A DNA stretch of 31,896 nucleotides from a virus: the IMG/VR virus record IMGVR_UViG_3300032288_000411, positions 1-31,896 of that record. One strand, written 5' to 3'. The position numbers and the translations under genes are program-made. Shown here in pieces: positions 1 through 31,896 of this stretch. A model generated the notes under the pieces. It did no database searches, had not been told where the DNA came from, and was given only the letters and a program-made list of their open reading frames with translations. Within the stretch, counting starts at the first letter, position 1, and the number at the start of each line of letters is the position of its first letter.

Positions 1-159
1 GCAAACTGGAATCGGTTTTTGACAATCGGTGATACCGAACAAATGACCGTACAAATGTTTGAACAAACACAGGCGGGCTTTGTGACCATGTACGCGGAAA
101 AACGCATGGTAAGCACCGTGCGCGACCCATTTGCGGGCGTTCGTATGTCTGCCGCCTAA
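1..159 (+). CDS. Major capsid protein, C-terminal fragment (partial)
   Basis: The window opens inside an open frame that reads 52 codons to TAA at 157-159 and has no start in the window. The residues end in RDPFAGVRMSAA and include a short aromatic stretch (AGFVTMYAEKR), which fits the C-terminal end of an HK97-fold major capsid protein. The main support is position: a head-tail connector, head closure and tail terminator follow directly. With only the tail end visible the family cannot be proven; another late head protein is possible. Confidence 0.55.
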   Translation, partial: ANWNRFLTIGDTEQMTVQMFEQTQAGFVTMYAEKRMVSTVRDPFAGVRMSAA

Positions 160-170
160 AGGGGGCTTAA

Positions 171-842
171 ATGTCAGTAGATAGCCAATTACTTGGTGCG
201 CCCTACGGGGCGGCTACCCGCAATCCATTTAATTATGTGAAAGCGGAACAAATCGGTCGAGATGTAGTCACCCCTTGGTTGACTATGGATGAAATCACCA
301 ATCAAATTAACTTGTTTGAGGATGAATCCCAAGATGGTTATTTGCAAGCATTGGAACTTGCCGTTCGCCAAGCCATTGAAGATTACTTAGGGCTTTCTAT
401 CTTTTCAGTTACCTACCGTGTTTGGTATGGCGCTGAAAACCTAGCCACATCGCCCGTATGTTTGGATTTGCCCGAAGTATCGCAAAACCAATACCCCGAC
501 ATGGCGGGCGTAACGATTGACCGCGTAGCGTACTGGAATAACAATACGCCGCCCGCTTTGGTTGTTGTTGCAACCAATCAGTATTACTACGATGCAAGTG
601 GTAACAAGGTAATCGTTCAATCGTTGCCTACCAACATCAATAGCGAAATGACTGCACCGATTATTTGCGAGTACACCACCGCACCTAATCCGTTGCAAAC
701 ATATCCCGTAATCAAACAAGCGGGCTTGCTTTTGTTTACCCATTTGTATAACAATCGAAGCAACACTACGGACAATCAGTTAAAAGAAATTCCGTTCGGC
801 GTTGCAACATTGTTGCGCCCGTACAAACCTTTGGTGATGTAA
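171..842 (+). CDS. Head-tail connector (HK97 gp6-like)
   Basis: This 223-residue protein probably forms the ring under the portal that joins head to tail. Residues 37-75 carry the helical signature of gp6-like connectors: an LTMDEITNQINL segment followed by a helix with LELAVRQAIEDYLGLSI. The rest is beta-rich, with a proline- and tyrosine-rich middle, and is longer than the roughly 100 residues of HK97 gp6, resembling the longer connector subgroup. The ATG at 171 has a purine-rich stretch (AAAGGGGG) upstream. The stop is followed directly by the ATG of the next gene (TAAATG), so the two are likely co-translated. Confidence 0.75.
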   Translation: MSVDSQLLGAPYGAATRNPFNYVKAEQIGRDVVTPWLTMDEITNQINLFEDESQDGYLQALELAVRQAIEDYLGLSIFSVTYRVWYGAENLATSPVCLDLPEVSQNQYPDMAGVTIDRVAYWNNNTPPALVVVATNQYYYDASGNKVIVQSLPTNINSEMTAPIICEYTTAPNPLQTYPVIKQAGLLLFTHLYNNRSNTTDNQLKEIPFGVATLLRPYKPLVM

Positions 843-1187
843 ATGGCAATTGCACGGTTTGAGCAAATTACGGTTAATAACTTGGCGTTTGCTAAAAGCG
901 ATTTTGGCGAACAAAGTACAGCGCAAACCACTTGGTTTCGCACCCGTGCGCGTGTTCAATCCGTTGCAAACAGTTTAAAGATTTCGGAAAAGTACCGCCT
1001 TTATCAAGATGTTGTTAATTTCATCTTGAACTACACGCCCAACACAAGAACAATGGTTCGCAATCAAAACCTTTATTCAATCAGTTATAACGGTTACGAT
1101 TGGCGCATTGATAACATCCGCGAATCCGATGATAGGATGACCGTGGTTATCTTGGCATACAGAACAGACCCAGTTACGGCGGTATAA
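843..1187 (+). CDS. Head closure / head-tail joining protein
   Basis: This 114-residue, mainly beta protein lies between the connector and the tail terminator, where SPP1 gp16-like head-tail stoppers are found. The C-terminal half (YSISYNGYDWRIDNIRESDD followed by a hydrophobic strand) matches the family pattern in which a loop reading 'Y.G..W.I..I.E..' ends the barrel. It starts on an ATG directly behind the previous stop, and its own stop abuts the next ATG. Assignment rests on fold-like pattern and synteny rather than on a diagnostic catalytic motif. Confidence 0.65.
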   Translation: MAIARFEQITVNNLAFAKSDFGEQSTAQTTWFRTRARVQSVANSLKISEKYRLYQDVVNFILNYTPNTRTMVRNQNLYSISYNGYDWRIDNIRESDDRMTVVILAYRTDPVTAV

Positions 1188-1607
1188 ATGGCAACGCAAC
1201 AAAATCCCGTACAGTACGGCAAAGCGATTCAGTACCAACTGCAAAGCATTGTTACGCCCGTTCCCGTGTACGCCGCGTTTAACCGTAACTTTGCCACCGA
1301 ACCTAAGTTTATTACTTGGATGTTGCGCAATGTTCATCAAGACGTTTACACAGGGCCAGTTCAATCGGTAAAAGGCATTGACCGCCCAACATTTCAGATA
1401 AGTATTTTTACGCAACAAATAGAAGATGGTTTCACTATTTCCAATCAGATACTACAATCCCTACACGGATATAGTGGTTTGTTTGGCGGTGCAACTAATG
1501 GGTTTCAAATTGCTAAAGCAGATGTTTTTTGGCTTTACAACACCTATGACAACGATGAAAAATTAGCACAAATTTTTCTTGATTGCACACTAGATATTCC
1601 AACATAA
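1188..1607 (+). CDS. Tail terminator / tail completion protein
   Basis: The 139-residue product has the size and position of tail terminator proteins (gpU-like, DUF3168-like), which cap the tail tube and bind the head. The visible pattern is an N-terminal helix (QYGKAIQYQLQSIV), a central beta segment (RPTFQISIFTQQIEDGFTIS), a helix and a C-terminal strand region (FLDCTLDIPT). It directly precedes the tail-tube genes, as expected. A 36-base gap with AAGGAACTT separates it from the next ATG, marking a separate ribosome loading site for the abundant tube protein. Confidence 0.6.
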   Translation: MATQQNPVQYGKAIQYQLQSIVTPVPVYAAFNRNFATEPKFITWMLRNVHQDVYTGPVQSVKGIDRPTFQISIFTQQIEDGFTISNQILQSLHGYSGLFGGATNGFQIAKADVFWLYNTYDNDEKLAQIFLDCTLDIPT

Positions 1608-1643
1608 GACAACCTAACCAACTCTTTTGAAGGAACTTTTAAA

Positions 1644-2138
1644 ATGGCATTACCAAACAAAATTATGGCGGGTTTTAGCGCGGCGTTGTATGCCCAATCA
1701 GGCGCAACACCTACCGCATTAACACTTACCCAACTTTCAACCGTTGGAAGTGTTGCACCTATTGCAGTTACAGGTAATCTAATTCCAGTAGAAGCCGTAC
1801 CCGCATTTGGTCAAGATGATGCCGTTGCTAGTTTCGGTGTAGCGGGTTCGCGTCAATCTGACAAAATTCCAACACAATCCGCACCTACATCACTTAGCGT
1901 TACCGCCGCATGGAATCCTAGCGACACAATGCTTTTGTTGATGCGTGCTGATGCGTACAGCGGCGTTATTGACCGCACTTTTGTAATTAGTGCTACCGAA
2001 GGCTCAAACATTGTTTATTACGCCTTTAACGCCCGCGTAAGCCAATTTACGATTGATGCAAGCCCTAGTGCTGAAGCAAAATGCAATTTCACTATTCACC
2101 CCCGTGGAAATCTCTACGGTTGGTCTAACAACGCCTAA
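1644..2138 (+). CDS. Major tail tube protein, copy 1
   Basis: This 164-residue beta-rich protein without cysteine-rich or enzymatic motifs is placed where the tail tube gene belongs, between the terminator and the chaperone/tape measure genes. A strong site (GAAGGAAC) 8 bases before the ATG at 1644 suits a highly expressed structural gene. It is a paralogue of the next gene: residues from about 50 onward (VEAVPAFGQDDAVASFGVAG and beyond) are nearly identical, while the segment at residues 28-45 is shorter and different. The C-terminus (NFTIHPRGN.YGWSNN) is shared. Tube assignment is inferred from size, position and copy number. Confidence 0.6.
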   Translation: MALPNKIMAGFSAALYAQSGATPTALTLTQLSTVGSVAPIAVTGNLIPVEAVPAFGQDDAVASFGVAGSRQSDKIPTQSAPTSLSVTAAWNPSDTMLLLMRADAYSGVIDRTFVISATEGSNIVYYAFNARVSQFTIDASPSAEAKCNFTIHPRGNLYGWSNNA

Positions 2139-2147
2139 AGGAATATC

Positions 2148-2669
2148 ATGGCTATACCAAATAAAGTTTTAGCGGGTTTTAGTGCATCACTTTGGATGCA
2201 AAGTTCAGCCACACCTACACCTCTTACAACTGCAAACCTTTCCGTATGGACAGGGCAAGTTACAACGATTGTAGGTACAGCGGCTAACGGTACTGGCGGC
2301 GCAGGTGTTTTGTTGCCCGTGGAAGCCGTACCTGCTTTTGGTCAAGATGATGCGGTTGCATCTTTTGGCGTTGCAGGTTCACGCCAAAGCGACAAAATTC
2401 CAACGCAATCTGCGCCTACATCATTGAGCATTACTGCGGCTTGGAATCCAAGCGATACCGCTTTGTTGCAAATCCGTGCTGATGCCTACAACGGTACGGT
2501 TGACCGCACTTTTGTGGTTGCCGCGGTTGACGGTGTTAATACGGTTGCCTATGCGTTTAATGGTCGCGTTTCTCAATTCACAATTGATGCAAGCCCAAGC
2601 GCCGAAGCCAAATGCAACTTTACAATTCATCCGAGGGGCAACCAATACGGTTGGTCTAATAACACATGA
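2148..2669 (+). CDS. Tail tube protein paralogue, copy 2
   Basis: The 173-residue product repeats the fold of the preceding gene. The two share a long near-identical core and the same C-terminal NFTIHPRGN.YGWSNN signature, but this copy has a glycine-rich insertion near residues 36-52 (TAANGTGGAGVLLP). The underlying DNA differs at many third codon positions, so the duplication is old and both copies look selected as proteins. AAAGGAATATC precedes the ATG. It could form a second part of the tube, a specialised ring, or a decoration; the sequence does not decide which. The stop overlaps the next ATG. Confidence 0.6.
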   Translation: MAIPNKVLAGFSASLWMQSSATPTPLTTANLSVWTGQVTTIVGTAANGTGGAGVLLPVEAVPAFGQDDAVASFGVAGSRQSDKIPTQSAPTSLSITAAWNPSDTALLQIRADAYNGTVDRTFVVAAVDGVNTVAYAFNGRVSQFTIDASPSAEAKCNFTIHPRGNQYGWSNNT

Positions 2670-2839
2670 TGACCGTAGAACAAGCCTTAGAAATTCTAAG
2701 CACTACTTACCAATCTCTTGATGCGGTTGCGCAAGGGATGGTAGTAGATGCTGAAGAACTAGAAGATGCTATTGCCGCCGCTGAAGCCGATTCTGTAGAA
2801 GCGGTTTGTTTAAAAGTTCTAAGTAAATACAATACATAA
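2666..2839 (+). CDS. Small acidic protein, 57 residues
   Basis: An open frame starts at ATG 2666, overlapping the TGA of the tail-tube paralogue, and runs to TAA 2837-2839. The product is acidic and helical (MMTVEQALEILSTTYQSLDA, then a run rich in E, D and A) with one cysteine. Start-stop overlap on one side and a one-base gap to the next ATG on the other make it a credible member of the late operon. Its function is unknown; it could help tube or chaperone assembly. Confidence 0.6.
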   Translation: MMTVEQALEILSTTYQSLDAVAQGMVVDAEELEDAIAAAEADSVEAVCLKVLSKYNT

Positions 2840-2840
2840 A

Positions 2841-3068
2841 ATGCAAACGACAATAAAAGACAGTAACGACTTGTTGAACTTTTTGGTATCCCAATCCGAT
2901 TTGCGTAAAGATTGGTTTGGGTTTACCGCACAAAAATTAACAGCGATTTCATTAGCGCATGAGATTGCCGCAAACCATGCGGACAAGTTCACGCCTGATG
3001 AAGTTGTTGAATATGTGCATACGCTAAACAATGCGTTGTACCAAAAGATTATTAAGCCAATGGGTTAA
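2841..3068 (+). CDS. Hypothetical late-operon protein, 75 residues
   Basis: This mostly helical 75-residue protein sits between the tail-tube genes and the HK97 gp10-like gene, spaced by one and two bases from its neighbours. Visible segments are a hydrophobic helix (SNDLLNFLVSQSDL), an aromatic WFGF turn and a charged helix (DEVVEYVHTLNNALYQKI). No known motif was recognised. Gene order suggests a tail assembly role, but this is position-based inference only. Confidence 0.6.
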   Translation: MQTTIKDSNDLLNFLVSQSDLRKDWFGFTAQKLTAISLAHEIAANHADKFTPDEVVEYVHTLNNALYQKIIKPMG

Positions 3069-3070
3069 TT

Positions 3071-3622
3071 ATGTCAGGCGTTACTTTTAAGGTTGAAGGA
3101 CTGAAAGAGGTTTATGCCGCATTTCAAGAATTAGCCGAAGAAATTGGCGACAAGAAAGCAACAAGCAAAATACTTGTCCCTGCCGCACGGGAAGCAATGC
3201 AACCCGTTTTAACTCAGGCAATTGCAAACGCCCCGATGGATACTGGCGGGCTAAAATTATCTTTGCAAATAGAAGCACGCCGCCCAACAAAACGCGATAG
3301 GCGTTCTAAATACGTTACTGAAAAAGATGCAGTAATAGCCGCGGTAACTACAGCATCAGGTAAAAAATTAGCGCAAATGAGTGAAGGTGCAGGGCTAGTT
3401 AAAGCACGCCGTAAACTTGCTAAATTAGGCGTTAAAAATGCAGATAGTTTTACTGGAATTAAAGGCGATGCCCGTGCAATAGCGCAAGAATTTGGTTCGG
3501 CTAGAAATGGCGCAAAACCCTATTTAATTCCCGCAATGGATTCCCAAAACCAACAAACCGCCAAAAGGCTTGGGGATATTTTAGGTAGGCGTATAAATCA
3601 ATATAGGATAAAACATAGATGA
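3071..3622 (+). CDS. HK97 gp10-family tail completion protein
   Basis: The protein shows the HK97 gp10-family pattern: an opening strand-helix (VEGLKEVYAAFQELAEEIGD), a helix with AAREAMQPVLTQAIANAP, the characteristic DTGGLKLSL motif near residues 57-65, and a late EFGSARNGAKPYLIPAMDS segment, where the family normally has 'E.G......PF.RPA'. At 183 residues it is longer than the usual 110-140 because of a lysine/arginine-rich insertion around residues 75-135. These proteins act at the head-tail interface or tail completion step. The gene ends in an ATGA overlap with the chaperone gene. Confidence 0.75.
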   Translation: MSGVTFKVEGLKEVYAAFQELAEEIGDKKATSKILVPAAREAMQPVLTQAIANAPMDTGGLKLSLQIEARRPTKRDRRSKYVTEKDAVIAAVTTASGKKLAQMSEGAGLVKARRKLAKLGVKNADSFTGIKGDARAIAQEFGSARNGAKPYLIPAMDSQNQQTAKRLGDILGRRINQYRIKHR

Positions 3623-4101
3623 CAAAATTAAGTTCTGCATTTGGTGAAAAGTACCAAGCAAAAAGAAAAGACCTATTAACCCGTTCGTTTGTGCTGAACG
3701 GTCACACATTCAAAGTTCGCATCCCTTTGGTTGCCGAATCTGATGCCATCTACAAAAGGGTTTCCGAACCTGATGAACAAATTGTAGAAAAGGTTTATCA
3801 AGAAATTACCGCACCATTGCGACAGTTTGAGAATAATCAAACTGAAGATTTCCAATTTACCGATGATGACATTTTGGTTGAAGGGCGTTCCATGCGTGAA
3901 GCCGCCAAGAACAAAGCCATCACCGAAGCGCGTATTACCGAATTCTTTAAACTTCTAGTTCCTGAAATGGAAGGTGCAAGTTTGGAAGATTTGACCTATG
4001 CCGACATTGAAGAAGAATTCCCAATTGCCGTACAAATGCTAATCGTAGAAAAGATTGGCGAAGTGATTAGCCCGACCTATAGGGAAGCGCGGGGAAACTA
4101 A
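3619..4101 (+). CDS. Tail assembly chaperone (gpG-like), upstream frame
   Basis: This 160-residue, acidic, helical protein lies immediately before the tape measure gene, the hallmark position of gpG-type chaperones that coat the tape measure protein during tail assembly. Beta strands (FVLNGHTFKVRIPLVAESD) lead into helices. The last codons, GGA AAC, are part of a GGGAAAC slippery heptamer at 4092-4098, followed by a strong stem-loop, so a fraction of ribosomes should shift by -1 and continue to 4463, making a G-T fusion of about 281 residues. ATG at 3619 overlaps the previous TGA. Confidence 0.8.
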   Translation: MTKLSSAFGEKYQAKRKDLLTRSFVLNGHTFKVRIPLVAESDAIYKRVSEPDEQIVEKVYQEITAPLRQFENNQTEDFQFTDDDILVEGRSMREAAKNKAITEARITEFFKLLVPEMEGASLEDLTYADIEEEFPIAVQMLIVEKIGEVISPTYREARGN

Positions 4102-4149
4102 TAGGCTCGTTGAAAAGCCAATGCCTAGCCGCAATGATTTTCAACGGGC
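4092..4149 (+). promoter_or_regulatory. Programmed -1 ribosomal frameshift signal
   Basis: GGGAAAC at 4092-4098 is read as G GGA AAC in the upstream frame and fits the X XXY YYZ rule. After a 6-base spacer, bases 4105-4116 pair with 4138-4149 to form a 12-base-pair stem with one G-T wobble and a 21-base loop. The zero-frame stop TAA at 4099-4101 follows the heptamer directly. Slippage puts ribosomes in the frame that stays open to 4463. Confidence 0.85.
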
Positions 4150-4463
4150 ATACCCTAGAAACAATTGAAGAATTAGACGATGTAACCTTGGCAAACATTC
4201 AAACAATGTATGCCGATGGGTTGATTGGAAACTTTGGAATTCTTACGCAATTAGCCACCCTGACAAACGGGGTGTTTAACTATATGCGCCCGCCCAATAC
4301 GCCCACATATAAACTAGCCAACATTTTGGGTAGTGCGTATGATTACATATACCCGCCTTTAAGTGAAGAACACAAAAAAGCGGCAGTAAATAATAGCCTT
4401 TTGGCGTTCATGCAACAGGCGCAAGGATTTGATAAAACATTGTTTGGGGTAAAAGATGGCTAA
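4098..4463 (+). CDS. Tail assembly chaperone T extension, reached by -1 frameshift
   Basis: This frame lies -1 to the upstream chaperone gene and has no ATG near its beginning; the first conventional-type start would be a TTG at 4110 buried in the frameshift stem. It is best read as the T part of a G-T fusion, joined after codon AAC at 4096-4098. The segment adds about 121 residues, helical with a proline-rich turn (YMRPPNTPTYKLA), and ends with FDKTLFGVKDG. In lambda the T part contacts tail tube subunits. It overlaps the tape measure start by 8 bases. Confidence 0.75.
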   Translation, partial: LIGSLKSQCLAAMIFNGHTLETIEELDDVTLANIQTMYADGLIGNFGILTQLATLTNGVFNYMRPPNTPTYKLANILGSAYDYIYPPLSEEHKKAAVNNSLLAFMQQAQGFDKTLFGVKDG

Positions 4464-6468
4464 TATGATTGCCCGCCTTGGCGTAGTGCTAGGGCTTGAT
4501 ACCGCAGAATTCAATAAAGGTATTGAAGCCGCGGGAAAAAAACTTGAACAATTTAGCCAATCTGCTGAAAAGTTTGGAAAGATAGGCGCGACCGCATTGG
4601 TTGCCGCTAGTGCCGCCGCACTTAAATATGCCGATGAATTAGCAGATGTAGCCGAAGCCAACGAAGTAGCCATAGGCACGGTTCTACAGTTATCCAACGC
4701 CCTTGCTAATTCAGGTGGTCAAGCCGACAACGCGGGCAAGATGCTATCCGCGTTTGCCAAGTTTATTGATGAAGCCGCGGGCGGTTCTGATAAAGCGCAA
4801 AAAACTGCGGCGGCTTTGGGTGTTACCTTAAAAGACTTAGGCAAACTTTCACAAGAAGAATTGCTAAACAAGTTGGTTGCCAACTTAGCCCAAATTGAGG
4901 ACCCGATTACGCGTAATGCCAAGGCAATGGAAATATTTTCCAAAGCCGCTAAAGGTGTTGATATGGTTGGATTTGCCGACCATATGGCAAGGGCAAACCC
5001 GCTTATTCAAGAACAAGAAAAAGCAATTAAAGATGCCGCAGAAACTTATGATTTGTTAGCGCAAACATCGCGTAATGTAATGCTTACATTGGCTACGCAA
5101 CTTGGGCCAGTTTTAAAAGCAAGCATTGATTACATGAAAGATTTGGCGGGTGAAACAAATCTGCTAGGCCCAATATTCAAAACTGTTTTTCAAACAATAG
5201 CAATATCTATTGCCGATGTTTCGTTTGTTTTAGGCGGCTTGCTTAGACAAATGCAGTTAACGGCAACAATCTTTAAAAGTTTTATCCCATCTTATGATGA
5301 TAAAGATTTTGAAAATGTATTTGGCAAAAAAGAAATAGCCGATATTATTGCGCGGCAAGACCTTGATAGGTTTGTAAATAAAGTAATGGGCGTTAGCGAA
5401 TATGGTAATTCCATTGATGCGTTAAACAAAAAAGGCGGCGCAACAACACAGGCGGGAAGTGGAGGGCGTAAAGTTTCCGAATCTAAAGAAGCGGAACAAG
5501 CCCGAAAAAGACAAATGCAGTTGTATGCACAAGGTGCGGCTAATGCACAAAAAGCCGCAGAAGAAGATGCAAAAGCACGCGCAGAATTTTTTGCAACGTA
5601 CGAAAAAGGAAATGCCGCGGTTGCTGAACGCCAAAGATTGATGGGAATTGCCCTTAACAATGAAAAAGAAATAATGCTACTTGAAATGAAATCATCAAGT
5701 ATGCGACAAGAAGATTTTGCATTAGAACGCGAAAAATTGCAGATTCGGCAACAGTTAGCCGCAAATTTAGAAGAACTTGATAACCGTAGAGATTTAACGG
5801 CAACCGCCCGTGCAGAAGCGGAAGCCCGCGAAGTAGCATTAGCAGAAAAAGCATTGTCAATAGCGCATCAGCGTTATCAATTAACTTTGCAATCGCGCCA
5901 AGGTTCATATGAAGAAGGCTTTGCAAAAAGCGCAATGCGTTTTATTCGTGATATGCCAACAGAATTAGAACAAGGTGCAAAAGCATTTGATTCATTGATG
6001 GGTAACATGGAATCGGCTATTGACCGTTTTGTTAAAACAGGCAAGATTGGTTTTAAAGATTTAGCGCGTAGCATTATTCAAGATATGTTGGCGATGCAAA
6101 TGAAAGCCGCGGCATCGGGCTTTTTAAGTTCTTTGTTTGGTTCTATGTTTGGCATGAAATCAAACCCTTATCAACCCGCGGCGGTAATGGGTTTTGCAGG
6201 GTATGCTGATGGTGGTAGCCCCGCCGTAGGACAACCCGCAATTGTTGGTGAACGCGGCCCTGAAATCTTTGTACCCCGCACCGCAGGGACAATTATTCCA
6301 AACCATGCGTTAGGCGGCATGGGAGGCACTACGATGGTCACAAACAACTACATTAACGCCATTGATACAAAATCTTTTGAGGACAGATTGCTTGGAAGCC
6401 CTACTGCGGTTTGGGCGGCTAATCAATATGCTAATAAATCATTGGCAGTAAACAGGGGACGCGCATAA
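4456..6468 (+). CDS. Tail tape measure protein
   Basis: The 670-residue protein sets tail length and is threaded through the tail lumen. The N-terminus (MIARLGVVLGLDTAEFNKGI) is typical of tape measures. Residues about 240-275 are hydrophobic (AISIADVSFVLGGLLRQMQL), fitting a membrane-inserting segment. Residues about 340-500 are charged and rich in K, E, A and Q, consistent with coiled coil. The C-terminal region near 584-620 has GQPAIVGERGPEIFVPRTAG, a signature of the lambda-type family. At about 0.15 nm per residue this predicts a tail near 100 nm. It follows the chaperone pair, as in most siphoviruses. Confidence 0.93.
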   Translation: MANMIARLGVVLGLDTAEFNKGIEAAGKKLEQFSQSAEKFGKIGATALVAASAAALKYADELADVAEANEVAIGTVLQLSNALANSGGQADNAGKMLSAFAKFIDEAAGGSDKAQKTAAALGVTLKDLGKLSQEELLNKLVANLAQIEDPITRNAKAMEIFSKAAKGVDMVGFADHMARANPLIQEQEKAIKDAAETYDLLAQTSRNVMLTLATQLGPVLKASIDYMKDLAGETNLLGPIFKTVFQTIAISIADVSFVLGGLLRQMQLTATIFKSFIPSYDDKDFENVFGKKEIADIIARQDLDRFVNKVMGVSEYGNSIDALNKKGGATTQAGSGGRKVSESKEAEQARKRQMQLYAQGAANAQKAAEEDAKARAEFFATYEKGNAAVAERQRLMGIALNNEKEIMLLEMKSSSMRQEDFALEREKLQIRQQLAANLEELDNRRDLTATARAEAEAREVALAEKALSIAHQRYQLTLQSRQGSYEEGFAKSAMRFIRDMPTELEQGAKAFDSLMGNMESAIDRFVKTGKIGFKDLARSIIQDMLAMQMKAAASGFLSSLFGSMFGMKSNPYQPAAVMGFAGYADGGSPAVGQPAIVGERGPEIFVPRTAGTIIPNHALGGMGGTTMVTNNYINAIDTKSFEDRLLGSPTAVWAANQYANKSLAVNRGRA

Positions 6469-7064
6469 TGTCTTTCCAAACAATATTTGAAATTCAACAA
6501 TCCATGACGGTTAACAACCGCCGTGTGGTTGGTCAACAAGTAGCCCGTTCTGGTTACATTACTGTGGCGCAATATTTAACTGCTGTGCCTTGGGTGTTTA
6601 CGATTACGCCACACAGTTATTTGTATTACCCACAGGTTAGGGATGTAATCCAAACCATCGATAACTTAGACCGCCAATTACCTGAAGCAATTACGTTTAC
6701 AAGTTCAAATCTTTCATGGTTTACGGAAATGCGCGGAACTGCAACAGCGGCTACGCTAAACGGCACACCAACGCCTAACACGCAAACCCTTGCGTTAACG
6801 TCTAATGGCACATTTAAGGCGGGTGATTTCATTATGGTAAGCGGATACACCTACAAGATAACTGCGGATTCTGCGGGGGCTTCTGTGGGCATCCATCGAC
6901 CTTTAATCGGTACGCCAACATCAGGCACAACCGTTTATATTGGCAATCAATGCACATTTAATGTTGTTGCTGAAACTTGCCCAACATACACATTAAACCC
7001 AATGACTGATGGCGCGTTTGTACAATGGGATTCGCCATTTGTTTTTAGAGAATACATCGTATGA
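6468..7064 (+). CDS. Tail tip protein (minor tail, gpM-like position)
   Basis: This 198-residue beta-rich protein directly follows the tape measure gene with a TAATG overlap. Its N-terminus (MSFQTIFEIQQSMTVNNRRV) and terminal FVFREYIV are unremarkable, but the position after the tape measure and before a gpL-like gene is that of the first tail-tip ring protein. The middle part (residues about 90-160) resembles a small beta domain (GDFIMVSGYTYKITADSAGA) inserted between the ends. Dit-like or gpM-like roles are possible; which one cannot be settled from sequence alone. Confidence 0.55.
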   Translation: MSFQTIFEIQQSMTVNNRRVVGQQVARSGYITVAQYLTAVPWVFTITPHSYLYYPQVRDVIQTIDNLDRQLPEAITFTSSNLSWFTEMRGTATAATLNGTPTPNTQTLALTSNGTFKAGDFIMVSGYTYKITADSAGASVGIHRPLIGTPTSGTTVYIGNQCTFNVVAETCPTYTLNPMTDGAFVQWDSPFVFREYIV

Positions 7065-7714
7065 CAACAATTAACGCGGTAACTGGTTCGCAGATTAACC
7101 ATGCGGAATTTGTAAAGTTAACTGTTGGGACTGCGGGAACGGTTTACACATTTTGTAATGCCGCCGCACCCATTACAGTTGGTGGTATTACCTTTTCAAA
7201 TCTTGGCGCATTGTTAAACGTAAGTGATGTTCAACGCGACATTAAAGCAACGTCTGACGATATGACAATTGCTTTAACGGGTATTGAATCATCAAACATT
7301 TCGCTGATTCTTTCTAGCGACATTAAAGGCTCATTGGTGGAAGTTTGGCGTGGGTTTTTTGATTCCAACAATCAAATTATCACAACGCCAACAACACAGT
7401 TTTTTAAACGCTACCAAGGCATTATTAACAGCGTGGCAATTACCGAAGATTTCAATTTTGAAATGCGTACACGGGTAGCAACTTGTTCTATTTCATGTTC
7501 GTCCATGCGCCGTATTTTGGAAAACAGATTGTCAGGCGTTAAGACAAACAAAAGTAATTGGCAGTTTATTTACGGCACAAGCGAAACATCAATGAACCGT
7601 GTTGCGGAAATATCCAATACATTCTTTGACTTTGGCGCACCACCTAAAACCAATACACAGGCAAGCGAAACTACAGTAACAATGGACAATTCAGCAGGTG
7701 ACGCATCACCATGA
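7061..7714 (+). CDS. Tail tip assembly protein (gpL / BR0599-like)
   Basis: The 217-residue product has the pattern of tail-tip proteins of the gpL/DUF2163-like group: an opening with KLTVGTAGTVYTFCN, a ring-like region with VSDVQRDIKATSDDMTIALT, a strand with VEVWRGFFDSNNQII, and a cysteine pair later (ATCSISCSSMRRILENRLSG). In lambda the L protein binds an iron-sulfur cluster; only some cysteines are present here, so a cluster is uncertain. It is coupled to its neighbours by ATGA overlaps on both sides and precedes the central tip protein after one gene. Confidence 0.6.
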   Translation: MTTINAVTGSQINHAEFVKLTVGTAGTVYTFCNAAAPITVGGITFSNLGALLNVSDVQRDIKATSDDMTIALTGIESSNISLILSSDIKGSLVEVWRGFFDSNNQIITTPTTQFFKRYQGIINSVAITEDFNFEMRTRVATCSISCSSMRRILENRLSGVKTNKSNWQFIYGTSETSMNRVAEISNTFFDFGAPPKTNTQASETTVTMDNSAGDASP

Positions 7715-8157
7715 TAAGACAAGCGACAAGATACGATATACCCAGACTGTTAGAAATTGTGGAGGCTTACGCTTATGAAAACCCAATTAAAAAACTTGGT
7801 GAATCGCACAATCACTTTCCGCGATACGTTGAAGAATTATTGTTTAGCATCATTCAAGGTCGTGGGTTCATTTTTGTGGACACGCATCTTAGAGGTGCAA
7901 TCGTGGCTTACAAAACTTCTAACATTTGGTCACCCAAAATAAAAGAATTAAACGAATTGCTGTGGTGGGTAGAACCTGAACACAGGAATGGAACGGTTGG
8001 CGGTAGGCTTTGGAAAGCGTTTGATGAACGCGCAAAGATTATGCTTAAGGCTGGTGAAGTAGATTTAGTATGCACATCGATTTCGGCTAACGGGCCGTTG
8101 ATTGATTACACGCGCAGGGGTTATAAACCACTTGGCGCAACTTTCGTTAGGGAATAA
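7711..8157 (+). CDS. GNAT-type acetyltransferase in the tail-tip cluster
   Basis: The 148-residue protein follows the GNAT layout: an opening strand-helix (MIRQATRYDIPRLLEIVEAY), a central strand followed by the acetyl-CoA loop region (LLWWVEPEHRNGTVGGRLWK, where the usual R-x-x-G-x-G/A loop looks one residue longer), a helix, and a final motif B (SANGPLIDYTRRGYKPLGAT). Members of this family transfer acetyl groups to amines, protein N-termini or small molecules. It lies between the gpL-like gene (ATGA overlap) and the central tip gene (2-base gap), where lambda-like phages have an NlpC/P60 tail peptidase. Substrate is unknown. Confidence 0.7.
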   Translation: MIRQATRYDIPRLLEIVEAYAYENPIKKLGESHNHFPRYVEELLFSIIQGRGFIFVDTHLRGAIVAYKTSNIWSPKIKELNELLWWVEPEHRNGTVGGRLWKAFDERAKIMLKAGEVDLVCTSISANGPLIDYTRRGYKPLGATFVRE

Positions 8158-8159
8158 AA

Positions 8160-11100
8160 ATGGTATCGACACTCATTGCGGCTGGTGCAAATTATTTGGT
8201 AACAACGTTTGGCATTAGCGTCACAGCGGCAACGTTTGCCGTTAGTTTTGCATTGTCACAAGTTGTTTCCCGCATATTTGCTGAGAACCCAGAATCACAG
8301 CAAGACATGGGTGTTCGTCAACAAGTACCGCCAAGCCAAGTAAACGCCATTCCTATTGTTTACGGCGATGCGTATATGGGCGGTACGTTCGTTGATGCTG
8401 TGCTGACAACAGACCAAAAAACAATGTATTACGTTTTGGCTATCTCAAGCATTAGCCAAGCAAATGCAACGTTAGGAACAGCGGCGGGTGTGTTTAACTT
8501 TGACACAACCAAGATGTACTACGGCGACCGCTTGATTACTTTTGATGGAACAGACCTGACAAAAGTTGTTAGCCTGACCGATGAAGCGGGTAATGTTGAT
8601 ACAAAGATTAGTGGCAATCTATACATTAACCTTTACAAATCTAGTAACGCGGGTGTTATTACTTCTGTTAACGGTGCGTCTGCGCCAAGTACAGTTATGG
8701 GCGGTTCGGACATTGCGGTTGCGCAAAGATGGCCCGCCACCAACAGACAAATGAACAACTTGGCATTTGCCATTGTCAAACTTGTTTACAACCGTGATGC
8801 TGACACTACGCAACTTAACCCAATCACATTCAAAGTAAGCCATTACCCCAATGGTGCAAGCGTTGCAAAACCCGCAGATGTTTGGCTTGATTACATTACA
8901 AACGAATCCTATGGCGGCGCAGTTGACCCTGCATTTGTTGACACAACTTGCGTGGCTACGCTTAACGCATACTCAGATGCTTTAATTACTTATACGCCTT
9001 CTGGCGGTGGCTCACCCGTTACACAAGCGCGTTACAGAATCAATGGTGTGTTAGACGCGGGACAAACTGTATTGTCAAACCTTGACCGCATCATGTCTGC
9101 TTGCGATTCGTGGATGACGTATAACGCGGCACTTGGTCAATGGTCTATTGTTATTAACAAAGCGGAAACTGCCGCATACGCGTTTACAGATAACAACATC
9201 ATTGGCGACATTCGTGTTAGCGCAACAGATATTACATCGTCAATCAATCAAGTTGAAGCAAGATTTCCGTTTAAAGAAAACCGCGACCAAGCGGCATTTG
9301 TTAACTTGGAAACACCGTCTGGATTGCTGTACCCTAACGAACCCGTTAACAAATATTCCATTACTTATGATTTGGTTAACGATTCGGTTCAGGCTCAGTA
9401 CCTTGCCAACCGATTGTTGGAACAAGCACGCGAAGATTTGATTGTTAGTTTCAGCACCACTTTTTACGGCATCCAAGTTAACGCGGGTGATGTGGTTAGC
9501 GTAACCAATACTGATTTTGGTTGGTCTGCTAAATTGTTCCGCGTAATGAAAGTTAATGAGGCTTCATTGCCTGATGGAACACTAGGTGCAAAACTAGAGT
9601 TAAACGAATACAGCGCGGATGTTTACGATGACCAAAACGTTACTCAATACGCGCCAATTGCAAATTCTAATTTGCCATCGCCATCATATTTTTCATCATT
9701 ATCTGCGCCTACAGTTTCGGCATCTTATCCGTCTGCAACAATTCCATCTTTTGATGTAACCGTTACAGTACCGACAACGGGTCGCGTTACGTTTGGCACT
9801 TTGTATTACACAACAACGCCCGCAGTTTCTACCAGTTGGTTGGTTTTGTCTGTTGCAAATTCAGTTAATAATATTCCTGTTGCTAATGGTTCAACATATA
9901 CATTTGCAAATCTTACATTACCTGCGGCGACATATTATTTTGCATTTACCGTAGGCAATGAAATTGGTACATCCACAAAAAGCCCAAATAGTACGGCTTT
10001 TTCTTGGACACCTATAGGAATGGTTGGGCCAACAGGGGACAATGGTTTAACCGCACTAACTGCTTACAAAGTACAAAGCCAATCTAGTGCAACGCCGACA
10101 TTTACAACGCCTACAAGCGGTGCGACAGCCCCTAGCGGATGGTCATTAACAACGCCCGCTATTACTGTTGGTCAAGTAATGTGGTACATCCAAGGTCGAT
10201 ATAACAGCAATGCGGTTACGGTAGATGGCGTAGCGGCAAACACAACGGCGTGGACAGGCCCGATAGCGGCAAGCGTATTCCAAGACATTCGTTCTGACAA
10301 CTGGAATGGTTCAACGCCACCTACATACGGTACACCTGCAACTTATGGCACAACGGGTTATTACATTCAGCAATCAACAGGCGATTGTTATTTTAACGAT
10401 GGCGTTTTTCGTGCCGACATTAACACAAGTGGTGATGCTGTTTTTGAAGGCAAAAATGCTGAAACAACATATCCTATTGTTGTTAGTGGTGCAAATTACA
10501 ACATTGATTACAGCGCATTTGGTCTTGCAACAACAAATGCAACATTTCCTAATGTTCGCGTAGGTGTTTTAGGTGTTGGCGACTCAACAAGCGGTGTTGC
10601 AAATGTTGGAGTTGTTGGATTAGGTAAAAACAATTCAACAACACAAGGTGGTGTTGGTGTTGTTGGTCAAGGTGATGCTGTTGGCGGTTTGTTCTCAACA
10701 AATTATTTTTTTGGTTTTGGCTTACGTTGCGCAAACACAAATGGCGCTTCTAGTGCAATTGGTTTGTGGATTAGTGAAGGAACATTTAAATTTGGCAATT
10801 ACAACATATTGCCGCCATCTGGTTCAACAACTACGTTTTTAAGAAATGACGGAACATGGGCTACACCTAGTGGTGGTGCAACTCCCGCAGGTTCAAATAC
10901 ACAAATCCAATATAACAATGCGGGTGCGTTTGGTGCAACTGGAAACTTAACTTATACAGGTACAGCATTAAACGCTTTTGGTGTTTATATTAGTTCTGGC
11001 AATGGTTCTCATTTCACCAATATTGCTATTGGTGGAAATGTATTGAGCGTGGCAAATGCCACTTTTGCACAATACAACACAGGAACTGGTTATGAAGCCT

Positions 11101-12161
11101 TAAAAAACTGCACAACTGGTAGCGCACACACAGCACTTGGCTATCAAGCATTAAAAAGCAATACTTTTGGTAATTACTGTACTGCTGTTGGCTATTTAGC
11201 GTTAACAAATCACACTACTGGAAACAACAATACTGCTGTTGGTTATGACTGTTCATCAGCGGCAATGTCTGGTTCAGGCAACACCGCAATGGGTTCAGAA
11301 TCTTTAAAGTCATGCACAACAGGTTCTTACAATGCAGTTTTTGGATTAAGTGCTGGTTATTCAATAACAACTGGTGGTCAAAATACTGGCATTGGTTTTT
11401 ATGCTTTATACACAACATCAACAGGAACAGGAAATACTGGTGTTGGTTCTGAAGCATTAAGATCAAATAACACAGGCGCATACAACACAGCATTAGGATT
11501 TGCAAGTTTGTATAACAATACAAGCGGCGGTCAAAATGTTGCAATTGGACGGTCGGCACTATATAACAACACAATTAGTTATCAGAACACAGCAGTTGGA
11601 GATGGTGCTTTATCAAGCAATGTAAGTGCAGATAAAAATACTGCAGTTGGCAATGATTCTTTATCCGCAACAACAGCAACAACCAATACTGCAATAGGCT
11701 CAAGTTCGGGAGATACAAATACCACAGGCACAAACAACAGTTTTGTTGGTTATCAAGCCCGTGGTTCATCACCAACCACAAGTAATAACATTACTTTAGG
11801 TAATTCAAGCATTACAACTTTGCGATGCCAAGTAACAAGTATTACTGCATTGTCAGATGCTCGGGACAAGACAGATGTAAAACCTATTCAATCTGGTTTA
11901 GAGTTTGTTAAAAAACTAAACCCCGTGTCATTTACTTGGAACACAAGAGATGGGGCTAAAGTTGGTTTGCCAGACATGGGCTTTATTGCTCAAGAATTGG
12001 TGGAAGTTCAAAACCAAACGCAAACAATTCCTAATTTGGTTTCACATGACAACCCAGAAAAATTAGAAGCGGCTTATGGAACAATGTTCCCAATACTTAT
12101 TAAAGCGGTTCAAGAACTGACCGCTAAAGTTGAAGCGTTAGAAAAACAATTGAAAGGTTAA
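8160..12161 (+). CDS. Central tail tip/fibre protein with S74 self-cleaving chaperone domain
   Basis: This 1333-residue protein combines a gpJ-like tip with a fibre. Residues 1-45 are hydrophobic. About 200-510 match the Phage-tail_3-type region (YRINGVLDAGQTVLSNLDRI; later an NVTQYAP end). A fibronectin-like segment (about 515-615) and a short GPTG turn follow. About 971-1225 hold tandem 'G..NTAVG..AL' repeats, expected to form a trimeric beta-roll. From Ser1232 a Peptidase_S74 domain begins (LSDARDKTD); Ser1232 and Lys1237 have the five-residue spacing of the known catalytic dyad, so cleavage before Ser1232 should release a domain of about 102 residues. The ATG lies 2 bases after the previous stop. 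Confidence 0.85.
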   Translation: MVSTLIAAGANYLVTTFGISVTAATFAVSFALSQVVSRIFAENPESQQDMGVRQQVPPSQVNAIPIVYGDAYMGGTFVDAVLTTDQKTMYYVLAISSISQANATLGTAAGVFNFDTTKMYYGDRLITFDGTDLTKVVSLTDEAGNVDTKISGNLYINLYKSSNAGVITSVNGASAPSTVMGGSDIAVAQRWPATNRQMNNLAFAIVKLVYNRDADTTQLNPITFKVSHYPNGASVAKPADVWLDYITNESYGGAVDPAFVDTTCVATLNAYSDALITYTPSGGGSPVTQARYRINGVLDAGQTVLSNLDRIMSACDSWMTYNAALGQWSIVINKAETAAYAFTDNNIIGDIRVSATDITSSINQVEARFPFKENRDQAAFVNLETPSGLLYPNEPVNKYSITYDLVNDSVQAQYLANRLLEQAREDLIVSFSTTFYGIQVNAGDVVSVTNTDFGWSAKLFRVMKVNEASLPDGTLGAKLELNEYSADVYDDQNVTQYAPIANSNLPSPSYFSSLSAPTVSASYPSATIPSFDVTVTVPTTGRVTFGTLYYTTTPAVSTSWLVLSVANSVNNIPVANGSTYTFANLTLPAATYYFAFTVGNEIGTSTKSPNSTAFSWTPIGMVGPTGDNGLTALTAYKVQSQSSATPTFTTPTSGATAPSGWSLTTPAITVGQVMWYIQGRYNSNAVTVDGVAANTTAWTGPIAASVFQDIRSDNWNGSTPPTYGTPATYGTTGYYIQQSTGDCYFNDGVFRADINTSGDAVFEGKNAETTYPIVVSGANYNIDYSAFGLATTNATFPNVRVGVLGVGDSTSGVANVGVVGLGKNNSTTQGGVGVVGQGDAVGGLFSTNYFFGFGLRCANTNGASSAIGLWISEGTFKFGNYNILPPSGSTTTFLRNDGTWATPSGGATPAGSNTQIQYNNAGAFGATGNLTYTGTALNAFGVYISSGNGSHFTNIAIGGNVLSVANATFAQYNTGTGYEALKNCTTGSAHTALGYQALKSNTFGNYCTAVGYLALTNHTTGNNNTAVGYDCSSAAMSGSGNTAMGSESLKSCTTGSYNAVFGLSAGYSITTGGQNTGIGFYALYTTSTGTGNTGVGSEALRSNNTGAYNTALGFASLYNNTSGGQNVAIGRSALYNNTISYQNTAVGDGALSSNVSADKNTAVGNDSLSATTATTNTAIGSSSGDTNTTGTNNSFVGYQARGSSPTTSNNITLGNSSITTLRCQVTSITALSDARDKTDVKPIQSGLEFVKKLNPVSFTWNTRDGAKVGLPDMGFIAQELVEVQNQTQTIPNLVSHDNPEKLEAAYGTMFPILIKAVQELTAKVEALEKQLKG
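11072..11835 (+). repeat. Coding tandem repeats (G..NTAVG..AL) in the tip protein
   Basis: The encoded segment consists of about a dozen degenerate units of 16-24 residues built on G-x-x-N-T-A-V-G-x-x-A-L. Examples are GNNNTAVGYDCS, GTGNTGVGSEAL, GAYNTALGFASL and SADKNTAVGNDSL. The DNA copies have diverged, so the repeats are recognisable mainly as protein. Such repeats are common in trimeric adhesins and in shafts that precede an S74 domain. Bounds are approximate. Confidence 0.75.
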
Positions 12162-12163
12162 CT

Positions 12164-12439
12164 ATGCCAAGAGAAATTACTATACCAACGAAAGTTGTTT
12201 TTGAAGAAATTGAATCTTTGCAAGAATCTCCACAAAACAAATTTATTAGAGTTGTGGTTGGAACTATTGATGAAAACGGCAATTTTACAAATCCACAAAC
12301 ATTTAAATTTTATGAAATAAAAAATGAAATGTATGATGAGTTGAATTCGGCTAATCCTAGTTGGAATCCATCTAAACCTGCGGGAACTTATTTCAATGAT
12401 GATTTGTGGCACTTTATTGATTTATTAAAAGAATCTTGA
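12164..12439 (+). CDS. Hypothetical protein, 91 residues, after the tip gene
   Basis: This acidic protein begins 2 bases after the stop of the tip protein gene. It has a probable beta strand pair (NKFIRVVVGTIDENGNFTNP) followed by an aromatic-rich C-terminal half (TFKFYEIKNEMYDELN, then WNPSKPAG and DDLWHFIDLL). No family was recognised. Its position suggests an accessory or chaperone role for the fibre encoded just upstream, but nothing in the sequence proves that. Confidence 0.6.
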   Translation: MPREITIPTKVVFEEIESLQESPQNKFIRVVVGTIDENGNFTNPQTFKFYEIKNEMYDELNSANPSWNPSKPAGTYFNDDLWHFIDLLKES

Positions 12440-12472
12440 TAGAATAATTTTTATAAGACAAGACACACAGAC

Positions 12473-12486
12473 CCGCAAGAGTGCGG
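12473..12486 (+). promoter_or_regulatory. Small hairpin in the gap before the next structural gene
   Basis: CCGCA at 12473-12477 pairs with TGCGG at 12482-12486 across an AGAG loop. No T-run follows, so this is not a convincing terminator. It lies in a 75-base gap that also holds the binding site (TCAGGGAAC) of the following gene. A leader structure or RNA processing site is possible. Confidence 0.3.
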
Positions 12487-12514
12487 AAGTTCTAACTGAG
12501 TTCAGGGAACAACA

Positions 12515-13003
12515 ATGGCTGTCTTTAACAAAAATACACTTGCACAAGTATCGGGATTTGACAATCCTATCCTTGCGGGTGAACTGGTTTATAACCAAAA
12601 TACTTATTGGAATTTGACATTCACGAATTCCAATACAAACTTGCCAATCAATCTGACAGGCGCAACAATTAACGCGCAAATTGTTCGCAGGGAAGTCACC
12701 AACATCATTGACACCCGCAACGGGTTGACATTTGATATTGCCGACTACACACCGACACCAACCGCTATTCCTCTGACCGTTTCCAACATTGTGGCGGCTT
12801 CAGGCACTTGCACTTTGGTTATTGATTCAACAACGTGGGGGCTAATCTCCACCGATGCCCAACTTGAAATTAACGCCACAAATTGCGTTGGCTATTCAGG
12901 TCGGGTTAAGGTTTCATTTCCCGCAAGTGGCTCGACACCCGCAGATGACCAAATCATCTTTTTGTTGTTCTTAGTGCGTTCTGACGGAATCGTGGTTGTA
13001 TGA
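12515..13003 (+). CDS. Tail/baseplate-type protein (BppU N-terminal-like beta sandwich)
   Basis: The 162-residue protein is beta-rich and low in charge. It contains a segment reading WNLTFTNSNTNLPINLTGAT followed by INAQIVRRE, which resembles the N-terminal domain of upper baseplate proteins and similar adaptor domains ('...dltGa.i..qir...'). The C-terminal half (SNIVAASGTCTLVIDST) continues the sandwich. It ends in an ATGA overlap with the giant fibre gene, so it may be the adaptor that links the fibre to the tail tip. That link is an inference from order and coupling. Confidence 0.5.
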   Translation: MAVFNKNTLAQVSGFDNPILAGELVYNQNTYWNLTFTNSNTNLPINLTGATINAQIVRREVTNIIDTRNGLTFDIADYTPTPTAIPLTVSNIVAASGTCTLVIDSTTWGLISTDAQLEINATNCVGYSGRVKVSFPASGSTPADDQIIFLLFLVRSDGIVVV

Positions 13004-16000
13004 GCAAAGGCATTATCGTATCCCCTGCGAATAGGGGCGTTCAGGTTGTTGTAACGGACGAGAACAATGTGCAACTCTTGGTTGATAGCAACCGAGGGGT
13101 TAACCTTGAAATCGTGCCACAGCCCCGTATAGAGGTTTTGGTTGACAAGGGTGTTGAGGGCGCACAAGGGCCAGCGGGGGAGGGTGTCCCTACAGGCGGC
13201 ACTACAGGTCAAGTTTTAGCCAAAGCAAGCAATGCAAACTATGACACAGTTTGGGCAACCATTACAGGCACTTTGGTATATCAGGGTTCTTGGAACGCAT
13301 CTACAAATACACCTACGCTGACTTCTAGTGTTGGCACAAACGGTTATTACTACGTTGTTGGCACAAGCGGCTCTACTAACCTGAACGGCATTACCGATTG
13401 GGTAGTTGGTGATTGGGCAATTTTTAATGGTTCTGTTTGGCAAAAGATTGACAACACAGACCTAGTGTCATCTGTTAATGGGCAAACAGGCGTAGTTGTT
13501 TTGGATGCGGCTGATGTAGGTGCGTTCCCTGCTACACCAACAACAGGGTCTGGAAATGTTGTACTTGATACTGCGCCAACATTAAACAACCCAACAATTA
13601 GCAACTATGAGGCTTTTACACCTTCATCTGTTCCTAGTTATGTAGAAGGTCGCACTTGGTACGATTCCAACAAACACGCACTTGCTTATTACAATGATTC
13701 ATCTAATGATGTAGTTCATATTGGACAAGATTTAATTGTTAAAGTAATTAACAATACAGGTTCGACCATTCCAAATGGTTCACCTGTTTACATTACATCA
13801 ACATCTAGCGGTCAAAGTTATCCTAATATTGCTTTAGCAAAGGCTGATGTTGCGGCAACTTCTGCTGTTATTGGATTGACCAATGGTTCTATTGCTAATG
13901 GTGCAATTGGATATGTAACTTCACAAGGCGGTATTGATAACGTCAACACAAGCACATTTACTGTTGGACAAGTTTTGTATCTTAGCCCGTATTCTGCGGG
14001 TCAATTGATGAATACATTACCACCAACAGGGATTACTGTTCAAGTTGGTGTGGTTCAATATGTTAATTCTTCAACAGGAATTATCTATGTAAAACAGACT
14101 ACGCCTTTGTCTGTTCCCGCTTCTATCATTACAGGTACATTGCCTATTGCCAATGGTGGTACAGGCGCAACTACAGCATCAGGCGCAAGAACTAACCTTG
14201 GTTTAGGAACTATTGCCACACAAGATGCAAGCAACGTAGCCATCACAGGCGGCACGATTGACAACACAGTCATAGGTGGCACAACCCCTGCGGCTGGTAC
14301 GTTTACTACGCTTACTGCTACTGGACAGACTTCTTTAGGTGGTGTGGCTGGGGCTGAGGGTTTGCGTGTAAATACTACAGCAAGTGCAAATCGTTATTTA
14401 ATTGCTTCTGGTTCAAATGGTGGGACTCCAAGTTTTGGCGCAAGTGCTGGAGCATTGGTTCTGTATGGTGGCCCTAGTCAAGGTATTGCATTTTATTCAA
14501 ACGGCTACTCACAAGCGCAATTCAATATTGCCCACACCGCATCAGCAGTCAATTACGTTCAGGTGACTGGTGCGGCTACTACAGCATCACCAATAATTTC
14601 TGCGCAAGGTTCTGACTCAAATATTTCTTTGCGTCTTGATGCAAAAGGCGGTGGTTCAATTACGTTTATCACTGGTGGCGCATTACAAGCCGCAGTACAA
14701 CACACAGCATCTTCAATTAACTATTTAGGTTTTACTGGAAGTACCACAGGAAATGCAGTTCGTTTGTTTGCCGCTGGCACAGACACCAACATCTCCCAAG
14801 TATTCCAATCCAAAGGAACAGGAGCAATAGACCTAGCCGCTGGTAGTTCAGGGGTGAATATCTCTAATGGTGGTACTGTTACTGCTATTACGAGGACTGC
14901 AACTGGTTCAGGTTATACATCTGTTCCATCTGTAGCACTTACAGCACCAACAACCGCTGGCGGTGTTCAAGCAACTGGTAATGCAATAGTTCAAAACACA
15001 AACGCAACTATTGCTAATGGTGGTACTGGATACACCGTTGGCGACACCATAACCATGGTTGGTGGCACTTTGCAAAGTGGTGGTGCTGGAACATTTAGAG
15101 TTGCTACTGTTTCTGGTGGTGTAATTACTTCTGTTGATACGCCAAATTATTCTCAGTATTCAGCAGTTCCAACTAATCCTGTTTCGGTAACTGGGGGAAC
15201 AGGCACAGGCGCAACACTTACTGTAAGTTATATTTTTGGTTACGTTGTTATCACCAACGCAGGTTCAGGCTATGTAGAACAACCAACAGTAAGTTTCTCT
15301 GGTGGCGGTGGTAGTGGTGCGGCGGCTTATGCGACTGTGGGGTCTGGAACTGTTGTTAAAGGTCTTGGCACAAACTTCGATGTATTTACTGCTAACGCAA
15401 ACCGAGCATTTCGATTTTACGATAGCAATTCCACGGGTGTTAACTATTGGTCTGCTTCAAACGGAACAACGCCAGTTTTGTATGCAACAGGAAGTTCCAA
15501 TACTTCTGCCGCAATTATTACAAACGGAACTGGTTCTGTAAGTTTCCAATCTGCAGGTGGGGCATCAACACAGATGCAAGCAGCCCACACAGCCTCTGCT
15601 GTTAACTATGTACAAGTAACAGGGGCGGCTACTGGTGGTGGCCCTGCTATTACGGCACAAGGTTCTGATTCAAGCATCAATTTGGCGTTGTCCGCAAAAG
15701 GCACTGGTGGGGTATTTGCAACCACTTACTTTGGCGCTGGAACTGCGTCTACAAACTACATACAACTTGCTGGTGCTTCAACAAGTGTGCCTCCAACTGT
15801 AAAAGCATTAGGTGGCGACACAAACATCCCATTAGTCCTACAACCAAAAGGAACAGGCGCACTCCAAGCCCAACAGACAGACTCTACTGCTACTGGTGGT
15901 AATGCTAGGGGTGCTAATGCTGTTGATTGGCAGACAAGTAGAAGTACATCTGCACGAATTGCATCTGCTCAATTCAGCGTTGTTTCAGGTGGAAATAATA

Positions 16001-17262
16001 ATGCGGCACAAGGCTACTCTGCAACTGCATCTGGTGGCGAATCTTCATTAGCATCAGGTGCATATAGTTATGTTGGCGGTGGCTCTCTTAATACTGCATC
16101 TAGCACATGGAGTGCAACTGTTGGTGGCGCATCAAACGTAAGTGCGGGTTTATACAATTTTGTTGGTGGTGGTTTTACCAATGCAGGAACATCTGGTTCT
16201 GCGGTAACTACTCAAAGCGCAACCATGAACGGCACGACTGCCGTGACTCTTTCAGGTTCAAACGCTTCAATCAAAGTTGGTCAATACATTACAGGAACAT
16301 CAATTTCTGGTGACACTTATGTAGCGGCTGTTAGTGGCACATCTCTTACTCTGTCTAAGGTAGCAAGTGGTTCATCAACATCAACCCTATCCTTTTACAC
16401 CCCTCATGGAGTAGTTGTAGGAGGAGGTAATAACCAAGCCACAGGCTCTTACAGTTTCATCGGTGGTGGTGGTGATGCTGGAACTGCGGCTAATAGAAAC
16501 AGAGCAAGCGGTGATTGGTCTATTGTTGTTGGAGGAATACAAAATACTGCAAGTGGTATTGGTTCATTTATTGGTGGCGGTGGTACTTATGGAAGTGGTT
16601 TTGCTGGTAATGCGGCAAGCGGTACATCAACTTTTGTTGGTGCTGGTTATTTAAATAGTGCTGGCGGTTTTGCGGGTACAGTTGTTGGCGGTAGTAGCAA
16701 TTTCCAAACACTAAATGCAGGTTTTATTGGCGGTGGTGCTAATAACACAGTAAATTCTAGTCAAAGTGTGATTAGTGGTGGTACTTATGGAACAACTCGT
16801 TCAATAGAAGGAAGTCATGTTTTTCCAGCGTGTAACAACCCTATAGCATCCGCTTCTGGTGTTTCACAAAGTGCATTGCTTATTCTTGGAACGCAAACAA
16901 CAGATGCAACTGCAACAGTTCTGCGGTCAAACACATCAGCCGCATCCACAACCAACCAAGTAATCCTACCCAACAACTCTGCTTACACTTTCCGAGGTGA
17001 AATAGTCTCAGGAGTAACAGGTGGTGGAAACTCAAAGAGTTGGACTATTGAAGGTCTGATTAAGCGTGGTGCAAATGCCGCTTCTACAACTCTTGTTGGT
17101 AGCACAGTAACATCCATGTATGCAGATGCAGGTGCAGTAACTTGGACAATTGCACTATCAGCCGACACAACCAATGGCGGTTTGGCAGTAACATTCACGG
17201 GTCAAGCATCGACTACCATCAGAACAGTATGTTCTATCAGAACTACGGAAATGACATTCTGA
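13000..17262 (+). CDS. Large repeat-rich tail fibre
   Basis: This 1420-residue, glycine/threonine/serine-rich protein is almost certainly a trimeric fibre. An N-terminal anchoring region (residues 1-55) is followed by a short collagen-like GAQGPAGEG, then beta-helical regions. Repeats of about 45 residues (HTAS.VNY.Q.TGA...) occur near 511, 567, 862 and 911, a GSGYTSVPSV-type repeat pair near 640-780, and YadA-like head repeats (SYVGGGSLNTASS and similar) from about 1000 to 1270. A compact C-terminal domain (from about 1320) ends in CSIRTTEMTF. No S74 domain is present, unlike the upstream tip protein. Its last bases overlap an HNH gene. Confidence 0.85.
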   Translation: MSKGIIVSPANRGVQVVVTDENNVQLLVDSNRGVNLEIVPQPRIEVLVDKGVEGAQGPAGEGVPTGGTTGQVLAKASNANYDTVWATITGTLVYQGSWNASTNTPTLTSSVGTNGYYYVVGTSGSTNLNGITDWVVGDWAIFNGSVWQKIDNTDLVSSVNGQTGVVVLDAADVGAFPATPTTGSGNVVLDTAPTLNNPTISNYEAFTPSSVPSYVEGRTWYDSNKHALAYYNDSSNDVVHIGQDLIVKVINNTGSTIPNGSPVYITSTSSGQSYPNIALAKADVAATSAVIGLTNGSIANGAIGYVTSQGGIDNVNTSTFTVGQVLYLSPYSAGQLMNTLPPTGITVQVGVVQYVNSSTGIIYVKQTTPLSVPASIITGTLPIANGGTGATTASGARTNLGLGTIATQDASNVAITGGTIDNTVIGGTTPAAGTFTTLTATGQTSLGGVAGAEGLRVNTTASANRYLIASGSNGGTPSFGASAGALVLYGGPSQGIAFYSNGYSQAQFNIAHTASAVNYVQVTGAATTASPIISAQGSDSNISLRLDAKGGGSITFITGGALQAAVQHTASSINYLGFTGSTTGNAVRLFAAGTDTNISQVFQSKGTGAIDLAAGSSGVNISNGGTVTAITRTATGSGYTSVPSVALTAPTTAGGVQATGNAIVQNTNATIANGGTGYTVGDTITMVGGTLQSGGAGTFRVATVSGGVITSVDTPNYSQYSAVPTNPVSVTGGTGTGATLTVSYIFGYVVITNAGSGYVEQPTVSFSGGGGSGAAAYATVGSGTVVKGLGTNFDVFTANANRAFRFYDSNSTGVNYWSASNGTTPVLYATGSSNTSAAIITNGTGSVSFQSAGGASTQMQAAHTASAVNYVQVTGAATGGGPAITAQGSDSSINLALSAKGTGGVFATTYFGAGTASTNYIQLAGASTSVPPTVKALGGDTNIPLVLQPKGTGALQAQQTDSTATGGNARGANAVDWQTSRSTSARIASAQFSVVSGGNNNAAQGYSATASGGESSLASGAYSYVGGGSLNTASSTWSATVGGASNVSAGLYNFVGGGFTNAGTSGSAVTTQSATMNGTTAVTLSGSNASIKVGQYITGTSISGDTYVAAVSGTSLTLSKVASGSSTSTLSFYTPHGVVVGGGNNQATGSYSFIGGGGDAGTAANRNRASGDWSIVVGGIQNTASGIGSFIGGGGTYGSGFAGNAASGTSTFVGAGYLNSAGGFAGTVVGGSSNFQTLNAGFIGGGANNTVNSSQSVISGGTYGTTRSIEGSHVFPACNNPIASASGVSQSALLILGTQTTDATATVLRSNTSAASTTNQVILPNNSAYTFRGEIVSGVTGGGNSKSWTIEGLIKRGANAASTTLVGSTVTSMYADAGAVTWTIALSADTTNGGLAVTFTGQASTTIRTVCSIRTTEMTF
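14530..15880 (+). repeat. Coding repeats of about 45 residues in the large fibre
   Basis: At least four copies of a unit reading approximately 'HTAS.VNY.Q.TGA.T...P...A.GSD.NI.L.L..KGTG' begin at about 14530, 14698, 15583 and 15730. The middle is interrupted by a GSGYT-type repeat segment. Copies one and three share the string HTASAVNYVQVTGAAT in protein while their DNA differs at many third positions. The pattern suggests stacked beta-helix rungs. Bounds are approximate. Confidence 0.65.
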
Positions 17263-17951
17263 TGAGAAAAACCAGAGTAGAAACTAAACCACGCAAGTCT
17301 AGATTGACTTGTCCTAATGGGCATTTGACCCGTGATAAAGCGTGGCTTGAAGAAAAATACTTTGGCGAAAACTTGTCTATTTCTAAGATTGCTGAGTTAA
17401 TTCCATGTGACTATGGAACAATCCATAAGGCGTTTAAACGTCTTGGAATTGTTTGTAAGCCTAAACATATTACTTATGGTGACATAAGTTATCCGCCAAG
17501 ACATAGTCACCATAATGGTAAATGGACTGGTGGCAAAAACAAATGCCAAGATTGTGAAAAACAATTAACTTCTTACAAGGCAATTAGATGCAAAAGTTGC
17601 CAAAATTTATTTAATCGTGGCGAAAACAATCCTTGCTGGAAACCGCCAGAACAACGAGTTGGTACAGAAACAGAAATCATCAGGAATTCTGGCGAATATA
17701 AAGCGTGGCGTATAAGCGTTTGGGCTAGAGATAAATCAAAATGCCAAATTTGTGGCATACGCAAAGACCCAATGGTTGCTCATCATTTAGATGGATTTAA
17801 TCTATTTCCTGAAAAACGCTTTGATATAGATAATGGTGTAACTTTATGCGATTATCATCACATTGCATTCCATTCAAATTATGGCTTTGGAAATAACACC
17901 AAAGAACAGTTTGAAGAATTTAAGATTCGCACGACAGAAATGACCTATTAA
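17262..17951 (+). CDS. HNH homing endonuclease with HTH, inserted after the fibre gene
   Basis: The 229-residue protein has an N-terminal helix-turn-helix (LSISKIAELIPCDYGTIHKA, about residues 38-57), a zinc-binding region (C95-x2-C98 and C110-x2-C113), and an HNH nuclease domain: C161-x2-C164, H174/H175 in AHHLDG, N191 in NGVTLC, and H199/H200 with H204. Such proteins cut DNA at specific sites to spread their own gene. The ATG at 17262 overlaps the fibre stop (TGATG); an upstream in-frame start at 17142 would lie inside the fibre gene and was rejected. Its last residues, IRTTEMTY, copy the fibre end (IRTTEMTF). Confidence 0.85.
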   Translation: MRKTRVETKPRKSRLTCPNGHLTRDKAWLEEKYFGENLSISKIAELIPCDYGTIHKAFKRLGIVCKPKHITYGDISYPPRHSHHNGKWTGGKNKCQDCEKQLTSYKAIRCKSCQNLFNRGENNPCWKPPEQRVGTETEIIRNSGEYKAWRISVWARDKSKCQICGIRKDPMVAHHLDGFNLFPEKRFDIDNGVTLCDYHHIAFHSNYGFGNNTKEQFEEFKIRTTEMTY

Positions 17952-17962
17952 GGAGAACTCAA

Positions 17963-18232
17963 TTGGCACTTTTAATTCAAGCAACTAACAACACAAACGG
18001 ACAACAGGAAGCCCAAGCCTATGCCCGTATCACTAACTTCTTTGGTACAAAAGACCAAATCCAAGTTCAAGTGGAAATCCATGCAACAGAGCAAGCCCGT
18101 CAAGCAGGATGGCCCTCTATCCAACAACAGGCTCACTACATCAACATGGCTGATTTACAAGGCGACTTGATTCCCGCTATGTACAATGTTATCAAAACCT
18201 TTACCCAATACCAAGGTGCAACAGACGTATGA
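17963..18232 (+). CDS. Small protein, 89 residues, TTG start
   Basis: A TTG at 17963 lies 7 bases after a strong AGGAG (17951-17955), which decides the start; the site begins on the last base of the HNH stop. The product has a strand-like opening (MALLIQATNN), a polar glutamine-rich middle and a helix at the end (GDLIPAMYNVIKTFTQYQG). No known motif was recognised. Before the HNH gene arrived it would have followed the fibre gene directly, so it may assist fibre assembly; this is a positional guess. Confidence 0.65.
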   Translation: MALLIQATNNTNGQQEAQAYARITNFFGTKDQIQVQVEIHATEQARQAGWPSIQQQAHYINMADLQGDLIPAMYNVIKTFTQYQGATDV

Positions 18233-18381
18233 CACTCGAACTAAGCAACGATGAAGTCCAATACCTGATGAATTTGTTGGGTGAACAACCTACAAAAACA
18301 GGCGCATGGATAGTATTGCAAAACATCACTCAACAAGTGCAAAAGCAACAAGGAGAAGAAAATGTACAACTGGACAATTAA
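18229..18381 (+). CDS. Hypothetical protein, 50 residues
   Basis: ATG 18229 overlaps the previous TGA and the frame runs to TAA 18379-18381. The product is helical and glutamine-rich (MTLELSNDEVQYLMNLLGEQ, then a helix ending VQKQQGEEN). The first part resembles the short 'L.l..dEl.yLl..L.e.P...a..ll..i..Q' proteins seen near phage fibre genes, but no function is assigned. The 3' end contains the binding site of the next gene (AAGGAGAAG), with a 20-base overlap. Confidence 0.6.
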   Translation: MTLELSNDEVQYLMNLLGEQPTKTGAWIVLQNITQQVQKQQGEENVQLDN

Positions 18382-18661
18382 CAGTCTGCAAGTATTGAAC
18401 ACACCCGAACCACAAACTGTGGTGATGAGCAATTTCACCATTGCAAAGGATGGTCAGCAAGTCAATTATTCTGTAAACTTACTGCCAGCAAATCCAGAAA
18501 ATTTCACCCCATTTGACCAGATTACTCAGGCTCAAGCGTTGGAGTGGACACAGGCGGCGTTAGGCCCTGAACGCGTTACCAATATGGAAACAGAAGTTGA
18601 TTTTCTGATTGCACAAGCCGCTGTTCCTACACCGCAACCCGCACCTTTGCCTTGGGGTTGA
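18362..18661 (+). CDS. Hypothetical protein, 99 residues, DUF7936-like
   Basis: The ATG at 18362 is preceded by AAGGAGAAGAAA, which is an excellent ribosome site. The protein begins with a short beta hairpin (MYNWTINSLQVLN, then an SNFTIAKDGQQVNYSVNLLP strand), followed by a helix (ITQAQALEWTQAALGPE) and a proline/alanine tail (AAVPTPQPAPLPWG). This outline fits a widespread small phage family found after tail fibre genes. Its role is unknown; a fibre or lysis link is only suggested by neighbourhood. Confidence 0.65.
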   Translation: MYNWTINSLQVLNTPEPQTVVMSNFTIAKDGQQVNYSVNLLPANPENFTPFDQITQAQALEWTQAALGPERVTNMETEVDFLIAQAAVPTPQPAPLPWG

Positions 18662-18663
18662 AC

Positions 18664-18834
18664 ATGGACGATACAGCCGCCCGTTTGAGTACGCACGAAG
18701 AAGTATGCGCATTACGTTATGAGCAAATTAACGCTAGGCTTAAACGATTAGAGGGCATCTTAATCAAAGCGTGTGGCACTATGCTCGTGGGCATGGCGGG
18801 CGTTGTTTATTCGTCTATATACCATTTGAAATGA
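18664..18834 (+). CDS. Small membrane protein, 56 residues (XhlA-like architecture)
   Basis: Starting at ATG 18664, the product has a short charged helix (residues about 8-32, HEEVCALRYEQINARLKRLE) followed by a single C-terminal membrane segment (ILIKACGTMLVGMAGVVYSS). The same soluble-helix plus terminal membrane-segment layout is found in XhlA-type proteins that work with holins. A TTG at 18652 would add four residues but lacks a good site. The stop overlaps the next ATG, and it opens the lysis region. Confidence 0.6.
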   Translation: MDDTAARLSTHEEVCALRYEQINARLKRLEGILIKACGTMLVGMAGVVYSSIYHLK

Positions 18835-18923
18835 AAGATTGGTCAGAAGCAATTTGCGCCGCGATTTGCGTGACCATATTTGTTATTTGGTGTACCGCAA
18901 TGGTTGCGATGTATTGGAGATAG
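18831..18923 (+). CDS. Membrane microprotein, 30 residues
   Basis: An ATGA overlap with the previous gene starts a 30-codon frame ending TAG at 18921-18923. Nearly the whole protein is one hydrophobic segment (AAICVTIFVIWCTAMVAMYW) with two flanking charges at the N-terminus and an arginine at the end. Coupled translation and position between membrane proteins of the lysis region support it. It could be a holin partner or antiholin, but this is inference. Confidence 0.5.
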   Translation: MKDWSEAICAAICVTIFVIWCTAMVAMYWR

Positions 18924-18950
18924 AAAATTGACCCGCTTACGGCTTTTGCA

Positions 18951-19406
18951 ATGGCTAATGCCGCTTTTAAAGGCGTTAAGGCATTGGTATCAGCAGGGCG
19001 GGAAATTGAAGATGTTGTAGGGCAGTTAGGCAAGTGGTACACATCAGCGGCTAACTTTTATGTTGGCGCAAATCAAAAGAAAAAGCCTAAGTTATTTGGC
19101 AAAGCCCCTGCGGGAATGTCCGTAGAAGAAGAAGCAATGCAAATTGCGGTTGCCCGCGAAACGATGCGCAAGCAAGATATGCAATTGCAAAGCATGATAA
19201 AACTGCGCTACGGCATGGATGTGTATAAACAGATGATGGACTTGCGGATTAAACTGCAAAGGGAACGATTAGAACAAGAAGAAGAATTACGAAAGGCAAA
19301 GGCTAAATTTCACAATGACCTTTGGCTATCGGCAAGTTTTATCATTGTGTTTGTAATTGTTGCTTCTTTTATGTGGAACATAATGCTTTATTCGGCAAAA
19401 AAATGA
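18951..19406 (+). CDS. Phage membrane-anchored coiled-coil protein of the lysis region
   Basis: The 151-residue protein has an alanine-rich amphipathic N-terminus, a basic stretch (NQKKKPKLFGKAP), a long coiled coil rich in M, R, E and K (about residues 60-120), and one membrane helix near the C-terminus (SASFIIVFVIVASFMWNIML). The conventional ATG at 18951 has no ribosome site; an in-frame ATT at 18927 lies 7 bases after GGAG and would add IDPLTAFA, so the true start may be there. The coordinates given are the conservative choice. The stop overlaps the next ATG. A role in lysis or envelope contact is likely but unproven. Confidence 0.65.
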   Translation: MANAAFKGVKALVSAGREIEDVVGQLGKWYTSAANFYVGANQKKKPKLFGKAPAGMSVEEEAMQIAVARETMRKQDMQLQSMIKLRYGMDVYKQMMDLRIKLQRERLEQEEELRKAKAKFHNDLWLSASFIIVFVIVASFMWNIMLYSAKK

Positions 19407-20011
19407 GTGATGAAAAGAACGACATATTAAGCAAGGTGTTGTCCTATGTTGACAGCCCGTTTAAGTTGTTTGCTTTATTGCTGATGGCGGTGTTTGCGTT
19501 TGCAGGTTATTTTGTTTGGCAAAACCAAGCGTTTTTGGTTGATGCGTACAAAGAAAATAAAAAACTACCAACAATCGCTGAAGATAGGGTGGAAGATGTT
19601 GCCGCCCATTTATTTAAGAACACCAACGCAAACGTAGTTGCCATTTTTAAAGTTAACCCTTTGTTTGGCACAAGAATTTTGTATCGCGCATATACCCGCG
19701 AAGGGCGCGACAAAACACACGAAGGTTTAGACGTTGGTTTGTTTACGCAAAGTTCTGCAAACAATCGTGATGTGGTTGCGTTAATGGCTAACGAAATACC
19801 ATGTAGCGAATACGCCGTACCCCAAAGCGAAATGGGGCTTTGGTACATTGACAAGGGCATGACGTTTGGATGCCGTGTAAGCGTACCACCAGAACAAGGG
19901 CGGTTTGTTGGTCAAATAACCGTTGGTTGGGAAAAAGAACCTAAAGACATACACAAAGAAATGAGTATGTTATTGATTGCCAGTAATATGCTGAGTAAAA
20001 GCAAACAGTAA
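19403..20011 (+). CDS. Single-pass membrane protein with periplasmic domain, 202 residues
   Basis: The ATG at 19403 overlaps the TGA of the preceding gene. Residues about 20-42 form one membrane helix (LFALLLMAVFAFAGYFVWQN), with a short charged segment before it. The larger part after the helix should be outside the cytoplasm and has a mixed alpha/beta pattern with two cysteines (about residues 135 and 158) that could form a disulfide. No enzyme motif was seen. Together with the coiled-coil protein upstream it may form a spanin-like or envelope-sensing pair; that is inference from topology and coupling. Confidence 0.65.
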   Translation: MSDEKNDILSKVLSYVDSPFKLFALLLMAVFAFAGYFVWQNQAFLVDAYKENKKLPTIAEDRVEDVAAHLFKNTNANVVAIFKVNPLFGTRILYRAYTREGRDKTHEGLDVGLFTQSSANNRDVVALMANEIPCSEYAVPQSEMGLWYIDKGMTFGCRVSVPPEQGRFVGQITVGWEKEPKDIHKEMSMLLIASNMLSKSKQ

Positions 20012-20020
20012 GGGGTAACT

Positions 20021-20524
20021 ATGGATTGGTTAAAAACAATTGCACCAACGATTGCTACGGCGATGGGTGGGCCACTAGCGGGCATGGCGGTCGATGCTAT
20101 TGGTAACGCCTTGGGCATGAAAGACGCGACCAAAGAACAAGTAAAAGATTTGCTTGCAAGCGGCACATTGACTAGCGACCAAATGGCAAGCATTAAACAA
20201 GCCGATGCAAGCCTAAAAGTTCGAATGAAAGAACTTGAAATTGATATGGAAAAGGTACACGCGGGCGATAGAAATTCTGCGCGTGAAATGGCGGCTAGAA
20301 CTGGCGATGTATGGACACCGCGAATCATGGCGTTGGTGGTGTTTATTGTTTGGGGCGCAGTTAACTACAAATTGTTTAACGGCACAATTAACGGCGATAT
20401 GCGCGAACTTGTTGCCCGTGCCTTGGGAACTTTAGATGCGGTGCTAATGGCGGTAATTTATTACTACTACGGTTCATCATCTAGTAGCGCGGCAAAAACT
20501 GAAGCAATGCAGGGGAAAAAATGA
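20021..20524 (+). CDS. Holin (3TM holin family)
   Basis: The 167-residue protein fits 3TM-type holins: a glycine/alanine-rich hydrophobic N-terminal segment (TIAPTIATAMGGPLAGMAVD), a charged middle with DRNSAREMAARTGDVWTPRI, and two later membrane helices (MALVVFIVWGAVNYKLF and GTLDAVLMAVIYYYYG). Holins collect in the inner membrane and open it at a set time, letting the endolysin out. AAGGGGTAACT precedes the ATG. The gene overlaps the endolysin start by four bases, the normal arrangement of a lysis pair. Confidence 0.8.
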   Translation: MDWLKTIAPTIATAMGGPLAGMAVDAIGNALGMKDATKEQVKDLLASGTLTSDQMASIKQADASLKVRMKELEIDMEKVHAGDRNSAREMAARTGDVWTPRIMALVVFIVWGAVNYKLFNGTINGDMRELVARALGTLDAVLMAVIYYYYGSSSSSAAKTEAMQGKK

Positions 20525-20949
20525 ACTTAACCGAACATTTCACTTTAGAAGAATTAACGCACACCGACCACCGCGAATTGGAAAACATTCCAAATGAAAC
20601 CGAACTTGCAAACATTCAAAGATTGGCTGAATTCCTTGAAGAACTCAAAACCGTTCTTGGCGGTAAACCGATTATGGTCAACAGTGCGTTCAGGTCAAAA
20701 GCCGTAAACGATGCCGTAGGCAGTAAAGATACGTCACAGCATAGATTAGGGTGCGCGGCTGATATACGCGTGCCTAGCATGACCCCCGACCAAGTGGTTA
20801 AGGCGGTCATTGCGTCTGATTTGGGCTACCATCAAGTCATAAGAGAATTTGACCGATGGACACATATCAGTATTCCAAATCAAGTTGGTGACACACCAAA
20901 AAAACAAGCACTAATTATTGATAAGCAAGGTACGCGTTTATATGCTTAA
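20521..20949 (+). CDS. Endolysin, M15 peptidase
   Basis: This 142-residue protein has the M15 (VanY/D-Ala-D-Ala or L-Ala-D-Glu) zinc peptidase pattern: FTLEELTHTDHRE at the N-terminus, VNSAFRSKAVNDAVGS, then SQHRLGCAADI with zinc ligands His74 and Asp81, and RWTHIS with His115; Glu109 is the likely catalytic acid. It cleaves peptide links in peptidoglycan. It has no signal peptide, so export depends on the holin encoded just upstream. The stop shares a TTAA with the convergent MazG-like gene, leaving no space for a terminator. Confidence 0.9.
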   Translation: MNLTEHFTLEELTHTDHRELENIPNETELANIQRLAEFLEELKTVLGGKPIMVNSAFRSKAVNDAVGSKDTSQHRLGCAADIRVPSMTPDQVVKAVIASDLGYHQVIREFDRWTHISIPNQVGDTPKKQALIIDKQGTRLYA

Positions 20950-21251
20950 ACTTCTTTAACAAAGATGCCATCTTTAGTTAGATGACCTTTGCGGTGTTTA
21001 ATTTCTTCATAAGCACCTTTAAGACACTCAACCAAATCTAAATCAGCGCAAGCGCAACCCATAATTAGCGTTACAAGAATGTCGCCGTAGGCATCTTTCA
21101 TTGCGGCTACATCGTTATCTTCAATTGCTTCAAACAATTCGTTTAGTTCTTCTTGGGTTTTCATTGCTTGCGCGTAAGCCGTACTGTTTTGTACGATGCC
21201 GCGGGCTTCACCCCATTGGATAACTGCTATTTCTGTATTTGCGTAACTCAT
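20946..21251 (-). CDS. MazG-like nucleotide pyrophosphohydrolase
   Basis: The 101-residue protein carries the all-alpha NTP pyrophosphohydrolase pattern: EELNELFEAI (E34, E35, E38) and KDAYGDILVTLIMGC (D53, D57), the acidic helices that bind magnesium. These enzymes hydrolyse (d)NTPs to monophosphates; phage versions may clean the nucleotide pool or lower alarmone signals. It is the last gene of the minus-strand early operon, overlaps the gene upstream by four bases (ATGA), and overlaps the endolysin tail by four bases in convergent orientation. Confidence 0.75.
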   Translation of the reverse strand: MSYANTEIAVIQWGEARGIVQNSTAYAQAMKTQEELNELFEAIEDNDVAAMKDAYGDILVTLIMGCACADLDLVECLKGAYEEIKHRKGHLTKDGIFVKEV

Positions 21252-21742
21252 TTTGTTGCACCGTTAAATGTTGTGTTCATTACTTCTTCAAAATTAAAGC
21301 GTTCTTTGAAACATTCGCTAAAGTAAATTTGTTGTTCGCCAAAGCCAACTAACTTGCGATTGTAAACAAATGCCCTTTTAGGCAAACGCATTTGACCGTT
21401 CATGTAGTTAATGCCTTTTTGCGTGATGCGCCAATAGCCCGACCCTTTCTTTTCTTTGTTGTCATTTGGGTGCGGCTCAATCAATCCCCAATAACGCATA
21501 TTGGTAAAAGTTTTGGCTTGCATAAATTCACGCGGTGCATTTTTAGCGGTATTAGCCCAATCATCAACGCCAGCGTTTTTGTAAATCCACACTAAGGCTT
21601 GCGCGTTCTTTTGTGTAATGGTGAACCCGTTGTACTTGCCAAAGCGTTTACAGCATGGGCAATGCCCGCCATCACCTTGCAAAACTTTTAAATAGTTTGC
21701 GCTAATCTTGGCTAAGTATTCTTTTTCAAACAAATCGTCCAT
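21248..21742 (-). CDS. Zinc-finger winged-helix-like hypothetical protein
   Basis: The 164-residue protein has an HCPCC knuckle at residues 27-31 that may bind zinc, and later segments compatible with a winged helix (TFTNMRYWGLIEPH, then GYWRITQKGINYMNG). The layout resembles phage proteins thought to bind DNA in the recombination region. A site reading AGGAC lies 7 bases before the ATG. A 70-base untranslated stretch separates it from the SSB-like gene upstream; that stretch holds only a five-codon frame (MSDER). Specific function is unknown. Confidence 0.6.
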   Translation of the reverse strand: MDDLFEKEYLAKISANYLKVLQGDGGHCPCCKRFGKYNGFTITQKNAQALVWIYKNAGVDDWANTAKNAPREFMQAKTFTNMRYWGLIEPHPNDNKEKKGSGYWRITQKGINYMNGQMRLPKRAFVYNRKLVGFGEQQIYFSECFKERFNFEEVMNTTFNGATK

Positions 21743-21812
21743 TTTGTAGTGTCCTATAAGGTGGGGTACTAGCGTTCGTCCGACATTTCTGCCCGCGTTC
21801 CCCCGTTGTTAA

Positions 21813-22058
21813 TTAAAACGGTATATCGTCATCAGGCATAGGCGCGGCTTGGCGTTGTGGCGCGGCGGTGCGTGGTTCAAGCGGTGGCCTAGCACTTAAC
21901 CAACCATCCCAACTAACGGGTATGTGGTCAATTTTCAAACTAATACCTTGTTGCCCTTTATCCCAAAGCGTACCAATTTTAGAAAAGCGTTTTTTGTTGT
22001 TGCCTTGGGCATCGGTGTATTCGCCGACTACAGCAATCAAATCTAGTTTAGTTGACAT
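21813..22058 (-). CDS. Short SSB-like protein with DDDIPF tail
   Basis: The 81-residue protein ends in DDDIPF, the acidic-hydrophobic tip by which bacterial SSB proteins recruit replication and repair enzymes. The body (about residues 4-60) is short for an OB fold and has RFSKIGTLWDKGQQGISLKI and PVSWDGWLSARPP segments, linked by a proline/glutamine-rich stretch to the tip. The gene lies right after the YqaJ exonuclease and ERF genes (11-base overlap), so it probably serves strand annealing and repair. Whether it binds single-stranded DNA itself is inferred. Confidence 0.6.
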   Translation of the reverse strand: MSTKLDLIAVVGEYTDAQGNNKKRFSKIGTLWDKGQQGISLKIDHIPVSWDGWLSARPPLEPRTAAPQRQAAPMPDDDIPF

Positions 22059-22680
22059 GGTTCAATCTTTCATTCAGTTTAAAAATCTTTGCATCAAGTT
22101 CGGTTAAAAACTTTGTTACTTCTTCTTCAAGCATTGCCGCGTATTCCGTATCAAATTCAACGCGCTTAACAAACATTTGCAACCCGTTTGGTAGGCGTGG
22201 GTCAAACGATACGAAATCACACCAAGCGCGTTTAGTACAAATCATTTGCCATTGCATTTGGGTTATGTACTTTGTTGGCACTTGTTCACTAATCAAGGTA
22301 TCAATGTGCGTAGCGGTGTTAGGGCATTTAATTTCTAACAAGCCATCAGCACCTACCAAGCCATCAGGCGAAGCCCCTGCGCGTTCAATTGATGGGTGGG
22401 CAATGTACCCTACTTCATCTACTAAAACATCCGCAAACGATTCATACGCGGCACGGGCAAGCGGTTCGGTTTGTGTACCCCATTGCATAGCCGCATTTGT
22501 GTACGATTCTGCAACCGTGTTGGTCATGCGTTCGCAAATCAATTGCGCCATGTAATTTTCGCGTGATGCTGAATAACCGCTTTTGGTTTTGGCAATTACA
22601 TCAGCAACGCGAGATGCCGTGACATTACCCAAGCGGGCGGCAAACCATTCAGGCGTACCTTGTTCAACTTTTTCAATCAT
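22048..22680 (-). CDS. YqaJ/lambda-type recombination exonuclease
   Basis: The 210-residue protein matches YqaJ-domain exonucleases: an opening QGTPEWFAARLGNVTAS with a following SRENYMAQLICERMT, WGTQTEPLARAAYE with Glu72, then GASPDGLVG (Asp106) and LLEIKCPN with Glu116 and Lys118, the metal-binding D...ExK core. It degrades one strand of double-stranded DNA to give 3' tails, which the ERF annealing protein uses. ATGA overlap with the ERF gene upstream shows that the pair is translated together. Confidence 0.9.
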   Translation of the reverse strand: MIEKVEQGTPEWFAARLGNVTASRVADVIAKTKSGYSASRENYMAQLICERMTNTVAESYTNAAMQWGTQTEPLARAAYESFADVLVDEVGYIAHPSIERAGASPDGLVGADGLLEIKCPNTATHIDTLISEQVPTKYITQMQWQMICTKRAWCDFVSFDPRLPNGLQMFVKRVEFDTEYAAMLEEEVTKFLTELDAKIFKLNERLNHVN

Positions 22681-23225
22681 AGTTTTGCCTTTGCTTTATC
22701 TTTGGCGGCAATCACTTTCTTTTGCCAATCAGAATTACCGTTACAAGCGGCATAGGCGGCTTTGTAGGCGGCTTTTAATTGCTCTTGGTCGGTTGATGCG
22801 TCAATAGCCGCCAAGTGGTCTATAAGGGCGCTTTCATCTACACCTTTTGCGGCAATCGTTGCGATTTGCCCATCGTCATCTTCAGGTGCAATACCGCAAG
22901 CCGCCATCAATGAACCGCGGCGGGCGTAGGTCAATGCCGACATATACGCGGGCGGGTCATTCTTAACAACAGGAAATTGCAAAACGCCGCAATCAATTGT
23001 TTCGCCTGATTCATGTACAAAGATTGTTTCGACCATTACGCCGCCAACACATTCACGGGTTTTTTGCACAAGGGCAATACCGTTATTGTTTAGCGCGTCT
23101 ATAACCGCTTCAACACACGCGGCAAGGTCGGCATACTTATTCTTGAAATGCGGGTTGTAGGCGTTCTTTAAAGCGGGTGCAAATGCCTTTTGCGCTTGCA
23201 CTAATGCCGTGGCAATTTGTTTCAT
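22677..23225 (-). CDS. ERF-family single-strand annealing protein
   Basis: The 182-residue protein has the ERF signature: a helix KQIATALVQAQKAFAPALKN, then NPHFKNKYADLAACVEAV, NNNGIALVQ, and SALTYARRGSLMAACGIA followed by PEDDDG. ERF proteins coat single strands and anneal complementary DNA during phage recombination and genome circularisation. The C-terminal third is alanine/lysine-rich and helical. It is coupled by four-base overlaps to the small gene upstream and the exonuclease downstream. Confidence 0.9.
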   Translation of the reverse strand: MKQIATALVQAQKAFAPALKNAYNPHFKNKYADLAACVEAVIDALNNNGIALVQKTRECVGGVMVETIFVHESGETIDCGVLQFPVVKNDPPAYMSALTYARRGSLMAACGIAPEDDDGQIATIAAKGVDESALIDHLAAIDASTDQEQLKAAYKAAYAACNGNSDWQKKVIAAKDKAKAKL

Positions 23226-23413
23226 TCTGCGCTTTCCAAGTAGTTGGTTAATCGTTTAATTCGGTCGGAGTGGTAATCTGACATTCGTTTGGCGTATTCC
23301 ATGCCGCTTTGAGCATCAAGAAAACGGCGCTTGGCTTCTTCAAGTTCTTTGGCCGCCATTTCTTTGGGTGATGGCAATTGCCACAGGGATTGAAAACGGT
23401 TAATAAAGTTCAT
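23222..23413 (-). CDS. Small helical protein, 63 residues
   Basis: The ATG at 23413 overlaps the upstream TAA by one base (TAATG), with AAAGGAC seven bases ahead, so it is preferred to a longer start. The protein is one long charged helix (AKELEEAKRRFLDAQSGMEY, then SDYHSDRIKRLTNYLESA), likely coiled coil. It ends in an ATGA overlap with the ERF gene, suggesting a helper or a regulator of annealing, though no family was recognised. Confidence 0.6.
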   Translation of the reverse strand: MNFINRFQSLWQLPSPKEMAAKELEEAKRRFLDAQSGMEYAKRMSDYHSDRIKRLTNYLESAE

Positions 23414-23634
23414 TATTTTGTCCTTTCTTTTATCATTGCATCTGCGACTTTGTAACATTCTTCCGCCGCGATTTCATGTGTTTGGCAAAGCGGGAATACG
23501 CCTTGCATAGCCTGTGCCGCAAAGTAATCCCGCAAGGTCATGCCATGTTCGCTATCTGCTAAATCAAAATGGTTTGCGGGAAATGCAAATAAATGTTTGC
23601 CAATCCATTCGCCGGCTTTTACTTGTTTATCCAT
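23413..23634 (-). CDS. Hypothetical early protein, 73 residues
   Basis: This start (ATG at 23634) is preferred because the preceding small membrane gene ends at 23637 and a GGGGG stretch lies just upstream; a longer start at 23697 would run through that gene. The protein opens MDKQVKAGEWIGKHLFAFPA and has a middle GMTLRDYFAAQAMQG, a pattern common in small phage proteins of unknown role, followed by a helix with two cysteines (about residues 50 and 60). No function is assigned. Confidence 0.6.
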   Translation of the reverse strand: MDKQVKAGEWIGKHLFAFPANHFDLADSEHGMTLRDYFAAQAMQGVFPLCQTHEIAAEECYKVADAMIKERTK

Positions 23635-23636
23635 GT

Positions 23637-23729
23637 TTACCCCCGCCATGCCAACATTACGCCCCAACCACCAAAGATGATGATGGCTAAAGTACATTCA
23701 ATTAAAGTGGTAATGATTTTTTGTTTCAT
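23637..23729 (-). CDS. Membrane microprotein, 30 residues
   Basis: A 30-codon frame starts at ATG 23729 with AGGAC six bases ahead and ends TAA just before the next ATG. The product is one membrane segment (LIECTLAIIIFGGWGVMLAW) with a basic N-terminus (MKQK) and an arginine near the end, so it should sit in the inner membrane. Tight spacing on both sides supports it as a real gene of the early operon. Confidence 0.55.
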   Translation of the reverse strand: MKQKIITTLIECTLAIIIFGGWGVMLAWRG

Positions 23730-23738
23730 GTTTTGTCC

Positions 23739-23879
23739 TTATATAACCCAAATGTCAATACCGGTAGATTTTGGATATTTAGCCAAAATTTCTTTTTCCA
23801 ATTCGTAACGCCCAACAGCCCAAACTTGTTCAGAATGTTGTTTGTAATCGCAGAAAAAATTGATGCCGTAAAGTTTCAT
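23739..23879 (-). CDS. Hypothetical protein, 46 residues
   Basis: The frame from ATG 23879 to TAA at 23741-23739 has AAGGA seven bases ahead, which makes it credible. The protein reads as strand, polar turn, strand-helix and strand (MKLYGINFFCDYKQHS, AVGRYELEKEILAKYP, STGIDIWVI). No family was recognised. It is in the middle of the tight early operon and has no visible enzyme motif. Confidence 0.55.
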   Translation of the reverse strand: MKLYGINFFCDYKQHSEQVWAVGRYELEKEILAKYPKSTGIDIWVI

Positions 23880-23889
23880 TTTTTTATCC

Positions 23890-24096
23890 TTAGATGTTCA
23901 AGAAAGTGTTATCGCGTACAGATTCGTAAATATCATTTAAGGCGCGGTATTCGCCATAAGCAACAACAAGGTCTAAATTAGTTTTATCTTTGATTTGGTT
24001 TGTACCGTTATCGGATACAAAGCCCCAAATTTGTTCCATCTTTGCAATTTGGTTTTGCAATTCGTTAAGTAAGTTTTCTTTGCTAAAGCGGATCAT
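23890..24096 (-). CDS. Hypothetical protein, 68 residues
   Basis: This small helical protein has two predicted helices (FSKENLLNELQNQIAKMEQI and LVVAYGEYRALNDIYESV) and a polar linker. AAGGGGC lies upstream of the ATG. It lies between other small early genes with gaps of 10-13 bases. No function can be assigned. Confidence 0.6.
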   Translation of the reverse strand: MIRFSKENLLNELQNQIAKMEQIWGFVSDNGTNQIKDKTNLDLVVAYGEYRALNDIYESVRDNTFLNI

Positions 24097-24109
24097 GGTT
24101 TGCCCCTTA

Positions 24110-24334
24110 TTACAGTTGTTCTAATTTTTTGGAAACTTCATCTAACTTGTAACCAACAGCAATTCTTTTGTTGTTGATGTAGGCGGAATACCAAGTGCCA
24201 TTTGAAGAAAAGAAATATGTTTTGCCGCTTGCGCCAATGCCCGTATATGTAGGCTTTGTACGATTGAAAAGCCCAACAGGGTGGCGAACAATATTGGCAA
24301 ACTTTGTTTTTGTGTGTGGTGCATCGATGTTCAT
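24110..24334 (-). CDS. Hypothetical protein, 74 residues, first gene after promoter A
   Basis: This is the first gene downstream of the minus-strand promoter at 24379-24406. The protein has a basic N-terminus, then a beta-rich part (GIGASGKTYFFSSNGTWYSA, NKRIAVGY) and a short C-terminal helix (LDEVSKKLEQL). The first in-frame ATG (24334) is used; the site ahead (AGAAAGAAACC) is weak. Being promoter-proximal in the early operon it could be an anti-host protein, but no known family was recognised. Confidence 0.55.
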   Translation of the reverse strand: MNIDAPHTKTKFANIVRHPVGLFNRTKPTYTGIGASGKTYFFSSNGTWYSAYINNKRIAVGYKLDEVSKKLEQL

Positions 24335-24339
24335 TTTGG

Positions 24340-24441
24340 TTTCTTTCTAAAAGACCCTAGAAGTTAGGGCATGGGTGAATTATAAGCCAACTAATACCTA
24401 CATCAATACTTTTTTGAAATATTTTTGTAGGTATTTTCCCT
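24340..24441 (-). promoter_or_regulatory. Promoter-operator-leader module A (minus strand)
   Basis: Read on the minus strand, TTGATG (24406-24401) and TATAAT (24384-24379) are separated by 16 bases, a good sigma70 promoter. A perfect 10-base inverted repeat (24393-24402 with 24426-24435; AATACCTACA/TGTAGGTATT) overlaps the -35 box and is a likely operator. The predicted start is near 24372, followed by a hairpin at 24369-24355 with an ACUUC loop. The 64 bases 24378-24441 align without gaps to module B. Confidence 0.75.
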
Positions 24442-24450
24442 ATGTTGTTT

Positions 24451-24840
24451 TTATGCCTTTGCCCAATAGCCGTAAACCATGCGATCCGAACAATCAAAAA
24501 TATCGTTGGGTACGCCATCAATCACGGCTACGAAATGATGGGCTTGATGGGCAATTACAGTACCTTGCAAATCTTTGCAACGCGCCTTACGCCCGCTAAA
24601 CTTAGGGGCGCTTACCCAAACCCAACCATGCTTCTTTAAAACGCTTGAATACAAATCTTTAGCCAAACCATTACGCGCAGATTTAGAACGCCCGTAATCT
24701 TTGTTTGCTTGGGCAAGTTCTTTATAAACCGCCGTGTAATCAAGGTTCATTGCAATTGCCATTGCGCGAACGCCGCAATCGCCGCATACGCCTTTGTAAC
24801 CGGCATCTTTTCTACCGCCATCATTGAATTTATAAGCCAT
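24451..24840 (-). CDS. Papain-like small protein, 129 residues
   Basis: The protein opens MAYKFNDGGRKDAGYKG and continues CGDCGVRAMAIAMNL, with Cys22 starting a helix, then HQAHHFVAVIDGVPNDIFD with His101/His102 and Asp116, followed by VYGYW. This Cys-His-Asp order with a buried helix after Cys is that of papain-like folds, and the sequence resembles a widespread uncharacterised phage family. Activity, if any, could be proteolysis or de-modification of host proteins. ATG 24840 has AGGAG eight bases ahead; an in-frame ATG at 24879, exactly at the predicted transcription start, could give a longer form. Confidence 0.6.
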   Translation of the reverse strand: MAYKFNDGGRKDAGYKGVCGDCGVRAMAIAMNLDYTAVYKELAQANKDYGRSKSARNGLAKDLYSSVLKKHGWVWVSAPKFSGRKARCKDLQGTVIAHQAHHFVAVIDGVPNDIFDCSDRMVYGYWAKA

Positions 24841-24842
24841 TT

Positions 24843-24948
24843 CAGTTTCTCCTATAAGACCCCAAGAAGTTCGGGGCATGGTGTAATTATAAGCCAACTT
24901 ATATGTAGGTCAACACTTTTTTTAAATTATTTTCTAGGTAGTTTCCCT
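24843..24948 (-). promoter_or_regulatory. Promoter-operator-leader module B (minus strand)
   Basis: On the minus strand TTGACC (24913-24908) and TATAAT (24891-24886), 16 bases apart, form a near-consensus sigma70 promoter. ACCTACA lies between them and TACCTAG upstream. The leader has a hairpin at 24876-24860 with the same ACUUC loop as module A, then AGGAG for the papain-like gene. The core ATTATAAGCCAACT (24886-24899) is repeated in inverted form at 24966-24979 in the divergent promoter. Confidence 0.75.
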
Positions 24949-24965
24949 AATGTATTTATCCTATT

Positions 24966-24984
24966 AGTTGGCTTATAATGCGGT
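24966..24984 (+). promoter_or_regulatory. Divergent promoter core for the Cro-like gene
   Basis: AGTTGGCTTATAAT at 24966-24979 mirrors the module B core and supplies a perfect TATAAT (24974-24979). No good -35 box is visible upstream, so the promoter may be weak or need activation. The ATG of the Cro-like gene starts six bases after TATAAT, so the mRNA would be leaderless. Confidence 0.6.
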
Positions 24985-25137
24985 ATGACTAAACAAGAAT
25001 TGTTAACCAAGGTACGCAATCAAACCGAACTAGCGGAATTGTTAGGTATAAGGCAATCCGCCGTTAGCCAATGGAAAGAAATTCCAAAGGCTAGGCTTTG
25101 GCAATTGAAGTTACTTAAACCGGAATGGTTCAAATGA
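24985..25137 (+). CDS. Cro/YdaS-like transcription regulator, 50 residues
   Basis: The protein is a minimal helix-turn-helix: QTELAELLGIRQSAVSQWKE (residues 13-32) is the HTH with the typical A-V-S-Q-W recognition helix, followed by IPKARLWQLKLL, the standard YdaS/Cro end. It lies at the divergent early control region, so it probably binds the TAGGTA-containing operators of modules A and B and represses early transcription. Its stop overlaps the next start (ATGA). The predicted mRNA begins on the ATG itself. No CI-like partner is visible in the window. Confidence 0.8.
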   Translation: MTKQELLTKVRNQTELAELLGIRQSAVSQWKEIPKARLWQLKLLKPEWFK

Positions 25138-25331
25138 CAAAGATAGAAAAATATCTACATCACAAATCTTTGATGATGGAACATCTTGGGTTTGCGTATG
25201 CGAATCAATCGATGGATGATTCTTTGTATCACCTGATTTGCTATCACTTTCACAAAGATTACACGCAGGGTTACTATTATTTTATGACCCATGAAGAACG
25301 CAAAGATTTGCACACGATGATGATTCTTTGA
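25134..25331 (+). CDS. Hypothetical protein, 65 residues
   Basis: Coupled to the Cro-like gene by an ATGA overlap, this protein is rich in histidine, tyrosine and methionine (DSLYHLICYHFHKDYTQG, then HEERKDLHTMMIL). The outline is mostly helical with no recognised motif. The start at 25134 is chosen over an in-frame upstream ATG because of the overlap. Its role is unknown; a regulatory or anti-host role would fit its early position. Confidence 0.6.
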   Translation: MTKIEKYLHHKSLMMEHLGFAYANQSMDDSLYHLICYHFHKDYTQGYYYFMTHEERKDLHTMMIL

Positions 25332-25353
25332 TACAATTTTTGAAACACGGCTA

Positions 25354-25434
25354 GGTTGGGAGTTGCTACCCAACCGAAAAGCGTACTCCCCGCCTGCCGC
25401 CGTTTCTTTTTGGGAGTTTTGCGGAGATGCTTAA
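25354..25434 (+). promoter_or_regulatory. Structured leader before the HNH-replication operon
   Basis: GGTTGGG at 25354-25360 pairs with CCCAACC at 25369-25375 (8-base loop). Downstream, ACTCCC (25385-25390) can pair with GGGAGT at 25412-25417, and the same GGGAGT also occurs in the first hairpin region (25358-25363). The two pairings compete. GGAG at 25423-25426 lies 8 bases before ATG 25435. This layout suggests an attenuator or translation switch. Confidence 0.45.
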
Positions 25435-25776
25435 ATGCGTTCAAAAACTACTTATGCCGAAAGGCTATTAGACCCCCGTTGGCAACAAATGCGCTTGCGT
25501 GTATTTGAACGGGATGGATGGAAATGCGTAACTTGTGAAAAAAGCACAAAAACGCTAAATGCACATCATGTTCACTATCACCCATTAGCCGAAGGGCCGT
25601 GGGATTACGACATAGAAACAATTATTACTTTATGTGCCGAATGTCATTCTGATGAACACATTGAATTAGATTGCGCCAAAGCAAATTTAATTCATGCCAT
25701 CATAAAAAAAGGTTACAAAACTGCTTATGCGTTTGATTGTTTAACAACTTTACTTGAAACGGATGGGAATGTATGA
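25435..25776 (+). CDS. HNH endonuclease, 113 residues
   Basis: The protein has the small HNH pattern: C31-x2-C34 (KCVTCEK), AHHVHYHPLAEGPWDY with His44/His45, and ITLCAECHSDEH with C67-x2-C70 and His71. The usual asparagine before ITLC is replaced by threonine or a glutamate nearby, so activity might be altered. Such single-domain HNH proteins occur near replication genes of many phages and may nick DNA. The start follows the structured leader with GGAG eight bases ahead, and the stop overlaps the replication gene start (ATGA). Confidence 0.8.
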   Translation: MRSKTTYAERLLDPRWQQMRLRVFERDGWKCVTCEKSTKTLNAHHVHYHPLAEGPWDYDIETIITLCAECHSDEHIELDCAKANLIHAIIKKGYKTAYAFDCLTTLLETDGNV

Positions 25777-26522
25777 AACGCCCATCATTTCAATTTTACC
25801 CAAGCGATTGGTTGCGTGATACTGCTTTGCGTTCATGTTCTACAGGCGCTAGGGGTTTGTGGATAGACATGATTTGTTTTATGCACGAAGGTTCACCTTA
25901 CGGTTATTTAAAGGTTGCAGATAAGGTTATCCTACCCCCTAACCTTGCCCGTATGGTTGGCGAAACCTTAGAGGTTGTAGAAGGTTGGCTAAACGAATTG
26001 CACGAAGCAGGTGTTTACGATATTGATAATGGCGCAATTTTTTCAAGACGCATGATTCGTGATGAAGAATTAAGACAAAAGCGTGCAGAAGGTGGAAAAT
26101 TAGGTGGAAATCCAAACTTGAAGGTTAACCATAAGGTTATGCAAGAGGATAAACAAAATACAACCCCTTCATCTTCATCTACATCTTCATCTTCAAATAA
26201 AAAAATAAAGACAGAGGCCATTCGGCCCATAGATATTTCTGAATCAGTTTGGGATGATTTCATAGCCATTAGAAACAAGGTCAAAAAACCTTTTACTGAA
26301 ACCGCTTTGAAAATTATTCAGCGTGAAGCCCAAAAAGCAGGTTTCACATTGGAACAAGCCTTAGAAACTTGTTGCGCCCGTGGTTGGCAAGGATTCGAAG
26401 CCGCTTGGGTTCAAAAGGATTCAGATTTAAGCAAGACGGGCCAAATGAACCAAAGGGTAATTTCAGGCTTAACCCGTGGGCTAATCGGAGGTGGCGGCAA
26501 TGTCAAACTACTTGGAAACTGA
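25773..26522 (+). CDS. Replication initiation protein (replisome organiser-like)
   Basis: The 249-residue protein begins RPSFQFYPSDWLRD followed by STGARGLWIDMICFMHEGSP, an N-terminal domain widely shared by phage replication initiators (DUF1376/lambda O-like position) that folds as a winged helix. A basic, serine-rich linker (about residues 115-145, with a TPSSSSTSSSSNKK stretch) leads to a C-terminal helical domain (FTETALKIIQREAQKAGF) like those of DnaT/DnaD-type proteins. It likely binds the origin; the repeats that often mark an origin within such a gene were not evident. It overlaps the next gene by 23 bases. Confidence 0.7.
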   Translation: MKRPSFQFYPSDWLRDTALRSCSTGARGLWIDMICFMHEGSPYGYLKVADKVILPPNLARMVGETLEVVEGWLNELHEAGVYDIDNGAIFSRRMIRDEELRQKRAEGGKLGGNPNLKVNHKVMQEDKQNTTPSSSSTSSSSNKKIKTEAIRPIDISESVWDDFIAIRNKVKKPFTETALKIIQREAQKAGFTLEQALETCCARGWQGFEAAWVQKDSDLSKTGQMNQRVISGLTRGLIGGGGNVKLLGN

Positions 26523-26895
26523 TTTCTGTACACAAGACCAAGGGCTTGATTACATCTTTGGTCGCATGATGGCTATTTTTGGCGCACCGTTTAATCGTCA
26601 CTTTGATGGCTTAGACCCTGAATTTGTACGCGATGAATGGAAGGTTCAACTTGGCAAGTTTTTAACTTACCGACCAAGCATGGACTTTGCCATTGCCAAA
26701 CTTGATGGTGAATTTATCCCTAGCGCAATCAAGTTTCGTAATTTGTGCAATCAAGGCCCGCAAATCCCAATCAAGCCATTGGTTCAAATTGAACGCAAAA
26801 AAACATTGCACGAACAAATTGAAGCCGACAAGGTGAAAGCCGAAGCCTTGGCAAAGTTAGCCGAACTTAAAAAACAATTTGGGGCTAAAGCATGA
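26500..26895 (+). CDS. Helicase loader-like replication protein (lambda P-like position)
   Basis: The 131-residue protein directly follows the initiator. It has a helical N-terminal part (GLDYIFGRMMAIFGAPFNRH), a middle with YRPSMDFAIAKLDGEFIPSA and KFRNLCNQGP, which resembles the lambda P-type layout ('fiPs..eF..lC'), and a charged coiled C-terminus rich in A, E and K. In that role it would deliver the host DnaB helicase. ATG 26500 is chosen because GGAGG lies 8 bases before it; a GTG at 26491 has no such site. The stop overlaps the next ATG. Confidence 0.55.
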   Translation: MSNYLETDFCTQDQGLDYIFGRMMAIFGAPFNRHFDGLDPEFVRDEWKVQLGKFLTYRPSMDFAIAKLDGEFIPSAIKFRNLCNQGPQIPIKPLVQIERKKTLHEQIEADKVKAEALAKLAELKKQFGAKA

Positions 26896-27125
26896 AAGAC
26901 TTATTTGGTGATGAAGAATTCAATTGGGAAAAAGAATGGCAAGGTATGCCTGAATTTATCCAAGATGATTTATCTGAAATTCATAGCATTACAGTTCATT
27001 TTTTAACAACAGAAGATATGTTGAAATTTTCTGAATTAATTGGCAAAAACATTACATTCACAACAAAAAGTGTTTTATTTCCAGTAACCAAAACAGAAAA
27101 AAAGGTGTGGAAAGATGAATCCTAA
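26892..27125 (+). CDS. Small partner protein of the glycosyltransferase-like gene
   Basis: This 77-residue acidic protein opens with NWEKEWQGMPEFIQDD and continues ITVHFLTTEDMLKFSELIGK, ITFTTKSVLFP. From memory, a similar small gene with the pattern 'EWxGMPEF ... F..LIGQ.......TKSIW' sits beside TAGT-type glycosyltransferase genes in many phages, so it is probably a conserved partner. Its own biochemical role is not known. It overlaps the upstream gene by four bases and the downstream one by 11. Confidence 0.65.
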   Translation: MKDLFGDEEFNWEKEWQGMPEFIQDDLSEIHSITVHFLTTEDMLKFSELIGKNITFTTKSVLFPVTKTEKKVWKDES

Positions 27126-27975
27126 ACACCCCGTTTACATTGTTTCTAAAGGTAGGTGGGAATCAAGGCTTACAAGTAAAGCCTTTGAAGAAATGCAAGT
27201 TCCCTACTTTATTGTTGTTGAAGAACAAGAGTACGAACAATATGCTTCGGTTATTGCCGCAGAAAAAATCTTAATCTTGGATAAACAATATTTGCTTGAT
27301 TACGATACTTGCGACAAGTTGGGTAATTCTTTGGGCGTAGGGCCTGGCGCGGCACGAAACTTCTGTTGGCAACACTCAATTTCAATTGGTGCATCTTGGC
27401 ATTGGGTACTTGATGACAACATTGATGGGTTTTGCCGCCTTAATCGTAATGAAAGACACAAAGTTACTTCAGGTACTATTTTCCGAATTGCTGAAGATTT
27501 TGTAGAACGATATGAAAATGTTTCGCAAGCGGGATTTGAGTACAGATTTTTTGCGGGTGGTAGTAGAAGAAAAAAACCCGCTTTTCGCCTTAACACGCGC
27601 ATTTACTCTTGCATCTTAAACAGGAATGATGTTCCCTACCGTTGGCGCGGAAGGTACAACGAAGATACGGATTTATCTTTAAGAATGTTGAAAGATGGTT
27701 GGTGTACCGTTTTGTTTCAATGCTTTTTGCAAAACAAAGCCGCAACGCAAACCGTTAAAGGGGGCAATACAGCGGAGTTTTATGAAAAAGAAGGAACACT
27801 ACCAAAATCGCAAATGTTGGTAAATTTGCACCCTGATATATCAAGGTTGGCGTTTAGATATAACAGACACCATCACCATGTTGACTACAGCGTTTTTCAA
27901 AAAAATCAATTAGTTAAAAAACATGGAATCATTATTCCTGATGGTGTAAATAACTACGGAATGATTTTGGTATGA
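27115..27975 (+). CDS. TET/JBP-associated-type glycosyltransferase (TAGT-like)
   Basis: The 286-residue protein fits the phage TAGT family linked to DNA base glycosylation (and related to trypanosome base J glucosyltransferase): PVYIVSKGRWESRLTSKAFE at the start, WVLDDNIDGF with D100/D101/D104 (DxD-like GT-A motif), RWRGRYNEDTDLSLRML with E183/D184/D186, KGGNTAEFY, and NRHHHHVDYS followed by VNNYGMILV. It could add a sugar to a modified base, protecting phage DNA from nucleases. No TET/JBP oxygenase gene is in the window, so the acceptor is open. The start lies 11 bases inside the partner gene. Confidence 0.75.
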   Translation: MNPKHPVYIVSKGRWESRLTSKAFEEMQVPYFIVVEEQEYEQYASVIAAEKILILDKQYLLDYDTCDKLGNSLGVGPGAARNFCWQHSISIGASWHWVLDDNIDGFCRLNRNERHKVTSGTIFRIAEDFVERYENVSQAGFEYRFFAGGSRRKKPAFRLNTRIYSCILNRNDVPYRWRGRYNEDTDLSLRMLKDGWCTVLFQCFLQNKAATQTVKGGNTAEFYEKEGTLPKSQMLVNLHPDISRLAFRYNRHHHHVDYSVFQKNQLVKKHGIIIPDGVNNYGMILV

Positions 27976-28094
27976 CATACGAAATAGCAATGAGAATTTT
28001 GGACAGGGTGCGGGATGGGGTTACTTACCCGCAATGGGTCATTCTCAAAGCCTTGGAATTAACTGGCGATATTGATGGACATGGAACACTTTAA
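27972..28094 (+). CDS. Hypothetical protein, 40 residues
   Basis: A 40-codon frame begins with an ATGA overlap at the glycosyltransferase stop and ends TAA at 28092-28094. The product is a short helical protein (TYEIAMRILDRVRDGVTYPQ, then VILKALELTGD). The fragment 'G...p..vI..AL.ltGD' resembles other tiny phage proteins encoded after such genes. No function is known. Overlap with the next gene start supports it as a coupled gene. Confidence 0.55.
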   Translation: MTYEIAMRILDRVRDGVTYPQWVILKALELTGDIDGHGTL

Positions 28095-28287
28095 AGATTG
28101 CGAAGCGCGGGAATGGGTTGCGCGTTTCCGCAAAAAGCAATTGGAAGAAGGTAGGGGCGAAGCAATCGAATGGTGGAACAAAATAATTAAAGACATTGCA
28201 AGCAAACGCGGACAAGCCGCCGCTGATGAATTAAAGCAAAGAATGAATACAGTAAAGGATAAAAATGCGATACGCCGCAAGGGTTGA
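28075..28287 (+). CDS. Hypothetical protein, about 70 residues, charged helix
   Basis: The charged, helical protein reads MDMEHFKDCEAREWVARFRK at the start (70 residues from ATG 28075; ATG 28081 is the alternative, giving 68) and then DIASKRGQAAADELKQRMNT. The 'F..CeARyW...' opening with the later 'RG..AA..L...M' helix is seen in a common phage family of unknown function. It overlaps both neighbours. No catalytic motif is visible. Confidence 0.6.
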   Translation: MDMEHFKDCEAREWVARFRKKQLEEGRGEAIEWWNKIIKDIASKRGQAAADELKQRMNTVKDKNAIRRKG

Positions 28288-28528
28288 TGCAAACCAAACA
28301 CAAATCGTTAGTGCCTTACGCGCCGCGGGTGCATCGGTATGGATTATTAGCCTACCCGTTGACTTGTTGGTTGGCTATCACGGTCACACATTCTTGGTGG
28401 AAATTAAAAGCACTAATAAAGCCCGTTTAACGGGGCTACAAGCCGACTTCTTTGAAACTTGGCAAGGTGGCACACTTTGCCGCATCGATAGCCCTGAAGC
28501 CGCGCTACGGATGATAGGGGTAATCTAA
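28265..28528 (+). CDS. VRR-NUC-type PD-(D/E)xK nuclease, 87 residues
   Basis: The protein has the compact VRR-NUC pattern: RVDANQTQIVSALRAAG, then PVDLLVGYHGHTFLVEIKS with Asp33, Glu46 and Lys48, and a closing LTGLQADFFETWQGG. Such minimal PD-(D/E)xK enzymes act on branched DNA or ends during replication and recombination. The residue before the catalytic aspartate is valine rather than the proline usual in 'PDLLVG', but the acidic core is intact. It overlaps the previous gene by 23 bases and the next by one (TAATG). Confidence 0.75.
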   Translation: MRYAARVDANQTQIVSALRAAGASVWIISLPVDLLVGYHGHTFLVEIKSTNKARLTGLQADFFETWQGGTLCRIDSPEAALRMIGVI

Positions 28529-28860
28529 TGTCAATACCTTACAAAGCAATTGATTACATCGTGCAAAACGCACCAAAATTTGCCGCGGCAAAAGGTCAAC
28601 GGGTGTACTTGGAAAACTTCTTACGGACAAAAAAGGCTTTGCTGATGAAAGATGCCATGCAAATGGGATTTGAAAGCGCCGCCGCACAAGAACGCGAAGC
28701 CTACGCACATCCCGAATATCAAGAATTGCTAAAAGGTTTAGCCGCGGCTACCGAAACGGAAGAATGTTTGAAATTCATGCTTATAGCGGCGCAATTGAAA
28801 TCTGAGATATGGCGCACGGAATCGGCTAATGAACGAAGTGGCATAAAAGCAACGGAGTAA
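28528..28860 (+). CDS. Conserved phage hypothetical protein, 110 residues
   Basis: The helical protein has an opening IDYIVQNAPKFAAAKGQRVY followed by LENFLRTKKALLMKDAM and a characteristic AQEREAYAHPEYQELLKGL, ending in QLKSEIWRTESANERS. The same layout ('R.Y.E.FLR.KKA.LM ... EREAYA.AH.EY..LL') is common in phage genomes, with no established function. Its stop is followed by a promoter for the next transcription unit. Confidence 0.65.
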   Translation: MSIPYKAIDYIVQNAPKFAAAKGQRVYLENFLRTKKALLMKDAMQMGFESAAAQEREAYAHPEYQELLKGLAAATETEECLKFMLIAAQLKSEIWRTESANERSGIKATE

Positions 28861-28868
28861 ACAGTTTG

Positions 28869-28904
28869 TTGAAAAAGACAATAAGCCCGCTTATACTTGC
28901 GCTA
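28869..28904 (+). promoter_or_regulatory. Sigma70-type promoter with start at ATG
   Basis: TTGAAA at 28869-28874 and TATACT at 28892-28897 are separated by exactly 17 bases. The expected transcription start, seven bases after the -10 box, is 28904, the A of the next gene's ATG. It would give a leaderless mRNA and restart transcription within the early operon. Confidence 0.6.
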
Positions 28905-29032
28905 TGCCGTTACATCACGGTCTAAACGAAAGCAAAGTAATGTGGCCTTTTCCACCATTCCCAAACCCTAAAGACAAGGGTAACAAAACCCCTAAATTCA
29001 ATCCTGAAAACTTTGAAGAAAGCCCTATATGA
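28904..29032 (+). CDS. Proline-rich small protein, 42 residues, leaderless start
   Basis: The frame from ATG 28904 to TGA 29030-29032 codes for a proline-, asparagine- and lysine-rich protein ([20 protein letters not shown], then [20 protein letters not shown]). It is likely disordered. The start coincides with the predicted +1 of the preceding promoter, there is no ribosome site, and the stop overlaps the next ATG. Those facts support it as a gene. Function is unknown. Confidence 0.55.
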
Positions 29033-29274
29033 GAGATTACGAATTTACCTTTAACGCCACAACAGGCGCGGCGGGCGAAACCGTTACTTGCTTAATGTCA
29101 TACGAACGCGATGAACATGGCGCGTACTTTGAGAATATCGAAACCGTAAAATTCGAAGGGGTAGAGGTCACGGGGTTGATTTCGGATGAACAGTTTTCTG
29201 AATTGGAAATGGTCGGCGTTAACAAATTGCGTGAACACTTAGCCGAAGAAAAAGATAGGGCGCAAGAACCATGA
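29029..29274 (+). CDS. Hypothetical protein, 81 residues, beta-rich
   Basis: The acidic protein has strands ([20 protein letters not shown], then [17 protein letters not shown]) and a C-terminal helix ([20 protein letters not shown]). It is coupled by ATGA overlaps on both sides, so it is clearly part of the operon. The pattern resembles small beta-sheet phage proteins of unknown function; no enzyme motif was seen. Confidence 0.6.
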
Positions 29275-29360
29275 GCAATAAAGCAATTTATGCAATATTG
29301 TTTGCGATGTTGATTGCCTTTTGGGGTTGGGTAATTTTTATAACAAAGGGCGTAATATGA
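29271..29360 (+). CDS. Membrane microprotein, 29 residues
   Basis: ATG 29271 overlaps the previous TGA and the frame ends TGA 29358-29360, which overlaps the following start. The product is one membrane helix ([19 protein letters not shown]) with a short polar N-terminus (MSNKA) and a lysine after the helix. Overlap with coding genes on both sides argues that it is translated. Its role is unknown. Confidence 0.55.
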
Positions 29361-29548
29361 TGCCGCAACTAGATATGGGCGCTAACTTTTCAACTAACAA
29401 ATTTAAGTTATGCACCAAATGCGAAACCGCTAAACCGCCTGAAGGTGGGATAGAAATGGGCGTTAAATGGATTTGTCAGGTTTGTTGGAACAAACGAATC
29501 ACGGGTAAAAATCTACAGCAAAACCGCAAAAATGCGAAAAAGAACTAA
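29357..29548 (+). CDS. Small zinc-ribbon protein, 63 residues
   Basis: The protein contains two cysteine pairs, KLCTKCETAKPPEGG and KWICQVCWNKR (C-x2-C, 20 residues between them), the layout of a zinc ribbon, and a basic asparagine/lysine-rich tail (KNLQQNRKNAKKN). The start is the ATG at 29357 overlapping the previous stop; longer non-ATG starts upstream were rejected. It may bind nucleic acid or a host protein. Its end overlaps the next gene by 17 bases. Confidence 0.6.
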   Translation: MMPQLDMGANFSTNKFKLCTKCETAKPPEGGIEMGVKWICQVCWNKRITGKNLQQNRKNAKKN

Positions 29549-29993
29549 GCGCAAGATTTGGGCATTGTTAGACCCAATAGCCCATAGCATTGTTGGGGCA
29601 TCTTACACACCGCGGCAAACCTTGGACAAACTGCGGCTAACCGAATATGCCGCTTTAGAATCAATAATGAAAGGCGTTGGCACAATACAAGATTGGCGCA
29701 CCTTAGTTGATTTGCTTAACCTAGCGGAAATGTTTGCGCGTAACAACATCGGAAAAGATGAAGTGTTACCCGTATGCCAAAAAGCCCAAGATGCACTATA
29801 TAAAGCCGCTATGCGTTACCAAGAAACAATGCGCATAGGTTTAGACGGTGTTGGCATCCAAGCCATCAGGGATTTAATCGAATATGCTGATTTGCAACAG
29901 GGAAGCGTAACCCGTGCTGAATTTGAACGCTTGGTACAAAAAACCCGCGATTACATCAAATCAAACGGCAACCTAGTGGTTGAAATTGAATGA
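29532..29993 (+). CDS. Conserved phage hypothetical protein, 153 residues
   Basis: The protein begins with a basic stretch (MRKRTKRKIWALLDPIAHSI) and is otherwise helical (EYAALESIMKGVGTIQDWRT, LVDLLNLAEMFARNNI, DALYKAAMRYQETM). The pattern 'R.L..P...........L......al.al..G.a...dw..l...lN.a..la' matches a phage family that commonly lies near the NinB/antitermination-type genes in other phages, but no function is established. It is coupled to the next gene by ATGA. Confidence 0.6.
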   Translation: MRKRTKRKIWALLDPIAHSIVGASYTPRQTLDKLRLTEYAALESIMKGVGTIQDWRTLVDLLNLAEMFARNNIGKDEVLPVCQKAQDALYKAAMRYQETMRIGLDGVGIQAIRDLIEYADLQQGSVTRAEFERLVQKTRDYIKSNGNLVVEIE

Positions 29994-30319
29994 GATTCCC
30001 CAAACACCAATACATCCGTAGCCAAACCCTTTTGCGCAACGCCCGCGAAATACCATGCCAACATTGCGGCGCTAATGATGGAACGGTGATAGCCGCACAC
30101 ACAAATTGGCAAGGCGGCAAAGGTCGGGGCATTAAAGCCGATGACAACCTAATTGCAAGTTTGTGCTATTCATGTCACATGGAAATCGACCAAGGCGGCA
30201 AATTAGATAAAGCCGAACGCCAAAAGATATGGCTTGCCGCACATTTGCAAACGGTGCGAAAATTACAGGCGTTGGGCTTATGGCCTACCGACGTTCCACT
30301 ACCTGAAGGGTTAATATGA
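29990..30319 (+). CDS. YbcO-like (DUF1364) HNH-fold nuclease
   Basis: The 109-residue protein has PCQHCGANDG (C23, C26), an AAHTNWQGGKGRGIKADDN segment with His37, and SLCYSCHMEIDQGG (C59, C62, His63, Asp67). This is the layout of YbcO/DUF1364 proteins, a lambdoid-prophage family with an HNH-like fold and zinc sites. They lie in the recombination (nin-type) regions and are thought to be nucleases. ATGA overlap joins it to both neighbours, the next being a DUF5856-like gene. Confidence 0.75.
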   Translation: MRFPKHQYIRSQTLLRNAREIPCQHCGANDGTVIAAHTNWQGGKGRGIKADDNLIASLCYSCHMEIDQGGKLDKAERQKIWLAAHLQTVRKLQALGLWPTDVPLPEGLI

Positions 30320-30708
30320 AATTCCGTGCCGAAGCCGTACAAACCGACCCCGTAATGCAGTTTGTCCAATGCCTACTGCATAGCGTTACCAATGCGCACA
30401 TTCTGCATTTCCAAAGCCTAAGTTATTCACAGCACATGGCGTTGGGCGCTTATTACGATGAAGTAAGCGACTTAGTAGATGGGTTTGTTGAAGCGTTCCA
30501 AGGTAAGTACGGGCTATTGACCAACTACAAAGCCGATTACGAACTGCCCGATAGCAACCCCGTTGTTTACCTAACCTACCTAAAAGATGAAGTGGCAACC
30601 CTGCGCCGTATGCCTAAGTTCCCGCAAGATAGTGAACTGCAAAACGAAGTAGATACGATTGCCAACCTAATCAATAGCACCCTATACAAACTGCGATTCC
30701 TAGCCTAA
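30316..30708 (+). CDS. DUF5856-like conserved phage protein, 130 residues
   Basis: The helical protein has QFVQCLLHSVTNAHILHFQS, then YSQHMALGAYYDEVSDLVDG, FVEAFQGKYGLLTNY and a C-terminal ANLINSTLYKLRFL. These pieces occur in the same order in the DUF5856 family, whose helices and histidine/glutamate positions look ferritin-like. The function is not known. It directly precedes the terminase-type HNH gene, with a one-base TAATG overlap. Confidence 0.75.
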   Translation: MKFRAEAVQTDPVMQFVQCLLHSVTNAHILHFQSLSYSQHMALGAYYDEVSDLVDGFVEAFQGKYGLLTNYKADYELPDSNPVVYLTYLKDEVATLRRMPKFPQDSELQNEVDTIANLINSTLYKLRFLA

Positions 30709-31139
30709 TGCCATCACTACCGTCTAACAGTAAGTGCTCAGAACTACGGTGCAAGAACCCTAGAAGTAGGCTTAACACCTACTGTTTAGAACATGGCGGC
30801 ATGGATAATATGGAACGGCGCGAAACGGATAGCGCCTACCAAACACCATTATGGAAAAGTATTAGGGCTGTACAGATAAGCAAACAACCCCTATGCCAAG
30901 GTTGTTTAGCGCGTGGCATAGTGACCGCGGCAAAGCATATCGACCACTTGTTTGCATGGAAGCACATAGGTGGGCAAGCCTTTTCACATAACATTTTTCA
31001 AAGTCTTTGCCATAATTGTCACTCCCAAAAATCAGGGCTAGAAAAGCAAGGCATCTACAGGCATTATGCCCAAGACGGTGTTAAAGACTACAGTAAGCAT
31101 GACTACGCGTATATGGTGAAGAATGAACAAAGGGCATGA
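30708..31139 (+). CDS. HNH endonuclease of the terminase-adjacent type
   Basis: The 143-residue protein has an N-terminal cysteine/histidine knuckle (C10, C15, C26, H29), then an HNH domain: CQGC at 63-66, AAKHIDHLFAWKHIGGQAFS with Asp79/His80, Asn95 in HNIFQSLCHNCH, and C101/C104/His105. Phage HNH proteins of this type are usually encoded just before the terminase genes and assist DNA packaging by nicking at the cohesive-end site. Here a GIY-YIG gene follows instead, overlapping by 17 bases, with terminase genes presumably beyond the window. Confidence 0.8.
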   Translation: MPSLPSNSKCSELRCKNPRSRLNTYCLEHGGMDNMERRETDSAYQTPLWKSIRAVQISKQPLCQGCLARGIVTAAKHIDHLFAWKHIGGQAFSHNIFQSLCHNCHSQKSGLEKQGIYRHYAQDGVKDYSKHDYAYMVKNEQRA

Positions 31140-31863
31140 GCATCAACCCAAAGGCGCTAGTGTTGTTTATTGGATACACCGACCCGAACACACCGACATT
31201 ACCAAGCAAGGGTATGTAGGCATCACAAATAAGCGGGCGCGGGAACGATGGGCAGAACATAGAAGGGCATCACGCAAAAACCCTGACGTGCATTGCGCTG
31301 TTGTTAATCGTGCTATCAGTAAGTATCCCGACCTAATTTATGAAGTGGTATTAGTAGCCGATACCCGTGAATACTGCGAACGTATAGAGGGATTGCTAAG
31401 ACCTACTAACCGCATTGGATGGAACATTGCCCGTGGTGGTATGCCCGTTGATACGATGATGGGCGGCATAGCCAACAGGGAACGATGGGTTCAACATTGG
31501 ATAGATAACCCCACAGAAGCGGCTAACCGATGGTGGGACGCAGAACGTGCAATATTAAATAAACAGGCTATCGAACATCGTAGGTTGAATAAGCCTAAAG
31601 CATTTACAAAAGATTGGAAGCCGCACAAGGATAGCAATTCAGGATGTACTGGTGTTACATGGTTTAGCAAGTACAGCAAATGGCGGGCGCAGATAGGCAT
31701 AAGCCCTATTGTCATAACCTTGGGTTACTTTGACACTAAAGAACTAGCCAAAGATGCCTACCTACAGGCTAAAGCCATATACAAATCGCATAAGCAAGGC
31801 GAAATAGAATTGCATCAAGCAATACGTCTTATTAAGGGCGATAATAGTGGACTTTTGTTTTAA
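31123..31863 (+). CDS. GIY-YIG homing endonuclease with AP2-type DNA-binding domain
   Basis: The 246-residue protein starts with GIY-YIG nuclease elements: VVYWIHR (14-20), YVGITNKRARERWAEH (31-46) with the catalytic arginine, YCERIEGLLRP with Glu86/Glu89, and GWNIARGG with Asn101. A spacer region (about 110-170) is followed by an AP2-like DNA-binding domain (about 173-222), reading SGCTGVTWFSKYSKWRAQIG and then TLGYFDTKELAKDAYLQAKA. This combination is that of a free-standing homing endonuclease. The ATG at 31123 is inside the preceding HNH gene. Confidence 0.85.
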   Translation: MNKGHEHQPKGASVVYWIHRPEHTDITKQGYVGITNKRARERWAEHRRASRKNPDVHCAVVNRAISKYPDLIYEVVLVADTREYCERIEGLLRPTNRIGWNIARGGMPVDTMMGGIANRERWVQHWIDNPTEAANRWWDAERAILNKQAIEHRRLNKPKAFTKDWKPHKDSNSGCTGVTWFSKYSKWRAQIGISPIVITLGYFDTKELAKDAYLQAKAIYKSHKQGEIELHQAIRLIKGDNSGLLF

Positions 31864-31896
31864 AAACTCTTTTATTTTGGAACGGTTGAAAAGAGA

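Follow-up and report, generated by a model that had tools for sequence, protein, structure and literature searches.

A mobile HNH endonuclease gene that appears to displace the native 3' end of a phage tail fiber gene

We analyzed a 31.9-kb virus record (the window, meaning the whole stretch of DNA) in which an HNH endonuclease gene follows a tail fiber-like gene and encodes nearly the same C terminus. Comparison with relatives favors the reading, to which we assign a probability of about 0.7, that a mobile HNH gene without a stop codon of its own was inserted inside the last codons of the fiber gene, that the end attached to the fiber was recoded, and that the native fiber end, together with its stop codon and the ribosome-binding site that follows, was displaced in frame onto the HNH gene. 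With the native end behind it in its own frame, the HNH gene uses the stop codon of the fiber gene.

RESULTS

Organization of the fiber and HNH genes

The host gene of the insertion (positions 13000 to 17262, plus strand) is an open reading frame (ORF) for a 1,420-amino-acid tail fiber-like protein (phrog_31460 tail protein, E = 5e-20) with a C-terminal domain that is common to more than 100 viral loci. Its last nine codons, for SIRTTEMTF (17233 to 17259, plus strand), are those that we regard as recoded, judging from the nearest HNH-less fibers and from the counts of ACAAC given below. The fiber stop and the HNH start overlap in TGATG (17260 to 17264, plus strand; TGA at 17260 to 17262, ATG from 17262), as a sequence-only reading of this DNA had stated, and this overlap probably couples HNH translation to that of the fiber. 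The HNH gene itself (17262 to 17951, plus strand; 229 amino acids; PF13391, phrog_8446) lacks a stop codon of its own, and its C terminus, IRTTEMTY followed by TAA (17925 to 17951, plus strand), is the putative displaced native fiber 3' end, identified by its near match to the HNH-less relative L013. This TAA opens TAAGGAG (17949 to 17955, plus strand), in which the native fiber stop overlaps the ribosome-binding site of the downstream gene, an arrangement that is likewise present behind the fiber in the HNH-less L013, L014, and L015. The same reading had placed a ribosome-binding site right after the HNH stop, and GGAG is indeed found at 17952 to 17955, ahead of the TTG start at 17963 of an 89-amino-acid gene (17963 to 18232, plus strand; 312 related loci), which forms the right flank of the empty site and adjoins the fiber gene directly in HNH-less phages. 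The HNH gene is also bracketed by an 8-bp direct repeat, GAAATGAC, with its left copy at 17248 to 17255 and its right copy at 17937 to 17944, both on the plus strand.

The fiber ORF ends in ATC AGA ACT ACG GAA ATG ACA TTC TGA, and the HNH ORF ends in ATT CGC ACG ACA GAA ATG ACC TAT TAA. Thus, IRTTEMTF and IRTTEMTY agree at 7 of 8 residues and 16 of 24 nucleotides while only 2 of 8 third positions are equal, which bears out the earlier statement that the two ends differ at most third positions. We found no Rfam match at E values up to 1 between positions 16800 and 18400, and thus no group I intron signal, and a Pfam scan of the HNH protein gave no intein motif; splicing is unneeded because the fiber and HNH proteins are encoded by separate ORFs joined by TGATG.

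The HNH protein

The window HNH protein scores 22.5 bits against PF13391 (HNH_2; cutoff of 21, E = 1e-4), which places it in that family, and matches phrog_8446 with an E value of 1e-19. It has a helix-turn-helix-like N-terminal segment, zinc-ribbon-like cysteines, and an HNH_2 core, and residues H174, H175, N191, H199, H200, C161, and C164 are invariant across 10 HNH homologs. The dN/dS values of the HNH body, mostly 0.07 to 0.4, indicate purifying selection. A structure model from 10 sequences is weak (mean pLDDT, 61.9; pTM, 0.30), with a confident prediction only for the helix-turn-helix-like N terminus, and residues 226 to 229 are disordered in this low-confidence model. Outgroup HNH proteins from two isolated phages, Vibrio phage K249 and Bacillus phage Staley, stop a few residues past the common NNTxxQF segment and have no tail, so we rejected the tail as an ancestral part of the HNH protein. 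One scan of bacterial genomes with the HNH alignment found no relative, and among isolated phages we found only distant HNH relatives and one distant fiber-end match, in a cyanophage record.

HNH carriers and HNH-less relatives

The relatives described here are metagenomic contigs, some from related samples, that were gathered by similarity to the window, and the counts below are therefore neither independent nor population frequencies. Scans of metagenomic viral contigs gave 15 distinct complete HNH ends of the window type (family 1), all 15 of which have a tail that reads TTEMT[YF] or an altered or decayed form of it (IRTTEMT[YF], xTTTEMT[YF], AETAEMTF, or TVELVY; the tail of L009 is altered to TAEMTF, and one of the 15 ends is decayed). 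The HNH start overlaps the fiber stop, as TGATG or TAATG, at every intact family 1 5' junction, and the fibers upstream of family 1 HNH genes all have the same C-terminal domain as the window fiber. The boundary between HNH body and tail is clade specific, being FKIRTTEMTY or YLATTTEMTY. In a second HNH clade (the L clade), the native end behind the HNH gene starts at TTEMTY, that is, with the last six codons only, and the exact insertion point therefore differs between clades. We also observed the same HNH design behind a paralogous first fiber gene in L200 (3001 to 3675), L201, and L202, where the junction is TAATG and the tail has decayed to TVELVY before TATGACAATC.

About 90 HNH-less fibers typically end in ..QIRTTEMTY (or KLETTEVTF or KIETTEMTY), followed by TAA, the ribosome-binding site, and the next gene; in the codon and ACAAC comparisons below, tandem fibers with overlapping starts were counted as HNH-less. 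Comparison with these fibers places the insertion in the IRTTEMT codons, in agreement with the proposal that a mobile HNH cassette had entered the end of the fiber gene, and the HNH tail matches the 3' end of HNH-less fibers up to and including the ribosome-binding site. The window and the HNH-less L013 differ by a single mismatch over the stretch that begins with the HNH tail, crosses the spacer, and enters the next gene, and the tail and right flank of L002 are identical to those of the HNH-less L037 over 48 nucleotides (nt). L014 is a near-empty-site relative, with 276 of 295 positions identical in the left 300 nt and 845 of 891 on the right, or about 94 to 95% identity on the near flanks. 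The left arm of the window is identical over 41 nt to the HNH-less L015; thus, phages that lack the HNH gene can have the window-type recoded end as well, through either HNH loss or a natural allele.

The HNH gene probably holds the native end and the fiber a recoded copy

Synonymous variants and spacers of the HNH tails track the right flank and not the HNH body (permutation P = 3e-4). Between L002 and L008, for example, dS is 1.3 in the HNH body, while the tail has no synonymous difference, showing that body and tail are uncoupled. Carrier fibers depart from the nearest HNH-less fiber only in codons -9 to -5, where identity is 0.38 to 0.73 in carriers versus 0.76 to 0.89 in controls, and their upstream codons are like those of controls; the divergence of the last eight fiber codons also differs between carriers and controls (Mann-Whitney U test, P = 1e-5). 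At codons -6 and -5, ACAAC is found in 0 of 15 carrier fibers, 71 of 97 HNH-less fibers (26 of the 97 lack it), and 12 of 15 HNH tails (P = 4e-8), the 15 carriers including L184, which has a second, diverged HNH; for family 1 alone the count is 0 of 14. The recodings differ among carriers (ACTGTG, ACTACG, ACTTGC, AGTTGC, AGTACG, and AGTACA), and GAAATGAC is mostly kept in their fiber ends. In L008 and L178, the alteration is largely limited to the T-T region and the host-specific codons on either side remain, a pattern suggestive of local convergence. Given a tail that tracks the flank and a fiber end that is recoded, we conclude that the HNH gene holds the native end and the fiber the recoded copy. 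This reverses the sequence-only reading, which had taken the HNH tail for the end of a foreign, related fiber mimicked by the nuclease; the tail fits best as the displaced native end, and it is the copy attached to the fiber that changed.

Probable mobility and loss of the HNH gene, and another HNH family at the site

On a tree of the fiber C-terminal domain from which the end codons were excluded, 13 carriers require 13 changes and no two carriers cluster. Together with the near-empty L014, this gives the patchy presence and matching empty alleles by which homing endonucleases are recognized. Some HNH-less fibers resemble former carriers. L015 and L033/L034, in which the left end is of the carrier type and the right end normal, look like the products expected of recombination at the shared GAAATGAC, and L069, L072, L113, and L164 have a carrier-type TVEMTY-TGA fiber end with odd spacers and are possible scars of lost HNH genes. 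We infer that gain and loss of the HNH gene likely both occur.

A second HNH family occupies the same site. In L209 to L211 it follows an intact native fiber end (..QIRTTEMTY-TAATG), and in L212 it lies a few bases further on. These proteins end in ..SNLAEII, ..SNLTEVN, or ..SNLSELI, with no RTTEMTY tail, and in the complete second-family records (L209 to L212), the fiber retains ACAAC. The second family fits the prediction of the displacement model that a gene without a displaced end is accompanied by no recoding. The Glu at the same offset in the second-family ends could be a relic or chance. L206/L184, also of this family, has a recoded TVE fiber end, and its HNH 3' end lies beyond the end of the contig.

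DISCUSSION

Proposed mechanism

In the mechanism that we propose, the HNH enzyme would cut the uninterrupted native fiber end, within a region that may run from codons upstream of RTT through GAAATGAC. Recombinational repair from a carrier phage would then copy the cassette into the cut fiber end. Neither junction of the resulting carrier should be cut, the left one lacking the central target bases through recoding and the right one having HNH sequence in place of the upstream half. The native copy on the right retains most of the proposed target, which obliges the scheme to assume a site reaching further upstream. Through the TGATG overlap, translation of the HNH gene would be coupled to that of the fiber, as has been argued for the UAAUGA stop/start overlap of T4 nrdA and mobE (PMC2988022). 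The cost to the host gene would be low, with the fiber retaining a full-length end and the downstream gene its ribosome-binding site; the next gene should be unaffected because the native stop overlapping that site (TAAGGAG) is kept. The tail of the nuclease would be a by-product that tolerates decay.

It is plausible that recoding shields the nuclease target, as the earlier reading had also supposed, because carriers lack the common ACAAC bases. Avoidance of recombination between the two copies of the end would explain the recoding equally well. We give odds only a little better than even to a wider interpretation in which these genes form a natural phage "home-and-rescue" element: a stopless HNH gene would supply a cleavage-resistant, recoded 3' end to the fiber and adopt the native end, stop, and ribosome-binding site, so that the operon is preserved, and the element would recur across numerous environmental phages and at the ends of two paralogous fiber genes.

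Alternative explanations

The most serious alternative concerns the meaning of the recoding rather than the displacement. The changed fiber end may have nothing to do with protection from cleavage, having come in by co-conversion from a diverged donor fiber or having been selected because it keeps the direct copies from recombining and thereby removing the HNH gene. We consider this possible, though less probable than not: L015 and L033/L034 resemble precise GAAATGAC-repeat recombination products, L069, L072, L113, and L164 (TVE, TGA stop, odd spacers) resemble deletion scars, and TVE/TCE-type ends are present elsewhere in the fiber family, but the kept host-specific codons of L008 and L178, with a T-T region altered in several ways, suggest local convergence and not import. 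A different question is whether the fiber-like tail is the recipient's displaced end at all. It could instead belong permanently to the HNH gene and serve as a right homology arm that the recipient acquires from the donor along with the nuclease, as might be supposed from the conservation of the tail protein in all complete family 1 copies, from the two clade-specific boundaries (FKIRTTEMTY and YLATTTEMTY), and from the comparison of L003 with L033, its nearest allele lacking the HNH gene, in which the L003 tail reads CGCACAACC and the L033 end reads CGCAGTACA. We judge a carried arm unlikely. Tail variants and spacers go with the right flank (P = 3e-4) and vary independently of the HNH body, and the fit of the window tail to L013, like that of the L002 tail to L037, continues past the stop into the downstream gene.

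Selection for the tail as a functional mimic, that is, a fiber-like peptide that binds the fiber or virion or regulates the HNH protein, seems to us very improbable. The IRTTEMTY of the K clade is indeed identical in protein sequence but for one Y/F difference while its synonymous sites are saturated (tail pN of 0, pS up to about 1), yet equal conservation is expected of a tail inherited from constrained fibers. The tail is also decayed in L200 to L202 (TVELVY) and altered in L009 (TAEMTF), the low-confidence model is disordered at residues 226 to 229, and the second HNH family does without a tail at the same site. As for the 7-of-8 match at the C termini being a coincidence, or the result of a simple local tandem duplication in which the HNH gene had no part, we give this almost no weight: the match recurs in all fiber-linked family 1 copies, empty sites exist, and the background among ORF pairs speaks against it. 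Among 5,206 nearby ORF pairs across all fetched loci, 29 have at least 5 of their last 8 residues in common, and 26 of these 29 are the fiber/HNH pair in different records; one of the other three is a pair of tandem paralogous genes in the window, and two are single unrelated pairs. This background rules out a chance resemblance of the fiber and HNH C termini.

Relation to known systems

The closest counterparts to the displaced-end arrangement favored here are fungal mitochondrial mobile ORFs with C-terminal duplication, known from atp6 of Allomyces macrogynus and from atp6, atp9, cox2, and nad3 of Glomus (PMC3630166). In these, an endonuclease ORF lies near the 3' end of the host gene, which runs on into a substitute C terminus, and the native C terminus is found downstream and matches close relatives (PMC3630166). 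In the window, too, an endonuclease ORF interrupts a host gene within its 3' end, the host gene has an in-frame substitute end, and the displaced native end downstream is nearer to relatives than the substitute is, although the L clade, with only its last six codons native, shows this less plainly. In contrast to the fungal cases, the insertion is in a phage structural gene, no more than about nine codons are exchanged, and the endonuclease frame runs on through the native end, using its stop and the overlapping ribosome-binding site. Because the fungal class is defined by a mitochondrial location and a LAGLIDADG or GIY-YIG enzyme, and the window is a virus record with an HNH enzyme, we describe this element as working like the fungal mobile ORFs rather than as a member, and we claim no kinship. 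The sequence-only reading knew of no described example of such a nuclease end. For phages this holds in the literature that we searched, where we found no displaced-end HNH (most subscription papers lay outside the coverage), but a fungal mitochondrial counterpart has been described (PMC3630166).

Among phage systems, the free-standing HNH genes mobA to mobE of T-even phages resemble the present case in lying between two phage genes, in a start that overlaps the upstream stop, and in patchy presence; however, T4-type HNH genes adjoin intact genes or a split gene, and the portion of that source covered here reports no displaced, recoded host-gene end as the enzyme's C terminus (PMC2988022). The ShiLan-type HNH hidden in phage methylases is also an insertion that is neither intron nor intein and keeps the frame open, but there the host gene reads through the insertion in another frame, (PMC11855218), whereas the fiber gene in the window terminates and has a substitute end. 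In the HomeR drive, a cassette sits in the C-terminal part of the gene that it cuts and restores that gene with a re-coded 3' end (PMC7968924). HomeR is an engineered Cas9 system in flies (PMC7968924), and we draw an analogy of working and not of kinship, with cleavage resistance in the phage case being putative.

If correct, our interpretation adds phages and HNH enzymes to the range of a mode of gene invasion, found by us described only for fungal mitochondria, in which the invader substitutes the end of its host gene and itself takes on the old one. Carriers are many and scattered, some alleles are nearly empty, others bear likely scars of loss, and a second HNH family occupies the site without end exchange. 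This natural experiment could reveal the way in which a homing element, by recoding its target gene, gains protection for itself, a design problem that is shared with engineered rescue drives. It also carries a caution, since C termini common to neighboring genes may be displaced ends and not domain homology.

Other genes in the window

Several other genes of the window merit description. A TET-associated glycosyltransferase (TAGT; PF20691, E = 6e-43) is encoded at 27115 to 27975, suggesting that the DNA of this phage may be hypermodified. The tandem paralogous genes at 1644 to 2138 (164 amino acids, ending in YGWSNNA) and 2148 to 2669 (173 amino acids, ending in YGWSNNT) likely encode tail tube-type proteins. 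A second fiber-like gene, at 8160 to 12161, combines a tail-tip N terminus (J-like, Phage-tail_3) with a Peptidase_S74 chaperone C terminus; the nearest match of its product among isolates is to Methylophilaceae phage P19250A (37%), a hint that the host may be a betaproteobacterium. Near the right end are three small HNH-like genes (25435 to 25776, 29990 to 30319, and 30708 to 31139), the ends of which are unlike those of their neighbors.
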